DNA from: Verrucomicrobium spinosum DSM 4136 = JCM 18804
GTDB lineage: Bacteria; Verrucomicrobiota; Verrucomicrobiia; Verrucomicrobiales; Verrucomicrobiaceae
DNA: 64,000 nt
Direction of reading: 5' to 3'
Assembly (NCBI RefSeq): GCF_000172155.1
Contig: NZ_ABIZ01000001.1
Span: 5,551,105 to 5,615,104 of the forward strand
Shown: positions 1 through 64,000 of the stretch, piece by piece
How the letters are laid out: each line of letters begins with the position of its first letter
Numbering within the stretch: the first letter of the stretch is position 1
Notes under the pieces: generated by a model
What the model saw: only the letters and a program-made list of their open reading frames with translations
The model's database searches: none
What the model was told of the DNA's origin: nothing
Translations under genes and position numbers: made by a program

Positions 1-318
1 CAGATAGTTCGGAGGAAGGTTGTCATCCGGCCCTTTGTTGCCCGAGCACATCGCCGCCCCCACCGCATTGGTGAAGATGCGAAAGCGGCGAAACCTGTCC
101 TCGCGGGTCCCATTCTCCACCTCGCCCCACTGGGTCAGCCCAATGGTTTCCGTGATGTTGAAGCTATAGACCTCCGGCACCTCACGGGCATGATAGATAG
201 CCGTGAACTCACGGATGTATCCCGTCCCGCCTTGCTCCTCCGGGCAGAATTCAAGAATGTCCTGAAGCGTCACATGACTCAAGGCATCTTGAAAAAGCTG
301 CTGACAGGCGGGGTTCAT
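1..318 (-). CDS. Hypothetical protein, C-terminus beyond left edge
   Basis: An open frame runs from an ATG at 318 to the window edge with no stop, giving 106 residues of a longer protein. The start reads MNPACQQLFQDALSHVTLQD and the visible part is soluble, with mixed charged and aromatic residues and no signal peptide or membrane segment. I do not recognise the family. It reads in the same direction as the SGNH/sialidase-like gene upstream of it, with about 180 bases between them. Codon use looks coding, with G or C at most third positions. Confidence 0.6.
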   Translation of the reverse strand, partial: MNPACQQLFQDALSHVTLQDILEFCPEEQGGTGYIREFTAIYHAREVPEVYSFNITETIGLTQWGEVENGTREDRFRRFRIFTNAVGAAMCSGNKGPDDNLPPNYL

Positions 319-500
319 GGTCAATGCATGTCCATTCCGGGCGGGCGGTGACAGTCGGACCAGCTGTTGATTTTGCAACCAGTTCGGCAAAATTGGATCG
401 ATTCGTAAACTTCGCCGGAAGCCTTTGTTGTAAAGACTTCGTGCGCTTTCAGATAGGGCGGCGCTTGGCCAAGCCCCTTCGAAGGGCATTCCATGATCCT

Positions 501-2318
501 TCACTCCCGCTTCACCGTCTCCAACACGTTCACGTTTGCTCTCATCTGCCGCGCCCTCGGCGAGTTCCACCCATTGGCCACATCGTGATATCCGATCCAC
601 AAGTCCCCGTCAGAGGGACCTTCTATCACAGAGGGGTAAGTCACACTCTTGCCGCGGACAAGGGGCACCGGTCGAGACCAGCTTTTCCCGTCGTCGGAGG
701 AGAGCGCCAATTGTAGCTCCCTTCTCCCCTTGGACCGCTGATTCCAGACCAACGCCACTCGCCCATCTCTCAATCGGGTCAGGCTGGCAGGAGCAGAGGA
801 GGCATCGATTGTCGTAGGCCCAGGCACCGTCCAGTTGAGCCCGCCATCTGAGGAATACGCCTCCCAGAAGACTTTGCGGGTGGTGCGGATCAGCATCCAA
901 ATCCGCCCGTCGTTCAGCGGCAGCACCGCTGGCTCCAGCGCCCCTTCGTGGTCCCCTGCCCCACCCATGTCCAGGGGAGCCCCCAGGTCCCAGCTCCGCC
1001 CGCCATCCGCAGAGATCGCCACACGGCTGACCAATCGCCCCGGATTGTTCACGTAGTGGGAAAAGGGCACTACCAGTTTTCCATCCGCCGTTTCAACCGC
1101 CCCATTGGTGGCTCCGCTGTAACCGGTGAAGATTCTCTGCGGCACCGACCAGGTGGAGCCCTGGTCCTTGCTTCGCGTCGTCCAGATATCGCTGGCAGTG
1201 TCTGAGGCGGGATTGACTCCATGCCATGCCCACTTTTTAAATCCGAGATAGAAGACATGGATGGTGCCATCCTTGGAAACCAATACGGAAGGATGTGAGG
1301 GCTGACAATCCGGATGACGGGCCACCACCTGCTCCATCTCCCACGACTTGCCTCCATCAAGCGTGCGTCGCGCGGCAATCCACACTGTACCGGGCTTGCT
1401 GTAGTAACTGGAGGGGGTGGAATACACCGCCATCATCGTGGTTCGATCCTTCAACAAGACCAGCCCACTCCCCAACACGGTGTCATGCGGAGAATCGAAG
1501 GTGATATCCCTGGCCGCAGGATGGATGATTGCCGTGGTCCCGCTCGCCTGCCAGGCGGGGGCCGACGTGATTGACAGCTTTCTTTCCTGCGCCATCTTCA
1601 GGAGAGCAGTCTTGAGCTGGTTGCCCACCACGCGATGCCCTTCATCGTTGGGGTGCATCCCGTCCGCGAGCAACTGGTCCAGGCTTCCTTTCATCTCCGC
1701 CGCCCGTGCGGCCATGGCTGGCGGCACATCCACCAGCTCAACTTTCTCCTCAGCTGCGATGAGCCGCACCTTCTCAGCGTAGGGATTCAGCGTGACATTA
1801 AAGCCATCCGGCTCGTCCGGCAGGTAGGGCGCGCGTCCGTACATTTCCTTGAGCCTGGCCGTCCAGCGCAGAGGATTTGGCGTCATCAATACCACCGCAG
1901 CCTTTCGGGCCTTGAGGCTCTGCACGAAGTACCTCAGGTTTGCCTCATACGTTTCCAGCGCCACTCGCGGCACCGTTGCCGCAGGTTGTTTCCAGACATC
2001 CACAGCCGAGTCATTGATGCCAAACTGGATGATCACCATCTCAGGATTCTTTGCCAGCACATCGCTCTCAAACCTCTGCCTCGCCATTGTGGTCGTGTTA
2101 CCAGGCACGCCCGCATTGATCACCTGCACCTGCCGCAGTTCCTCCTGCAGAAGTAGAGGATAAACCGTGACCGCACCACGCGGCGCGGTGGTGGAATCGC
2201 CAAAGGCCACAATGGTGACGGGCCTCTCCAGTTCCTGCCCCTCCAAAGCGAGAAAAGCCCCCACCATCACGAACCCAAGCCCGAGTCGCAGCCACTTATG
2301 AAACTGTAAAGAGCGCAT
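501..2318 (-). CDS. Secreted SGNH hydrolase fused to a sialidase-like BNR propeller
   Basis: This 605-residue protein starts with a signal-like stretch (MRSLQFHKWLRLGLGFVMVG); an in-frame upstream ATG at 2396 would put 26 charged residues before it, so 2318 is preferred. The first ~240 residues are an SGNH/GDSL hydrolase: FGDSTTAPRG (block I with the nucleophile Ser), FGIND (block III) and DGMHPNDEGH (block V, Asp and His). The second half has at least five Asp-box motifs (for example LDGGKSWEM, SKDQGSTWSV, SADGGRSWDL, SSDGGLNWTV, SSDDGKSWSR), typical of BNR/sialidase propellers. The likely role is extracellular deacetylation and hydrolysis of acetylated glycans. An Arg-rich FRIP motif that would prove sialidase activity is not clear, so the second activity is an inference. 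Confidence 0.85.
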   Translation of the reverse strand: MRSLQFHKWLRLGLGFVMVGAFLALEGQELERPVTIVAFGDSTTAPRGAVTVYPLLLQEELRQVQVINAGVPGNTTTMARQRFESDVLAKNPEMVIIQFGINDSAVDVWKQPAATVPRVALETYEANLRYFVQSLKARKAAVVLMTPNPLRWTARLKEMYGRAPYLPDEPDGFNVTLNPYAEKVRLIAAEEKVELVDVPPAMAARAAEMKGSLDQLLADGMHPNDEGHRVVGNQLKTALLKMAQERKLSITSAPAWQASGTTAIIHPAARDITFDSPHDTVLGSGLVLLKDRTTMMAVYSTPSSYYSKPGTVWIAARRTLDGGKSWEMEQVVARHPDCQPSHPSVLVSKDGTIHVFYLGFKKWAWHGVNPASDTASDIWTTRSKDQGSTWSVPQRIFTGYSGATNGAVETADGKLVVPFSHYVNNPGRLVSRVAISADGGRSWDLGAPLDMGGAGDHEGALEPAVLPLNDGRIWMLIRTTRKVFWEAYSSDGGLNWTVPGPTTIDASSAPASLTRLRDGRVALVWNQRSKGRRELQLALSSDDGKSWSRPVPLVRGKSVTYPSVIEGPSDGDLWIGYHDVANGWNSPRARQMRANVNVLETVKRE

Positions 2319-2485
2319 GCCTCCACTACGGCCAGCACTGGCACGGCTTACAGGAATGTCCTGGTCACAATCCTTGACCAGAAAACGCAGTTTCATTCAG
2401 ACCAAGACCGGCACAAACGCCAGTGGACCAGCGGCGATGCCCAGGCAGGCCTGTACCAGCATCTCAGAGTCACCTCGTGTTGCCG

Positions 2486-3214
2486 TCATGGCCCTCTCTC
2501 ACCCGGCACAGCCAGCCGGCCCGACCGAATGGCCAAATCAGCAGGATTGAACATGGCGAAGTAAGGCGAATCAATCCAACCACGCGTCGGATGAAAAAAC
2601 CAGGAACGGGCCTCACCTTCCCGCTCAAATCCCACGGATTCCAGCAAGCTCAAGCACCGAAGGTTGATGCTGTCACACATGGCATTGATCTTGAAGACGC
2701 CCAGTTCCTCAAACAGAATCGCCGTGACTGCCGCAACGGCCTCCCGTCCATATCCCTTTCCCGCATGGGGATGATGGATCACCACCCCCAGATTGACACT
2801 ATAGTAGGGCAGCACGTATCCCACCGGCACCAGTCCGATCACCTTTCCGGTCCCCTTCAACACCACTTTGAAAACCAACCTCCCGGACTTCTTGAAGCCG
2901 GAGGGAAACCTTCCCGCCCGGATCCTGCGCCGGGTTTCGCGGGGAGTGTTGGGACTGGAGATCTCGAACTCATAGTTTGCCGGATCTCGGTCAATCTCGT
3001 GCACCTGACGCCAGTCGCGACGGACAGCCAGATCAATCTCCAGCCGGTCAGTCGTCCGAGCAAATGTCGGCACATGCACTGGCTCTCCAGCCCGGCGTGG
3101 CACGACCACAAACACACCACACCAACCGCACTTGATGAGCCTCCCCACAAAATGCTGCTCCACCGCGTAAGGCGCACGACACCGACAATGGAAAGCATGA
3201 AGAGACTGAGTCAT
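2486..3214 (-). CDS. GNAT N-acetyltransferase with N-terminal zinc ribbon
   Basis: The protein has 242 residues from the ATG at 3214 (an earlier start at 3247 adds 11 residues). Residues 10-32 carry Cys10-x-Cys12 and Cys29-x2-Cys32, a compact zinc ribbon. From about residue 60 the protein resembles the RimJ/RimL type of GNAT acetyltransferase: LVFKVVLKGTGKVIGLV, then HHPHAGKGYGREAV, the acetyl-CoA-binding R/Q-x-x-G-x-G/A loop, and LCDSINLRCLSLLESVGF-like spacing at the end (seen as MCDSINLRCLSLLESVGFE). The family transfers acetyl from acetyl-CoA to protein N-termini or small amines. The substrate is unknown. The zinc ribbon fusion is unusual for this family. Confidence 0.8.
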   Translation of the reverse strand: MTQSLHAFHCRCRAPYAVEQHFVGRLIKCGWCGVFVVVPRRAGEPVHVPTFARTTDRLEIDLAVRRDWRQVHEIDRDPANYEFEISSPNTPRETRRRIRAGRFPSGFKKSGRLVFKVVLKGTGKVIGLVPVGYVLPYYSVNLGVVIHHPHAGKGYGREAVAAVTAILFEELGVFKINAMCDSINLRCLSLLESVGFEREGEARSWFFHPTRGWIDSPYFAMFNPADLAIRSGRLAVPGERGP

Positions 3215-3262
3215 GAAGTCAATACAGCGGCAGTGCCAAGCCAACACTGTAGGCAGACTGAG

Positions 3263-3589
3263 TCATCCGACGATCATCACCTCGACCATCTCGCGGATTT
3301 CTTCTGAGAGGCCATTCCATTCCTCCGCTTCGACGAGTTGCTCGGCGTGCATCTGAGCAAGCAACATCAAGGCAGTGGATCTCTTGGGGTTGTCAAACAT
3401 CCGCGCCATCTCTCGTTGCGTCTGCCGTGCAAATTCGAAGACATCAATCAGGCGCTCCTGCGGATTCTTTCCCTCAGCTACGGCAAGCTTCTGCAAGGCG
3501 CTCAGTCTGCCCTGCGAAAAGCGCTGAAGCGCCGACTGATGAATGAGCCAAAACTTCTTCCAGTCCGATTCTGGGATATCTCTAAACAT
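3263..3589 (-). CDS. Conserved hypothetical small helical protein
   Basis: The protein has 108 residues from the ATG at 3589 (MFRDIPESDWKKFWLIHQ); a start at 3670 would overlap the NTF2-like gene and adds Cys-rich residues that look non-coding. It is predicted almost all helical, with many Glu, Gln and Arg residues and the repeated pattern ALQRFSQGRLSALQKL. No catalytic motif, signal peptide or membrane segment is visible. It lies in a run of minus-strand genes between the GNAT and NTF2-like genes. I do not know its function. Confidence 0.6.
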   Translation of the reverse strand: MFRDIPESDWKKFWLIHQSALQRFSQGRLSALQKLAVAEGKNPQERLIDVFEFARQTQREMARMFDNPKRSTALMLLAQMHAEQLVEAEEWNGLSEEIREMVEVMIVG

Positions 3590-3656
3590 GGTGATCAAAG
3601 GATTGCCCCATGCTATCCAAAACTTCTCTGCAAGCAACCCACAGCCCGCATCACCG

Positions 3657-4046
3657 CTACTCCATCGCATCCCATATCACTTTGGTGTCGGTGAACTGGC
3701 GAAAGCGCTGCACTCGGCCTCCGGTGAGATCGTAAAGATGAGCGGCCGGTGAGTTGAACGTTTTGCCCGTCAGACGGTGCCTCCCTCGATAGCGCCCGAC
3801 CACGACGATCGAGTTGCCGGCATCAAGGTACCGTTCGACCTCGTACTTCCAGTCCTCCCACGTGTCGTCAAACGTCCGGAACACGCCATCCACCACCGCC
3901 TGCGGTCCATGCCAGGTGGCCCCCCGCGGAAAGCCCTCGTTCTGGACCCACTCCAGGTCCCGCGCGCAGAGAGCGATGAAGGCATCGTAGTCTTTTTCGC
4001 GGAACGCCTTGTACAGGTCATGCACGATCTGAAGGTTGGTTTTCAT
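3657..4046 (-). CDS. NTF2-like / SnoaL-like protein
   Basis: The 129-residue length and the pattern match the SnoaL-like branch of the NTF2 fold: an N-terminal helix (IVHDLYKAFREKDYDAFIAL), a tryptophan-containing strand (CARDLEWV), GPQAVVDGVF, then beta strands with VVVGRYRGRHRLTGKTF and a final FRQFTDTKVIWDAM strand. Members act as small-molecule isomerases, hydrolases or binding proteins, usually as dimers in the cytoplasm; the substrate cannot be read from sequence. Its start ATG at 4046 is the only one that keeps the full fold. Confidence 0.8.
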   Translation of the reverse strand: MKTNLQIVHDLYKAFREKDYDAFIALCARDLEWVQNEGFPRGATWHGPQAVVDGVFRTFDDTWEDWKYEVERYLDAGNSIVVVGRYRGRHRLTGKTFNSPAAHLYDLTGGRVQRFRQFTDTKVIWDAME

Positions 4047-4135
4047 TTCAGGTGTTTACGAAGTCCGGACACTCGAGAATCAGGCATCAGACCCAATACC
4101 AGCTGCGAAGCAACGGCTGTCCAGTAGGCCCAGCC

Positions 4136-4318
4136 CTAAGTCACCTCCCGGCGATACGAGGTGCAGAATGCCGACAGGAATGAAACCAGGATCGGCACCC
4201 CGATTAAAAGGGCGAGGGAATAGCGCTCGAAATCACGGATCCCGTACACCGCAGTTCCAAAACCTACGAGCGCAGGCATCAAAACGGCGAACCAAGGATT
4301 GCGAATGACTGCTGTCAT
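4136..4318 (-). CDS. Short membrane protein, possibly a truncated gene
   Basis: An open frame of 60 residues (MTAVIRNPWFAVLMPALVGF...) ends at a TAG. It contains two hydrophobic segments, roughly residues 8-20 and 28-48, ending in a short polar tail. The arrangement looks like the first hairpin of a longer membrane protein, so this may be a remnant. It could equally be a genuine small membrane protein. An in-frame ATG at 4360 would add 14 polar residues. Confidence 0.35.
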   Translation of the reverse strand: MTAVIRNPWFAVLMPALVGFGTAVYGIRDFERYSLALLIGVPILVSFLSAFCTSYRREVT

Positions 4319-4393
4319 AGATGGGTGCCCACCCCTCTCATCTGAAGCCTCAGGTTGCAACTTGTGCCATGGAAAAACAAATCACGCAAAGCA

Positions 4394-5725
4394 TCACGAC
4401 TGCGGCGTCTGCGTGCCGATCATCCCGGCAAAAGCACCAGCATCCCGACGCTGGGTTACGCCCGGATCTTGGACGTCGGGCTGCGTGGGACGGGAAGCGC
4501 TGACCCGGTTCTTGAAGGCATGGAGAGGTGCACGAATACGAATCTGGGCCACGACATAGCCTTCCGATGGTCCAATCGAGAATTCAGTACGCCCTTCCCC
4601 CGGGTAGAGCAGTTCCAGGCGTCTCTGAAGGTTGCTCAACCCCACGCCGCTGGCAGGACTTACATCCACCCGGTCCACCGTTGGCTTCCAGACGCTGTTG
4701 CTTGTCACCCGGATCACCAATTCCCGTTCCAAGGCCAGGAAGTCGGGCACCTCGCTATCGAAAATCATCTCTGCCACCTCCTGCAGATCAGGGGCGGATT
4801 CCTGTTCGTGCCGATCACCATGGACGGGTCGCATCCGCAGTTCTTCCAGCACCGCCTCATCACCTTCCTGCTTCCGATGGTCCACTTGAATCCAGAGGTA
4901 CAGCGGATGATTCCCGGGAGCCCGATGTTTGATGGCGTTTTCCACCAGCGGCTTCATGAAAACACCGGGCACAGGGATGTGACGGCTGGAGGGATCATCC
5001 ACATCCACCCTCACAATCAGGTCATCGCCAAAACGGGCCCGCTCGACCTTCAAGTACTCGCAGATCGCATCCAACTCCTCCCCCAACGGAACGAACGGCT
5101 TGTCCCGGTTGGCGAGGCAGAAGCGCAAGTAGTCAGACAACCCTCTGACGACGGGTAATACCTTTGCGTTGCCGTGAGACAGGATGGTGACAGCATTCAG
5201 AGCATTAAAAATAAAATGTGGCTCCAGGTGCGCGCGCAACATGAGGAGCTCAGACTCCCTCTGACGGGCCGCCGCAAGCGCCAGCCGCTTCTCATTCCTC
5301 TTGGCGCGGATGAAAGCGCGCAGCATGAAGAACAAGAGTCCCCAAAAGAAAAAGATAATGAGATGCAGCCAGAAGGAAGCCGCCACGAAAACGGGGCCGC
5401 TCACGTTACCTCTTCCCAGCTCCATCATCCTACGCAGCCATTCCGCACCGTACCCGTCCACTGCGGCAGTTGCGGCAGCCATCCCCACCAGCAGTGGTGC
5501 CAACACGAGAGACTTTGCCTTCTGGGCAAACGGGCGACGGTAAACCCACCGCAAGCCCAGGCAGAGCGCAAACCCCAGCACGTCACGGCTTAAAAAGAAA
5601 ATCATGTCTGGCACGAGGCTCTCCCACGCCCCTCCCATTGGCTTGGCAAGCACCACCCGCACCGGCAGCATGCTGAGGGAGAACAGCAGCCACCCGCTGC
5701 AATGAAGCTTCCAAAACAAAGGCAT
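4394..5725 (-). CDS. LytS-type sensor histidine kinase, orphan
   Basis: From the ATG at 5725 the protein has 443 residues; a GTG start at 5797 is possible but MPLFWKLHCSGWLLF is a typical start for this family. Four or five membrane segments (about residues 1-150) precede the His_kinase motif LRAHLEPHFIFNALNAV, whose His is the phospho-acceptor. The ATPase domain follows, with the N box KPLVENAIKHR and the G box GVGLSNLQRRLELLYPG. A charged insert of about 60 residues (DHRKQEGDEAVLEELRM... to ...FLALERELVIRV) lies between them. Such kinases normally pair with a LytTR response regulator, but none is visible here. The signal is unknown. Confidence 0.85.
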   Translation of the reverse strand: MPLFWKLHCSGWLLFSLSMLPVRVVLAKPMGGAWESLVPDMIFFLSRDVLGFALCLGLRWVYRRPFAQKAKSLVLAPLLVGMAAATAAVDGYGAEWLRRMMELGRGNVSGPVFVAASFWLHLIIFFFWGLLFFMLRAFIRAKRNEKRLALAAARQRESELLMLRAHLEPHFIFNALNAVTILSHGNAKVLPVVRGLSDYLRFCLANRDKPFVPLGEELDAICEYLKVERARFGDDLIVRVDVDDPSSRHIPVPGVFMKPLVENAIKHRAPGNHPLYLWIQVDHRKQEGDEAVLEELRMRPVHGDRHEQESAPDLQEVAEMIFDSEVPDFLALERELVIRVTSNSVWKPTVDRVDVSPASGVGLSNLQRRLELLYPGEGRTEFSIGPSEGYVVAQIRIRAPLHAFKNRVSASRPTQPDVQDPGVTQRRDAGAFAGMIGTQTPQS

Positions 5726-5856
5726 CCTCTGGATTAACTTGAACACGGCGGGGGATAGATTGTGGCGCAGGAAAGAAGCCAAAACGGCACCGCCCACGTC
5801 TTCGCCACCCCCGGGAACCTGTATTGGTTGCTACGTGCTACAGATAACAGGAACCC

Positions 5857-5885
5857 TTGGCAATTATTTTTAGTCAAACAATTAA
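5857..5885 (+). promoter_or_regulatory. Candidate promoter for pyrD
   Basis: TTGGCA at 5857-5862 matches five of six bases of a -35 box. A 17-base spacer separates it from AATTAA at 5880-5885, a weak -10 box. It sits in an AT-rich stretch within an otherwise GC-rich region, 45-70 bases ahead of the two possible pyrD starts. This is suggestive only. Confidence 0.25.
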
Positions 5886-5951
5886 CTTCCCTGATAGATC
5901 ACCTCATTTGCGATTTTTTCCCCGCGAGGTATGGCATACGACATCCTTCCC

Positions 5952-6995
5952 ATGTCCTTGATCCACCGGCTCTACCCACTTCTTCGCCCTCTTCTTTTTC
6001 AGCTTGACGCGGAAACTGCCCATGAATGGACGGTGAAGCTGCTCAAAATGGGGCATGCGCTCGGAATGCTGGAAGGAACGGAGTCTGGTGCCCCCCCGCC
6101 CCCTCCCATCAAGGTCCTGGGCCTTGAGTTTCCCAACGTGGTGGGTCTGGCGGCGGGCATGGACAAGTCGGCTGCCGCTGTGGACGCTTGGGGTGCGCTT
6201 GGATTTGGCTTTGTCGAGGTCGGCACGCTCACCCCCCGCCCGCAGCCTGGGAACCCCACCCCCCGACTTTTCCGGCTTGTTGAGAAAGAAGCCATCATCA
6301 ATCGCATGGGCTTCAACAACCCTGGCATCCAGGCCGCCGTCGCCCGGCTGGAGAAGCGGCAGGGCACCGGAATCGTGGGCGTGAACATCGGAAAGAACTT
6401 CGATACCCCCAACGAGAAGGCCGTGGACGACTATGTGATCTGCTTGCGGGCTGCTTATCCCGTTGCCGACTACATCGCAGTCAACATTTCCTCCCCAAAC
6501 ACCAAGGGTTTGCGCGATCTACAGGCGGAGGAGCCGATCCGTCGCCTGGTCGGAACGTTGAAAGAGGAGCAGCAGCGTCTGGCAGCCCGTCACGGCGACA
6601 AGAAGCCACTGCTAGTAAAGATTGCCCCCGATCTAGACCCCGCCCAAATCGACAGCCTGGTACGTGTCTTCACAGAACAGCAGCTGGATGGAGTGATCGC
6701 CACCAATACCACCATCTCCCGTGAAGCCGTCGCGGGCCATCGCCTGGCAGAGGAGGCAGGCGGACTGAGCGGAGCACCCCTCACCAGCCGATCCACCGAG
6801 GTCATCGCCACCCTGCGAGCCGCACTCCCTTCCTCCATGCCCATCATCGGGGTAGGCGGCATCATGACGGCAGCCCAAGCTCAGGCGAAGTTGGATGCGG
6901 GAGCGGCCCTCGTACAAGTTTACACCGGTCTCGTTTACCGTGGTCCAGCTCTGGTGCGGGATATCGCCGCCCTCAACGTCTCGGGTAAAAAATGA
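5952..6995 (+). CDS. pyrD: Dihydroorotate dehydrogenase (quinone), class 2
   Basis: The enzyme oxidises dihydroorotate to orotate in pyrimidine synthesis, passing electrons through FMN to membrane quinone. The 347-residue protein begins MSLIHRLYPLLRPLLFQLDAETAHEW, the membrane-associating helix of class 2 enzymes, which is why 5952 is chosen over the ATG at 5931. Further class 2 motifs are VGLAAGMDKSAAAVDAWGAL, VGTLTPRPQPGNPTPRLFRL, INRMGFNNPG, NISSPNTKGLRDLQ (the segment that carries the base Ser in this class) and the C-terminal VGGIMTAAQAQAKLDAGA phosphate-binding region. The gene is monocistronic here and precedes dsbD by about 100 bases. Confidence 0.95.
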   Translation: MSLIHRLYPLLRPLLFQLDAETAHEWTVKLLKMGHALGMLEGTESGAPPPPPIKVLGLEFPNVVGLAAGMDKSAAAVDAWGALGFGFVEVGTLTPRPQPGNPTPRLFRLVEKEAIINRMGFNNPGIQAAVARLEKRQGTGIVGVNIGKNFDTPNEKAVDDYVICLRAAYPVADYIAVNISSPNTKGLRDLQAEEPIRRLVGTLKEEQQRLAARHGDKKPLLVKIAPDLDPAQIDSLVRVFTEQQLDGVIATNTTISREAVAGHRLAEEAGGLSGAPLTSRSTEVIATLRAALPSSMPIIGVGGIMTAAQAQAKLDAGAALVQVYTGLVYRGPALVRDIAALNVSGKK

Positions 6996-7093
6996 GGGAA
7001 TAAGCTCCAACGAGCGTCCTCCCATCTTCGTTCCAACTCGTGTGAACCTGTCCACGCCGACAACATTTAAGCGGTGACAGGCGTTAATCCCCT

Positions 7094-9067
7094 ATGTCTA
7101 TGACAGCCTTCCTGCTCCACCCCCGACGGCACAGCTTGTTTCTCCTGGCCCTGCTCGCTCTTTTCCTGACCCCACCTGGAGTTCGGGCTCAGTTCGGTCT
7201 GGAAAACAAACCGGTAACTGCTGAGCTCGTTTCCGAGCTAAGCACCGTGGGCACTGGCAAGCCTTTCAAGGTGGCAGTCAAACTCGAGCACCAGCCCACT
7301 TGGCATGTCTATGGGAAGACCATTCCCGCAGGGGCTCCTGGCCTGCCCACCCGAGTCACCTGGAAGCTTCCCGAAGGCTGGAAGGCCGAAGAACTGCCCT
7401 GGCCAGCCACCCATCGGATTCAGTCCACCGGCGGCATCATGATGGATGCCTACGAGGGCACCGTGTACCTTCCCTATCAAATCACGCCCTCCGCCTCTGC
7501 GGCGGCTGGTAGCGAAGTCAAACTGGAAGGTCAGGTGGATGCCCTGGTTTGCGATCCGAAAACCTGCATGCCAGTGAAGCTGCCCTTCACCCTTACACTT
7601 CCCGTCGGTGCCGAACCTTCGGACAATGTCGGAACCAAGGCCATCTTTGCCGCAGTCAGTGCTGAAAAAGCGCTACCTGCACCCGCACCTACTCCGGCTT
7701 CCGAGCCCAAGCAGCCCGAGGGGACCTCGGCACCAAAGACAGCCCCCCCAGAGCCCACCCCCACACCCTCCGCTTCCGGAGAAACGACCAAGGCAACAGC
7801 GCCCCTCAAGGCCGAAGGCGGCTTGGCAGGCAAGCTTCTCCTCGCGTTCGCAGGTGGATTGATCCTCAACGTGATGCCCTGCGTATTCCCCGTATTGGGC
7901 ATTAAGATTCTTGGCGTGGTGAACCAGTCTGGTGAGGACCATCGCAGGGTTGTGTTGCACGGCCTGGCCTACACCCTTGGGGTGCTGGTTTGTTTTTGGG
8001 TCTTGGCGGGCGTTATCTTGGCACTGCGCTCAGGCGGGGCGCAGATCGGCTGGGGAGCCCAACTCCAGTCGCCCATTTTCGTCCTGCTGCTCACCCTCTT
8101 TCTCTTCGCCTTCGGCCTGAACATGGCCGGGCTGTTTGAAGTGGGGACCTCCGCCACGGCTGTCGGCAGCGGCCTCACGCAGAAGGCAGGCTTGGGCGGC
8201 TCCTTCTTCTCAGGATTGCTGGCGACGGTGGTGGCCACCCCGTGTGCGGCCCCCTTCCTCGCCCCAGCCTTGGCCTACGCTTTCGTATTGCCGCCGATTC
8301 CTTCGCTCCTGTTCTTCACCGTGATCGGGCTGGGCCTCTCATTCCCCTACCTGCTTCTCTCCGCTTTCCCAAAACTCGTCAGCCTTCTGCCACGGCCTGG
8401 TGCCTGGATGGAGAGCTTCAAGCAAGCCATGTCCTTCTTGATGTTTGCCACGGCGGCATTCCTCCTCTGGACCTTCGCCGGGATGGTTGACGACTACGGC
8501 CTGCTTAAGGCCATGTTAGGTCTCGTTCTTGTAGGAGTGGCGTGCTGGATCTACGGACGCTGGCAACTGCCTTACAAGCCATCTAAAACCCGCCTTACGG
8601 CAGCCGTCCTCACGCTCGTTTTCTTTGTGTCCGGCGCAGTGCTTGCCTGGCCGGAACCCATCCGCAGGAAGTCTGCCAATACGGCCAACGGGGAAGTGGC
8701 AGCGCTCACCTGGAAAGAGTGGTCCCCTGAACTGGTCACCCAACTCCGAGAGGAGAAGAAGCCCGTGTACATCGACTTCACAGCCCGCTGGTGCGTGACC
8801 TGCCAGACGAACAAACTCGTGTATCGTGACGAATCATTGCGCAGCGAGTTTCGCCGCCTTGGGGTGGTCACGCTCAAAGCGGACTGGACCAATCAGGATG
8901 AAGTCATCTTCAAGGCCCTCCAGGATCTGGGGAAAGCAGCCGTTCCCGTAAACGTGCTCTACGTTCCAGGAAGACAGGAGCCTGTCGTGCTCAATGAGCT
9001 ACTCACTGTGGCACATGTAAAAGAGACACTCGCAAAGATCGGACAGCCCGTGGCTGCCGCGAAATAG
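7094..9067 (+). CDS. dsbD: Thiol:disulfide interchange protein DsbD
   Basis: The 657-residue protein moves electrons from cytoplasmic thioredoxin across the inner membrane to periplasmic thiol proteins. All three modules are visible. A signal peptide (residues about 1-33) precedes an N-terminal immunoglobulin-like domain with the redox pair in VCDPKTCMPV. A Pro-rich linker (about 190-240) leads to eight membrane segments holding the paired cysteines in LNVMPCVFPVLGIK and ATPCAAPFLAPAL. The C-terminal thioredoxin domain has RWCVTCQTN (CxxC). Every expected cysteine is present. A strong terminator follows directly, so the gene is probably transcribed alone. Confidence 0.95.
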   Translation: MSMTAFLLHPRRHSLFLLALLALFLTPPGVRAQFGLENKPVTAELVSELSTVGTGKPFKVAVKLEHQPTWHVYGKTIPAGAPGLPTRVTWKLPEGWKAEELPWPATHRIQSTGGIMMDAYEGTVYLPYQITPSASAAAGSEVKLEGQVDALVCDPKTCMPVKLPFTLTLPVGAEPSDNVGTKAIFAAVSAEKALPAPAPTPASEPKQPEGTSAPKTAPPEPTPTPSASGETTKATAPLKAEGGLAGKLLLAFAGGLILNVMPCVFPVLGIKILGVVNQSGEDHRRVVLHGLAYTLGVLVCFWVLAGVILALRSGGAQIGWGAQLQSPIFVLLLTLFLFAFGLNMAGLFEVGTSATAVGSGLTQKAGLGGSFFSGLLATVVATPCAAPFLAPALAYAFVLPPIPSLLFFTVIGLGLSFPYLLLSAFPKLVSLLPRPGAWMESFKQAMSFLMFATAAFLLWTFAGMVDDYGLLKAMLGLVLVGVACWIYGRWQLPYKPSKTRLTAAVLTLVFFVSGAVLAWPEPIRRKSANTANGEVAALTWKEWSPELVTQLREEKKPVYIDFTARWCVTCQTNKLVYRDESLRSEFRRLGVVTLKADWTNQDEVIFKALQDLGKAAVPVNVLYVPGRQEPVVLNELLTVAHVKETLAKIGQPVAAAK

Positions 9068-9096
9068 GTTCGCAGCTCAATCCCGATTCATCACTC

Positions 9097-9128
9097 GCCT
9101 CCGCCCCCCTCACGGGCGGAGGCTTTTT
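9097..9128 (+). terminator. Rho-independent terminator of dsbD
   Basis: GCCTCCGCCC at 9097-9106 pairs perfectly with GGGCGGAGGC at 9114-9123, with a 7-base loop and a run of five T. It lies 30 bases after the dsbD stop. Confidence 0.9.
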
Positions 9129-9190
9129 GTTGGGGAGAGGGCCAAATTCATGCCCGGGCAGCAGGTCACCCACCACGATACAAAAGAGAA

Positions 9191-9218
9191 AGGTGTGACC
9201 CGTTTCCAGGTCACACCT
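9191..9218 (-). terminator. Terminator of the DUF6600-like gene, possibly bidirectional
   Basis: AGGTGTGACC (9191-9200) pairs perfectly with GGTCACACCT (9209-9218) across an 8-base loop. On the minus strand a T-rich stretch (TTCTCTTTTG) follows, suited to the gene ending at 9251. On the plus strand TTTGGATTTT follows, so it could also back up the dsbD terminator. Confidence 0.8.
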
Positions 9219-9250
9219 CTTTGGATTTTGCTCAGACGAGTTCCCATGCC

Positions 9251-11218
9251 TTACTTGCGCCCTTTTTCCTTCTCCTTCTCCTTGTCCTTGTCATCGTCCT
9301 TGTCACGACCGCGCTTGGCACCTTCACGTCCACCGGCGGGAGGATTGTCTTCCCTGCGCTGAATTTGAGGCTGAGGGCGGGATTCTTCAGTACGGCGCTG
9401 CTGGCTCTGCATCTGCTGACGACGGCCTTCCTCTGCTGCACGGCGGGAGCGCTCTGCGGCTTCACGTTGGCTGTCCTCACTGCGGCGACGGGTGTCCTCC
9501 ATGGCCTTGCGCTGGCCATTCTCCGCTTCACGACGCTGGGTTCCTTCTGCGGCTGCGCGCTGGCGATCTTGAGCCTCCTTTACAGCTCGTTGCTGCTTCT
9601 CCCGTTCCATGTTCCGCGTGCGCTCCTGTGCTTCGTTCTGTTCACGTGCCCGGGATTCCGCGGCCTTGCGGCGTTCCCCTTCCATCCGTTCTTTTGCAGC
9701 CTGCTCACTGCCTTCACGTTCACGCTGCATGCGCACTGCATCATCACGTTTTTTGGCTTCCATGGCAGCCTGACGCTCTTTTTCGCGTTGGGCGTCCATT
9801 TTCATCTTCTCGCCACGCTCTTGATCCATACGATCACGGTCGGCCACCTCCTTTTTCTTGTCAGCGACATCACTTTCCATGGCACGCCGGCGTTGTTCAG
9901 CTTCCATCGCGTCGCGACGTTCCTTCTCACGACGGTCAACCATGGCTGGAGGAGCCCCACCAGGGCGCCCCACCCGTCCATCCTCATCATTGTTACGCTT
10001 GCTCTCCCGGTCATCCATGGCCGTGCCACCGCGCTGTTCACGCAGCTTCTTCTCCTCTTCCAGACGACGGGCTATATCCGCTTGTGATGCTCCACCAGGA
10101 GGAGTCAGGCTTTCATCACGTCTCCCCCCAGGCAACATTCCCGGCCCGGGTCGACGGTCATCACGACTCATATCGCGCCCCTTCTGATCCCGGTCATCAT
10201 TCGCACCGATTCGCCCCTCCCTTTCTCGCCCCCCTACCACCTTTTCTGGCAGCACCTGAGGCCGTGTCCGGTCGCCGTCCTGACGCATGCGTTCACGAAT
10301 GCGCTGGGCCACCGCCGGATCCTTCACTCCGTCCCACCCGCGGTCGATACGTCGTTCGGTCACTCGTTCCTTCACCTTGGCAGGTTCGCGTCGCTCATCG
10401 TCACGAAAGCGGCGGATGTTCGGAGATGCCACGAGGAAATTGTCCCCCTCGCGGTGATTGATCCCGCGTCCGTATTCCTTGGGATCGCGGCGCATGCGAT
10501 CAAAGTCAAAGTCCTCTCTCCGGCGCAGTTTAAGCTCCCTCACTTCCCGCGTGCTGCGCTCGCGCACAAAACCGTATTGCGGCCCGCCAATGTACACGTT
10601 GTTCACGACGGCATCACGGTAGCTGATATGGGTGATGTTGATCGAATTATTGATGATCGTAACGTTTCGCTCATAAGGCATGATTACCGTGCGCAGCCGC
10701 GGCTCGCCAAAATCTCGGTACCTCACAAAATTGTAGCAGGAGGGTCCGATGTCATAATAGTCATCCACCCAGGTGTTGAACCCAATGGAGATCTCAAATC
10801 GAGCCTCTGGCGGCAGAGGAGCCCAGCCTACATACTCCTTGTCCGGGGTGTCGCGCCACGAAACCCACGCTGGAGCCCATTCATACCCTGGCACCCAGAC
10901 CCACCCCACTCCGATCACGCGGGCCCACCGGCCATAGTGGTAAGTAGCCCAGCCAAAGTCTTCGTTGGACACCCAGGTCCAGCCACCATCGGTGTGCGCC
11001 CAAGATCCATCAGAGTAAGGGCGCCACATCGGGTCATCCACAGCCGCATAAGGACGCCAGCAATACCCATAGTCATCCACCCCGATCCATTCACCATAGG
11101 GATCCAGGGATTCGTAGAAGAGTTCAAACGAGACAGTTTCCTGCGCCTGTACAGCACGGGGTGGAAGCGCGACGCACCAGAGGGCGAAGCTTAAGAGGAG
11201 TAACGGAAGTGTTTTCAT
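9251..11218 (-). CDS. Secreted DUF6600-like protein with long charged coiled-coil tail
   Basis: The 655-residue protein starts at the ATG at 11218 with a clear signal peptide (MKTLPLLLLSFALWCVALPP...VQAQE). Residues about 25-140 have repeated aromatic motifs (DPYGEWIGVDDYGYCWRPY, DPMWRPYSDGSWAHTDGGW, GWVWVPGYEWAPAWVSWRD) that match the YXWGxW/DUF6600 envelope-protein pattern. From about residue 280 the rest is extremely rich in Arg, Glu, Gln and Lys with few hydrophobics, as in a long single helix or coiled coil. The N-terminal part may bind the cell wall or outer membrane, and the tail may be a spacer. That is inference. It is monocistronic with a terminator right after it. Confidence 0.8.
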   Translation of the reverse strand: MKTLPLLLLSFALWCVALPPRAVQAQETVSFELFYESLDPYGEWIGVDDYGYCWRPYAAVDDPMWRPYSDGSWAHTDGGWTWVSNEDFGWATYHYGRWARVIGVGWVWVPGYEWAPAWVSWRDTPDKEYVGWAPLPPEARFEISIGFNTWVDDYYDIGPSCYNFVRYRDFGEPRLRTVIMPYERNVTIINNSINITHISYRDAVVNNVYIGGPQYGFVRERSTREVRELKLRRREDFDFDRMRRDPKEYGRGINHREGDNFLVASPNIRRFRDDERREPAKVKERVTERRIDRGWDGVKDPAVAQRIRERMRQDGDRTRPQVLPEKVVGGREREGRIGANDDRDQKGRDMSRDDRRPGPGMLPGGRRDESLTPPGGASQADIARRLEEEKKLREQRGGTAMDDRESKRNNDEDGRVGRPGGAPPAMVDRREKERRDAMEAEQRRRAMESDVADKKKEVADRDRMDQERGEKMKMDAQREKERQAAMEAKKRDDAVRMQREREGSEQAAKERMEGERRKAAESRAREQNEAQERTRNMEREKQQRAVKEAQDRQRAAAEGTQRREAENGQRKAMEDTRRRSEDSQREAAERSRRAAEEGRRQQMQSQQRRTEESRPQPQIQRREDNPPAGGREGAKRGRDKDDDKDKEKEKEKGRK

Positions 11219-11398
11219 GACATTGCAAGGGGGTGTTGGAAAGAAAAGCCTGGACCAGTCCCTGCCCATTCAGACTGGCCTGGTCGCCCTTCTATTCACT
11301 GGATCGCACCCCACTTCCCTACAGGCTGCTTCGAAACCTGCCCTTCGTCGCCGTGACCCGCTGCACGAGCTGGCCAGGCCAGGAGAGGCTCAAAGCGC

Positions 11399-11438
11399 AA
11401 GACCTCCCGGCTGACAACCATGCCAGCCGGGAGGTCTT
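11399..11438 (-). terminator. Strong hairpin terminator after the 11474 gene
   Basis: AAGACCTCCCGGCTG (11399-11413) pairs perfectly over 15 bases with 11424-11438, leaving a 10-base loop. The T tract on the minus strand is short (TTTG). It lies 35 bases downstream of the hypothetical gene's stop and is probably its terminator. Confidence 0.75.
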
Positions 11439-11473
11439 ATCAGAAACGGGTCGATTCAGAGCTGGAAAAGCCC

Positions 11474-12052
11474 CTAGGCAGCAACAGCCTCACTCGACTC
11501 TTCAGTCACGGCTGTGACGGAGCGGTGGGCGAGGGGAATGGCCAACCAGATGGCCTTGGCCATTTTTTCGGTCGTGGTCGCCTCGCGCAGAGCTTTTACC
11601 CCCACGCGACATTTCACCTCGCAGAAATACGTGCTTTGGATGGGAACTTGCAGGCCCATTCGGGTCGTGGGGTTGAGGGCCGCGGGAAAACAGTTGTCCT
11701 CCGGCAAATTGCTCACGTCCTGTCCAGTTTCCATCAGCAGCATCTCACGGAGGCGGGCGTGTACTTGTGCTAGCGTCACCACCAACCGACCTCCCGGCGA
11801 CACCCCCAAGGTGCGCTCTTTCACCGTCCTCAGTCGATTGGCCGTAATTCCGGCATAGTGAGTCGCTTCCACAGCATGAGGCCGGTCCGACGCAACCACC
11901 GCGCTTCGCATGGAGGCCGCGCGACTGCGGCCCTGCGGTGGTTTGGGGAAGATCGCACCTCGCCGATCTCCCGCCAATAGATTCCTTTGTTTCGGGATGA
12001 CGCCGATGTTCGAAGACATGGACGTCCCATTCAGTGATTTCCGCGATTTCAT
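11474..12052 (-). CDS. Conserved hypothetical protein
   Basis: A frame of 192 residues (or 181 from the ATG at 12019, MSSNIGVIPK). The N-terminal 50 residues are basic (RNLLAGDRRGAIFPKPPQGRSR) and the rest is mixed, with LVVTLAQVHARLREMLLMETG and VPIQSTYFCEVKCRVGVKALREA. No signal peptide, membrane segment or known motif is seen. Codon use is like that of the neighbours, and a promoter and terminator flank it, so I take it as real. I cannot assign a function. Confidence 0.6.
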   Translation of the reverse strand: MKSRKSLNGTSMSSNIGVIPKQRNLLAGDRRGAIFPKPPQGRSRAASMRSAVVASDRPHAVEATHYAGITANRLRTVKERTLGVSPGGRLVVTLAQVHARLREMLLMETGQDVSNLPEDNCFPAALNPTTRMGLQVPIQSTYFCEVKCRVGVKALREATTTEKMAKAIWLAIPLAHRSVTAVTEESSEAVAA

Positions 12053-12178
12053 GGGTGTTGGAGTCTTGAGGATTTTCCTACCCGAGCCTGATGTCGGGGC
12101 TTTTTCCGCAATCCGTTTGGAGTACTGAAGCGCACTGTGGATGATCCCTGTTGTCAGAGCAGCGCACCGTTAGAGATA

Positions 12179-12207
12179 ATATTAGGCAAATGCCCTACCC
12201 TCCACAA
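12179..12207 (-). promoter_or_regulatory. Candidate promoter for the 11474-12052 gene
   Basis: On the minus strand TTGTGG (12202-12207) and TAATAT (12179-12184) form a -35/-10 pair with a 17-base spacer. The site lies about 130 bases upstream of the ATG at 12052, in an AT-rich spacer beyond the end of the penicillin-binding protein gene. Confidence 0.35.
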
Positions 12208-12291
12208 GAATAATTTATGCTAATTGCGGCAATTTCTCCAAGCTCCTATTCTTATAGCAATTCAGTTGCCTGAAACTCCCCCTGACCGGGT

Positions 12292-14457
12292 TCATTTGAA
12301 CCATCGAAACAAACGGCCAAAAAAGCCGTCTTTTTTCTCGCGAGGCTCCGTTCGCGTGAAAATTCCCCCTCCGCCGTGCACAGCGCAGGCTGACTGCGGC
12401 ACCATTTCCACCGGGAGGTTATCGGTGTACGCTTGTCCGGCCTGCTGACAGGCTGCTGTGGCGAGTTGCCCGCTCACGCGGCAGAGGGTCACCTCACTGT
12501 CCAAAGCCTCTGCGGCCAGAGCGACGGGCTTGTAATCGAGCGCCACCGCTGACTTCATGACGTCCGCCCAGACAGGGAGCGCCAGCTTCCCGCCATAGCC
12601 GCCAGGGGCAATGGTTTGCGGGCTGTCCAGCCCCACCCAGACACCGCAGGTGATCTCCCCAGTGTAGCCGACGAACCAGGCGTCCTTGTAGTCATTGGTG
12701 GTGCCCGTCTTTCCGCCCGCTTTTTCCTTGAACCCATACTCATTACGGGCCGGGGCTCCTGTGCCCTGGTCCATCACCTTCTCCATCAGGCGCCGCGTGG
12801 CATTGGCGATGTAGTGGGGCATGGCGATCGCTTCCAACACCGGCGTGGAGTAGATCACCTCCCCTTCGGAGTCGGAGATCCGCTCAATGAGAAACGGCCG
12901 TCTTCTCACCCCTTGATTGGCAAAGACACTCATCGCGCTGGTGAGCGACTTCAGGCTGGTGCCCATATTCCCGATGTAGATCTGGGGCGTGATCACTTGC
13001 GGCTCTCCCAAGCCGGAGTCCCTCAGGAGCGCCAGCACATTCTCCATGCCAGCATAGTTTCCCACCCGCACCGTCATGGCATTGCGACTGCGAACGAGGC
13101 CGACGGATGCGGGCTGCCATCCCAGAAATTTTCCATCTGAGTTGCCCGGGCTCCAGTTTGTGTCGGTGTCTTGCAGTTCACCGGGGCGGATCGGTGCATC
13201 TTCCACCAGGGTGCCGGGAAGCAGTCCCTGTTGAAAAGCGGCAGCGTAGATGAAGGGTTTGACCGTCGAGCCAATGGGCCGGGACCCTTGCAGCGCCCGG
13301 TCAAACCGACTTTGGGTGTAGTCCCGCCCCCCCACGACCGCCAGGATCCCGCCAGTGTGATTGTTCACCGCCAGCACCGCGCCCTGCAGATAGGGCACGG
13401 ATTGAGGTTCCGTCGCACCATCCCAAGCGGCATCAAACTGGGCTTTGGTCTGGTGACTGTAGCCACGTTGCTTTTCCACCTCCCTCAGCCGCTTCTCCAG
13501 GGAAGCTTCGGCCGCTGCCTGAATGTCCTTGTCCAGAGTGGTGTGGATCACCAATCCGCCATCTTCCACGTCCTGGTCATTGAGAATCAATTCCAGATCG
13601 CGACGCACCGCCTCCATCATGTAGTTGTCCTGGGAACGGATCACGGGCAATGCCGCCACCACGATATCCTCCTTCATGGCCGCATCAGCCTCCTCCTCGC
13701 TGATGGCATGGGTGGCGACCATTCGCTTCAGCACATCGTCTCGCTCCTTGAGGGCTCCTTTCCAATTTCGAAAAGGAGAAAAGCGGTTGGGGCTGCGGAT
13801 GATGCCTGCCAGCATCGCGGACTCCCCAGGCGTCAGCTCGGAGGCCGACTTGGCAAAGTAGGCCTTGCTCGCACGTTCGATTCCATAGAGCCCGCTGCCG
13901 AAGAAGATGCGGTTCACGTAGAGCTCAAGGATCTCTTCCTTCGACTTCTCGGCCTCAATACGCCTTGCGAGCATCACCTCCACCAGTTTGCGATTGAGGG
14001 TCTTCGCGTTCAGCCCGTCAAAGCTGTTGCGGGCGAGCTGCATGGTGATCGTACTCGCCCCTTGCACGGCCCGCTTGTCCTTGAGGTTGCGCACCGCCGC
14101 CCGCAGCACCCCTATGTAATCCACCCCACCATGGTCGTAGAAGCGGGCATCCTCCCGGGCCAGCAGCGCCTTGATAAAAAATGGCGATACCTTGGCAAAG
14201 GGCACCACCACGCGATTCTCGCCATGCAGCTTTCCGAGCTCCCGCCCTTTCACATCCAGCACCACCGAGCGCTGCGGCATCTCCCCCAGCTTGGCGATGT
14301 CATACTGCCGCGCCATCTGGCCAAACACAACCAGCACCGTGGTGCCAGCAGCAGCCCCCAGCAGCAGCACAATCAATCCCAGTCGGGTGAAAATTCGGCG
14401 AATACGATGGCGTGGAGCTTTAATCGGCTCGGGAGTCGGCAGAGCGGGATCGGTCAT
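12292..14457 (-). CDS. Class A penicillin-binding protein (PBP1A family)
   Basis: A bifunctional peptidoglycan glycosyltransferase/transpeptidase of 721 residues from the ATG at 14457. One N-terminal membrane helix (IFTRLGLIVLLLGAAAGTTV) anchors it. The GT51 domain carries EDARFYDHGGVDYIGVLRA (with the catalytic Glu) and GASTITMQLARN. The transpeptidase domain has GSTVKPF (S-x-x-K, nucleophile Ser), SRNAMTVR (S-x-N) and KTGTTNDYKDAWFVG (KTG). All catalytic motifs are intact. The gene is divergent from nadC, with about 195 bases between the two starts. Confidence 0.95.
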   Translation of the reverse strand: MTDPALPTPEPIKAPRHRIRRIFTRLGLIVLLLGAAAGTTVLVVFGQMARQYDIAKLGEMPQRSVVLDVKGRELGKLHGENRVVVPFAKVSPFFIKALLAREDARFYDHGGVDYIGVLRAAVRNLKDKRAVQGASTITMQLARNSFDGLNAKTLNRKLVEVMLARRIEAEKSKEEILELYVNRIFFGSGLYGIERASKAYFAKSASELTPGESAMLAGIIRSPNRFSPFRNWKGALKERDDVLKRMVATHAISEEEADAAMKEDIVVAALPVIRSQDNYMMEAVRRDLELILNDQDVEDGGLVIHTTLDKDIQAAAEASLEKRLREVEKQRGYSHQTKAQFDAAWDGATEPQSVPYLQGAVLAVNNHTGGILAVVGGRDYTQSRFDRALQGSRPIGSTVKPFIYAAAFQQGLLPGTLVEDAPIRPGELQDTDTNWSPGNSDGKFLGWQPASVGLVRSRNAMTVRVGNYAGMENVLALLRDSGLGEPQVITPQIYIGNMGTSLKSLTSAMSVFANQGVRRRPFLIERISDSEGEVIYSTPVLEAIAMPHYIANATRRLMEKVMDQGTGAPARNEYGFKEKAGGKTGTTNDYKDAWFVGYTGEITCGVWVGLDSPQTIAPGGYGGKLALPVWADVMKSAVALDYKPVALAAEALDSEVTLCRVSGQLATAACQQAGQAYTDNLPVEMVPQSACAVHGGGGIFTRTEPREKKDGFFGRLFRWFK

Positions 14458-14652
14458 GCGGGATGGGATTGGAGTTCCTCTCACCTGTGCTTCCACCAAA
14501 TGCAAGCCGTGCGAACGGCGCGTGAATTCTCTGTGAAATGGCGTAGAAAATCAAATGTAACGGCACGCATCTGGAGCATGGAGGAATCCAAAAGCGGAAT
14601 CGGACTTTCCTTGCAGAGTGAGCGTTGCCGTTTGAAGTATCCCCTCCTCCCC

Positions 14653-15180
14653 ATGTCTGACACCTTTCTGCCCGAATCCGCTGTCACCCTCGTTCAAGCC
14701 GCGCTGCTGGAGGATGTGGGCAGCGGAGACCTCACGTCCGAGTTCTTCGTTCCAGAGAACAGCGTGACCAAGGCGAGGATCTTCGCCAAAGAAGGCGGCG
14801 TCACTGCGGGAGCGGATGTCGCCCGCTATGTGTTCGAAGCGGTGGATCCTACCCTCTCAGTGCATCTGGAGCGACACGATGGGGTTCCTTTTGAACCCGG
14901 AGACACCATCCTTCAGGTGGCAGGCCGCACGCGCAGCATCCTTACGGCCGAACGCACCTCTCTCAATTTTCTGCAACGCCTCTGCGGCATCGCGACTCAA
15001 ACACGCCGCCATGTAGAAGCCGTGCGCCCGCACCCGGTCAAGATCCTGGATACCCGGAAGACCACTCCTGGCTGGCGACTGCTGGAAAAACATGCCGTCA
15101 AATGTGGGGGCGGTACGAACCACCGCATTGGACTGTATGACATGGTGATGGTCAAAGACAACCACCTTCTGGGCAGATGA
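14653..15180 (+). CDS. nadC: Nicotinate-nucleotide pyrophosphorylase, N-terminal part (frameshifted nadC)
   Basis: Residues 1-175 read as the first two thirds of NadC (quinolinate phosphoribosyltransferase): LVQAALLEDVGSGDLTSEF, the beta-barrel entry LDTRKTTPGWR, KHAVKCGGGTNHRIGLYDMVMVKDNH. The frame then meets TGA right after the KDNHLLG motif. The remaining C-terminal third is in another frame (next entry). Adding one G in the GGG run at 15171-15173 would restore a continuous protein of about 285 residues, close to the family's usual ~280-290. The ATGA overlap (15177-15180) might let a ribosome restart on the second part. Confidence 0.75.
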   Translation: MSDTFLPESAVTLVQAALLEDVGSGDLTSEFFVPENSVTKARIFAKEGGVTAGADVARYVFEAVDPTLSVHLERHDGVPFEPGDTILQVAGRTRSILTAERTSLNFLQRLCGIATQTRRHVEAVRPHPVKILDTRKTTPGWRLLEKHAVKCGGGTNHRIGLYDMVMVKDNHLLGR

Positions 15181-15506
15181 TCGTCAGGAAGACTTACAGG
15201 GCAGCCATTCGCGCCGTGCACCAGAAGCATCCCCGGGTACGCATCGAGCTGGAAGCTGACACTCTGGAACAGGTGGAACGCTTCCTGAAGCTCGAAGGCG
15301 TGGACGTGATCCTGCTGGACAACATGCCACCAGACGTGATCCGCGAGGCCGTGTCCCTGGTGAATAAACGTGTTTTACTGGAGGCCAGCGGAGGCATCAC
15401 CCTCGACACCCTGCCGCAGTATGCCGCCACCGGCGTGGATGCAATATCCATCGGTGCCCTGACGCACACCGTTCGGGCGCTCGACCTCTCCCTGGAACTT
15501 CTGTGA
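15177..15506 (+). CDS. nadC: Nicotinate-nucleotide pyrophosphorylase, C-terminal part (frameshifted nadC)
   Basis: These 109 residues form the C-terminal part of NadC: RVRIELEADTLEQVERFL, VDVILLDNMPPDVIREAV, LLEASGGITLDTLPQYAATGVDAISIGALTHTVRALDLSLEL. These strands complete the phosphate-binding side of the alpha/beta barrel. Alone it is not expected to be active. Its ATG overlaps the TGA of the upstream part, with no Shine-Dalgarno upstream. Either the gene is a pseudogene, or the assembly misses one base, or the ribosome shifts frame or restarts. Confidence 0.75.
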   Translation: MIVRKTYRAAIRAVHQKHPRVRIELEADTLEQVERFLKLEGVDVILLDNMPPDVIREAVSLVNKRVLLEASGGITLDTLPQYAATGVDAISIGALTHTVRALDLSLELL

Positions 15507-15513
15507 TGACGGA

Positions 15514-16671
15514 CTAGGGCGATTCCCATGGGATGATCTTGTTCCCGGTCGGCGGTTCTGCCTCCACCCCGGGTTCCAGATACCATTTCTTGGTGGCGGC
15601 CCCCATGATCAGGATGTTGTCCTTCACGATCACGTCTGTGGGCTTCTCAAACTTCGAACCTCCTGCCGTGGCCAGCACCATGTGGGTGGCATTGCCGTTA
15701 CGTCGAGCATCCAGATAGTTGCCCTCAATCACGACACCATGCGAGGCATTGACCACGAGAATGACGCCGTTGTTTTGCAGGGTTGACGCGGTCACCACCG
15801 TGTTGCCTTTCAGGAGGACTTCTGCCGAGCGGTCCTCCACGTGCAACGCCTCCGCTCCGTAGTTCTCTATGCGACAGTTCTGGACTGTCGCCTTCTGAAC
15901 GTTGGCGAAACCCACCGCAAATCCACCGGAGGCGTTCTTGCTACGATTGTCACGAAACACACAATCGCGCACAACGATGTCACGCATCGTGCCGTTGGGA
16001 GCGTTGAACTCCAAATCGGAAGATTCATTCTCCGCGAACTTGGAGTTGCTCACCAAGATGCCTTCAACCTTCCCTTTGGCTTGATTGGACTGGAAGAGAC
16101 CGTAGGTGCAGCCGCGGATTTCCACCCCATCTATTTCTAGCCGGGTCAATTCTCCACCCCCGACTTGAAGGCCATGGCAGTAAGTTCCCGGATAGGCGGC
16201 TGAGTTTCCGAGGAATCGGCATCCCCTCAGGGTCAACCCCTGCACCTTGCCCACCACCGGCATGATGACCAGAGGGAAGGCCCCTCGACGCTCGATAGTG
16301 ATGCCTTCCAACACCACCCCACTTTGGGGTCGCAAGAATTCCCGGTATTCCTTTTCGCCCCCTTCAGAGACCAGGGCAAATACCGACTTCCCCCCTTGAC
16401 CCAGGATGGTGACTCCAGCTGGCACCGTAAGCCCCGCCTTTCCCAACATCACCCGGTACTCCCCGGGCGGCACCAGGAGGGTGTCTCCCGGCTGTAGGGC
16501 GCTCAACACCCGGGCCAGCGGATCCCGGAGGTCCGCAGAACTGACTCCCGCGACCTGACCCGATATCTCGGCAAAGTTCACCGTCCGTGCTTCTGCCGCC
16601 ACCGGCACCATTCCAAGTGCCAGGCAGAATAACCAAAACCACCGCTTGAAGAAAAGAGGAGCCAACAACAT
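15514..16671 (-). CDS. Secreted right-handed parallel beta-helix protein
   Basis: The 385-residue protein has a hydrophobic signal (FKRWFWLFCLALGMVPVAAEA) and then repeated turns with alternating hydrophobic strands and Asn/Gly-rich turns (VEGILVSNSKFAENESSDLEF, DIVVRDCVFRDNRSKNAS, KATVQNCRIENYGAEALHV). An early stretch (LSALQPGDTLLVPPGEYRVM) is the typical opening of the pectate-lyase-like helix family. Such proteins bind or cleave polysaccharides outside the cell, but no catalytic residues can be named. Its 3' end meets that of nadC from the opposite strand. Confidence 0.8.
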   Translation of the reverse strand: MLLAPLFFKRWFWLFCLALGMVPVAAEARTVNFAEISGQVAGVSSADLRDPLARVLSALQPGDTLLVPPGEYRVMLGKAGLTVPAGVTILGQGGKSVFALVSEGGEKEYREFLRPQSGVVLEGITIERRGAFPLVIMPVVGKVQGLTLRGCRFLGNSAAYPGTYCHGLQVGGGELTRLEIDGVEIRGCTYGLFQSNQAKGKVEGILVSNSKFAENESSDLEFNAPNGTMRDIVVRDCVFRDNRSKNASGGFAVGFANVQKATVQNCRIENYGAEALHVEDRSAEVLLKGNTVVTASTLQNNGVILVVNASHGVVIEGNYLDARRNGNATHMVLATAGGSKFEKPTDVIVKDNILIMGAATKKWYLEPGVEAEPPTGNKIIPWESP

Positions 16672-16730
16672 GGGCGAGAGGAGAGTGATACGAAAGCCCT
16701 CCCTCGCTCTTGCAGCAGGCGCAGTCAGTC

Positions 16731-17237
16731 CTACTTGACGCGTTCCCGCGCAGACATGCGGAGCCGGCCCACCTGATCACGTGTAAAGGTGAACTTCTCC
16801 CGGACGGTCTGAGACTTCTCGCTGCTGCCGTACTCCACCCGCACCATGACGACAAACGGTGCGCTGACGATCTTTTGCACGCGGAACACCGGCTCCGCCT
16901 TCGGCCGGAGAAAACAGTACAAGGGCAGGTGTGGCCGGTCCGCGTTCCAGAGCCAGCGTGCCAGGGGAAAGTCAGGCACCTCGGAGAGCGCCACCATCAG
17001 TTCACGTACCATGGCCTCCCCATATTCCCGCCCAAGTTTCCCTGCCGCCCGACGGCTTCTCAGGTGTTCCATCCAGGCAGCCACGGGATTCTGATGCACC
17101 TCCTCCATCTCCTCTATAAGCTGGAGAGCGTGTTCGCTCATGGCTTGACGAAAAGCTTCCCGCGAAAGATCCCCGCGATCAAAGGCGGCAAAGATCTGGC
17201 GTGGAGTTTGCAACGAGGCTGACGGAAGCGACGACAC
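16731..17237 (-). CDS. Conserved hypothetical protein
   Basis: The conserved-looking part runs from about a GTG at 17237 (VSSLPSASLQTPRQIFAAFDRGD), 168 residues; the frame is open up to 17366 but would then overlap the methyltransferase gene on the other strand. It is mostly helical, with an acidic helix (ALQLIEEMEEVHQNPVAAWM) and a C-terminal beta-rich part (FVVMVRVEYGSSEKSQTVREKF). No known domain is recognised. The start is uncertain. Confidence 0.5.
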   Translation of the reverse strand: MSSLPSASLQTPRQIFAAFDRGDLSREAFRQAMSEHALQLIEEMEEVHQNPVAAWMEHLRSRRAAGKLGREYGEAMVRELMVALSEVPDFPLARWLWNADRPHLPLYCFLRPKAEPVFRVQKIVSAPFVVMVRVEYGSSEKSQTVREKFTFTRDQVGRLRMSARERVK

Positions 17238-17371
17238 GTGACTGATACGTTGACGAGAGATTTCCCGGCCGCAAGTGCGGGGCGTTGCTTCCTGTACACA
17301 GCAGGTTCTACGGTTGAACTGGGGGCCGGCCCCCGCCATGATACGTGACCGATCCGCTCCCGACACCTGAC

Positions 17372-18166
17372 ATGACTCTCGCCGACTGGTACGACACCCC
17401 CTTTTACTACGACATCATCTTCGACCAGGACACGGACAAAGAAGTCGCCTTCCTGGAGACGATGATGCAGCGTCACGGTGGAAAAGCAGGCAACAAACCC
17501 CTCCGCGTCCTGGAACCCGCATGCGGATCTGGCCGGCTCATGGCGGCGCTCGCCCTACGCGGCCATGGGGTGTGGGGCTTTGACTTGAACGAAAACATGA
17601 CGGCCTACACCCGACAGCGGCTGGAGAGCCTGAACTCCCCAGGCACGGTGTGGGAGGATCGAATGGAAGACTTCACCCTTCCTCGAAAAGCAAAGACGAA
17701 GTTCGACCTGGCCCATTGTCTGGTGAGCACCTTCAAGTACGTGATGGAGGAAGCGGGCGCCGCATCACACCTGCAGCGGGTGGCCGACAGCCTCCGCCCA
17801 GGCGGTCTGTATGTGCTGGGCCTTCATCTCACCGACTACGATGATCCCAATGAACAGCACGAGCGGTGGGCAGGAAATCGGGATGGCGTGCGGGTCATCT
17901 GCAACACCCATACCTGGCCGCCAGACCGCAAAACGCGCAAGGAGAAGCTGCGCACCCGGCTTCACATCACTCAGGACGGTCGGACCAGGATTCAGGAAAC
18001 GCGCTGGGAGTTCCGCACCTACAATGCCCGCCAGGTGAAAGCCCTGCTGCGCAAGGTCCCCCAGTTCACCTGTGTGGCCTGCCACGACTTCCACTACGAT
18101 GCCGAAGACCTCCGAAAGCTCGACGACAGCTATGCCGATATCGTGCTGGTTTTGCGACGCAATTGA
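17372..18166 (+). CDS. Class I SAM-dependent methyltransferase
   Basis: The 264-residue protein (ATG at 17372; an in-frame GTG at 17345 is possible) carries the class I Rossmann fold: VLEPACGSGRLMAAL (motif I, SAM-binding), VWGFDLNENMTAY (motif II) and an acidic loop FDLAHCLVSTFKYVMEEA (motif IV). The middle strand GLYVLGLHLTDYD follows. It is soluble and cytoplasmic. The acceptor substrate is unknown. A short lipoprotein gene follows after about 40 bases. Confidence 0.85.
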   Translation: MTLADWYDTPFYYDIIFDQDTDKEVAFLETMMQRHGGKAGNKPLRVLEPACGSGRLMAALALRGHGVWGFDLNENMTAYTRQRLESLNSPGTVWEDRMEDFTLPRKAKTKFDLAHCLVSTFKYVMEEAGAASHLQRVADSLRPGGLYVLGLHLTDYDDPNEQHERWAGNRDGVRVICNTHTWPPDRKTRKEKLRTRLHITQDGRTRIQETRWEFRTYNARQVKALLRKVPQFTCVACHDFHYDAEDLRKLDDSYADIVLVLRRN

Positions 18167-18203
18167 CTTGCGAACGATCCTCAGAAGTGAATACCTTGGC
18201 GTC

Positions 18204-18395
18204 ATGAAGAAAACCCTTCTGCTCGGTTTGGCCGTGGGAGCCGTCTCCCTGCTCCTCTCATCCTGCATGGCCACCAAAGGTCTCGGTCAGGACATGCAGA
18301 TCTTGGGCGAGAAAATTGAGCACAAGGCGGATGAATCCCTCGCGCCCCGCACCCCACCGCCCTCCGCAGGTGCGTACGTGGCACCGCCCTTGTAG
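18204..18395 (+). CDS. Entericidin-like small lipoprotein
   Basis: The 63-residue protein has a lipobox (VSLLLSSC, Cys22 or so) after a signal peptide starting MKKTLLLGLAVGA. The mature part MATKGLGQDMQILGEKIEHKAD resembles the entericidin A/B pattern (CNTVKGAGxDIQxxGEAI). Entericidins are small outer-membrane or periplasmic lipoproteins induced by stress in Proteobacteria; the role here is unknown. It may be cotranscribed with the methyltransferase just upstream. Confidence 0.75.
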   Translation: MKKTLLLGLAVGAVSLLLSSCMATKGLGQDMQILGEKIEHKADESLAPRTPPPSAGAYVAPPL

Positions 18396-18431
18396 TGCGG
18401 CATCACATCTCCCCTGTCCCGCCGGGCCAAG

Positions 18432-19928
18432 TCAGCGCACCATAGGGTCACCACTGATGCCGGAACGGCTGATGGCCCGGATGGCCACGGCCTTGACACC
18501 AGGGGGCAGAGTGTAGATCTTCACCTCTGTGGGCAGCAGTCTTTTGCTCACCCAGTTGCCGTTTTCATAGGTTTGCACCAGCCACCACTTGGTGAGGCTC
18601 AACATGCGCTCGTCCAGATAGTCCCATGAAACCGTGTTTCCTGAAACATTCATCACCGGAGTAGGCGGCTTTTCCATCCCCAACCAGGAGGCCGAGGGGG
18701 GGATGGCAAAATCTTGATAAGCCCGCCCCCGGCACAGATCGGCAAGAGTCCCCTTGTTCTTGCCAAGAGCACTGTAGTTCCAATGCAAATGCCCCGGTGG
18801 CATGTATGCGGCACGCATGCGCACGATCCCGATCTGGCGAAGAATCTCATGGGGCTGACGGTCCTGCAGCACTCTGTCTGAGGCCATGCCCGGCCAGATG
18901 TGACGGCGGGCCGTGTTCTGAGAAAGCCACCAGTCAAACAGCGCGGAGAAGCTCAGGTTCTTGGGCTCATTAGGCCAGTAAAGCTGAGGTGCCATGTAGT
19001 CCACCCAACCGCGCTGCAACCACTTCAAGGAGTCCGCGGAAAGGGCCTCATAGGGATCCAGCGCCCCCTTCGCATATCCGGCGGGATAATTGGGCCGCCA
19101 GATGCCAAAGGGGCTGATGCCCACTCGAACCCAGGATTTCTCCCGTTTTACCATGTTGTAGAGCTCCTCTACAAAGGTGTCCACATTCTCGCGACGCCAG
19201 TCAGACTTGCCCAGCTTGCCACCCGCTTTCTGGTAGGCACTGTAGCTACGATCATCAGGGAAGGGCGCACCCTTCACCGGATAAGGATAAAAGTAGTCGT
19301 CCATGTGGATGCCGTCCACATCGTACCGGGTCAGCACATCCTGCATCACGGCAAGCGAGTGCGCACGCACCCCCGGTTCACCCGGATCCATCCAAGTGTC
19401 CTCCCCGTACTTCATGCACCACTGGGGATGCGTGATCGTAATGTGTTTGCCAGCCCCCTTGTACTTGGGACCGCTCAGGGCGCGAAAGGGATTGAACCAG
19501 GCGTGCAGTTCAATGCCCCGGGCATGCGCCTCCTTGATGAAGAACGCCAGGGGGTCCCACAACGGGTCGGGCACCTTGCCCATCTCATTGGTCAGCCATG
19601 GGGACCAGGGTTCGAGGTTCGAGGCGTACACCGCATCCCCGGCAGGCCGCACCTGAAAAATAAGGGCATTCAACTTGAGCGTCACGGCCTTGTCGAGAAT
19701 ACCCGTGAGCTCTGCCTGCTGCTTGGCGGTGGGATCCCCAGGCTCGAAGGGGAAATCAATACCCCTTACAGTCGCAACCCAGGCCCCACGAAACTCCCGC
19801 AGCGGCTGGGGCGGAGGCGGCACCTGGGCCTGGGCCGCCAGAGGCAATGGCACCAGTCCTGTGGCCAGGGCAGACACTACCGCGGTGGCCAGGTGTACCC
19901 GGATCCGGTGGATGAAGGTGGGGGGCAT
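18432..19928 (-). CDS. GHL10 / DUF187 glycoside hydrolase-like protein
   Basis: The 498-residue protein starts with a membrane-spanning signal sequence and then the family opening FRGAWVATVRGIDFPFEP. Further motifs are LKLNALIFQVRPAGDAVY, EPWSPWL, ARGIELHAWFNPFRA, YDVDGIHMDDYFYPYP, VRVGISPFGIWRPN and WVDYMAPQLYWPNE. These match the glycosyl hydrolase-like 10 (DUF187, YngK-type) fold, a TIM barrel with two likely acidic catalytic residues. The C-terminal segment (VMNVSGNTVSWDYLDERM) looks like a fibronectin type III-like domain. It is probably secreted and acts on glycans. Divergent from the RraA-family gene. Confidence 0.9.
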   Translation of the reverse strand: MPPTFIHRIRVHLATAVVSALATGLVPLPLAAQAQVPPPPQPLREFRGAWVATVRGIDFPFEPGDPTAKQQAELTGILDKAVTLKLNALIFQVRPAGDAVYASNLEPWSPWLTNEMGKVPDPLWDPLAFFIKEAHARGIELHAWFNPFRALSGPKYKGAGKHITITHPQWCMKYGEDTWMDPGEPGVRAHSLAVMQDVLTRYDVDGIHMDDYFYPYPVKGAPFPDDRSYSAYQKAGGKLGKSDWRRENVDTFVEELYNMVKREKSWVRVGISPFGIWRPNYPAGYAKGALDPYEALSADSLKWLQRGWVDYMAPQLYWPNEPKNLSFSALFDWWLSQNTARRHIWPGMASDRVLQDRQPHEILRQIGIVRMRAAYMPPGHLHWNYSALGKNKGTLADLCRGRAYQDFAIPPSASWLGMEKPPTPVMNVSGNTVSWDYLDERMLSLTKWWLVQTYENGNWVSKRLLPTEVKIYTLPPGVKAVAIRAISRSGISGDPMVR

Positions 19929-20066
19929 GCGCGCACTTCATGCCTTGAAATGCCCGGCTGCGCAAGCTCCCAATCCCCCCGTCCGCCGTCTAGCTGGTCC
20001 GCCTTCTTTACCAGTGAAGCCCCTCCCTGGCAGACGTTAAGTTCGGTGCCATCTCCCAGAACCGCA

Positions 20067-20822
20067 ATGAATGCTCCCCGCCTCCCCCACTCTGACCTGC
20101 TGCAATTGAAACGCTGGAACACTCCCACGATCTATAACGGCTGGGAGCAAATCACCCGGCGCAATCCCTGCGCTGAAGGCTTCAACAGGGAGGAGACCCG
20201 GGACTACATGCCGCAAATGGGCCCCATGGTCGGGTATGCGGTGACCGTGGTCATCCAGCCCAGCAATCCCGACCACCGCACCCAGTCCCCTGACGCCTGG
20301 TTGAGATACCGGGAGTACGTGGCCAGTGTGCCAGGGCCAAAGATTGTCGTCGTGCAAGATTTGGACAAGCCAGGGGCCATCGGAGCGTTCTGGGGTGAGG
20401 TGAACAGCAACATGCATCGCGCCCTGGGCTGTGTGGGCACGATCGTGGACGGCGCCATTCGCGATGTGGATGAGATGACCAACGCGGGATTCAAAGCCCT
20501 GGCACGACGTCTCTGCGTGGGCCATGCAGCCGTTCACCCGGTGCAATGGAACGGTGAGGTTGAGGTGTTTGGCACTCCCGTCCAGCCCGGCCAGCTCATT
20601 CATGCGGACAAGCACGGCTTCCTCGTGGTCCCTCCGGAAGACGAAGCTGGTCTGCTGGAGGCCGCCCGCTTCATGGACGCGAACGAGTGCAACACGGTCA
20701 TCCCAGCCGCGCGGGGCACCTCCGGGCTGGCGGCCAGTCAGATCCTCGATCAATTGGCGGCAGCGGGGCGTCAGTTCGGAGAAGCTGCCCGGGCAAAGTT
20801 CCAAAAAGACGGTGAATGGTAG
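20067..20822 (+). CDS. RraA family protein
   Basis: The 251-residue protein starts at ATG 20067. It contains the RraA-type fold seen in 4-hydroxy-4-methyl-2-oxoglutarate aldolases and the RNase E regulator: VGYAVTVVIQ, GPKIVVVQDLDKPGAIGAFWGE (conserved glycine/metal loop), HRALGCVGTIVDGAIRDVDEM and FGTPVQPGQLIHADKHGFLVVP. The VDGAIRD motif with Asp and Arg is the aldolase/oxaloacetate decarboxylase signature. In this setting it may act in sugar-acid breakdown. It is followed by the kelch gene with about 37 bases between. Confidence 0.85.
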   Translation: MNAPRLPHSDLLQLKRWNTPTIYNGWEQITRRNPCAEGFNREETRDYMPQMGPMVGYAVTVVIQPSNPDHRTQSPDAWLRYREYVASVPGPKIVVVQDLDKPGAIGAFWGEVNSNMHRALGCVGTIVDGAIRDVDEMTNAGFKALARRLCVGHAAVHPVQWNGEVEVFGTPVQPGQLIHADKHGFLVVPPEDEAGLLEAARFMDANECNTVIPAARGTSGLAASQILDQLAAAGRQFGEAARAKFQKDGEW

Positions 20823-20859
20823 CCAGCCATGGGTTCCACATGTGTTCACCCTGTCCTCT

Positions 20860-21909
20860 ATGAAACATCTTCGTTCCCTCGTCTCAGGACTATCCGCTGC
20901 CCTTATCACCATGGCTACTGCCGCCGCCTCAGACCCTGCCTTGAAATGGGAGAAACTTCCCGCCCTGCCGGATGCTGAAGGTTTCGCCAGCATGTACAGC
21001 GGCGTCAGTCACGGCGTGCTCCTCGCTGCGGGCGGGGCCAACTTTCCGGGGAAACGCCCTTGGGAAGGCGGGACCAAAGTCTGGTATGACACGGTGTGGA
21101 CGCTAAACCAGCCGACCGGAACCTGGCAAAAAGCTGGGCAGCTTCCCCAACCACTGGGCTACGGCGCGAGCGCGACCTGGGAGGATGAGGTGATCTGCGC
21201 AGGCGGCAGCCACTCTACGGGACATGTGGCAGATGCGTTTGCCCTGCGACTCGATCAAGGGAAGCTGGTCACCCGTTCCCTCCCCAAGCTTCCCAAGCCC
21301 TGCGCCAACATGAGCTGGGCGCTGGTGAATGAGGTCTTGTACATCTCAGGCGGGATTGATCGCCCGGACGCAACTTCGGCGATGGCCACTCTCTGGGCTC
21401 TCCGTCTGAGCGATGCGGCTGCTACCTGGCAAGAGCTTCCTCCCTGCCCGGGGACACCACGTATGCTGGCCGTAGCAGGGTCGTGGGGGGGAGCCTTCTA
21501 TCTCTTTGGCGGAGCAGGTTTGCAGGCAGGCCCAGATGGCCAGGCCAGCCGCATCTGGCTCAAGGACGCCTGGAGATACTCTCCCGGTGAAGGATGGGAG
21601 AAGCTTCCCGATCTGCCTCGCGTGGTCGTCGCAGCCCCTTCCCCCGCACCCTCCATTGCAGAGGGACTCGTCATCACTTCAGGTGATGATGGCAGCAAGG
21701 CCGGGTTCAAGCCGGAAACCGGTCATCCAGGCTTTCCCAAAAGCGGACTTCTCTTCGTCCCTCGCACTGGCACTTGGTTGGAGCTTGCGTCCGTGCCATT
21801 CTCCCTGGCCACTGCCCCGGTCACTGCGTGGCAGGGAGGTTGGGTGATCCCCAGTGGGGAGGCTCGCCCTGGCTATCGCACCCCGCAGGTGTGGTTCATG
21901 AAACGCTGA
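20860..21909 (+). CDS. Secreted kelch-repeat protein, NanM-like
   Basis: The 349-residue protein has a signal peptide (MKHLRSLVSGLSAALITMATAAA) and six or so kelch blades, such as VLLAAGGANFPGKRPWEGG, VICAGGSHSTGHVADAF, LYISGGIDRPD, FYLFGGAGLQAGP and LVITSGDDGS. The opening blade (GGANFP) is typical of N-acetylneuraminate epimerase NanM, which converts alpha to beta sialic acid in the periplasm. A sialidase-like gene lies 18 kb away; the link is inference. The 3' end overlaps the MFS gene by 14 bases, tail to tail. Confidence 0.8.
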   Translation: MKHLRSLVSGLSAALITMATAAASDPALKWEKLPALPDAEGFASMYSGVSHGVLLAAGGANFPGKRPWEGGTKVWYDTVWTLNQPTGTWQKAGQLPQPLGYGASATWEDEVICAGGSHSTGHVADAFALRLDQGKLVTRSLPKLPKPCANMSWALVNEVLYISGGIDRPDATSAMATLWALRLSDAAATWQELPPCPGTPRMLAVAGSWGGAFYLFGGAGLQAGPDGQASRIWLKDAWRYSPGEGWEKLPDLPRVVVAAPSPAPSIAEGLVITSGDDGSKAGFKPETGHPGFPKSGLLFVPRTGTWLELASVPFSLATAPVTAWQGGWVIPSGEARPGYRTPQVWFMKR

Positions 21910-23317
21910 TCTTGTCCCGGCCCGGCTCCCGCACGTCCCGTTTGGGGCTTTCCGTCTTAGATGCCAGCGAAGGCTCCCACCCCTCATCCATCGGTGACTT
22001 CCGCCCGACCGCCCGCCAGGCCATCACCAGGCCGATCAAGGTCACCGCGGCGGCCCCGAGGAACGGCAGTCCCGGCCAGGAGCCGAGTGAAGCCTCTCCG
22101 AGCTGGGTGGCGGTCACCCCAGCGAACGCCGCAGGGCCGATGATGCCGGCAAGCTGAAACACCGTGGAACCAACCATTCCCGGCAGCCCGGGCTGCATCT
22201 TCTCGGGGTCTGTCCCTATCCCTATGGCAAACAGCCACGTCCAGAGAAGAGGCCCCACAATCCCTGCCACACTGGTGAGACTGTTGAGCGCACCTTGCAC
22301 GGCCCCCTGCTCATCAGGGCCCACTTCGCGCGTAATCATCGCCTGCGCAGCCGGCCCAGCAATGCAGCCCAGCGCTCCAACGACAAGTACCAGATAGACC
22401 ACCCAGCCTTGGGTAGCCAAGCCGTACCCAGCCATGCCCAGAGCGGTTGCCAGCAATCCCAAGGCCAGGCCCTTCCGGTCTCCCAAGACGCCAAGGATCT
22501 TCCCTGCCAGCCCTCCCTGAACCACCGCCATGAGGATTCCGACGATGGCCAGCGATGCGCCAACATGCTTCGTGTCCCACCCATACCGGATGCCGGTGTA
22601 CAGGACCCAGAGACTTGGATAAATGTTCTGCGCCAGGTGAATGACGAAGTGCGTCTCGGCCAGACTCACTACAATGGGCCACCGACGCAGCGCCATCAGT
22701 GACCGGATCGGATGCGCACTCGCCCACTGAAAAGGGCGACGGTTCTCCCGCTTCACCGATTCCGGCAATACAAAGAGCCCGTAGAGGAAATTCAGCAATG
22801 TGATCCCCGCAGCCACCAGGAATGGAACCCGCAGCCCCACATCCCCCAGCCAGCCCCCCACCAGAGGCCCGGCCACAAACCCTAAACCGAAGGCGGCACC
22901 GATCATCCCAAACCCGGCCGCCCGCTTCTCCGGCGGCGTGACGTCGGCAATGTAGGCGCTGCATGCGCTGAAATTCGACGCCGTAATCCCCGCAATCACC
23001 CGACCCACAAAGAGCCACATGAGACTGGGAGCCCAGGCGAGTAACAGATAGTCGAGACCGGACCCCAACAACGCCAGGAGGATGACCGGACGCCTGCCGA
23101 ACCGGTCAGACAAGCTCCCCAGCACCGGCGAGAACACAAACTGCATCAAGGCGTAGATCGAGCCCAGCCAGCCCAACGCATGAACGGCATGCGACACATC
23201 CCCGCCCTCCATCTGTTGCACGAGTTCGGGAAGCACTGGCACGATAAGCCCGACCCCGAAAATATCCAAAAACAGGGTGATGAAGATAAAAATAACGGCG
23301 GGCTTCGGACGGGCCAT
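21896..23317 (-). CDS. MFS transporter, TetA/DHA1-like
   Basis: A 473-residue protein with 12 predicted membrane segments. Motif A is clear ([19 protein letters not shown]), and the opening [21 protein letters not shown] is characteristic of the TCR/TetA-type DHA1 antiporters. Motif C ([12 protein letters not shown]) is also seen. It would be a proton-driven exporter in the inner membrane. Drug specificity cannot be read. A C-terminal tail of about 40 polar residues follows. Confidence 0.85.
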
Positions 23318-23505
23318 CGGCGACCATAGCGAGGACCTGATCGCGGGTGATGAAAATGTTTCCTAGGGGGAAAAGAGGTTGATTCCCGAGATTTGTTTAT
23401 TTGGCCGCAGCCAGGTTCATTCCACTGCCGATTTATTTTCAACGGATGAATAGATTTCTCAGCAGCCCAGTCAGTTGCAGGGTGACACTCTTCCCCCAAA
23501 AAGCC

Positions 23506-24066
23506 ATGAAACTGAACCAGTTGCTCTCCACCGGATTAGCCGCCCTTGCGCTCATCCCTCTTCTCGTCATCCCTGCCAGCGCCGCGCCTCCCAAGGGAGA
23601 TCGCGACCGTAATCGCATCCCCGCCGCAGTAACCCAGCTCGACAGCACCTCCCATCAGCTGGTGGACGCCTATGAGTCGGACCTCCGCCGTTACAAGCAT
23701 GGGCCCCCTCGTGGCAGTGAACGCCGCTTTCTGGAGGCCACCCGCAGTTTGGAGGCTGCCAGCCATACCCTGAAATCGGACGTGGAATCCCGCCAATCCC
23801 CCCGTAAGCTACAGGGTACCTTCTACTCGCTGAGGAATGCGATGGATCAAGTCTCCCAGTCCAGCCAGGACGTGCGCCTGACGGAGCGGACCCGGAGCCT
23901 GCTCTGGCAAACCCGCACCCTGGTGAAACAGGTGGAGGACCAGAAAGGTTACCTCTTTGCCCGTGCTGAAGACAGGGACCGTCATGATCACGACCATGAC
24001 CATGATTACGACAAGGGCCGGCCCCGGGGTCCTGGTGGGATTCTGAAGAAGCTCTTCGGGAACTGA
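23506..24066 (+). CDS. Small secreted protein with His/Asp-rich tail
   Basis: This 186-residue protein has a signal peptide (MKLNQLLSTGLAALALIPLLVIPASA) followed by a helical domain (VTQLDSTSHQLVDAYESDLRRYKHG, SLRNAMDQVSQSSQDVRL) and a tail with repeated His-Asp (DRHDHDHDHDYD) ending in a basic stretch (KGRPRGPGGILKKLFG). The His/Asp tail might bind metal ions. No enzyme motif is recognised. A strong terminator follows. Confidence 0.7.
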   Translation: MKLNQLLSTGLAALALIPLLVIPASAAPPKGDRDRNRIPAAVTQLDSTSHQLVDAYESDLRRYKHGPPRGSERRFLEATRSLEAASHTLKSDVESRQSPRKLQGTFYSLRNAMDQVSQSSQDVRLTERTRSLLWQTRTLVKQVEDQKGYLFARAEDRDRHDHDHDHDYDKGRPRGPGGILKKLFGN

Positions 24067-24085
24067 TCTACCCTCCTTGCTTTCA

Positions 24086-24118
24086 GCGTGAGTCACTGGC
24101 GTGGCTCACGCTTTTTTT
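24086..24118 (+). terminator. Rho-independent terminator
   Basis: GCGTGAG (24086-24092) pairs with CTCACGC (24105-24111), with further pairs inside, followed by seven T. It lies 20 bases after the small secreted protein gene. Confidence 0.9.
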
Positions 24119-24197
24119 GGGGCAGCTCCCTGACCAGCCCACACCTGCCATATCCGCCACTTGCACGAATCTCCCGTTTGCATGAAGGGAATGCCCC

Positions 24198-25949
24198 ATG
24201 CGGCTCACCCGTTATCTCCTTGCCCTTGCGGGCGGATTTGCCCTCACTTTTGCCTACCCTCGCTGGAACATCGGCCTGCTTGCCTGGCTCTGGATCTTCC
24301 CCGTTCTTTACGCTCTCTGGAGCAACCGGCTCTTCAGTCTGGAGAAAAAGAAGTCCAGAGTGCGACACGGATTCAAGGTCGGCTACACGGCGGGACTCGC
24401 CTTCTTCGTGCCCAATCTCGCCTGGATACGGCATTCCTCCCGGGTGATCCATGGAGCCGTCGGCAACGAGTGGATGGGCTGGGGCCCCGAACTGATGGGC
24501 ATGGGAGCGGTGCTCGGGTTGAGTTTTTACCTGTCTCTCTATTGGGGCCTGTGGGGAGCGTTCGCCGCATCCATCGCCCGCCCTCGCATCAGCGCGGACG
24601 GATTGCCGACCGCCGGAGATTCAGGAAAACTTTTCAGCGTCTCTCTGGAATCTCTGCGGTCTGCGTTCCTCACGGGTGCCATGTGGGTGGCCTGCGAGTG
24701 GCTTCGCGGCATTGTCATGACCGGATTTGGCTGGAATGGTCTTGGAGTCGCCCTCCACTCTAACATTGCCATGATCCAAAGCGCGGATCTGGTGGGGGTC
24801 ACCGGCCTGTCCTTTCTCCCGGTGTTTGTCGCCGCCATCGGGTACAACACCGTGCTGCGTTTTCGGCAGGAAGTCCGCACCTCCCGCGTCCGTCCCCATG
24901 CGGACTTCTTCCTCGCCATCTGCCTCTTGCTCGCCAACTTCGGTTACGGTGTGTATCAGCTCTCCCGCCCCTCAGGAGAGTCAGTGCGCCTCAATCTCCT
25001 GATGGTGCAGCTCAACCTGCCCCAGGGTGAAAAGTTCCTGGCAAGGGGTACGGGTGAAGGGGTCGAGGAAATCTACCACGGACTGGCACGGCTCACCGAG
25101 CTCTTCGTGACCCGTCCTTCGGACAACAAACCCGATCTCGTGATCTGGCCGGAAAGCGCCCTCCCCTACCGCTTCCATGATCCCAATCACATTCCCTTCC
25201 TCAACGACGTGCTCGGCATGGGAGACTTCTCCCTGCTGACGGGGACGGACATCGAGCTCCCCAATGAGGCAATGTACACCGGAGCCGCTCTCATGAAAGG
25301 GACCTTCGACAACCACCAGCTTTATCAGAAGATCCATCTCGTTCCGTTCGGCGAGTACCTGCCGCTCCGGGAGATCCCTCTGGTGCGTGCCGCATTGGGG
25401 AACGTGCTCCCGGGCGATTTTCAGCCGGGCACTTCCACCGAGCCTCTCCTGCTTGATCGTCCTGAAGGCGTCCAGTTGATCCCGCTGGTCTGCTTTGAAG
25501 ACACTGTGGGTCGGCTTGCCCGAAAGTTCGTCCGCGAAGCCCCCCAACTCATCGTCAACCTGACCAACGACGGCTGGTTCCTTCAGAGTGAAGAAAACGA
25601 GGTTCACCTCGCCAACGCCATCTTCCGCTGCATCGAACTGCGTCGTCCCATGGCCCGGGCGTGCAACACGGGAGTGACATGTTTGATCGACGCCCAAGGT
25701 CGCATCCCCAAAGGTGCCAAGTTGATGGACCGCAAAGGCAGCGTCTTCACCAAGGGAGTTCTGGATCAACAGGTCAAGATTGAGAAGAAACCGGAACTCA
25801 CGTTCTACGCCCGCTTCGGCGATCTGTTCTCCATCGTCATGCTCAGCCTCTGTGGACTCACCATCGCAGGGAAACTCATCTTCTCTCGCAAGAAGAAGAC
25901 CGCCCCATCTCAAACGGGTGAAGCAGCTTCAGGAGTCAACATGCGATAA
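24198..25949 (+). CDS. lnt: Apolipoprotein N-acyltransferase
   Basis: Lnt adds the third acyl chain to lipoproteins in the inner membrane. The 583-residue protein has about six or seven membrane segments in its first 270 residues and one at the end. The nitrilase-like periplasmic domain carries the complete triad: Glu319 (in WPESALPY), Lys378 (in YQKIHLVPFGEYLP) and Cys432 (in LVCFED). Spacing agrees with the family. The lipobox-bearing genes in the window fit with a lipoprotein pathway. The 3' end meets dprA tail to tail with a 12-base gap. Confidence 0.95.
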   Translation: MRLTRYLLALAGGFALTFAYPRWNIGLLAWLWIFPVLYALWSNRLFSLEKKKSRVRHGFKVGYTAGLAFFVPNLAWIRHSSRVIHGAVGNEWMGWGPELMGMGAVLGLSFYLSLYWGLWGAFAASIARPRISADGLPTAGDSGKLFSVSLESLRSAFLTGAMWVACEWLRGIVMTGFGWNGLGVALHSNIAMIQSADLVGVTGLSFLPVFVAAIGYNTVLRFRQEVRTSRVRPHADFFLAICLLLANFGYGVYQLSRPSGESVRLNLLMVQLNLPQGEKFLARGTGEGVEEIYHGLARLTELFVTRPSDNKPDLVIWPESALPYRFHDPNHIPFLNDVLGMGDFSLLTGTDIELPNEAMYTGAALMKGTFDNHQLYQKIHLVPFGEYLPLREIPLVRAALGNVLPGDFQPGTSTEPLLLDRPEGVQLIPLVCFEDTVGRLARKFVREAPQLIVNLTNDGWFLQSEENEVHLANAIFRCIELRRPMARACNTGVTCLIDAQGRIPKGAKLMDRKGSVFTKGVLDQQVKIEKKPELTFYARFGDLFSIVMLSLCGLTIAGKLIFSRKKKTAPSQTGEAASGVNMR

Positions 25950-25961
25950 AGAACCAAGAAC

Positions 25962-27065
25962 CTATACCAGCCTCACATAGAACTTCCCGGGCAACGGTTT
26001 CACCACGCGTTTGATCTCCAGTTTCATGAGGGTGGCCGACACCAGTGAACCGGAGAGGGGGCTGCACCGTTCAGCGATTTCATTGATGTGAGCCTCTCCT
26101 GATCCGATGGCTTCGAACACGGTTGCCTCGTCTGGAGCAAGCGTGACGCCCGGCTGCACACTTTCCATCTTGGGCGCTTGCGGCTCAGTCGGGAAGAGTG
26201 TCATCAAGTCGTCCAGCACATCTCCGCCATCCAGGATGAGCTTGGCCCCCTGTTGGATGAGCCGGTTGCAGCCTTGCGATGACGGCCTGTCGATGTTGCC
26301 TGGCACCGCATAGACCGTCCGCCCCTGTTCCACGGCTTGTTGCGCCGTGATGAGAGATCCGCTTCGGCCCGGAGCCTCCACCACCACAATCCCGCAGCTC
26401 CATCCGCTCACAATCCGGTTGCGCATGGGAAACGTCTGCTTGTCCGGCGGACAATCCACCGGGAATTCACTGATCACGGCCCCGTTTTCAGCGATCTTCT
26501 CTGCCAGGGCTTTGTTTTCTGGCGGGTACAGTTTGCCGTGACCTGAGCCGATGACCGCAATCGTCCGCCCCTTGCTGGCCAGCGCCCCCTCGTGGGCCGC
26601 AGTGTCGATGCCTCGCGCCAGACCGCTGATCACACTGTAGCCGGCATACGCAAGCTGGAAGCCCAGCTTCTTGGCCGTGCTCAAGCCATACTGGGTGGCA
26701 TGCCGTGAACCCACGATGCCGATCCCATGCTGATCCCGCGGGAGCAGCGTTCCCTTCACGTAAAGCACCAACGGCGGATCATAAATCTGTTTCAACAGCT
26801 TGGGATAGCTCGCGTCCTCCTGCGTCAGGATGGTGAGCTCTTCCTCCTCGATTCTCCGCAGTTCCCGGCTCAGATCCACCCGATCTTCCCACCCTGCCAC
26901 CACTTGGGCCAGCTCTTCCCCAAAGCCCTCCACCCGCTTGATATCCGACGCCAGAGCCGACAAGGCCTCCACCGGCCCACCAAACCACTCCACCAAGCGC
27001 CGCACCCGAACGGGACCGATTTTGGGAAGAAGGTTGAGAACGAGGTAGGCTTCGGTACGGGTCAT
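25962..27065 (-). CDS. dprA: DNA processing protein DprA
   Basis: DprA loads RecA on incoming single strands during natural transformation. The protein has 367 residues from ATG 27065. The N-terminal SAM-like part is followed by the Rossmann core: IGIVGSRHATQYG, VISGLARGIDTAAHEGAL, TIAVIGSGHGKLYPPENKALAEKI, ISEFP and FPMRNRIVSGWSCGIVVVEA, GSLITAQQAVEQGRTVYAVPG. A winged-helix-like domain closes the protein (about residues 305-367). All core motifs are intact. Confidence 0.95.
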   Translation of the reverse strand: MTRTEAYLVLNLLPKIGPVRVRRLVEWFGGPVEALSALASDIKRVEGFGEELAQVVAGWEDRVDLSRELRRIEEEELTILTQEDASYPKLLKQIYDPPLVLYVKGTLLPRDQHGIGIVGSRHATQYGLSTAKKLGFQLAYAGYSVISGLARGIDTAAHEGALASKGRTIAVIGSGHGKLYPPENKALAEKIAENGAVISEFPVDCPPDKQTFPMRNRIVSGWSCGIVVVEAPGRSGSLITAQQAVEQGRTVYAVPGNIDRPSSQGCNRLIQQGAKLILDGGDVLDDLMTLFPTEPQAPKMESVQPGVTLAPDEATVFEAIGSGEAHINEIAERCSPLSGSLVSATLMKLEIKRVVKPLPGKFYVRLV

Positions 27066-27302
27066 GGGAGGACAAAGTGGCAATGGTCAGCGCGAAGAAA
27101 AACAACTACTCATTTGTACAGTTGTCTTCACGAGTGTCAACTCCCACCATGTCGCGCTACTTCCTGCAGCGAGGTCTGCATCTCATGCCCGTGCCCTAGC
27201 AGCAAAGGGTCCCTCGATCACGGCGCTTGATCCCCAGCGCCCCAGCGTCTTGGACTGTTGCCAGAAAGTCTGCACCAATAATCGAGGCTGCCTGAAAACG
27301 CT

Positions 27303-28388
27303 CTAAAACCGCAGCCCTTTGATCGCAGTGATGATGTGCGCTTCGGTCACTTCCTTGCTCACGTAGGCATCGCCCAGCGCCCGCAGCAAGACAAAGCGAA
27401 TGCTTCCTTCGCTGAACTTCTTGTCGTGTTTCATGTAGTCCAGGATGGTCTCGGTGGTCATCCCTTCCGGAAGCCGGGTAGGCAGGTTGAAGAGCTTCAC
27501 CATGTTGGCGATCTTCGCGCGACCAACAGGCGGCAGTCCGGCAAGCTGAGCGGACAATGACGCTGCCGCAATCATGCCGAGGCTGATGGCCTCCCCGTGC
27601 AGTAGCTGACCATAGCCTGCGCTGGCCTCAATGGCATGGCCAATGGTATGGCCGAAATTGAGCAAGGCCCGCTCCCCCTTCGTTTCATGTTCATCCGCTT
27701 CCACAATGCGGGCCTTGATTGCCACATTGCGGTGAATCAAAGCGGCAAGATCGCCTTTGCCCTCTGCCACTTCGGCGATGGCTTCAAACATGAAGGCATC
27801 CCGGATGGCGGCGTGCTTGATGATCTCCGCGAATCCCTCACGGTACTCCCGTTCTGGAAGGCTGGAGAGGGTGTCCACATCTGCCAGCACCAGGCTGGGC
27901 TGGTAAAAGGTTCCGAGAAGGTTCTTGCCCTCCGGCGTGTTCACGCCCGTCTTGCCGCCGACACTGCTGTCCACCTGGGAGAGCACTGTCGTGGGCACTT
28001 GAATGAAGGGAATTCCGCGCAGAAAAATCGAGGCGGCAAATCCGGCCAGATCCCCAATCACGCCCCCGCCGAGTGCCACGAGAAAGGACTTCCGGTCAAG
28101 GCCGGCCTTCAGCATTTCCCGGCACACATCTTCCACTACGGACATGGCCTTGCTGGGCTCTCCAGCTGAAACGGCAACCAGAGTGGCCGTGATCCCGCTC
28201 TGCTCCAGGCTGTCGATCACCGTCTGGCCGTAGAGAGGCTCCACGTTGGTGTCCGTCACCACCACGCACTTTTTCCGTCCCAAGAGCTCCGTCGCGTAGG
28301 TGCCCACGTGCGGGAGCAAACCGCTCCCTACATAGACATCGTAGCTACGTTCGGCGAGATCGACGCGGACAGAGAGGCATTCAGACAT
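27303..28388 (-). CDS. aroB: 3-Dehydroquinate synthase
   Basis: AroB converts DAHP to 3-dehydroquinate in the shikimate pathway, with NAD and a divalent metal. The 361-residue protein starts at ATG 28388 (an ATG at 28403 adds five residues). Motifs seen: VSAGEPSKAMSVVE, ALGGGVIGDLAGFAASIFLRG (NAD and metal region), PTTVLSQVDSSVGGKTGVN, EIIKHAAIRD and LLNFGHTIGHAIEA, LLHGEAISLGM with the metal-binding Glu and His residues. It is a single gene between dprA and miaA, all on the minus strand. Confidence 0.95.
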   Translation of the reverse strand: MSECLSVRVDLAERSYDVYVGSGLLPHVGTYATELLGRKKCVVVTDTNVEPLYGQTVIDSLEQSGITATLVAVSAGEPSKAMSVVEDVCREMLKAGLDRKSFLVALGGGVIGDLAGFAASIFLRGIPFIQVPTTVLSQVDSSVGGKTGVNTPEGKNLLGTFYQPSLVLADVDTLSSLPEREYREGFAEIIKHAAIRDAFMFEAIAEVAEGKGDLAALIHRNVAIKARIVEADEHETKGERALLNFGHTIGHAIEASAGYGQLLHGEAISLGMIAAASLSAQLAGLPPVGRAKIANMVKLFNLPTRLPEGMTTETILDYMKHDKKFSEGSIRFVLLRALGDAYVSKEVTEAHIITAIKGLRF

Positions 28389-28642
28389 GGAACCCTCAGT
28401 CATGAACGGGGAGGGGCCGCGTGCAAGCAGGTTTTAGCGCCTTCCCCCTCCCTTCTCAGCCTCTCCTGCAGCCAATTCTCTTCCAAGGGATTGCCCCAGT
28501 GCCACCTCATGGCATGGGTTTAATAAGGAAATGGGCGGCATAAATACGGCCATCTTTTCAGCTTCCGTTCAAGGAACCAGACGAACGCCCCCCCTTTCCG
28601 AAAGCTGGTTGATCCGTCCCCCTAGATCTCTTCAGGCCCGAA

Positions 28643-29539
28643 TCAATCTACAGCCAGCCAGTCGATTTTCGGCCATTCCCGCTGCCCCTCCGTCATCTCC
28701 AGCACCTTAAACCCTTTCTCCCGCCGGAACCACTTCTCCTGCCGCCGGGCGTACTGCCGGGTGGCAAGCTGGAGGGCTTCAATCATCTCGATCTCAGACA
28801 GCTCCCCTGCCAGATGACGACGCACCTCATTGACCCCGATGGCTTTATCGGCTGTACCAGAAAGCTCCCCTGCCGCGGCGACCTCTTCTACAAGTCCAGC
28901 CTTCACCATGTTCAGAACGCGTTGGTTGATGCGGATGTCCAACACCTCCTTGGGCCATTGCAGACGCATTCCGCGATAGGCTGGCTCTTGCAGCTTCCAT
29001 GCGGAACGGAGTTCAGACTGAGGCTGACTGGTAAGGAGGCAGATCTCCAAGGCCCGCGTGACATAGCGGTCGTTCTTCAAGTTCACCGTCGTCGCAGCGT
29101 GGGGATCCCGCATCAACAACCACGCCACGCGTTCTCTGGCAGTGAGGTGCTCGAGCTTCGAACGCAGGCTGGCGTCTGACGGCAGAGGACTCAAGCCGTG
29201 CGTCAGCGCTTTGACGTACAACCCGCTGCCCCCCACCACGATGGGCACCTTTCCCCGTGACGCAATCTCATCGATCACCTGCCTGGCCAGCTCGGAGTAG
29301 AAGGCCGCATCCCCCACCTCGGTGAGAGCGAGCACATCGTAGAGATGATGAGGCACCCTTGTTCGCTCCTCTGAAGTGGGTTTCGCGGTGCAAATATCGA
29401 GCCCCCTATAGAGCTGGAAAGCATCAGCATTCACCACCTCCCCACCCCAACGCTCCGCCAGTTCCACTGCGAGCGCAGACTTCCCTGAGCCGGTGGGGCC
29501 GACCACAAAAAAAGGTTTGATGACAGGGCTGACGGACAC
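28643..29539 (-). CDS. miaA: tRNA dimethylallyltransferase
   Basis: MiaA adds an isopentenyl group to A37 of tRNAs reading U-starting codons. The 298-residue protein starts with GTG at 29539; no in-frame ATG precedes the P-loop, so GTG is chosen. Motifs: VVGPTGSGKSALAVELAERWGG (P-loop), VNADAFQLYRGLDICTAKPT, VPHHLYDV, VPIVVGGSGLYVKAL and ATRQYARRQEKWFRRE. The protein is slightly shorter than the E. coli enzyme but has all catalytic motifs. Confidence 0.95.
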   Translation of the reverse strand: MSVSPVIKPFFVVGPTGSGKSALAVELAERWGGEVVNADAFQLYRGLDICTAKPTSEERTRVPHHLYDVLALTEVGDAAFYSELARQVIDEIASRGKVPIVVGGSGLYVKALTHGLSPLPSDASLRSKLEHLTARERVAWLLMRDPHAATTVNLKNDRYVTRALEICLLTSQPQSELRSAWKLQEPAYRGMRLQWPKEVLDIRINQRVLNMVKAGLVEEVAAAGELSGTADKAIGVNEVRRHLAGELSEIEMIEALQLATRQYARRQEKWFRREKGFKVLEMTEGQREWPKIDWLAVD

Positions 29540-29600
29540 AAAAGCAGGCAGTTAGAAACTAATGCGCAACTCCAAGGTGGGACATCACCTGTCGCGCACA

Positions 29601-29639
29601 AGAAAAAACCGCCTGTCAGCAAGAAGCCGACAAGCGGTT
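29601..29639 (-). terminator. Rho-independent terminator of the RRM gene
   Basis: On the minus strand AACCGCTTGTC (29629-29639) pairs with GACAGGCGGTT (29607-29617) with one mismatch, then a T-rich tail (TTTTTTCT). It lies about 30 bases after the stop of the RRM protein gene. Confidence 0.85.
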
Positions 29640-29669
29640 GAAGAAGGTCAATCTCCGTAAATCTCTTGC

Positions 29670-30386
29670 CTAGGCGGCAAGAGTCGGGCCGGGCTCTTCG
29701 GACGTCTCCGGGGAAGCGGCAGGTGCTTCAGAAGACTCCCTCCGGGGCTCCTCTTCATCACGAGGAGACATGGGCTTTGCGCCGCCCACCACAAGGGGCC
29801 GCCCCATGAAGTCTTTGCCGTTCAGATCGTCCACGGCCTTTTTCGCCTCGTCCACGCTCATCATGGTAACAAAGGCAAAACCCTTGGAGCGCTGGGTGCG
29901 GTTGTTCACCACCACTTCAGCATTCTTCACACGGCCGGAACCGTTGAAGAGCTCAAAGAGGTCACTCTCAGAAGCATCGTAGCTCAGGTTGCCCACATAG
30001 AGGCGCTCTGTGGTGACTTCCGTCGAAATCGGGGCCTGCCGCGGGGGACGGGCTGGTTTCGGACTGGACTCAACACGGGACTTGGCGGCTTCACGATCAC
30101 CACGGGCGATCGGGCCAAGTTCACGGGGGGCTTTGGGTTGCGGAGCAGGTTTGGCAGGAGCTTTGGGCTTGCCAAGCAGACCGAACGTCACCACCGAAAG
30201 GAACTTCTGGAATCCAGTAGGTTCAGGGGGCTTGGAGCGGTTGGGGCGGAAGTTTCCGCGGGTATCGCTGTTGCTGCTATTGCTGCTGCGGGTGCTGTCG
30301 GGGCGGTTGTTGCTGCCACTGCGGTGGCGGCGGCCTCCACGGCGCCCATTCGGGCGGCCGGAGCCATTGCTGTTGTAGTCGCTCAT
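29670..30386 (-). CDS. RNA-binding protein with one RRM domain
   Basis: The 238-residue protein begins MSDYNSNGSGRPNGRRGGRRH, an Arg/Gly/Asn/Ser-rich disordered arm. It has a middle basic linker, then one RRM at about residues 125-210: RNP2 LYVGNLSY and RNP1 RSKGFAFVTM. A final acidic tail (DEEEPRRESSEAPAASPETSEEPG) follows. Such one-RRM proteins bind single-stranded RNA in many bacteria. The gene ends with a hairpin terminator. The 523-base gap upstream is its leader and promoter region. Confidence 0.9.
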   Translation of the reverse strand: MSDYNSNGSGRPNGRRGGRRHRSGSNNRPDSTRSSNSSNSDTRGNFRPNRSKPPEPTGFQKFLSVVTFGLLGKPKAPAKPAPQPKAPRELGPIARGDREAAKSRVESSPKPARPPRQAPISTEVTTERLYVGNLSYDASESDLFELFNGSGRVKNAEVVVNNRTQRSKGFAFVTMMSVDEAKKAVDDLNGKDFMGRPLVVGGAKPMSPRDEEEPRRESSEAPAASPETSEEPGPTLAA

Positions 30387-30909
30387 CGGAACGGTATTTC
30401 GTTTTCTCTGGTTTCGGAGCGAAGCATGACCAGGGCGTGGCACGGCACGGATCCGCAGAAACGGCAGATCCAGCTATATCCGAAGCGAACGGAGAAAGTG
30501 CGGCGCGACTGGGGCTTCGCATGCAGTTCTGGCCACCGGCGGAGACGGCTGGCATCGCCGAAGATGCACGGTGACGGGTCAAGGCAGCACAAAGAGCTTC
30601 CGGAGTCATGGATGACTGGAAGGAGAGGCGGTTAGGTGCTTTTCGCGGGCTTGGGCAGCGCATTTGCGAAGCATTTCCAGGACTGGGCCTCAAAGCGGCA
30701 TGCTTTGACGAACTGACAGAAATGACAGTACTGGGATGCGCGGGGTGGCGCAAGGGGTTTTTCCCGAGGCGAATTTTTGCCCCGCAACCCCTTCAAGGTC
30801 AGCGAATACACGAAATCCCGCAGGGGGAGGTTTGACCGGACCACAAAAAAGCGCCTGCACGCTGGAGAGCATGCAGGCGCTTCTTTTGAAAGAATCGGGA
30901 GATCAGGAA
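30387..30909. other. 523-base gap between the RRM gene and ftsH
   Basis: The gap holds the ftsH terminator (30845-30890) and must hold the RRM gene promoter and leader. No convincing coding frame is present; short open frames in it use codons unlike the neighbours. No clear -35/-10 pair stands out. The long leader may matter for control of the RNA-binding protein, but nothing in the sequence proves it. Confidence 0.5.
30845..30890 (-). terminator. Rho-independent terminator of ftsH
   Basis: GCGCCTGCA (30851-30859) pairs perfectly with TGCAGGCGC (30882-30890). On the minus strand six T follow (plus-strand A at 30845-30850). It lies about 20 bases after the ftsH stop. Confidence 0.85.
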
Positions 30910-33015
30910 TCAGGCCGGGACACCGACAACACCGCCAGGCAACCCGCCCTCCTGCTCGTCCTCAGCAGAACTGGCAGTGCGTTCAGGGGTAGCCTTGGGT
31001 ACGGGAGGAGGCGTAGGAGGCTTGGGTGACTGGGGAGGATTCTGAATCTTACCGGTCTTCATGATCTCCTTGATGTGGCTGCCGTCGAGCGTCTCAAACT
31101 CCAGAAGGGCATGGGCAATGGCGTCCAGCTTGTCCTTGTTGGCGAGCAGGATGTCTTTGGCCTTGGAATAGGCTTCGTCGATGAGACGTTTCACCTCCTC
31201 GTCAATCTTCTGAGCGGTGGCACCACTGTAGTTGCGAGAACGACCGAGGTCGCGGGCCAGGAAGACGGCTCCGTCCCCTTCTCCGTATTCCACCATGCCG
31301 AGCTTCTCGCTCATGCCCCAGGCGCAAACCATGCTGCGGGCGATGTTCGTCGCCTGGCGGATGTCCCCCATGGCTCCGTTGGTCACATCGCTGAACTGGA
31401 CTTCTTCAGCCACTCGGCCACCCATGGCGACCACGAGGTCGTCAAGGAGCTCACTCTTGCGGTGGGTGAATTTGTCCTCTTCAGGCAGCCACATGGTGGA
31501 CCCGAGGGAGGGGCCGCGAGGGATGATGGTCACCTTGTGCAGGGGATCCGTATGCTCCAGAAGTTCGATCAGAATGGCGTGTCCCGCTTCATGGTAGGCG
31601 GTGTTCTCCTTTTCCTTCTCGCTCAGAGCAAGGCTACGGCGCTCACGGCCCCATCGCACCTTGTCACGGGCTTCCTCAAGCTCGGGAGTACCAATGGCCT
31701 TGAGATTTTTGCGAGCCGCCAGAAGGGCCGCCTCGTTGATGATATTGGCAAGCTCCGCACCGGAGAAGCCGGGGGTGCCACGGGCCACCTTGCTGAGGTC
31801 AGCGTTCTCGCTCAGCTTCACGCGCTTGGCATGAACGCGGAGGATTTCCTCACGACCCTTCACATCTGGAAGGCTCACCGTGACCTGACGGTCAAAGCGG
31901 CCCGGACGAAGCAGGGCGGGATCCAGCACATCAGGACGGTTCGTGGCGGCAATGATGATGACACCTTCCTGAGTGTCGAAACCATCCATCTCCACCAGCA
32001 TGGCATTCAGCGTCTGCTCGCGCTCGTCATGTCCCCCACCGAGCCCATGACCACGATGGCGGCCCACGGCATCGATTTCGTCAATGAAGATAAGGCACGG
32101 GGCATTTTTCTTGCCCTGCTCGAACATGTCACGCACACGGCTGGCACCCACGCCCACGAACATCTCGACGAAGTCGGAACCGCTAATGCTGAAGAATGGC
32201 ACGTCAGCCTCACCTGCGATGGCCTTGGCGAGGAGCGTCTTACCCGTACCAGGAGAGCCGACCATGAGCACGCCCTTGGGGATCTTGCCACCCAGGCGCT
32301 GGAATTTCTTGGGATCCTTGAGGAATTCCACCAGTTCCCAGACTTCTTCCTTGGCCTCTTCCACGCCGGCCACATCCTTGAAGGTGATTTTGTTACGGTC
32401 CTGGTTGAGAAGACGGGCCCGGCTCTTGCCAAAGCTCATCGCTCCACGGCCCGCCATCTTCATCTGCTGACGGATCAGGAGGAACAGGCCCACAAACACC
32501 AAGATCGGCAACAGGGTGAAGAAGATCGTGCCCGTGTAGTTGGAGGCATACTCAGGCGTGATGACGATGAGCTCGACCTTGGACTTGTCCAAACCAGCTT
32601 TCTCAGCGGCAGCAAGGCGGGCGTCGTTGGCCTTTTCGATCATGCGGTGCAGCTCGTCCTTTTGGAAGGCAATGTTCACCTCCGTGGTGAAGCTGCCTTC
32701 GGCCGCAGGGTTTTTGCCGTCAGCGGAAACTCCCTTGGTGTAATAACCACTGAGGTACTCAGTGCCAGTGCCCTGATTGGTCACCAGCTTGAGCTCTTTG
32801 TCCTTGGTGGAGATGATCTGGTCGTTTTCCAGGAGTTGCTTGAACTCGGCAAACGTCTTTTTGCCACTTCCCCCCAGACTCTTGTCCTGGTTGAGGAAGA
32901 AGGCCCATGCGATGATGAGCGCGGAAGCGCCGAGAAGCACCAACCCCTTCCAGTTAAACTGGGGCTCGGGCGTCTTGCGGTTGTTGCGCTGGGGATTCTG
33001 TTCTTCGTCGAACAT
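30910..33015 (-). CDS. ftsH: ATP-dependent zinc metalloprotease FtsH
   Basis: FtsH is a hexameric membrane-bound AAA+ protease that degrades misfolded membrane proteins and regulators. The 701-residue protein has two membrane helices (about 24-42 and 165-185) flanking a longer-than-usual periplasmic domain. The AAA domain has the Walker A motif GSPGTGKT, Walker [14 protein letters not shown] and the second region of homology [20 protein letters not shown]. The peptidase has HEAGH (about residue 474) with the two zinc-binding His. A Pro-rich tail ends the protein. All catalytic residues are intact. Confidence 0.97.
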
Positions 33016-33096
33016 AGTGAAATAGTAAAAGAGGGCTTTAGGAAGGATACACCGAACGGAGGTCGTGGAAACCCTTAAATTTCGGAACGCTGACGC

Positions 33097-33246
33097 TCAG
33101 GCAGCGGACGCACCCGATTGCACGGTCCGGCGGCTGAGCAAGGGTTTAGTGACAGCGTTGTCAAGAATGTTCAAGCCCTGAGTCATGCTCAGGGCCAAAA
33201 AGCGGCCCAGCTCATGCACTTGCCCTTGTGTGCGCCCGTATGCCAT
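33097..33246 (-). CDS. Possible small protein upstream of ftsH
   Basis: A 49-codon frame (MAYGRTQGQVHELGRFLALS...) ends in TGA 81 bases before the ftsH start. It has a helical middle segment (FLALSMTQGLNILDNAV) and G/C-rich third positions, but no strong ribosome-binding site. It could be a real small gene or part of the ftsH leader. Without homologs I cannot decide. Confidence 0.3.
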   Translation of the reverse strand: MAYGRTQGQVHELGRFLALSMTQGLNILDNAVTKPLLSRRTVQSGASAA

Positions 33247-33270
33247 GCCTAGTTTGCGCCTTCGTTACCC

Positions 33271-36200
33271 ATGACGCCGCCCGCCGAATCCCAGCCGACT
33301 CCTCCGCGCCCCAAAAAAGGGGCTGCCCGATCGGCTCTATCGCCGTTGGCAGGTGGGCGCTCAACTTGGTGGCAGCGCCTCCTGACCCGTTTCACGGGCC
33401 GTAGCCCGGATTCAGCGGGCAACACCATGCTGCCGGTGCTCATGGAGGTATTTGCCGGGTTCTCCAAGATCGATGGCTCCGTCATGGAGGAGGAGATCGA
33501 CTCCAGCCTGGGGTTCATGCGGTATGATTATCCGGAGGCCATTTACTCGGAGCTGCGCCGCATCTACTTTGAAGCGCTCCAGAAGCCCCAGGACCTCAGC
33601 GCCCGGGCTCGCGACTTGAGTCGCAGCTTGACGGTCGAGCAGAAGATTCTCCTTGGCGTACAGCTCTATCTTCTCATTTCCCGCTCCGAGAACTCCCGGC
33701 AACAGCTGGTGGAATTCTACCTGTTTATGACGAACCTGGGCATTGCCGCCCAGGCCATCGACATTGTCTATCAGCTCAATGCCGAGGACAAACCCGCAGA
33801 TGACGGGGAGTTCCGCAGCAAAGGCGGTCAACCTCTGGAAATGCTGCGCATCGCAGCCCACGAGCCATGCGACGTGCTCCTGCGCTCGTTGGGCGAGGAC
33901 TGCTCAGTGGCCGCGTTCCGGTATCAGAACCTCCTGCTGATCAAAAACGTCGGTGCCACCTCGGTGCTGGTCCGCAGCCGCACCCTGCGCCCCGGCGATT
34001 TCTCGCGTCTGTATCAGGGTGAGCGCGTGGTACTGGACGACGTCTCCCTGGATTACGCGGATCTCATAGGCTACTTCAATGCCAAAAAGAACCTCACGGG
34101 CACGCAGCTCTACCTGACCCTCACCGATGAGGGCAGCGCTGAGATCTCCCAGACGCGCAGTCGAGGCACAAATCTCCGCATCAGCTTCGGCCTCGGGGTC
34201 ACCATTGAGGCGTTGCGTGACACCGACGCCAAGATCAACGGCAAGCGGCTGCGCGAAGGCACCGTGATTGAGGCGTCGATTGAAGACAAGATCATAGCCA
34301 AGGATGAACTGGAGATCTCTCTTCAAGAACTGCGCCGCCGTGCGCGGGAGTTCGGAGAGCAATTCCGCCTGGAGGGCAGCCGCAACACTTACCTCGTCTC
34401 CAACAACCCGGACTTGCTCGACGAGGGGGACATCCTCCTCTCTCAAGATGGCGACGGAGAGATCCTGCTCAAGATCATCTGCAACTACGAGGACAAGACC
34501 GGTGAGCTGGAAGTGCTGCGCGCCGACCGGCCCATCCTCGTGGGGAACATCCCCATCAAAGATCGGGCCATACTTAACGACGGTGACACTCTGACCCTCG
34601 GGGAGGGACAGTACCTGCGCTGCCACTTTGCCGACCGGATCATCGAGGAGGAACGCAACATCATCCGGCAGGTCGAACTGCGCGAGGTGGGGCATCGTTT
34701 CGACCAGCGTGACACCGCGTTGGACAGCATCAGCCTCACCGCCCGGCGCGGAGAGATGATCTGCGTCATGGGCCCGAGCGGATGCGGCAAGAGCACCCTG
34801 CTCCGCACTATCGGCGGTCAGTTGAAGCCCCGGTTCGGAGACATTCAAATGAATGGCTTCCCTCTCTATGAGAGCTTGGACAATCTCTGCCCATACGTCG
34901 CCTACATTCCGCAGGAGGACGCTTTTGACTCCCTTCTGAAGGTTCAGGAAAACCTCGACTTCTCCGTCGCGGTGCGCTGCCCTCACCTGCCCGGGGACGA
35001 GAGGCGGAAGCGCGTCGACGCCAAGCTCGTCGAGCTTGGCCTCAATGAGATGAGAGGCCGGCTTGCCGGGACCCCTCAGCAGAAGTTCCTTAGCGGTGGC
35101 GAGCGCAAACGGCTCAATGCGGGCCTGGACATGATCGGCATCGCGGATGTGTACCTCTTCGACGAGCCGACCTCCGGCCTGTCTTCCAAGGACTCCGAGC
35201 ACGTTCTGGACCTCATTCGATCCCTGGCCCGCAACAAGATCGTCCTGGCGTCCATCCACCAGCCGAGCATGAAGCTCCTGCAGATGTTCGACAAGGCGCT
35301 GCTGCTCGACAAAGGCGGAAAGATGGCCTACTTCGGCACGCCGCAGGGCATGCTCGAGTATTTCTGGCAGGCATACTGCGAAGAAACCACCCCCCAGGAG
35401 GAGAATGCGGCCCCTGTACCCATGCCGGACATGGTCACGCCGGACCTGGTGTTCGACGTGTTGGAGACGCCTCTTCGCGATATCAGCGGCGACATCATCC
35501 ATGAGCGCACCAGCGATGGCCACTTGATGGCCGCAAGGCGGTTCCCGCCCAATTTCTGGCGCGACCGCTACCAGACGCATGTGCTGATGAGCAGCATGTC
35601 GCAGTCAGAGACGCGGCGGGAGAATGCCCGCCGGGAGGAGTCTCGCGGGGAATCGCTTGCACAGCAGCGCAAGCTGCCCAAGCCCCCCCATCTCACCATG
35701 CGGGAGGAGTCCATCCTCTTTGCAACAATGATAAAGCGGGCCTTTCTGAGCAAGCTCAGGAACCGGGCAAACCTTCTGACCACCCTGCTGGAGGCCCCCT
35801 TGCTGGCCTTTCTCATCTCCATGGTCCTCCGGTACTCTGAGGATGACTCCTACACCTTTGCCAGCGCCTTTCACATCCCCACCTACCTGTTCCTGACCCT
35901 GGTGGTGGCCATGTTTTTGGGGCTGACAAACAGCGCGGATGAGATCATCCGCGACCGGCCCATGCTAAACCGGGAGCGAAATCACAACCTCCGGGTGCGG
36001 TACTACATCATCGGGAAGATTCTCTCACTCTCGACCTTCTCACTCATCCAGTGCGTGATCTATCTGCTCATTGGCAATGCGGTGTTGGAGCTCCGGGAGA
36101 TGTTTGTCGTTCACTTGTTCTGGATGTTCATGACTTCCCTCACTGGGGTCTGCCTGGGGCTGCTTGTCTCCACCCTCGTGCACGACATCCGCACGGCGCT

Positions 36201-37050
36201 GAACATCATCCCTCTGCTGCTCATCCCCCAGATCATTCTCGGCGGGGCATTGATCAAGTACGAGGAAATGAACCGCAACCTGGATTTCGTGTACTCCATC
36301 CGCCAATGGTCGGCCAAGGGTGAGGACAAGGACACCTCCGAGGCCAGCAAACTCAAGGTTCCGCTGATCTGCCAGATCATGCCCCTGCGCTGGTCGTATG
36401 AGAGCGCGATCATCTCCCAGGCCAGGCTCAATCCGCTCAGCCGCGCCCAGTCCATGCTGGAGGACAGAATTCAGGGCCTCATCAACCTGCCCCGGCACAT
36501 CCCTATGACCGAGGAGCAGCGGGCGGATCTGGATTTAACAAAGCAGGCTCTGGCCGTAGTCTCAGGATTGCAGGATGTGGACGCCTCTGGAGTCAGCAGC
36601 CGGCTGCGACGCATCCAGGAAAGCGTCTCGAGAGGCCACCTCTCTCCCGAAGACATGAAGCTGAAGAAAGGCGTCAGCGCGGAAGAGATCTACGTAAACC
36701 GCAAGGTGCTGGATCTGGTGACCAAGGCGGAAATGGAACGTGAAGACTACCGCCGCACCGCCAGCCCCAACGTGTTTTTCGGCACTGTAAAGACCTACCC
36801 CCTCTTCGAACCCTCGGCCGCAGCCCCAGGATCGGAGGAAGAAGAACGGGCCACAGGCACCGTCCTGGGTGAATCCCGGGTGAGCAGCGCCACCGCAACC
36901 ACTGGCAACAACAGTCGCAAGGTAAAGCCCTGGTGGCAGGAGTTGCGGGTCCCCACTCTCTGGATGAACTTCATCGTCATGATGGTCACCCTTGTCATGG
37001 TGATTGCCGTGCTGGACGTTTCCCTACGACGCCAGCTCTCCCGGGTATGA
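33271..37050 (+). CDS. ABCG-type transporter fused to TerB-like and FHA-like domains
   Basis: The 1259-residue protein combines several parts. Residues about 50-170 look like a TerB-type helical domain (LMEVFAGFSKIDGSVMEEEI, SLTVEQKILLGVQLYLLI). Residues 200-460 are beta-rich with two FHA-like stretches (DAKINGKRLREGTVIEASI and GNIPIKDRAILNDGDTLTL). A full ABC ATPase follows: Walker A GPSGCGKST (501-509), signature LSGGERKR (607-614), Walker B VYLFDEPT (Asp631, Glu632), and the ABCG-style SSKDSEHVLDLIRSLA. An ABC2-type membrane domain with about six helices begins near residue 815, and one more helix lies at the C-terminus (IVMMVTLVMVIAVLDV). The transported substrate is unknown. Confidence 0.85.
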   Translation: MTPPAESQPTPPRPKKGAARSALSPLAGGRSTWWQRLLTRFTGRSPDSAGNTMLPVLMEVFAGFSKIDGSVMEEEIDSSLGFMRYDYPEAIYSELRRIYFEALQKPQDLSARARDLSRSLTVEQKILLGVQLYLLISRSENSRQQLVEFYLFMTNLGIAAQAIDIVYQLNAEDKPADDGEFRSKGGQPLEMLRIAAHEPCDVLLRSLGEDCSVAAFRYQNLLLIKNVGATSVLVRSRTLRPGDFSRLYQGERVVLDDVSLDYADLIGYFNAKKNLTGTQLYLTLTDEGSAEISQTRSRGTNLRISFGLGVTIEALRDTDAKINGKRLREGTVIEASIEDKIIAKDELEISLQELRRRAREFGEQFRLEGSRNTYLVSNNPDLLDEGDILLSQDGDGEILLKIICNYEDKTGELEVLRADRPILVGNIPIKDRAILNDGDTLTLGEGQYLRCHFADRIIEEERNIIRQVELREVGHRFDQRDTALDSISLTARRGEMICVMGPSGCGKSTLLRTIGGQLKPRFGDIQMNGFPLYESLDNLCPYVAYIPQEDAFDSLLKVQENLDFSVAVRCPHLPGDERRKRVDAKLVELGLNEMRGRLAGTPQQKFLSGGERKRLNAGLDMIGIADVYLFDEPTSGLSSKDSEHVLDLIRSLARNKIVLASIHQPSMKLLQMFDKALLLDKGGKMAYFGTPQGMLEYFWQAYCEETTPQEENAAPVPMPDMVTPDLVFDVLETPLRDISGDIIHERTSDGHLMAARRFPPNFWRDRYQTHVLMSSMSQSETRRENARREESRGESLAQQRKLPKPPHLTMREESILFATMIKRAFLSKLRNRANLLTTLLEAPLLAFLISMVLRYSEDDSYTFASAFHIPTYLFLTLVVAMFLGLTNSADEIIRDRPMLNRERNHNLRVRYYIIGKILSLSTFSLIQCVIYLLIGNAVLELREMFVVHLFWMFMTSLTGVCLGLLVSTLVHDIRTALNIIPLLLIPQIILGGALIKYEEMNRNLDFVYSIRQWSAKGEDKDTSEASKLKVPLICQIMPLRWSYESAIISQARLNPLSRAQSMLEDRIQGLINLPRHIPMTEEQRADLDLTKQALAVVSGLQDVDASGVSSRLRRIQESVSRGHLSPEDMKLKKGVSAEEIYVNRKVLDLVTKAEMEREDYRRTASPNVFFGTVKTYPLFEPSAAAPGSEEEERATGTVLGESRVSSATATTGNNSRKVKPWWQELRVPTLWMNFIVMMVTLVMVIAVLDVSLRRQLSRV

Positions 37051-37137
37051 TGACCGGCTGATCCCCATGGCTTCAGGCCATTTTGCAGCTTGTCAGTGAC
37101 AACCCCGGCATCCTTCTGTATTTCCTCGGGCTGACAG

Positions 37138-38058
37138 ATGCCTTCCTTGTCACCCTATCAAGATGCCATTCCCTTTCTCTGGCTGGGCGGATTCGCGCTC
37201 TGCCTGGGACTGCATCTCTTTCTTCACCCCCTCGCAAAGGTGTTTCGCCAGGCACTTCATTGGCTGGGCAGACACCCCGCCCCGTTGCTGTGGCTCACCG
37301 CGAGCCTCACCTTTTCCCGCTTCTGGGAACATCGGCTGGGCATGCAGGGAGAAACCATCGAGGCAACTTCGGAAGGGTGGACCATGGAAATGGCCCCCTG
37401 GCCCCACATTTTTCTGCATGGCCTGGCCAACGCATGGCAGCAGTTTGGCCTCCTATTCCACCGGGTGCTGGCGTTCCCCTCCTTTTGGCCAGGCCATTGG
37501 GCAGATGCGACCCTGCAGGCGTTGATTTGCGCCTTTACCCAGGTGTGGTTTGGCTGCTACCTCATCAACACCCGCAATATTTTCACCGAAGAGGGCCTCT
37601 CCCTTCGTCAGACCTTGATCCGGTGGCCAAATGTGATTGCGCTTGCCGCCTGTCAGTGGCCTTGGTGGTGGATCCAAAAACAACCCGGACCGGAGTGGAA
37701 CTTTGCCAAACAATGGCTCCTTCCCGAGTACCTGCTCTTCCTGGCTCCCCTACCCCTGGCCATAGCCACCTTGCGCGGCAGCTTCTTCCATGTAGGAGAA
37801 CTAACCCTCCAATGGTGGCTGCAACGCGGGAAGTTGCTGGCATCGTTTTCCGTCACCGCGCTTCCCATCCTCGCCCTTCTCCACTTTTGTTTAGGGGTTC
37901 TTCCTGATCAGATTTTGGGAAACTGGCTTATGGCAAGATTTCTCATGGAAGCGGTTCTCGTCGCCACCATCCATTTGTGGCTTTTCGTCAGCGCTGCCTT
38001 GCTTCTCCTGTGGGGTGGGTATGTTGATGATGCTCCCGTTTCCCTCGAAGAAGCATGA
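37138..38058 (+). CDS. Polytopic membrane protein, unknown function
   Basis: The 306-residue protein is very rich in Leu, Trp and Phe, with about seven membrane segments (for example IPFLWLGGFALCLGLHLFL, LLFLAPLPLAIATL, AVLVATIHLWLFVSAALLLL). No known motif is seen. Its last codons overlap the start of the HpnD-like gene (ATGA at 38055-38058), so the two are translationally coupled, and it follows the ABC transporter by about 90 bases. A role near isoprenoid lipids is inference from the coupling only. Confidence 0.75.
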   Translation: MPSLSPYQDAIPFLWLGGFALCLGLHLFLHPLAKVFRQALHWLGRHPAPLLWLTASLTFSRFWEHRLGMQGETIEATSEGWTMEMAPWPHIFLHGLANAWQQFGLLFHRVLAFPSFWPGHWADATLQALICAFTQVWFGCYLINTRNIFTEEGLSLRQTLIRWPNVIALAACQWPWWWIQKQPGPEWNFAKQWLLPEYLLFLAPLPLAIATLRGSFFHVGELTLQWWLQRGKLLASFSVTALPILALLHFCLGVLPDQILGNWLMARFLMEAVLVATIHLWLFVSAALLLLWGGYVDDAPVSLEEA

Positions 38059-38903
38059 CCCCTGGCGAGTCCGTCACCAACCAGATCGCACGACGCAGCA
38101 AGTCGAACCTCGCGTTCGCCCTGTCAACGTTGTCACGGACCCGGAAGCGGGACATGATGACCTTCTATGCATTCTGCCGGGTGGTGGATGACATTGGAGA
38201 CGAAGACACTGCTGGAGTGGAAGTGCGGCGGCAATTGCTTCAGGAATGGCGTGACGGCCTGACGCAAGGGTTCCCCCATCCTGACGACCTCCAGAGCGAG
38301 ATCGCAGAACTGCCCAAGCGTTATCCGATCGATCGCGCCATGATGGCAGAAATCATCGACGGGGTGGCCAGCGATCTGGACCATCGGTTCTATGAAACCC
38401 ATGAGGAGGTCCTGGCCTACTGCTACAAGGTGGCCTGTGTGGTGGGTCTGGTGAGCATCGAAATTTTTGGCTACACGAACCCTGCGTGCAAAAACTACGC
38501 TGTGGCGCTGGGTTATGCCCTGCAACTCACCAACATCATCCGCGATGTCGGCGAGGACGCCCGCAACGGCCGCATTTACCTCCCTTTGGAAGACTTGAGA
38601 CGCTTCAAAGTCACAGAGCGCCAGATTCTGGAAGGACGTCCTCCGGCGAGTTTTGAAGCGCTCATGGAGCATCAGTACCAAAAGGCAATGCACTTCTACG
38701 CGGAAGCCGAGAGGCTCCTTCCGGAGGAGGACCGGCACCGCATGCTCGCCGCAGAAATGATGGCCCAGGTGTACAGCGAGATTCTCCAGAAGATCCGCAA
38801 ACACCGGTTTCAGGTCTTTGGTCGCCGCATTGGATTGAGCAAGCTTCGCAAGTTCGCCATTTTGGGTGCCTACACGGCCCGTGGCTTTATGCGAGCAGTC
38901 TGA
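38055..38903 (+). CDS. hpnD: Squalene/phytoene synthase family, HpnD-like
   Basis: The 282-residue protein has the two Asp-rich regions of head-to-head prenyl synthases: FYAFCRVVDDIGDED and QLTNIIRDVGEDARNGRIYLP (the second with the metal-binding Asp pair). The following stretch LEDLRRFKVTERQILEG and the C-terminal EILQKIRKHRFQVFGRRIGLSKLRK are typical of HpnD, which makes presqualene diphosphate from farnesyl diphosphate for hopanoid or squalene synthesis. HpnC, HpnE and squalene-hopene cyclase are not in the window. A phytoene synthase role cannot be excluded. Confidence 0.85.
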   Translation: MTPGESVTNQIARRSKSNLAFALSTLSRTRKRDMMTFYAFCRVVDDIGDEDTAGVEVRRQLLQEWRDGLTQGFPHPDDLQSEIAELPKRYPIDRAMMAEIIDGVASDLDHRFYETHEEVLAYCYKVACVVGLVSIEIFGYTNPACKNYAVALGYALQLTNIIRDVGEDARNGRIYLPLEDLRRFKVTERQILEGRPPASFEALMEHQYQKAMHFYAEAERLLPEEDRHRMLAAEMMAQVYSEILQKIRKHRFQVFGRRIGLSKLRKFAILGAYTARGFMRAV

Positions 38904-39075
38904 GTCACCCCTTTCGGGGCTGGAGCTCAGATGTGCTGGTGAATAGACCTTGGGAATATCTCGTCAGAAGCGTCCCCCCAATCTTGGATTTGCACTGACC
39001 AGCCCCCGCCTTGGCGGAAACTTCGGATTCCCAAAGCACTTGCAACTCCGTCGATTTGAACCACCTTTTTTCGTC

Positions 39076-39975
39076 ATGAAAACGCCCACTCAGCCCGGTC
39101 TCACCCCCCTTTTTGTGGCCGCGGCCCTTCTCATCACACCTGTCAGCCAAAGCCTCGCGGCAGACCGCGCCCCCTCCCAACCGCCCGAGAAACTCGGTTC
39201 CCGAATCGTCAATTTTTTCAAGGGTTTGGTGGACCGTGACGAGTCACCGCCCACCTACAACGAGTATCCGCCCACCCGCCCCCCCTATCCACCGCAAGGA
39301 CAAGGTCGGCAGCCCCGGCGTTACAATTTGGATGCTCCACCGCCAATCCCAGGTGGCTCCGGCGAATATGAGCGGGAAAACTACAGCCAGCCAGAACGCC
39401 CGACGCCTCGCCCTCGCACCAATGCCGCCCCTACCCCTGATGAAGAGTATGATCCGCCGATGAGCCGGCAGGGCCCCAGCTCAGGCCCGCGGACGCAACA
39501 GGATCTTCCCTACGAGTCCCCACCGTCAGAACCTGCAACGCCTACACGGCAGAAGCCGGCGGAGCCACCGTCCCGCCGCCAGGAGCCTTCTCCATCGCTG
39601 GGTAAAACGCAGGCACCCAAGAACAACGCGCCCACAGGTCAAAAACCAAATGAGAGCCCTTCGAAGCCTGCTAGCGGCAATCACTCTCCAGTCACCACGA
39701 CTTCCAACTCGCCCGTGATGACTCCAGACAGCACGCCAACGCCAGAGCCACGCCGCCAGGAGCCCGTCGCAGACGAGCCGAACACCACCGCAAACTTGAA
39801 ACCCTCCACGCCAAGCCCGGCCGCCTCAGGCGCACCGCTGGTGGGATCCAAGACCGCCAAGCCAGGTCGCGTGAAGAGCCCTTACCCGCCTTACAATGAG
39901 TTGGACGTGACTGGCCTCTCCAGCGGATCACTGGCAATGGACCCCACGACTCAGAAGGTGTTTCGCGTGCCCTGA
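39076..39975 (+). CDS. Secreted proline-rich low-complexity protein
   Basis: From the ATG at 39076 there are 299 residues: a signal peptide (MKTPTQPGLTPLFVAAALLI...SLAA), a short helix (LGSRIVNFFKGLVDRD) and then about 200 residues dominated by Pro, Ser, Thr, Gln and Glu (PPTYNEYPPTRPPYPPQGQ). A C-terminal short stretch (YPPYNELDVTGLSSGSLAMD) looks folded and may be the functional end. It is probably an extended envelope protein. No family is recognised. Confidence 0.7.
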   Translation: MKTPTQPGLTPLFVAAALLITPVSQSLAADRAPSQPPEKLGSRIVNFFKGLVDRDESPPTYNEYPPTRPPYPPQGQGRQPRRYNLDAPPPIPGGSGEYERENYSQPERPTPRPRTNAAPTPDEEYDPPMSRQGPSSGPRTQQDLPYESPPSEPATPTRQKPAEPPSRRQEPSPSLGKTQAPKNNAPTGQKPNESPSKPASGNHSPVTTTSNSPVMTPDSTPTPEPRRQEPVADEPNTTANLKPSTPSPAASGAPLVGSKTAKPGRVKSPYPPYNELDVTGLSSGSLAMDPTTQKVFRVP

Positions 39976-40174
39976 GTCGTAGTTCCTACAACTGCTGCAC
40001 TGACCTGATCAATTGTGGTGGCTCTTATTTTTGGATGCCCGCCTTTGGCAGGAGGATGCCGCAGGCCAGCTATGAAAGCCCCGCAATACACCGCCGGTTT
40101 GTAGGGATTTGTCCAATCAGGCCCTCAAACAAGCAAACCTTTGCACGGCGTAACTTGCCTGCTAAGACAGCGCG

Positions 40175-40936
40175 ATGCCAGAACGCTCCCGTACCCACCT
40201 TCTACTAATCCCCTCCTTCAACACGGGCCCAAAGCTCGTGGAGACGGTGAAGGGAGCGTTGGAAGAATGGTCACCAGTGTGGGTGGTGGTGGATGGCAGC
40301 ACCGACGACAGTGAGAAGGCGGTGGAGGCGCTCCTGCCCGAGCACGAAGGCGACCTCAGGATTCTCAAACTGCCGGTAAACTCCGGCAAAGGATCGGCCG
40401 TGTTGCAGGGCACGACAGAGGCAGTGGCCCAAGGCTACACCCATGTGCTGACCATGGATGCCGACGGGCAGCATGCCTCCGGCTCGATCAGGAAATTCAT
40501 GGAGGCTTCCCAGAGCAAGCCGGAGACGGTCGTGTTGGGCTTGCCCCAGTTCGACAGCAGCGCCCCCCTCATCCGCCTGCGTGGCCGGCGGATCGCGAAC
40601 TGGTGGGCCCGACTGGAGACGATGTCAGATTTGGGTGACTGCCTCTTCGGATTTCGCGTGTATCCTGCAGCACCGCTCATACAGGTCATGCAAAAGACCC
40701 GCTGGGCCCGCCGCTTTGACTTCGACCCGGAGGTGGCCATGCGCCTAATTTGGAGAGGTCACCCTCCGCTCAATGTCCCCGCTCCGTGCCGATATTTCAC
40801 CAAAGCCGAAGGCGGAGTGTCCCACTTCAACTACTACCGGGACAACGTGCTGCTCACCTGGATGTTCACCCGGCTCTTCTTAGGCTTTCTGTTAAGACTT
40901 CCAAAGTTGCTTGGAAGGAAGCTCCGTAGTAATTAG
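40175..40936 (+). CDS. Glycosyltransferase family 2
   Basis: The 253-residue protein has the GT2 (GT-A) opening LLLIPSFNTGPKLVETV and VWVVVDGSTDDS, with NSGKGSAVLQGTTEA and the metal-binding DADGQHAS motif. The C-terminal part (RYFTKAEGGVSHFNYYRDNV) has the RYxxxxxGGVSHF pattern of polyprenyl-phosphate sugar transferases. It lies first in a tight run with a lipoprotein and a methyltransferase, so all three may act on one surface glycan or lipid. Confidence 0.85.
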   Translation: MPERSRTHLLLIPSFNTGPKLVETVKGALEEWSPVWVVVDGSTDDSEKAVEALLPEHEGDLRILKLPVNSGKGSAVLQGTTEAVAQGYTHVLTMDADGQHASGSIRKFMEASQSKPETVVLGLPQFDSSAPLIRLRGRRIANWWARLETMSDLGDCLFGFRVYPAAPLIQVMQKTRWARRFDFDPEVAMRLIWRGHPPLNVPAPCRYFTKAEGGVSHFNYYRDNVLLTWMFTRLFLGFLLRLPKLLGRKLRSN

Positions 40937-40941
40937 TTCTT

Positions 40942-41565
40942 ATGAGATTTCCCGCGACGCTGCTTAGATTCTATATGGGTGCCGGTATGGCGCTGATCCT
41001 CGCCGCCTGCTCTTCGACGCCGGTCAGCCTGGACTACCAGCCAGGACTGAGCCAAGGCCCCGTCGGACCTCGTCGCGTGGCTGCTGGCCGCTTCGCCGAC
41101 TTGCGCAACGATCACCCCTACTATTTGGGAACCGTCAAAACGCCAATTGGGACACCGATCGAAAACATCATGGCCAATGTGCCGGTGGCAGAACTGGTGA
41201 GGAACGCTTTCGCGCACGGTTTGAGCGCACGTAAAATGTTGGTTTCCCACACCACCGCACCGTACATGATCACCGGGGAGATCCTCGAATTGCGCTGCGA
41301 TCAGGTCGTCAGACCTGCAGCATATGTGAAGATCCGCGTGAACGTGGTGCGGTCTGGGGGCGGTCAGGTGCTTTTCAGCCGTGTCTACTCGGGTGAGCGG
41401 GAAATGGGGGCCTACATGCCCGGCAGCGGTTCCCCAATTCCTGTGTTGCGGGAGTTGATGTCCCGTGCCCTGCAGGATGTGATTGACCGGGCACTGGATG
41501 ACAGCGCCCTGCGGTCACGGCTCAAGTCCCCAGCGTCAGGCAGCTACGGTACTGATCTGCTATAA
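40942..41565 (+). CDS. Outer-membrane lipoprotein, YajG/LptE-like
   Basis: The 207-residue protein follows the GT2 gene by five bases. A signal peptide ends in a lipobox (ALILAACSS), so the mature protein is lipidated. The mature domain (AELVRNAFAHGLSARKML, YMITGEILELRCDQV, YVKIRVNVVRSGGGQVLFSRVYSGE) has the alternating helix/strand pattern of YajG-type lipoproteins and ABC-transport auxiliary lipoproteins. The exact function is unknown. Confidence 0.75.
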   Translation: MRFPATLLRFYMGAGMALILAACSSTPVSLDYQPGLSQGPVGPRRVAAGRFADLRNDHPYYLGTVKTPIGTPIENIMANVPVAELVRNAFAHGLSARKMLVSHTTAPYMITGEILELRCDQVVRPAAYVKIRVNVVRSGGGQVLFSRVYSGEREMGAYMPGSGSPIPVLRELMSRALQDVIDRALDDSALRSRLKSPASGSYGTDLL

Positions 41566-41620
41566 TCGCCCCTCGTTGACCCCGCTTCCTCCAGCCCCGG
41601 CTCCAGCGCCTCCCCCCCTT

Positions 41621-42319
41621 GTGGCGAGGCGGCCGGATGCTCATCCACTTAAGGTGGTCGCCCGGAACATTTCAGGGCGATATGGCACACCGTTCGACCG
41701 TCACTTTGCCTACTGGAAGGTGCAGATGGATCCGCTCTACCAAGGGGTCGGCGGGCTGCTTGCAGGCTCGTCATTGCCTGTATTGGACGTGGGTTGCGGA
41801 ACCGGTCTGCTTTGCTTTTATCTCCTCGAACGCGGTGCGCTGGGTCCGCTGCATGGGTTGGACTTCGATCCTCACAAGATCGCTGCGGCGAGGAAGGCCG
41901 CCGAGGCCTTGCCCAACCCCCCTGTGTTCCATCAGGGGGATGCTCGGGATCCCTGGCCCGACATCTCCGGTCACGTCTGTCTCCTGGATGTACTGCACTA
42001 CCTGCCCGCCGATGCTCAGGCCCCCTTGCTTACCTCCGCAGCCCGTCATGTGGCCTCCAATGGGCGACTGGTGATTCGTACGGGCTTAAAGGCAGACCAC
42101 TGGCGCTACCGCGTCACCCTCATGACAGACAGGCTCATGAACCGCCTGAATCTCATGAAATCACCGCCCCTCTCCTATCCAGAGCAAGGGCAGTTGGAAG
42201 CAGTGCTGCATGAAGCAGGCCTACAATTGATCTCGGCGAGATCCCTCCACGAGGGCACCCCCTTCAACAACCACTTGCTCATCTTTGGGCGGAACCCGCA
42301 GGAGAGCAGTGCGGCCTAG
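41621..42319 (+). CDS. Class I SAM-dependent methyltransferase
   Basis: The conserved domain begins near residue 10 (HPLKVVARNISGRYGTPF); no in-frame ATG precedes it, so a GTG at 41621 or a TTG at 41576 starts the protein. Motif I is VLDVGCGTGLLCFYLL, motif II PLHGLDFDPHKIAAA, motif III FHQGDARD, and VCLLDVLHYLP is motif IV. It is the last gene of the run with the GT2 and lipoprotein genes. Its TAG and the TAG of the convergent gene share the palindrome CTAG at 42316-42319. Confidence 0.8.
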   Translation: MARRPDAHPLKVVARNISGRYGTPFDRHFAYWKVQMDPLYQGVGGLLAGSSLPVLDVGCGTGLLCFYLLERGALGPLHGLDFDPHKIAAARKAAEALPNPPVFHQGDARDPWPDISGHVCLLDVLHYLPADAQAPLLTSAARHVASNGRLVIRTGLKADHWRYRVTLMTDRLMNRLNLMKSPPLSYPEQGQLEAVLHEAGLQLISARSLHEGTPFNNHLLIFGRNPQESSAA

Positions 42320-44061
42320 CGGCGTTGGCGGACATTCTTCCCGCCCCCCTGGCTGACCAGATTCCCTTCGCGGTCCAGAACGGATTGTGTCCACTCCATG
42401 ACACCATCCCGGGGAAACACTGCACGGGTCACCATGCTGTACCCCGTAAGATCATTGGTGGCAGTCCAGATAAAAGTCTTCGTCGCGGCGTCGTAGGTTC
42501 CCTCTGCCACGCTTGGCGAGTCCGTGTCCTTCGCCACGATCTGGGAATGAAACTTAGCCGTCAGCTCATCAAACTTCATGATCATGGAGCTGTACACCGG
42601 TGACTGCGTGGCGGAATCGATCGTGACGCTGCTGTCACGCATCAATTGGGTGCGTGACGAATTCCAGTTGCAGATCATTTTCACTCGAGAGTTGGCCTGG
42701 CCGTTGATTGTGCCTGACCACTCTCCGACATAGAGGTCCAGCGGCCCTTGGGCACTCGCCCGGGGCGCAGCAGTCACAGCAGGGGGTGACACCGGGACCG
42801 CAACAGCGGTTTTGGCAGGTCTGGCAACAGCATCCTCAGTCACCGCAAGGGCTTTCACCGGAACAATCTCGCCTCCCGTGAAAGTTGCGCGGAAAGCCAT
42901 CAGCCTCGTCTCTTCGCCAACGGGCCGGGCAAACAAAATCCAGCGACTTTGATGGGATTCGCAGTGACGGACGAGTGGCTCACCGCTCGTCGCAGCATCA
43001 GAGAGTGGATCTTCTATTTCCACGGTGAAGGCCGCGCTTGGCAGAGGCATTTGCCACTTCCAGCGCACAACCATGGCACCACCCACCACGCGCTGGGGCT
43101 CCGGTGTGGCCGCCAATGGCAAAGTCGGCAGGCTGGAAAAGGTACCGCCCGCTTCTTGCATGGTTTTGACCAGCAGTCCCCACTTTTCGTCTGGCCAGTA
43201 GAGATCCAAGACCCGACCCACATAGGCGGGAGGTCGGGAGAGATCCGGACGCACATGGTTCACCACCCGCCAGAAGAGCGAGCTGGGCACGCGCCCCTCC
43301 ACCACCTGCAGGCTCCCACCCTGAAAACGAACCGGCTGCCCAGGCTGAGCGACCAAAGAAGGGCGGCTGGCAACCGGCAGGATGAAAACCGAGTGGTGCA
43401 GTCGCCCCCCTGCCCCCTGTAGCAAATGGCCCGACACCGCCGTGGCTTGTTGCAGGCCCGTCTCCCACTGGTGCTCCAGTTCCTTGCCTGCCTGACTCCC
43501 TTGCAGACTCGCCAGCACTCCGGCTGTCCGTCCTTCCATGGGGGCGCGAAGCAATCGCGTCAAGGTAAGCCCCTCCTTCAGCGACTTTCCGGGCGGGCAC
43601 CAAGCTCCCAATGCCGCAGCGATCTGGAACTTCGCCCCATGCGCCTGAGCCACCATTCGCAACGTCAACCCCGGCTCCCTCACGCCGCCCCCCGCAGGCA
43701 TCGGCACCACCTGCCCACCGGCGGAATCAAAATGAGGGCTCACCGTCCCAGCGCCGACTGGCAGCAAAAAACCTTCGTCCACGATCACTTCGCCACCGCC
43801 CGTGGATCGCCAGCGCTCCAGTTCCTGGTTGAAAGCGGGTTCACTAAACTGCGCACCTTTCTCCACCAGTTGGGTAGCACTTTCCACCACCACAAGGCGG
43901 CAGACCAACACAGGGACATCGTCATAAGAGGGAGGTCCCGCAGGAGCCATTGCCGCAGTTACCGGCTCCTGGACTTGCAAGCCCCCCCATACCGCCGCCA
44001 AGATTGCACCTTTAAGGACCGGCCAGCGATGGGAGTGAGTGACGCGACACGGAGAAATCAT
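42316..44061 (-). CDS. Secreted protein of unrecognised family, paralog A
   Basis: From ATG 44061 the protein has 581 residues with a signal-like N-terminus (MISPCRVTHSHRWPVLKGAI...); an ATG at 44157 would add 32 residues. It shares with the next gene the N-terminal PSYDDVPVLVCRLVVVES, LVEKGAQFSE, WRSTGG and VVDEGFLLPVGA-type motifs, a middle VPSSLFWRVVNHVRPDLSRP, and CESHQSRWILFARP. The final ~150 residues form a beta-rich domain (LYVGEWSGTINGQANSRVKM...FPRDGVMEWTQSVL) resembling DUF1579-type lipocalin-like folds. No catalytic motif is seen. Confidence 0.7.
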   Translation of the reverse strand: MISPCRVTHSHRWPVLKGAILAAVWGGLQVQEPVTAAMAPAGPPSYDDVPVLVCRLVVVESATQLVEKGAQFSEPAFNQELERWRSTGGGEVIVDEGFLLPVGAGTVSPHFDSAGGQVVPMPAGGGVREPGLTLRMVAQAHGAKFQIAAALGAWCPPGKSLKEGLTLTRLLRAPMEGRTAGVLASLQGSQAGKELEHQWETGLQQATAVSGHLLQGAGGRLHHSVFILPVASRPSLVAQPGQPVRFQGGSLQVVEGRVPSSLFWRVVNHVRPDLSRPPAYVGRVLDLYWPDEKWGLLVKTMQEAGGTFSSLPTLPLAATPEPQRVVGGAMVVRWKWQMPLPSAAFTVEIEDPLSDAATSGEPLVRHCESHQSRWILFARPVGEETRLMAFRATFTGGEIVPVKALAVTEDAVARPAKTAVAVPVSPPAVTAAPRASAQGPLDLYVGEWSGTINGQANSRVKMICNWNSSRTQLMRDSSVTIDSATQSPVYSSMIMKFDELTAKFHSQIVAKDTDSPSVAEGTYDAATKTFIWTATNDLTGYSMVTRAVFPRDGVMEWTQSVLDREGNLVSQGGGKNVRQRR

Positions 44062-44178
44062 GGAAGTTATGGATAAGCTACAGTTAACACAGAACGGGTT
44101 CCCGTTCCTGTCGTCAAATGCAAAGCGCAATGCCGCAAGGACGTGTTCTGCCACCACTCCATCGCACCTGCTGAGCCG

Positions 44179-46008
44179 TTAGCGCTTGATCCGCACACTC
44201 CGCCCACCCTCGTTGATCGCCTCTTCACCACTTGAGTGGGTGAGAACCTGACGCCACTCCATCACCCCCTCCAGAGGGAACATGGCTGTAGTGACCATGC
44301 GGCTGCCGGTGCGCTTGTCCACTGAGCTCCACGTGAAGGTCCGCTTGATGGCATCCCATTCACCATCGGCGATCGCCGGAGGCGTCCTGGTGGTGGGCAC
44401 CATGCGTGACTTGAAGGCCCCGGTCACCGGATCACGGCTCAAGATCGTGGTGTTCAGGATGGGCCGGGAATAGCCTGGCTCCATGTCGATCTTGGTATCA
44501 CGGGTCAGTTCCTGCCGCTTTTCATCCCACATGCAGCTGAGGCGCATGCGAGCGTTGGGGCGACCATAGATCGTGCCCTGCCACTCTCCTACATAGAGCT
44601 GGAGCGCTTGAGCGGCTGGCACCGGAGCCATGGGAGGAGCCTCAGGAAGCGGGGGGGGACCTTTGGGCTCGGGCAGCGGGGCCACGGGTGCCGGAGCGGG
44701 GATTGCTGGGGCGGTGGACATGCCCGCGGGCGGAGCATCTGCAACCGCAACAGCACGGGAAGGTTCAACATTTGCCGCTTCCTCAAACTGTGGTCGAAAT
44801 GCAAGCAGATAGGTCACGTTGCCAGCCAGTCGGGCGAAGACTGTCCACCGATGTTGATGAGATTCACACAATGCCGGAAGTGAGATGCCAAACTGGTCTC
44901 CAGTGACCTTCGTGCCGCCGCTCTCAGAGGTCATGGTGGGGCAGTCCAACTTCAGCAAATAGCCTTGCGACGGCAGCTCGCTGGCGAGGGAAATACTGAC
45001 GTTCATCTGCGGGGAGTTCAGCTTGATGGAAGGTTTTTCCGCCGAGAGCCGGGCATCCGGCAGGTTGGCCCAAGCGGTGCCCGCCTGCTTGGTCAGATCC
45101 GTGAAGGTCTGCCATTCGGCATCGCTCCAAAAAAGCTCCAGGATACCTCCCCCCATCACCTTGGGACGGATGATGTCCGGCCGGGTGTTCTTGATATAGC
45201 TCCAGAAAGTGCTTGAGGGCACCGCTCCCCCGACCATCCGCAAGTCGGCTGACTTGTACTGCTTGGGCAATCCGGGCTGATCGATCCATGATGGCCGGGA
45301 GGAAATGGGATTCAGGAAGACTGTACAGTAGCGCCCTGACCCTGCACCTGACTGGCACACCAGGGCCGTCACCGTCTGCAACGCACTATTCCAGGCATGC
45401 TGCACTTCTGGACCCTGCTGGCAGGGCACTTCGGTGAGTTTGGGCCCCAAGCTGCTCACAGGAGCCGAGCCGGCCACCATCGCGGGATTGTCCAATGTGG
45501 CGAGGCTGTCCTTGAGTGAATGGCCCGACATCGCCCAAATGCTGAGCTTCACCTCGGAATGGAATCCATCTGCCGAACGGCTGGACTTTAGGCGGATCGC
45601 CGGGCCAGGAGACCGGTTGTCCTGGGTTCCCATCATGAGAGCCCGCCCGCCCGCACCACTGAAATTCGGATCTATGGCTTGGGCGCCTTCAGGAAGGATG
45701 AACCCCTTGTCCACCACCACATCGACAGAGCCCCCCGTACGCCACTGCTGCAACCGGGTGGAAAAATCTGCTTCAGAAAGCTGCGCGCCATGTTCGACAA
45801 GCGGACGCCGGCTCTCCAGGATGACCATGCGGTAGATGATGACCGGGATGTCATCGAAGGACGGCCCCGTCTGGGTGCCTCCTCGATAGGCCTGGGCCTG
45901 CAACATTCCGCCCCCGGAAAGCAACACCAACCCCAGACACAATACAACACGGCGGAGAAACTCCCCGGAGGCGAATCTTCCTAGGGCAAGAGATCGGGTC
46001 AGCTTCAT
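44179..46008 (-). CDS. Secreted protein of unrecognised family, paralog B
   Basis: The 609-residue protein starts with a signal peptide (MKLTRSLALGRFASGEFLRR...LQAQA). Its order of motifs matches paralog A: PSFDDIPVIIYRMVILES, LVEHGAQLSEADF, VVDKGFILPEGA, VPSSTFWSYIKNTRPDIIRP, CESHQHRWTVFARL, and LYVGEWQGTIYGRPNARMRL to FPLEGVMEWRQVL at the end. A Pro-rich linker separates the middle part from the C-terminal domain. The gap to paralog A is short. Gene duplication is the simplest reading. Confidence 0.75.
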   Translation of the reverse strand: MKLTRSLALGRFASGEFLRRVVLCLGLVLLSGGGMLQAQAYRGGTQTGPSFDDIPVIIYRMVILESRRPLVEHGAQLSEADFSTRLQQWRTGGSVDVVVDKGFILPEGAQAIDPNFSGAGGRALMMGTQDNRSPGPAIRLKSSRSADGFHSEVKLSIWAMSGHSLKDSLATLDNPAMVAGSAPVSSLGPKLTEVPCQQGPEVQHAWNSALQTVTALVCQSGAGSGRYCTVFLNPISSRPSWIDQPGLPKQYKSADLRMVGGAVPSSTFWSYIKNTRPDIIRPKVMGGGILELFWSDAEWQTFTDLTKQAGTAWANLPDARLSAEKPSIKLNSPQMNVSISLASELPSQGYLLKLDCPTMTSESGGTKVTGDQFGISLPALCESHQHRWTVFARLAGNVTYLLAFRPQFEEAANVEPSRAVAVADAPPAGMSTAPAIPAPAPVAPLPEPKGPPPLPEAPPMAPVPAAQALQLYVGEWQGTIYGRPNARMRLSCMWDEKRQELTRDTKIDMEPGYSRPILNTTILSRDPVTGAFKSRMVPTTRTPPAIADGEWDAIKRTFTWSSVDKRTGSRMVTTAMFPLEGVMEWRQVLTHSSGEEAINEGGRSVRIKR

Positions 46009-46127
46009 GCAAGAAACGACCGCAAATGAGCGATGCCAGACCCTGCCGTCAAACGCTATTCAGTACAATCGGCACCGCCCGCAGGTAATCTGAGCCTGAG
46101 CCCCACCGCTGCCCACCCTGTGAATAG

Positions 46128-47276
46128 TCAGGCAGCTTCTCGCCAGGCCGTCTGGCCCGCTCCATTCAATCGCTCAGCAATGACGGAGATGCTCTGTCGC
46201 ACAAACCACAGCTTCCCCACCACCGGGCCATTGAGCACGAAGGGATAGGAATTGGGGTGCCCCAGCGCTCGAGACATCTCGTTGGTCAGCAGACTGAGCT
46301 TCACCCACGCATTGATATCCTCCAGGAAGAAGCGCGCCTCCCGCTTGGGCACTCGCGTGCCCAGTACCTTGAGATCAAATTTCTGAATCGCGAACGGCAA
46401 CTGTCCGCCTTCCAGCCCATAAGTGCGCGCCACATGCACGCCTTCATGGAGGTGGAGGAAATGCGCAAAGGTCTCCGCCCAGTCTTCCCAGGGGTGCGCG
46501 GATGCATAGGGGGTGATGCAATCCTGGTTCCAGTCGAGCCTCGCCCCGCCTCCGTAGTACTCAGTGAGACTGCCACCGTAGTCCACTTGCTCGTCTCCGA
46601 AGCGCTCCCTGAACCCAGCCAGCCACGTGGGGTCTGAAGCCAGCACGTCCCAGTAGTAGTGGGCCAGTTCATGGCGCATGTGTCCCGCCAAAGTCCGAAA
46701 CTCCTCCCCCAACTGCTGCCTGACCCGTTCGCGAGAAGCGGCGTCGGCCTCATCCACGTTCAAGGTGATGACGCCGTTCTCATGCCCGGTGATGACGGGG
46801 GCCTCGCCAGGGGCCGTTTGCAGAAAATCGAAGCACACCCCTTCTGGAGCCACCAACTGGGACACCAGAGGTATGCCCAACCGCTGCAGCTGCGAAGCCA
46901 CCCGCCGCTTGGCGGCCTCCGCCTGGGCCCATTTGGCATCATTACCGGAGATGTTGATGTCTGGGTAGGTGCGGGTAAGCAAGCAAGACTGGCATTGGTT
47001 GACCGATTCCCCGGCAGGAATCATCCAGTTGCAGCCGAGAACACCGCCGCGGTGCTCGCAAGCGCGGTAGCGCCGCTGTTTCAGCGCAGCGTCGCCGCTC
47101 CGGTAGTTTCCTGAAGAAGCATCTTGCGTGAACGAATGGACCCTCCCCGTCTCCGGCACATACCCCAGCAACCGTCCGCATCCGACACAAACGGTGTTCT
47201 CGAAAAAGACGATGGTGCCACACTCACAAGTGGAGGGAACCGCAGCAGGCCGCTTGGGGAAATTGAAGAAAAGCAT
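46128..47276 (-). CDS. Zinc-ribbon putative metallopeptidase
   Basis: From ATG 47276 there are 382 residues. The N-terminus is a zinc ribbon (Cys17-x-Cys19, Cys30-x2-Cys33) followed by further Cys/His pairs (CEHRGGVLGCNW, CQSCLLTRTYPD). The central domain has RHELAHYYWDVLA (HExxH, zinc and catalytic Glu) with a downstream DWAETFAHFLH that may supply the third ligand. This is the architecture of the 'putative zinc-binding metallopeptidase' family (zinc-ribbon_6 plus Peptidase_Mx). No signal peptide is present, so it is likely cytoplasmic. The substrate is unknown. Confidence 0.85.
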   Translation of the reverse strand: MLFFNFPKRPAAVPSTCECGTIVFFENTVCVGCGRLLGYVPETGRVHSFTQDASSGNYRSGDAALKQRRYRACEHRGGVLGCNWMIPAGESVNQCQSCLLTRTYPDINISGNDAKWAQAEAAKRRVASQLQRLGIPLVSQLVAPEGVCFDFLQTAPGEAPVITGHENGVITLNVDEADAASRERVRQQLGEEFRTLAGHMRHELAHYYWDVLASDPTWLAGFRERFGDEQVDYGGSLTEYYGGGARLDWNQDCITPYASAHPWEDWAETFAHFLHLHEGVHVARTYGLEGGQLPFAIQKFDLKVLGTRVPKREARFFLEDINAWVKLSLLTNEMSRALGHPNSYPFVLNGPVVGKLWFVRQSISVIAERLNGAGQTAWREAA

Positions 47277-47533
47277 GCCAGCCCAAGGGCACAGGACATA
47301 CCAACACCCCGCCACAAAATCCCATCGCTCAGCGTGAAGCGATTGTGAGAAAGGGCTCGCTACCGCTCAAAACAAAAAACATGCAGAATGCACTTTCCTC
47401 ACCTCCCACAGCAGGAAAATCGCACGAGGCGAATGAACTCTGATGGAACCAGCGAAAAGTCTTACCTGTACCACAGGGATTTACCCGCCAGAGACGGCGC
47501 AAGCTCTGACGGGCAAAAATCCTGGACGGATAA

Positions 47534-47797
47534 CTAATAAGCCGACTGTTGTGGCAGGCTCCCGGCACCAAGCGCGATTCCGCCAATGAAGAAGGGAATC
47601 GCAAGCAATGACTTGAGGAAGGGACCCTTGGCCTCAGCCCAATGCATGATCACAAACACCAAGCCCACAAACGGGATAAAGATGGAGCCCAACCCCCAGA
47701 GCACGGATTTCTGAAAGGCCAAGATGAGCAGTTTAATACCGTAGATGACGGAGATGATGAACCCGATACCGATGAGAACGAAGCTGACGATTTCCAT
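47534..47797 (-). CDS. Small membrane protein
   Basis: An 87-residue protein with three hydrophobic segments (VSFVLIGIGFIISVIYGI, LWGLGSIFIPFVGLVFVIM, LLAIPFFIGGIALG) and short loops. No conserved functional motif is known to me. Codon use and the clean start (MEIVSF) support a real gene. It is divergent from the sulfatase gene. Confidence 0.65.
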   Translation of the reverse strand: MEIVSFVLIGIGFIISVIYGIKLLILAFQKSVLWGLGSIFIPFVGLVFVIMHWAEAKGPFLKSLLAIPFFIGGIALGAGSLPQQSAY

Positions 47798-48046
47798 GGT
47801 GGATAGACTGAAGGTTGAGATTGCTAGAGAATGACGCCAACCGTCACCCTGTCGCCAAACTGCGACGCAACACCTTAGAATAACCTCTCACGAGTGAGCA
47901 AGCGGGATGTGGAAAAATCTGGCGGACGGCTACTCCTCGCTCACATCGTCGCCCTGACGTTGCACTCCACTTTCATAAACACCATGGAATCTCCAGCTGC
48001 TAAACCAAAACCGCAAGATTCACCTGCCCGTTTCGTTCTGGGGCGA

Positions 48047-49486
48047 ATGAAATTTTCTGCTTCGCTTGTCATCCTTTTCTGTGCAGCCACTGTCGCCGCG
48101 TCAGCGGCAGACAAGCCGCGCAACGTGCTCCTCATCATGGCGGACGACTTAAACACTTCGCTGGGATGCTATGGGCATCCTCTGGTGAAATCCCCCAACA
48201 TTGACCGGCTGGCCAAACAGGGCGTCCGATTCGAGACGACGTATTGCCAGTTTCCCCTGTGCAGCCCGAGCCGGACTTCCCTGCTCACCGGGCGAAAGCC
48301 CACCGCCACCGGCGTCCTGATCAATCCGGGGAGAAAGGCGAATACAGATGAACCCAACGTGCATCCTCACTTCCGGGACAAGTTTCCTGACACGGTGACA
48401 CTGCCTCAATTGTTCAAAAACGCTGGCTTCTTTACCGCCCGGGTGGGCAAGCTATACCACTACGGCGTACCCGGCGAGATCGGCACCAGTGGGCTGGACG
48501 ATCCACCATCCTGGCAGCAAGTCATCAATCCCCGTGGGGTGGACAAGGAGGTGGAAGACGAGATTCACACCATCGCGCCCCCCAACGCCAAGGGTTCGGG
48601 TCGATTCGGGGGCACCTTGAGCTGGCTCTCCGTCGCGAACGACCGGGGAGAACACACCGATGGCATTGGGGCGGCAGAAGGCATCAAACTTCTGGAGGCC
48701 CACAAGGACAAGCCATTCTTCCTGGCCGTGGGCTTCTACCGCCCCCATACGCCCTATGTGGCACCGAAGAAATACTTCGACCTGTATCCCCTGGACCAGA
48801 TCCCCCTACCCTCCACCCCGGCAGGGTTCGCGGAACAAACTCCCAAGCCAGCCATCACCACGAAGAAGAATGAACAGGAGATGACCGACCAGCAACGCCA
48901 AGAGGCCATCCAGGCGTACTATGCCGCCACCAGCTACATGGATGCCCAGGTGGGGCGGCTGCTGGACGCAGTGGAACGCCTGGACCTGGCCAAGAACACC
49001 GTCATCGTGTTCACCAGCGACCACGGCTACCACTTGGGAGAATACGGGATGTGGCAAAAGCAAAGCCTCTTTGAGCAGTCTGCCCGGGTGCCTTTCATCA
49101 TCTCCGCACCAGGCGCAGCCCGCAATGGCACAGCGATCGAGACGCCCACGGAACTGCTCGACCTCTATCCCACGCTGGCAGATCTGTTTGCGCTCCAAGC
49201 CCCCGCTTACCTTGATGGCAAAAGCCTTGCTCCCCTGCTGGACGGCACGGCGGTTTCCGTCAAGTCTGCCGCCTTCACAGAAGTGCGGCGGGGCAAAATG
49301 ACCGGCTACGCCGTGCGAACCTTTATGTACCGCTATATCGAGTGGGGCAAAAATGGGGCGGATGGCGTGCAACTGTATGACATGGAAGGCGACCCCCAAC
49401 AGACTCGTAATCTGGCAGGTGATCCAAAATACTCTGAAGCCAGGGCTGAGATGCATGGTATGATCCAGGAGAACTGGCCTGAGTAG
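48047..49486 (+). CDS. Secreted sulfatase, iduronate-2-sulfatase-like
   Basis: The 479-residue protein starts at ATG 48047 with a signal peptide (MKFSASLVILFCAATVAASA); starts further upstream (GTG 47894) would add 51 residues before it. It has the arylsulfatase core: LLIMADDLNTSLGCYGHP (metal-binding Asp residues), LCSPSRTSLLTG with Cys72 to be turned to formylglycine, and TSDHGYHLGEYGMWQKQSLFE. The opening and the DHGYHLGE region fit the iduronate-2-sulfatase branch, which removes sulfate from glycans. A formylglycine-generating enzyme must exist elsewhere in the genome. Confidence 0.9.
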   Translation: MKFSASLVILFCAATVAASAADKPRNVLLIMADDLNTSLGCYGHPLVKSPNIDRLAKQGVRFETTYCQFPLCSPSRTSLLTGRKPTATGVLINPGRKANTDEPNVHPHFRDKFPDTVTLPQLFKNAGFFTARVGKLYHYGVPGEIGTSGLDDPPSWQQVINPRGVDKEVEDEIHTIAPPNAKGSGRFGGTLSWLSVANDRGEHTDGIGAAEGIKLLEAHKDKPFFLAVGFYRPHTPYVAPKKYFDLYPLDQIPLPSTPAGFAEQTPKPAITTKKNEQEMTDQQRQEAIQAYYAATSYMDAQVGRLLDAVERLDLAKNTVIVFTSDHGYHLGEYGMWQKQSLFEQSARVPFIISAPGAARNGTAIETPTELLDLYPTLADLFALQAPAYLDGKSLAPLLDGTAVSVKSAAFTEVRRGKMTGYAVRTFMYRYIEWGKNGADGVQLYDMEGDPQQTRNLAGDPKYSEARAEMHGMIQENWPE

Positions 49487-49666
49487 GCTCCTCTTTGACC
49501 ATCTTAACGCTGCCAAACACCCCAGAGCCCGGACGGGACCTCCGCTCGCTGGCAATCCGCGTCTCAGAGTCAACGGGTAACGAAAGCGACACTTTCGCCA
49601 TCTTGCCTGTTGCTCCAGACGAGGCACAAATTTTGCTACCATGAGTTCGGCGTCTTTCCCTTCAGC

Positions 49667-51025
49667 ATGATGTCGTTTCCCCCTCCTCTCTGGACACCAT
49701 TGCGGTTGTGGTTGCGTCAGCATCGCTCGTTTTTCCTCTGGCTGGCCCTCGTGGGATTCATGGCAGGATTCTTCGTGTTCCGTTACGGAGAGCTACAGAT
49801 TGCCTGGTTCGCAGCGCTTGGCGTGCTACCCCTCTTGGTATCTTACCGGAAGCGGGTGGGCCACATCCTGGTCTCCCAGCCCCTTCCTGCGGTGGTGTTG
49901 GGGGGAGCCGCAGTCATGCTCGTGACCTCCATCCTCATGCTGGATGATCCCCTTCCAGATCGCTGGCAGGTTCTGGCCGCGCTTTTGAATCTGGTGCTGC
50001 TCGCGGCATTCTTTGCCATCCCGACACTGGCCATCGCCCGCCGCAAGTTCCGCCTCTCCCGCATGCTCAAGACCGTGGTTGTAGTGGCCGCCGCCGCCAC
50101 GCTTTTGAGCTTCATCGTGCACTATGGCATCCGGCAGGCCGTTTTCCCGGTCGAGCGGTTCAAGAACGTGCTGGTGTACTCGGACGGGTTAAACCCCGTG
50201 CTCACAGGGCTTTCCTGCGGCTTCGCCGGTGTGTTGTCATTGGGCTTGGCCCGGCGTGCAGAAACAAAAAGGGGCTTCTGGGTCTGGTGGGCCACCTCGC
50301 TCATTCTTATGGCCGGGGTCTTCTATTCTGCCAGCCGCAGCGCCATGATCGCAACCGTGGGGGGAACGCTGGTCATGGTCCTTACTGGCCCAAAATACAA
50401 ACGCTGGCTTCTGGCTGCGCCCCTCATCTTGGTGGCGATGTTCTACGGCACGGGTCTGATTGGGGCAAGCACGGGCCCCCTCGGCCCAGTGGTGGACCTC
50501 GTCAAACGGGGTGACTCTGGCCGCATGGCCATCTACAGCGCCATCAGCAAGCGCATGGTGGAGCCGGCCCATGTGTTTCTTGGACATGGTCTCTGGGCTG
50601 CCGAATCTCTCCCCCCAGAAGAGGCCGGTTCGCTGGCCTTCCACGCGCACAGCATGTATGCCTCCACGTTTTACCACAGCGGTCTTCTGGGGGCTGTCTG
50701 GCTCTTTGCGGTGCTGGGACTGGGGCTGGAACGGGCGTGGTCCGTCTGGTGGCGCTCTGGCGATGCCGTCTGGCTGGCTTTGCTGGCATTCGGCATGGTG
50801 GGGCTCATCTGTGATGGCACCATGCCGTTTCGGGTCATGACCATCACTCGCATTGAACCCGTATTGATCCTTTTCCCCCTCGCTGTCTCCAGCGCCATGG
50901 CCACCACCCTGGAGCGGAACCGACGGCGGGAAGAGTACCGGCAGACTCCGCCAGTGGCCGTGTCATCGCTGGTGGATGAAGCTGTGCCCATTCCGGTGCG
51001 TATCCAGGTGGATCGGAAGGGCTGA
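49667..51025 (+). CDS. O-antigen ligase / polymerase-like membrane protein
   Basis: The 452-residue protein has about ten membrane segments. The large central loop with RMAIYSAISKRMVEPAHVFLGHGLW and HAHSMYASTFYHSGLLGAVW is the Wzy_C/WaaL signature; the conserved His of HAHSMYA is expected to act in ligation of glycan to lipid A core. The ATG at 49667 is preferred over an extension to 49610. It would act on the periplasmic face of the inner membrane. Confidence 0.8.
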   Translation: MMSFPPPLWTPLRLWLRQHRSFFLWLALVGFMAGFFVFRYGELQIAWFAALGVLPLLVSYRKRVGHILVSQPLPAVVLGGAAVMLVTSILMLDDPLPDRWQVLAALLNLVLLAAFFAIPTLAIARRKFRLSRMLKTVVVVAAAATLLSFIVHYGIRQAVFPVERFKNVLVYSDGLNPVLTGLSCGFAGVLSLGLARRAETKRGFWVWWATSLILMAGVFYSASRSAMIATVGGTLVMVLTGPKYKRWLLAAPLILVAMFYGTGLIGASTGPLGPVVDLVKRGDSGRMAIYSAISKRMVEPAHVFLGHGLWAAESLPPEEAGSLAFHAHSMYASTFYHSGLLGAVWLFAVLGLGLERAWSVWWRSGDAVWLALLAFGMVGLICDGTMPFRVMTITRIEPVLILFPLAVSSAMATTLERNRRREEYRQTPPVAVSSLVDEAVPIPVRIQVDRKG

Positions 51026-51054
51026 GCCTTTCGCCCACTTCGCTCACGTCACAC

Positions 51055-51111
51055 CTGTCGAGACCGCCCAGACCCGGCACTCATTCATCATCCGCCAAGC
51101 GGTCTCGACAG
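51055..51111. repeat. 13-base inverted repeat between the O-antigen ligase and PTS IIA-like genes
   Basis: CTGTCGAGACCGC (51055-51067) is the exact reverse complement of 51099-51111, with 31 bases between. No T tract follows on the plus strand. It may be a weak terminator or a protein-binding site. Confidence 0.6.
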
Positions 51112-51145
51112 ACTGGAAAAAGGCATCTAAAATGGGAGGCCGCTC

Positions 51146-51598
51146 ATGCCTCCCCCAACCTCCTTGTCCCCCGAGGTCATCGCGAGCCTGCCACCGCCGG
51201 TATGGCTCGTGTCCACGGATGCTCCCACTGCGATCAGGGACACTCTCTTGAGCTTGCAGCATCATTTCTGCGTCCAGGACCTCCCCGTTTTGATCCAGCA
51301 AGTGCTTAACCGGGAAGCACGATCCTCCACTGCCACGGAAGCGGGGGTGGCATTCCCTCACGCTCGCACCACCACGGTCACGGCCCCTGTGCTCGCAGCC
51401 GGTCTGTCGCTACAGGGCATTCCCTTCGGGAACGGCATGTTGGTGCACCTCATTTTGGCCGTGGCTATCCCGCCAGATCATACCAAGGAGTATCTGGACT
51501 TGATCGCCCATCTGGTCAGGCAGGTCCGGCTGCATACGATGGAGGAATTGCTCCGTATCCGTACCGCATCCGAATTCCGGCAGGTGCTGGCGCTGTAA
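51146..51598 (+). CDS. PTS EIIA-2-type protein (fructose/nitrogen IIA fold)
   Basis: The 150-residue protein has the EIIA type 2 fold: LIQQVLNREARSSTATEAGVAFPHAR, with His72 as the phospho-acceptor. LVHLILAVAIPPDHTKEYLDLIAHLVRQV completes the domain. No other PTS protein is nearby, which is the usual setting for regulatory EIIA-Ntr or for IIA domains coupled to channels and antiporters. It lies about 40 bases before the ClC gene and is likely cotranscribed. Confidence 0.85.
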   Translation: MPPPTSLSPEVIASLPPPVWLVSTDAPTAIRDTLLSLQHHFCVQDLPVLIQQVLNREARSSTATEAGVAFPHARTTTVTAPVLAAGLSLQGIPFGNGMLVHLILAVAIPPDHTKEYLDLIAHLVRQVRLHTMEELLRIRTASEFRQVLAL

Positions 51599-51642
51599 CG
51601 GTGGTCGGCCGCAAGCCCCGCCCCATCAATGAACCCGTGTCG

Positions 51643-53433
51643 ATGTCAGCAAAGCATCCTTCAGCCGTGAGCCGGGCAGAGCGGTCGCTGCTCCGACTCC
51701 GCTGGTTCTTGGGAAGATCACAGCACGTCCTCAGACAGGCCCCTCCCTTGATTGCAGCGGTCCTCGTTGGCATTTTGGCGGCCGTTATTTCAATAGGGTT
51801 CCGCCATGCGATAACCTGGCTGAATCATCTGACCACCGGGCATGGAGGGTCGATCATGGAAGCGATGTCGGCACTGCCGTCGTGGCAGCGCCTGCTGCTG
51901 CTGACCATGGGGGGACTGATGGCCGGCTTCGTCCTTCAGTGGGGCACTCGGTGGAAACGCCAGGAATCTACCACAGACTACATGGAGGCGATCGCGTTGG
52001 GCGACGGGAACATCCCCATCCGCGCCAGTTTGATGAAATCACTTTCCGCACTGGTTTCAATCGCGTCCGGTGCCTCCATAGGCCGGGAAGGGCCTCTGGT
52101 CCAGCTGGCTGCCATGGCGGCGTCCACTCTGGGCCGCCTTTGGAAGTCTGGCATGGCACAACGCCGGCTTCTGGTGGCATGCGGAGCAGCCGCGGGCATC
52201 GCTTCCGCTTACAATGCCCCTCTGACAGGCGCAATGTTCGTCGCAGAGGTGGTGCTGGGGACCCTGGCATTTGAAACGCTGGGCCCGCTGCTGTTCTCCT
52301 CCGTGGTGGCCACCGCGACCGTGCGGCACGTCTTTGGCGAGGCAGCCCTTTACCAGGTGGAGGTGCTCAATGCTGGTGGAGCCACAGCCCTTCCGGCGCA
52401 CCTTGGGGTGGGGATCGCAGCAGGGGCAGTCGGACCGTTGTTTCTCGTTGTCCTGCGCTGGGGCACCCGCTTGTTTGTGATCGCAGAGTGGCCCGTTCCT
52501 CTGCGTCTTGCCGTCGGAGGATTCATGGTGGGCCTTCTGGCAGCCTGGCATCCCCAAGTGTGCGGGAATGGGTCTCATCTACTCAATGACATGCTGCACG
52601 CCCCACCAGAGCTGGGGTTGCTGGTCGTTTACGCGCTGCTCAAACTCACGGCAACAGTCACTACATTCTCCTCAGGGGCCGTGGGAGGCGTGTTTACCCC
52701 CACCTTGTTTCTTGGTGCGGCGCTGGGCCAGATTTGTCACGTCGCTATCCATGCCGCTTTTCCTGGGCTGGCCGTTCCTGCCGGTGCCTTGGCCATCGTG
52801 GGCATGGGAGCGTTTCTCGCTGCCACCACACATGCACCTGTGACCGCCATATTGATGGTGTTTGAGATGACCTTGGACTATCCCTTGGTGCTCCCTCTCA
52901 TGCTCGCCTGCGTTGTGGCTCACGGCATCAGTTGCAGTTTGAATCCGGTTTCCATTTATAGTGATTCTCTGGCTCGGAAGGCCGCACAGTCGTCCCTCCC
53001 GCCATGGCACCGGATCAACATCGGGCAACTGGTGAGGACCCACCAGATGGAGGTCATGGAAAGCACCCCTTTCGCCCAGGTCGTCCGATGCTTTTCCCGG
53101 TCCAGCATCACGGAATTGCCAGTCCTGAATCTGTCCCGTCAGATACGGGGCATCATCCGGCTGCACGATCTCAAGAATCACCTGAACAGCCCGGAACTGG
53201 AATCTTTGATTCTGGCAGAGGATATCTGTACTCCGCCTGCACGGGTACTCGACGCTCACGACTCCCTCACCGTTGCACTGGAGGCATTCGCCCGGCACGA
53301 TGGCGAATGCCTGCCGGTCGAAGGTGATGGGCCTGCAGGCAGGGAATATCTCGGACTGCTGACAAAGACCGATGTGCTCCTGGCCCTGGCCGAGCGAACC
53401 TCCGGCGCTGAGCATGCGCGACAGCTAAGCTGA
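51643..53433 (+). CDS. ClC chloride channel/antiporter with CBS pair
   Basis: From ATG 51643 there are 596 residues (a GTG at 51601, three bases after the upstream stop, is an alternative). The membrane part has the ClC signatures GASIGREGPLVQLA (Glu149 is the gating Glu), ASAYNAPLTGAMFVAEV and FSSGAVGGVFTPTLFLGAALG. The residue after Glu202 is Val203, at the site of the internal proton Glu of antiporters. The C-terminus has two CBS motifs (EVMESTPFAQVVRCFSRSS and ARVLDAHDSLTVALEAFA) that bind adenosine nucleotides in other members. Confidence 0.9.
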   Translation: MSAKHPSAVSRAERSLLRLRWFLGRSQHVLRQAPPLIAAVLVGILAAVISIGFRHAITWLNHLTTGHGGSIMEAMSALPSWQRLLLLTMGGLMAGFVLQWGTRWKRQESTTDYMEAIALGDGNIPIRASLMKSLSALVSIASGASIGREGPLVQLAAMAASTLGRLWKSGMAQRRLLVACGAAAGIASAYNAPLTGAMFVAEVVLGTLAFETLGPLLFSSVVATATVRHVFGEAALYQVEVLNAGGATALPAHLGVGIAAGAVGPLFLVVLRWGTRLFVIAEWPVPLRLAVGGFMVGLLAAWHPQVCGNGSHLLNDMLHAPPELGLLVVYALLKLTATVTTFSSGAVGGVFTPTLFLGAALGQICHVAIHAAFPGLAVPAGALAIVGMGAFLAATTHAPVTAILMVFEMTLDYPLVLPLMLACVVAHGISCSLNPVSIYSDSLARKAAQSSLPPWHRINIGQLVRTHQMEVMESTPFAQVVRCFSRSSITELPVLNLSRQIRGIIRLHDLKNHLNSPELESLILAEDICTPPARVLDAHDSLTVALEAFARHDGECLPVEGDGPAGREYLGLLTKTDVLLALAERTSGAEHARQLS

Positions 53434-53451
53434 GACCGAGATGAAATGACG

Positions 53452-53485
53452 AGGGGAGGAAACGGCCGCTGCCATCTCCTCCCCT
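53452..53485. terminator. Hairpin between convergent genes
   Basis: AGGGGAGGA (53452-53460) pairs with TCCTCCCCT (53477-53485), loop 16 bases, in the 79-base gap between the ends of the ClC gene and the cupredoxin gene. There is no clear T run, so its role as a terminator is uncertain. Confidence 0.4.
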
Positions 53486-53512
53486 GGTGCGCGATCGACT
53501 GATCGACCTGAT

Positions 53513-56500
53513 TTACTTCACCGGAGGCGCCGCCGGCATGGTGGCCATTGGCAGATGAGGCACGGGATTGGCCTGAAGATAGCCTTCTACATCACCCGTT
53601 ACCACCACCTGGCCCCACATGATCATGGCATGGCCAGGGAAGGTGCAAACGAACTCATAGTTGCCCTCCTTGTCAGGAGCCTTGAGTTGTAGCTTCTCCT
53701 TCTGGCCAGGTTCCAGCATGTGAGTGGCGTCCAGGATTTTGAAGTTCTTGGGCAGATAAGCGCGTCCCTTCTTGTCTTTGTCGTTCGGGGACATCGTCAT
53801 GGCAGCCATGCCGATGTTCAGATGCTGATCCGGCTCCACCACCACCAGGTTGTGGGGCATCACGTCCGTGTTCTCAAAGAGAATCTCGAACGGCTTGCCC
53901 TTCTCCACGACGATGCGCTGGGTGTCGAAGCGCAGCTGCTCATGCACCGTCTTGATGACGAAGACACTCACACCGAGACTGCGCAATTCTTTGCGCAAGC
54001 CGCTGTTCCCTGCGAGCGAAGCAAGCTCCATGCCGAGCTGGTTCAGCTCCACAAAGTCCTGATCTGCGCGCCGTTTGGCATCCACCGATTTTGCATAGTT
54101 CAGCACCCCTTGGGCGAGATCCCCGGCGGAAGCCTTGTCCCAACTGGTCCGGGGCAGTTGCATCATCGCCCCCGCCACGGCCGCCCGCTCACGACCTTCC
54201 TTCAACTCGTTCGCCAGCACCTTGAAGCTCGCCTCAGCATTCTGAGCCCCCGTCAATGGGAGGGCCAGGATGGCGGCTTTACGCACCGGGCCTTTAGTTT
54301 TGACATCGGCCAGCAAGGCCGTGAGTTGAGGATAGAAGGCGGCACGCACTGCCGGATCCGTCACCAGAGCAAGCCCTGAGACCACCGCGAGGCGTGACTT
54401 CCCGTCAGCCGAGGCTGCCCAGACATCATCTGCTTTGCGATCCTTCATGATCAGAGTCGCCCACGCTGCACGACTCACGGCAGGCATGCGTGCGTTTTTA
54501 GCAAGCTCCGTGACCTGCGGGATCACCTTTTCCAACCGGGCCGCCGGGGTGGCCACCAGCATCTTGCCGAGTTCAGTCGCGACTGCCGCGTCTGCACCAT
54601 CCTTGCCATCCAGCGTCTTGATCGCTGTGACGAGTTCCGCCACCGGATCCGAATTGCGAAGGCGGGCCAGCTCTTTCAGGAACCGGTCACGCTTGGCAAG
54701 GTCGTAACTCTTGCGCTGAAGCTTCGCCACCAACACCGCTTCCACCTCCGGCTGAGCTTCGAGTTCCTTGTCATCCATGCGCGTGATGAGGGCCGCAAGC
54801 ACCGCAGGCTCTGCTGGCAACACCTTCTCCTTGGAGAGCGACTGTAGCTGACGGAGGGTCTCCTTCACACAGTAGTCGAGGTAGTAGTCAGTATCATGCT
54901 TGAGGACGTCATAGGCAACTTCAAGCGCCTTGGGAACATCTGGACCATTGAAGAAGCTGGCAGCGCGCACCGCTTCCAGCCGCACACGGGGGCTGGGATC
55001 GTTGGCGGCAGCCTTCAGTAGTGCCAGAGCGTTCGGAATGCGATCACGCTGGTAGCACACCACACGCACAGCCTGGGCTCGCGCACGGGGTTCTGGTGAC
55101 TTCAAAACGGTGGCGATCAATTCTGGGTTCACCACATTGTGCCACTGGTGCACCCACAGACCTTCGAGAATGTGGTGGGCATCCTCCACTTTGTTTGGGT
55201 CGAACTGCTTCACCCACTTCTGGGTCGCAGCGATGACCTCTGCCGTGGCGTGTTTGTGCAGCTCGATCTTGGTGCGGGTCCGCACGTCGTTCTCCGGCTC
55301 TTTGAGGAGGTCGAGCAGCTTCTCCACCGGCTCGCCATCGATCTTCTTGGGCTCCAGCAGCGGACGGCCTTCGTAAGTCACCCGGTAAATGCGGCCATGG
55401 ATGTTGTCGCGGTTGGGGTCACGCAGGTGGTGCTGCATGTGACCGATGATCGAGTTGCTCCAATCACTGAAGAACAGGGAGCCATCGGGTGCCACAGCCG
55501 CCGCACTCGGGCGGAACTTCTCATTGTCCTTCGGAGAGGTCTCCACCAGCGTGGTGAGCTTCTCGCCGTTCCAGTCATACTCGATGTTCTCGCCCTTCAA
55601 CCCGGAGCCTTCCTCAGTCACCTTCACACGGAAGATGCCCTGAATGCTGATAACATTGAGGTTCAGGAAATTATCCTTGAACCCCTCTGGGAAATGGCGG
55701 CTGCTCAGGATGGTCGTGCCAGCGCAGGGGCGGGACGGGCGGTTCCAGAACTGCTGGTAGTTGGAGTGTTTGCCTTCGCTCAGGAATCCGCTGAAACCAG
55801 GGCCGTAGTAGTTGGCATTCCCGGTGGCATCCGTGATGATGTCGTTGCCCCAGTAGTCGAACACGCGACCATGTGGGTTGGCGAAGCCGTAGGCGGCGTA
55901 GCGCTCGAACTTCCCAGTCTGGGGTTCGTAACGATAGATGGCCCCATCTGAGTTGCGCACCGGACCGGCTGCGGTCTCCAGTTGGGTGCGGTGGAACACC
56001 CCATCTGAACAATACACAGCACCGCCGGGCTCATAGCACATGGAGTTGGTTTCGTGGTGCGAGTCGGAGGCGCAGAGGCCAGTGAGCACACGCTCCGTCT
56101 TGTCGCCGCGGCCGTCACCGTCCGTGTCACGGACGAAGAGCAGATCCGGAGACTTCATCACCAGCACGCCGTCCTTGTAAAACTGGAACCCCGTGGGGCA
56201 ATTCAGATTGTCCAGGAAGGGGGTGCACTTGTCCGCCTTGCCATCATGGTTGGTGTCTTCAAAGACAAGCAGGCTGTCTCCCTTTGGGCTGGTGGGCGTC
56301 CGCTCAGGGTAATTCGGCCAGACGGCCACCCAGAGGCGGCCCTTGGTGTCGAAGGCCATCTGCACGGGCTTGACCAGCTCCGGGAACATTTTTTCATCCG
56401 CAAAGAGCTGAACCTTGATGCCCGGAGGCATCTTCATCTTGCTGATTGATTCCTCACCGCTCAGGAAGGTGTGCTTGCCGTCCGGCAGATCACCGGGCTT

Positions 56501-57523
56501 GTTGGTCGTCACTGGCGTCACAGACGGCAGGTTGGAGTCGTCCACCTTTGCGTCCTGGCCCTTGGCGAGCGCCCAGATGACCTTGTCCCGGTTCGCGGTC
56601 ATCACGTCACGCACACTCATCTCCTCCTGCATCACCTTGTAGTTGGAGACGTAAGGGGCAGGAGCGTTGCGATCACTGATGAACCCTCCTTTGCCCGGCT
56701 GGTAGGCGAGGGCAGAACGGCCACCATACACATTGTAGCCGTCCACCGTGCGGTAGCGATTGTGCCAGGCTTCGTTGCGGTCCACCACGGCTGCACGCAG
56801 CTTTTCCAATCCATCCAGAGCTGGTGCTTTTTCTCCAAAGAGCGCCTCAAAGAACGCAGGAGCGAGCGCCCTGTAACCCTCGTCCTTCAGGTGGATGCCG
56901 TTGAACGTGAGCGGGCTCTTGGACTCCGCATAAAGCTTCTGGGAGATCTTGTAGAGATCCACGAACTGGACGCCTTCCGCAGCCGCCACTTCAGACATGG
57001 CTGCCGTGTAGTTCTGGATGTTCGTGTTGTTCTCACCCGGATCGGGCACGTTGGGATCAGCCTGCTTCTCCGCAGCGATGGGAGATACCAGCACAATCCG
57101 AGGCGATCCCTTGCCACTGTAGTTCTGAGCCTTGGCATCCTTGAGGAACTTTTCCAGGTTCTTCTTGAATGCGTCGATGCCTTCATACCCTTTAAACGAC
57201 TCGTTGAAGCCGTAGAAAGCCAGGATCACATCCGTACCCGTCTTGCCCAGCCACTCATCCCGTGTGCCAAAGTTGTCCACGCGGTGCCAGGTGTTCACCT
57301 CATCACCGCCGAACGAGAGGTTGCGCATCACAAGATTGTCCTCTTTGAACCGGCTGTAAATCAGTGTCTCCAGCCAGCCAAAGTGCTGCATGCGATCTGC
57401 GAGCGTATTGCCTAGGATGCTGATGTGATCGCCGGGCTTGAGTTCCAGCCGGGCGGGTGCCTGGGCATGCAGCCCTCCGGCCATCGCCAGGGTGAGCAGT
57501 GTGGTGAACAACGTGGGTTTCAT
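53513..57523 (-). CDS. Secreted SGNH / PVC dehydrogenase propeller / HEAT / cupredoxin protein
   Basis: This 1336-residue protein (ATG 57523) has a signal peptide and four parts. Residues about 25-230 are SGNH-like (DHISILGNTLADRMQH, AFYGFNES, NGIHLKDEGY), but the GDSL nucleophile is replaced (GNT). Residues about 360-770 are the PVC 'membrane-bound dehydrogenase' propeller (QMAFDTKGRLWVAVWPNYPE, FEDTNHDGKADK, FVRDTDGDGRGDK, AAAVAPDGSLFFSDW). HEAT-like helices run from about 800 to 1190. The last ~130 residues are a cupredoxin with copper ligands in DVMPHNLVVV and FVCTFPGHAMIM (His, Cys, His, Met). It probably oxidises a sugar or alcohol outside the cell, with copper as electron acceptor (inference). 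Confidence 0.85.
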   Translation of the reverse strand: MKPTLFTTLLTLAMAGGLHAQAPARLELKPGDHISILGNTLADRMQHFGWLETLIYSRFKEDNLVMRNLSFGGDEVNTWHRVDNFGTRDEWLGKTGTDVILAFYGFNESFKGYEGIDAFKKNLEKFLKDAKAQNYSGKGSPRIVLVSPIAAEKQADPNVPDPGENNTNIQNYTAAMSEVAAAEGVQFVDLYKISQKLYAESKSPLTFNGIHLKDEGYRALAPAFFEALFGEKAPALDGLEKLRAAVVDRNEAWHNRYRTVDGYNVYGGRSALAYQPGKGGFISDRNAPAPYVSNYKVMQEEMSVRDVMTANRDKVIWALAKGQDAKVDDSNLPSVTPVTTNKPGDLPDGKHTFLSGEESISKMKMPPGIKVQLFADEKMFPELVKPVQMAFDTKGRLWVAVWPNYPERTPTSPKGDSLLVFEDTNHDGKADKCTPFLDNLNCPTGFQFYKDGVLVMKSPDLLFVRDTDGDGRGDKTERVLTGLCASDSHHETNSMCYEPGGAVYCSDGVFHRTQLETAAGPVRNSDGAIYRYEPQTGKFERYAAYGFANPHGRVFDYWGNDIITDATGNANYYGPGFSGFLSEGKHSNYQQFWNRPSRPCAGTTILSSRHFPEGFKDNFLNLNVISIQGIFRVKVTEEGSGLKGENIEYDWNGEKLTTLVETSPKDNEKFRPSAAAVAPDGSLFFSDWSNSIIGHMQHHLRDPNRDNIHGRIYRVTYEGRPLLEPKKIDGEPVEKLLDLLKEPENDVRTRTKIELHKHATAEVIAATQKWVKQFDPNKVEDAHHILEGLWVHQWHNVVNPELIATVLKSPEPRARAQAVRVVCYQRDRIPNALALLKAAANDPSPRVRLEAVRAASFFNGPDVPKALEVAYDVLKHDTDYYLDYCVKETLRQLQSLSKEKVLPAEPAVLAALITRMDDKELEAQPEVEAVLVAKLQRKSYDLAKRDRFLKELARLRNSDPVAELVTAIKTLDGKDGADAAVATELGKMLVATPAARLEKVIPQVTELAKNARMPAVSRAAWATLIMKDRKADDVWAASADGKSRLAVVSGLALVTDPAVRAAFYPQLTALLADVKTKGPVRKAAILALPLTGAQNAEASFKVLANELKEGRERAAVAGAMMQLPRTSWDKASAGDLAQGVLNYAKSVDAKRRADQDFVELNQLGMELASLAGNSGLRKELRSLGVSVFVIKTVHEQLRFDTQRIVVEKGKPFEILFENTDVMPHNLVVVEPDQHLNIGMAAMTMSPNDKDKKGRAYLPKNFKILDATHMLEPGQKEKLQLKAPDKEGNYEFVCTFPGHAMIMWGQVVVTGDVEGYLQANPVPHLPMATMPAAPPVK

Positions 57524-57859
57524 GAACTTGAGTAAGGAAGACTCCGGCACTTGCCGGACACATTTTACGGATTTCGCAGCACTATTAGTTCAGTAGATTC
57601 CAAAGAGACAACATAGCCGCCCGGCCCCATCCTAAACGAGGCTGCTCGGGAATGGAGCGGACGACGGTTCTGGGACTGGAATTTCCTGCGCACATGGAGG
57701 GAATGGCTCTGAAGGAGAACACGCCCCCGGCTCTTTTCCCAACCCGGTTCGCGGGCATGAAAAAGGGCGACGAGAGCTTTAATGGCACCCGTCGCCCGGA
57801 TTGGGACAAGAATCTTGCCGTCGGGGGCTACCCCCCAAAGAGACGGCGGTCAGGCAGGA
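57524..57859. other. Intergenic region between the cupredoxin gene and the MsbA-like gene
   Basis: 336 bases without a convincing gene. It holds the terminator of the MsbA-like gene (57760-57797) and, on the minus strand, presumably the promoter of the cupredoxin gene. Two short open frames on either strand have irregular composition. Confidence 0.5.
57760..57797 (-). terminator. Terminator of the MsbA-like gene
   Basis: GGGCGACG (57765-57772) pairs with CGTCGCCC (57790-57797). On the minus strand five T follow (plus-strand A at 57760-57764). It lies about 60 bases after the transporter stop. Confidence 0.75.
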
Positions 57860-59992
57860 TCAGTTTGCCGCGGCTTCAAGAACCTCACTTTCGTAGGGCT
57901 CGTCTAGGTTCACGTCTTCCACCGCATGACTGGGGTCCACATTGCCACTGCGGAACTGCAGGTGATAGAGGCGCTGGTAGAGCTCGCAGCGCTGGAGCAG
58001 GTCGTGATGCGGCCCAACATCCAACACGTAACCTTTGTCCATGACCACGATCTTGTCGGCCTCCAGCACGGTGGAGAGACGGTGGGCGATGGCGATAACG
58101 GTCTTCCCCTTGGCCAGGGTCTCAATGGCCTCCTGGATGATCTTCTCGCTCTCGGTATCCAGCGCCGCCGTGGCCTCATCCAAAAGGAGAATCGGGGCAT
58201 TGCGCAGGATGGCGCGAGCGATGGAGATGCGCTGTTTCTGACCACCGGAAAGCTTGTTCCCGCTGTCACCCACGATCGTGTGGTAGCCATGCTCCTGATC
58301 CTGCACAAAGTCGTGCACGTGGGCCTTCTTGGCCGCCTCAATGATCTCGGTGTCGGTGGCGTTCAGACGGCCATAGCGGATGTTGGCCTCAATGGTGTCG
58401 TGGAAGAGGAAGGTGTCCTGGCTCACCACACTGACGTTGTTGCGCAGGGATTCCTGAGTCACCGAGCGCAGGTCGTGGCCATCCAGGCAGATGGACCCGG
58501 TGTCGGGATCATAGAAGCGCAAAAGCAGGGAGAACAACGTGCTCTTGCCAGCGCCACTGGGACCGACCAGGGCATAGAACTGACCGGGCTCCAACTCGAG
58601 ATTGACTCCCTGCACGGCAGGCTGGAGTTCCCCCTCCTTGACCTTGTGAAGCTTGGTCTTCTTCTTCTTTTTCTTCTTTTCGACCTCCTCGGGTGTCGGC
58701 ACGTAGGCGTACGGAGAAGCCTTCTTCTCCTGGGCCCGATAGGTGAAGGAGACGTCGTGGAAACTCAGGGCACCCTTGGCGTTCTTGAGCTTTTTGGCAT
58801 CGGGAGCGTCCTTGATATCCGGCTCTCTCTCCATGATCTCGAAGAGACTGCTCGTAGCCACTACCGTTTTCTGCATGAGGAGCTGGATGCGGCTGAGGGC
58901 CTTGGCATGCGGATAAATCTGGGTCAGCGCCATCGCGATGACGAGGAACTCCTTGGCCCCCATGCCACGCTGGGAGGCATAAACCAGGCCCGCAGCAAGC
59001 CCCAGGGAGGCGGTCGTCTCCACAATGGGGCCCACGATTTCCAGCGCCTTCGTCCAACGGATGATCAGTTCCTGCATGCGCAGGGCCGCACGCTTGAACT
59101 TGGACATCTCATAGTCTTCACGGGCATGGGACTTCACCACGCGGATGCCAGCAAAGGTCTCATGCATGGTAACCATGAGCATGCCAGCCTCCTCCTCTTC
59201 CTTGGCACCCGCCTTGCGCACCTTGCGCCCGACCGCCATCACCGGCCCGATGCAGAGAGGAAACACGATGAGGGAGGCGACTGTGAAGAACCAGTCGTAG
59301 TAAAGCAATGCGGCGAAAATGGCGAGGATGGCCGCAGGACGCTGCACCAGGTCCTGCGAGAGCGTCACAACGTTCTGCTGGGCCACGCGGGCCTGGTTGA
59401 ACACCACCTGAATGAGGTCACCCACTTTCGCATGGGTGTAGAAACTCAAAGACTGCCGGAGCAGCGAGGCAAACACCTCGTTTCGCAGATCGTAGAGCAC
59501 CCGGTTTCCCACCCACATCAGACAGTAGTTGGAGAAGTAGGTCAGCATGCCCCGTATAAAAATGAGCAGCGGGATGAGTGCGGCGAAGAAGACGATCAGG
59601 GGGATCTCCTGGGGCTGCTCTTCCGGCACACCCACCATGATGGGGAGGCCCGTGGCAGCCAGCATCTCTATATTGGGCTGGGAACCGTCCACCTTGTCTG
59701 GGAACCAGTGACTGACCCACTTTGCAGGATCCACCTGGCCCATGAAGGGAATATGAGGCTTCTCCATCGCCTCTCCGGGGAGCACCACAGAGAAGATGAT
59801 TTGGAACCCAATAATCATCACGGCGTTGAACAAGCCAGAGATGATCCCGAAGAATGCTCCCGCCAGGAACCTCCCTCGGTAGGGCTTCATGTAACTGAAA
59901 AGCTTGCCGTAGGCCTTGGTCGCAACGCGAATCACTTCGCGTGTGCTCATTTGGGAAAGCTGTTTGCGGCTGATCTTGTGAGAATCGGACAT
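57860..59992 (-). CDS. MsbA-like ABC exporter (permease fused to ATPase)
   Basis: The 710-residue half-transporter has six membrane helices (about residues 30-340) and an ATPase with Walker A VGPSGAGKSTLF, Q-loop VVSQDTFLFHDTIEANIRYG, signature KLSGGQKQRISIARAIL and Walker B ILLLDEATAALD. A long first periplasmic loop (PGEAMEKPHIPFMGQ...) and a Lys-rich insert (EEVEKKKKKKKTKLHKV) just before the Walker A strand are unusual. In this context, next to a GT9 enzyme, lipid A-core flipping is likely. The ATG at 59992 is preferred over an upstream start at 60064. Confidence 0.9.
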   Translation of the reverse strand: MSDSHKISRKQLSQMSTREVIRVATKAYGKLFSYMKPYRGRFLAGAFFGIISGLFNAVMIIGFQIIFSVVLPGEAMEKPHIPFMGQVDPAKWVSHWFPDKVDGSQPNIEMLAATGLPIMVGVPEEQPQEIPLIVFFAALIPLLIFIRGMLTYFSNYCLMWVGNRVLYDLRNEVFASLLRQSLSFYTHAKVGDLIQVVFNQARVAQQNVVTLSQDLVQRPAAILAIFAALLYYDWFFTVASLIVFPLCIGPVMAVGRKVRKAGAKEEEEAGMLMVTMHETFAGIRVVKSHAREDYEMSKFKRAALRMQELIIRWTKALEIVGPIVETTASLGLAAGLVYASQRGMGAKEFLVIAMALTQIYPHAKALSRIQLLMQKTVVATSSLFEIMEREPDIKDAPDAKKLKNAKGALSFHDVSFTYRAQEKKASPYAYVPTPEEVEKKKKKKKTKLHKVKEGELQPAVQGVNLELEPGQFYALVGPSGAGKSTLFSLLLRFYDPDTGSICLDGHDLRSVTQESLRNNVSVVSQDTFLFHDTIEANIRYGRLNATDTEIIEAAKKAHVHDFVQDQEHGYHTIVGDSGNKLSGGQKQRISIARAILRNAPILLLDEATAALDTESEKIIQEAIETLAKGKTVIAIAHRLSTVLEADKIVVMDKGYVLDVGPHHDLLQRCELYQRLYHLQFRSGNVDPSHAVEDVNLDEPYESEVLEAAAN

Positions 59993-60060
59993 CGGGGAAG
60001 TTGCAGTCTCACTGCCTCCGGGGAGCCAGGGAGTTGAGCATCGCCCCTCCCTCCGCGTAA

Positions 60061-61101
60061 TCAAGAGATAAGCGTATCCACCGCCTGAAGCACCGCCCGG
60101 GCGGAAATTGCAGCCATTTCTCCCCCTTTAGCCTTGGGCTTGAACACCTTTTGAGGCAACTCCCCAGCTGGAGTGAGCACCACAGAGTGCTCATGGCGCG
60201 CGCGCCAGTGGAAGGGATTGGTGGGACCGAACAGGGCCACTTGGGGCCGGTGCTGCAAGGCAGAGAGGTGCATGGCCATGCTGTCCACACCCACAATCAC
60301 CTGGCTTCCGGCGATGAGTGCTGCCGTTTCCAGAAGCGAGCAACTGCCGGTGAGGTCAACCACGGGCGTGCGGAGGGCAGTTTTTAAACGAGCCAAGTGG
60401 CTCTTTTCCAGGCCGTCACCCGAACCGGTCAGCAGCACATGCAAACCGTGTCCGTCATGCAAATGGGCAGCCACTTCTGCCCAGCGGTCATCCAGCCAGA
60501 ACTTTTCTTCCCGGGCGGTTCCTGGGTGAATGATGGCGTAGCGGGCGTCGCGTGGCACGCCCAGATCTGCCAGCCTGCTCCGCATGCTTTCCCGCAGGGC
60601 ATGAGCAGTGATCAGGGCGGGGCCAGGTTCCGGATGCGTCGCCGGGTCAGGGGCATGCTCGCCCAGCTGGCCCAGGAGTTCATTCACCAGCGCCAGATGA
60701 AAGTCCACGGTATGGAGGTCCCTTACTGAAGCCTCGCTCAGGTGCGTGTAGGCCATGCGACGCAGCCGATGACCCGCGAACTTCGCATACCCGAGGCGAT
60801 GAACAGCCCGGGAGAGCTGAACGATCAGCGCAGCGCGATCAGTGCCTGTGAAATCCAGCACCGCCTCCCACTCCCCGGCCAGAGCAGAGCCCCAAGTCTC
60901 CAGATTCGCCCTTCCTGACCGGTAGGGGATGATCCTGTCAACCCCCGGCACACATTCAGCGAGGGCCGTAACCTGCATGGGCACGAGCAGCACGATCTCC
61001 GCATGAGGGCGGGCCGCCCGCAACGCCTGCACAGCTGGCGCGGTGAGGATGAAGTCACCGATGCGCTTGAGCTGGATCAAAAGATATCGTGCGGAAGACA
61101 T
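60061..61101 (-). CDS. Glycosyltransferase family 9 (heptosyltransferase-like)
   Basis: The 346-residue protein opens with LLIQLKRIGDFILTAPAVQALRAARP, the GT9 N-terminal pattern with the acceptor-binding Asp. The C-terminal domain has AIIHPGTAREEKFWLDDRWAEVA (sugar-nucleotide binding), VLLTGSGDGLEKSHL, and VIVGVDSMAMHLSALQHRPQVALFGPTNPFHWRA. These enzymes add heptose to the inner core of LPS from ADP-heptose, in the cytoplasm. It ends 68 bases before the MsbA-like exporter, on the same strand, so both may be in one LPS operon. Confidence 0.9.
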   Translation of the reverse strand: MSSARYLLIQLKRIGDFILTAPAVQALRAARPHAEIVLLVPMQVTALAECVPGVDRIIPYRSGRANLETWGSALAGEWEAVLDFTGTDRAALIVQLSRAVHRLGYAKFAGHRLRRMAYTHLSEASVRDLHTVDFHLALVNELLGQLGEHAPDPATHPEPGPALITAHALRESMRSRLADLGVPRDARYAIIHPGTAREEKFWLDDRWAEVAAHLHDGHGLHVLLTGSGDGLEKSHLARLKTALRTPVVDLTGSCSLLETAALIAGSQVIVGVDSMAMHLSALQHRPQVALFGPTNPFHWRARHEHSVVLTPAGELPQKVFKPKAKGGEMAAISARAVLQAVDTLIS

Positions 61102-61317
61102 GTGAGCGCGTGGCGAATGCGCAAAACACCATAGAAGCGGGTTGGGAGAATTTCAGTTTCAACTTTCAAGTTTTCAGCACCAGAACGTGATCCCCATTCC
61201 GGCTCCTCATTGCTACCTGCCGCCCACCAGGGTGGCGGGCTCCAGCGTTTTTGACCATCGAGAGCACGAAATGGCTCAACCAGAACTCCAATCTGTTGAA
61301 CTGTGCCCCGGGGGGGG

Positions 61318-62040
61318 TCAGCGGTGGATTTCCCCTGCGGTCTCTTGCGTGTGGAGGAACGCTTGCACGACCGATGAAGAAAGGGTGGCCCCAGAGGCAA
61401 GGGATCGCGGAACGATCATCGTCGAGTTAATGACCCGGGTCGCTCCGGGGTTGGGCGTTAAAATGCGAGCCCCGTGCAGCACCCCAGGGGTGTGGCAAGG
61501 ATCGCCGGGAGCGGTCGAACAGTTGTTTACCACAACGATGCGGGGCCGATGTTCCTGCCAGTCTTCCAGAAGGGTGAGATCGTCGGCGAGCAGCTTCTCC
61601 TGGCCAGACATCATCGGGTTGTGCTCCGCCAGAAATTCCTGCGGCGTGAGTCCCCTGCCCTCGGCACAACGGCTGTAGTCGGCGATGCAAAACTCGCTCC
61701 GCACAGAGGTTGGCTCATAACCCAGCATCAAGAACGAGCGGGCTGGTGCTCCATCCAGATGCAGCCGCGTGGTGTTCTGCTGGTCAAACCGTCCCATGGA
61801 GACATACTCCAGCGGCTCGCCAAACTGTTGCCCGTAAAGGCGTGAAAGAGCCTCCTTCAAGGTGACCATGTGTTGGCGCAGCCCCAAAGATTCAGTGCAT
61901 TGCGGAAAAACCACCACACAGAATCCCGGTTCACGGAAATCTCTCCTGAAAACCCGGTCCGCCACCGACTGCGCGACATCTGGTGTGATGGCGGAGTCTT
62001 CCTGATCGATCCAATAGGAAAGGGAAAGCGGAGACATCAT
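61318..62040 (-). CDS. Hypothetical protein, possible 2OG-Fe(II) oxygenase
   Basis: The 240-residue protein (ATG 62040; the TTG at 62046 is an alternative) starts two bases after the cobalamin adenosyltransferase stop, so translation is probably coupled. It contains RLHLDGAPARSFLMLGYEPT (an H-x-D pair) and later a candidate distal His/Arg pair in LHGARILTPNPGATRVINST, which fits the iron and 2-oxoglutarate ligands of the double-stranded beta-helix family. The spacing is a little long. I give this only as a possibility. Confidence 0.45.
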   Translation of the reverse strand: MMSPLSLSYWIDQEDSAITPDVAQSVADRVFRRDFREPGFCVVVFPQCTESLGLRQHMVTLKEALSRLYGQQFGEPLEYVSMGRFDQQNTTRLHLDGAPARSFLMLGYEPTSVRSEFCIADYSRCAEGRGLTPQEFLAEHNPMMSGQEKLLADDLTLLEDWQEHRPRIVVVNNCSTAPGDPCHTPGVLHGARILTPNPGATRVINSTMIVPRSLASGATLSSSVVQAFLHTQETAGEIHR

Positions 62041-62042
62041 GC

Positions 62043-62618
62043 TCAAGCCTGGCCTGAGGCAGCCGCTTCCGCCCCGCTACTTCCTTTTTCTTCAACCCGG
62101 GCGATAAGCCACAGCACATCTGAGAGACGGTTCAGGTAGCGCACAATGTCCGCATTCGGCACGGCCTCAGGGGTGCCCTCCAGCAGCACCACACAGCGTT
62201 CTGCCCGCCTACAGACCGTGCGGGCCACATCCGCGTGAGCTCCCCCCAACGATCCTGCGGCCCCGGGCAGCGCCCAGCCATGGAACTTCAACGCCCCGGC
62301 CATTTCCAGATCGCTGACCAGCACATCCAGATAGTCCACGGAATCTGCGTTCACCCGCTGAGGATGGCTGGCCGCATAGCGCTCTTCTTCCCCGGGGGGA
62401 GTTGCCAGTTCGCCCATCAGAGCGATGAGTGTGAGCTGGATCTTGTGCACCTCACGGGTCGAATAGTCCGTCTTCCCCGTCACTCGTACCAGCCCCAAAG
62501 CCGCATTCAGTTCATCGACACACCCGATCACATCAATGCGTGGATAGCTCTTTTTTACACGACATCCAAAGAGAAGGTCGGTTTCTCCGGAGTCTCCCCG
62601 GCGGGTGGTGATGGACAT
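62043..62618 (-). CDS. Cob(I)alamin adenosyltransferase, PduO type
   Basis: The 191-residue protein catalyses transfer of adenosyl from ATP to cob(I)alamin to make coenzyme B12. The PduO-type motifs are present: TTRRGDSGETDLLFGCRVKK (ATP-binding start), VDELNAALGLVR, HKIQLTLIALMGELATP, LPGAAGSLGGAHADVARTVCRRAER and YLNRLSDVLWLIARVEE. A C-terminal Ala/Gly tail follows. It is coupled to the downstream hypothetical gene. It may serve a B12-dependent mutase or reductase elsewhere. Confidence 0.92.
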   Translation of the reverse strand: MSITTRRGDSGETDLLFGCRVKKSYPRIDVIGCVDELNAALGLVRVTGKTDYSTREVHKIQLTLIALMGELATPPGEEERYAASHPQRVNADSVDYLDVLVSDLEMAGALKFHGWALPGAAGSLGGAHADVARTVCRRAERCVVLLEGTPEAVPNADIVRYLNRLSDVLWLIARVEEKGSSGAEAAASGQA

Positions 62619-62682
62619 GGGAAGTGGCGGGGTGGACGATTCGGGACACCTTGGGCGCTCTCGATGAACTCAAGTCGCGAGG

Positions 62683-62766
62683 AAGTGAAAAGTAAAAGAG
62701 TGAAAAGTGAAAAGTCCAGCGCGAGCTGCCCTACACTTTTCACTTTTCACTCTCAACTTTTCACTT
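62683..62766. repeat. Near-perfect 32-base inverted repeat overlapping the DUF1501 stop
   Basis: The left arm 62683-62715 and the right arm 62735-62766 are nearly perfect reverse complements (one gap and one or two mismatches), built from repeats of GTGAAAAGT. The loop is 19 bases, GC-rich. The right arm overlaps the DUF1501 stop codon. It is AT-rich, unlike the region, and could serve as a terminator for the DUF1501 gene. Confidence 0.75.
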
Positions 62767-64000
62767 CACACCAACACCTCCCGAATCACCCGGCCATGCA
62801 CATCTGTGAGCCGGTAGTCGCGACCGCCGAAGCGGTAGCGAAGTTTTTCGTGATCAAAGCCGGCGAGGTGGAGAACCGTCGCCCACAGGTCGTACACGCT
62901 GGTGACGTTTTCGACGGCGTGATAGCCAAGTTCATCAGTTGCTCCATAGATCGTGCCGCCTCTGACCCCACCACCTGCAAGCCAGATGCTGAAGCCGTAC
63001 GGATTGTGATCCCGGCCATCGCTGCCCTGGGAAAACGGTGTGCGGCCGAACTCGCCTGCCCAGATGATGAGCGTTTCATCGAACAGCCCTCGCGATTTGA
63101 GGTCCTTGATGAGGCCGGCCAGAGGCTGGTCCACTTGATAGGCCATGGCCCCGTGACCTTCAAAGATCTTGCCGTGCTGATCCCAGGGGTTGGGTGCGTT
63201 GCCCGCGCCAATGCCCTTGTTGAGGCAGGTAAGTTCGATGAACCTCACGCCGCGCTCCACCAGACGGCGGGCGAGCAGGCACTGCTTGGCATAGCCGGAT
63301 TTTTCCTTGTCGGCAGAATCCAGACCGTATAATTTCTTCGTCGCTTCGGACTCATCGGAAAGGTCGCACAGCCCTGGCACCGCACTCTGCATGCGATAGG
63401 CCATCTCGTAGTTGCGGATGGCCGCCTCCACCTGCGCATCCTGCTGGGTCGTTTCCAGGAACCGGTGGTCCAGCTTGCTGATGAGGCCAAGGCGACGGCG
63501 CTGGGCGGCGTCCAGTTCCCGGGGTTTGATGTTGCTGAGCGGCTCATCCGCATCGGGATTGATAAAGGAGGCCTGGTTCACCGCAGGCAGGAATCCGCTG
63601 CCAAACAGGCCCACGCCACCATGGGGCACATTGCCATGGCTGAGGACCACAAATCCCGGCAGGTCGTTGGCTTCACTGCCCAGACCGTAGGTGAACCACG
63701 CCCCTGCACTGGGGAATCCGCTGAAAGGCTGGGTGCAATGGAAGAAATAGTTGCCCTGGGCGTGCTCGTTGACCTTGCTGGTCATGGAGCGGATCACCGC
63801 CAGATCATCCGCACACTCCCCGATGCAGGGGAACATGCTGCTCACAGGAATGCCGCTCTGGCCATAGCGCTTGAACTCAAACGGGCTTGCCATGATGTTC
63901 CCGTTGTTGTTGAACATCGTAGGCTTCACCGGCACCGGCATGGGCTGGCCATGACGCTTGGCGAGCTCCGGCTTCGGATCAAAGGAGTCCACATGCGAGA
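62766..64000 (-). CDS. DUF1501 domain-containing protein, N-terminus beyond right edge
   Basis: The frame is open through the right edge; the apparent start at 63992 is an internal GTG (the sequence reads [19 protein letters not shown], typical of the middle of this family), so the true N-terminus lies outside. About 411 residues are visible, including [43 protein letters not shown] and [12 protein letters not shown] at the end. DUF1501 proteins are sulfatase/phosphatase-fold secreted proteins common in Planctomycetes and Verrucomicrobia, usually paired with DUF1553 proteins; the partner is not visible here. Confidence 0.9.

Follow-up and report, generated by a model that had tools for sequence, protein, structure and literature searches.

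The open reading frame at 33271-37050 (+) of the window, the 64,000-nucleotide stretch of DNA analysed here, encodes an ABCG-type half-transporter of 1259 aa (ATG start) that is presumably a homodimeric exporter of an envelope substrate, and whose N-terminal TerB-like and FHA-like domains would form a phospho-independent docking platform. We put the probability of this reading at slightly under 0.6. We computed the domain content and order, their conservation within one polypeptide, the invariance of the catalytic residues, the loss of phosphothreonine-binding residues and the absence of linkage to an HpnD gene, and we infer the direction of export, the homodimer, the docking role and the nature of the substrate. 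The chain runs from a variable start through a TerB-like domain, an FHA-like domain, a beta stretch and a second FHA-like domain to an ABCG-type ATPase, TM1-TM5, a loop and TM6. Profiles, together with AlphaFold and Foldseek for the head, support the parts that a first-pass annotation of this DNA had listed for the 1259-residue protein (TerB-like, FHA-like, ABC ATPase and ABC2), and the domain order is conserved as one polypeptide among relatives in the genomes of the class. The genome carrying the window comprises 8.22 Mb in a single contig.

The transporter part is of ABCG type: the ATPase domain lies N-terminal to the membrane domain within one chain, and the closest relatives in NCBIfam and PDB are transporters of ABCG/PDR type. 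The ATPase occupies residues 467-710 (34669..35400, +), an assignment based on Pfam (ABC_tran, residues 484-635, E 1e-23), NCBIfam, PDB relatives and a motif alignment. Walker A, Walker B, the signature and the H-loop, which reads HQPS, are all intact. G501, S503, G504 and G506-S508 of Walker A, D631 and E632 of Walker B and H663 of the H-loop are invariant in 85 aligned rows. A linker that varies among homologues (residues 711-815, 35401..35715, +) connects the ATPase to the membrane domain (ABC2_membrane, residues 817-1009, E 6e-25), of which TM1-TM5 span residues 816-1000 (35716..36270, +; Pfam and hydropathy) and TM6 spans residues 1225-1256 (36943..37038, +; hydropathy). By hydropathy there are six TM segments, the fifth and sixth of which are separated by about 225 residues. 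This long loop (residues 1001-1224, 36271..36942, +) contains the conserved positions P1038, R1040, E1044 and N1143, and is taken as extracytoplasmic because of the ABCG topology. The ATPase-first order, the HQPS H-loop, the six TM segments and an external TM5-TM6 loop are shared with the eukaryotic-type ABCG half-transporters (ABCG1, 2, 5/8 and White) which, unlike the transporter described here, have no TerB/FHA head. At roughly 70 aa, the TM5-TM6 loop of ABCG2 is about a third as long as the loop here.

The head starts with a proline/arginine-rich tail (residues 1-49, 33271..33417, +) that is highly variable (mean identity 18% among homologues); residues 40-51, the first 12 of the stretch modelled with AlphaFold, have pLDDT < 50. 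Residues 50-170 (33418..33780, +) form a predicted domain of seven helices that profiles, AlphaFold and Foldseek identify as TerB-like. This supports the earlier proposal for the same residues, and we hold the assignment with moderate confidence. The window protein alone gave no Pfam match to TerB or FHA. When 40 homologues of residues 40-475 were searched, TerB (PF05099) was matched by 20 (E<=1, best E 7e-6) and FHA (PF00498) by 16 (E<=1, best E 7e-4), counts that are not independent since the homologues are mutually related. The TerB matches that were inspected singly fall just short of the curated threshold (e.g. 23.1 against 24.4 bits) or are weaker still. A profile-profile comparison with TerB proteins of the same order scored 30.4 and was colinear over 107 columns, compared with at most 14.1 for 40 reversed or shuffled controls; the hhalign probability of the match is only about 40-50%. 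The AlphaFold model of residues 40-475 (built with 40 homologues, pLDDT 84) shows the seven helices (49-170) followed by beta-sandwiches. For a TerB-only model the best Foldseek match was 2h5n (prob 0.89, TM about 0.5, but E 0.41), a structure that the TerB family profile also reaches by sequence (E 2.6e-7), beside 2jxu and 2ou3. With these members of the TerB family (K. pneumoniae TerB, 2jxu; the COG3793 protein, 2ou3; PG_1108, 2h5n) the domain shares a predicted helical bundle, a colinear profile and the first DG-E motif, which reads DG-x3-EEE (residues 68-75) and is kept in most aligned rows. It differs from them in being fused to a transporter and in lacking, in the aligned rows, the second acidic motif of the family (DG-x-E), a loss that renders ion binding doubtful. 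The TerB module, widespread but enigmatic, is known from tellurite/stress ter systems; no ter operon was seen adjoining the transporter gene.

Two FHA-like beta-sandwiches follow, domain A at residues 184-275 (33820..34095, +) and domain C at residues 353-462 (34327..34656, +), both recognized by profiles, AlphaFold and Foldseek. In profile-profile comparison with FHA, residues 180-275 scored 23.7 and residues 350-462 scored 27.3, with shuffles reaching at most 16.6 and 15.9 respectively. The best Foldseek matches of the 40-475 model were mostly FHA folds, with EssC on top, and a PDB profile search gave 3gqs as a weak match for domain C; the model, the structural matches and the profile scores agree on an FHA beta-sandwich fold. 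Polyubiquitin matches in the PDB profile search were rejected as an artefact of many weak repeats. The beta-rich connector between the two domains (residues 276-352, 34096..34326, +), delimited from the AlphaFold model and the profile scores, is not recognisable as FHA, and a third FHA domain at residues 275-352 was rejected since its profile score was within the shuffles.

Both FHA-like domains are without the residues that bind phosphothreonine. Across the 85 aligned rows, domain A has G/S/A-S/A at the canonical GR position (Arg is found there in seven rows), SN stands where GR is expected in domain C, and neither domain retains the NG position; the SxxH motif was not recognisable in the profile alignments of either domain. 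FHA domains of the EssC / YscD / CdsD type are among the best structural matches of these beta domains, and the FHA domain of EssC is a published example that likewise misses the phosphothreonine-binding residues (PMC4925161). Domains of that type belong to secretion-system proteins, whereas the FHA-like domains described here sit on a transporter. Since the binding residues are missing in both domains, direct phosphorylation sensing is unlikely, and the suggestion that the N-terminal part senses phosphorylation state is not supported. The FHA-like domains likely serve phospho-independent protein contact instead.

The TerB/FHA-headed architecture is apparently a real and conserved, but undescribed, family; our literature searches found no paper describing such a family or functional data on it. 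An ABC/TM query matched 57 of 188 genomes of the class at E<=1e-60, almost all with a single copy. The open frames of all listed matches span about 1100-1600 aa (homologues are typically ~1200 aa), which argues that a long N-terminal part is general in the family. The first-pass annotation had called the architecture non-standard; this is true when textbook ABCG proteins are the reference, but the family spans much of the class. Verrucomicrobiaceae carry homologues, as do a second family of the order, to which Akkermansia-like genomes belong, and families of Chthoniobacterales type. The transporter is present in most Verrucomicrobiales sampled, is intact and full length in 65 homologous loci, and in Verrucomicrobium sp. 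strains is 97-98% identical to the window protein. A divergent version of the family (~1120-1140 aa, 39% identity in the ABC part) was observed at G258:C107:54993-56471 and G419:C50:98375-99865; in G258 it is a second, shorter copy besides the usual one. The nearest relative of the ABC and TM parts found outside Verrucomicrobiota is a Parabacteroides ABC protein (WP_005856192, 973 aa; 30% over 647 columns). Its TM5-TM6 loop is similarly long, but only about 230 residues precede the ATPase: an N-terminal region of ~135 aa, colinear with the TerB-like domain, and a short stretch. Homology of this region to the TerB-like domain was rejected because the score is barely above, or about level with, that of shuffles.

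The mechanism that we favour would be as follows. An ABCG-type half-transporter, ATPase first and membrane domain second, would presumably act as an ATP-driven homodimeric exporter in the inner membrane. Its cytoplasmic head of ~460 residues (the TerB-like helical bundle and two FHA-like beta-sandwiches) would most likely provide a phospho-independent docking and dimer-control platform beside the ATPase. Engagement of the ATPases would depend on a partner protein or on an ion bound to the TerB-like domain, and the long loop between TM5 and TM6 would influence how an envelope-associated substrate is released or contacted. This control logic would resemble that of Rv1747 from Mycobacterium tuberculosis, minus phosphorylation. 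Among FHA-headed ABC transporters, Rv1747 is the nearest model that has been studied by experiment; as here, a single chain carries FHA domains ahead of an ABCG-like ATPase and a membrane domain. As a putative exporter it has been linked to phosphatidylinositol mannosides, and binding of a phosphorylated partner by its FHA I domain is thought to restrain activity (PMC5549992). The same overall FHA-FHA-ATPase-membrane order, together with that glycolipid link, would suit a divergent Rv1747-type exporter of an envelope glycolipid under a Ser/Thr kinase pathway, a reading that we nevertheless consider unlikely. FHA I of Rv1747 binds a phosphothreonine partner, whereas the FHA-like domains here are degenerate, and a TerB-like domain has been added. 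In a tree of the ABC and TM parts (built without locus L039), the family and the Parabacteroides protein are split 100/100, with long branches as a caveat, from Rv1747-type FHA-ABC proteins, represented by a Rv1747-like protein of Mycolicibacterium, a Nostoc protein and a protein of the window genome itself. The latter is a separate, Rv1747-like FHA-FHA-ABC-ABC2 protein of about 940 aa or more (L004, G000:C1 about 433.8-436.2 kb), the second FHA domain of which keeps the canonical GR and SRxH motifs. We are similarly doubtful of a class-core exporter gated by the TerB-like domain, in which ion or membrane-stress sensing would be relayed via the two FHA-like domains without phosphothreonine binding; if true, the TerB module would directly control a transporter.

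The neighbouring genes bear on two further readings. Upstream lies the divergent ftsH gene (AAA and M41 peptidase; 30910..33015, -), 255 bp from the transporter gene. This proximity to a membrane quality-control protease, seen in several lineages, and the conserved positions in the TM5-TM6 loop of about 225 aa would be in keeping with an ABC protein that, like MacB or FtsEX, serves as a mechanotransmitter or envelope sensor and not as a pump, its long periplasmic loop acting on a protein of the envelope. We regard this as improbable, given that the membrane domain is of the ABCG/ABC2 type, the usual exporter fold, and that the neighbourhood of the transporter showed no conserved gene for a periplasmic partner. 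FtsH itself was rejected as a functional partner: of the 80 loci having enough upstream DNA, just 11 show the divergent pair within 600 bp, to which L012 and L040 can be added, and its recurrence in several lineages of the order is suggestive of ancestral synteny only. Downstream are a membrane protein of no known family (37138..38058, +), recognized by profile search and locus comparison as a conserved partner of the HpnD gene, and a gene of the squalene/phytoene synthase family that is closest to HpnD (38055..38903, +; 265.8 bits, model cut-off 278.6). This HpnD-like gene, two genes downstream of the transporter in Verrucomicrobium, had led to the suggestion of a terpenoid lipid substrate and, with the FHA-like domains, could point to a phosphorylation-gated exporter of a hopanoid- or squalene-type lipid in an operon with its synthase. 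We judge this very unlikely. The three-gene order, the conservation of which the first-pass annotation had proposed to check, is confined to the genus Verrucomicrobium, whereas the genes for the membrane protein and HpnD stay together as a pair in many Verrucomicrobiaceae, at differing positions away from the transporter. Indeed, the transporter and the pair are on C7 and C5 in G066 and on C1 and C10 in G188. The linkage therefore gives a terpenoid substrate no support, and gating by phosphorylation is at odds with the missing phosphothreonine residues. A squalene/phytoene synthase near the transporter in Akkermansia was rejected as evidence for such a substrate because it is closer to the other, unlinked copy in the window genome (34-39% full length) than to HpnD, to which it gives partial matches.

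The exporter with a docking platform that we favour is of interest in that its TerB-like domain is joined in one chain to a kind of activity that can be measured (ATP hydrolysis, export), which makes a regulatory effect of TerB directly testable. It also adds to the FHA-ABC transporters members unable to bind phosphothreonine in the usual way. Conservation of the gene in Akkermansia and most Verrucomicrobiales sampled suggests that the transporter is probably a core envelope function of this common gut and soil group.

Several other features of the loci were observed. The divergent region of 255 bp between ftsH and the transporter gene (33016-33270) may hold a shared promoter region, since the gene pair recurs in several lineages; a scan for promoters and terminators yielded no signal above chance. 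The membrane protein encoded at 37138..38058 may be a partner in squalene/hopanoid synthesis. In several Akkermansia-like genomes (L116-L121 and L123), an SDR gene and an uncharacterised protein lie near the transporter, with a squalene/phytoene synthase close by in five of these loci and a sigma-54 activator in four. Further downstream in the window (38950-42319) are genes for a proline-rich predicted secreted protein, a GT2 glycosyltransferase, a small lipoprotein-like protein and a SAM methyltransferase, and genes related to this run are also found near the transporter in a Phragmitibacter locus (L087).
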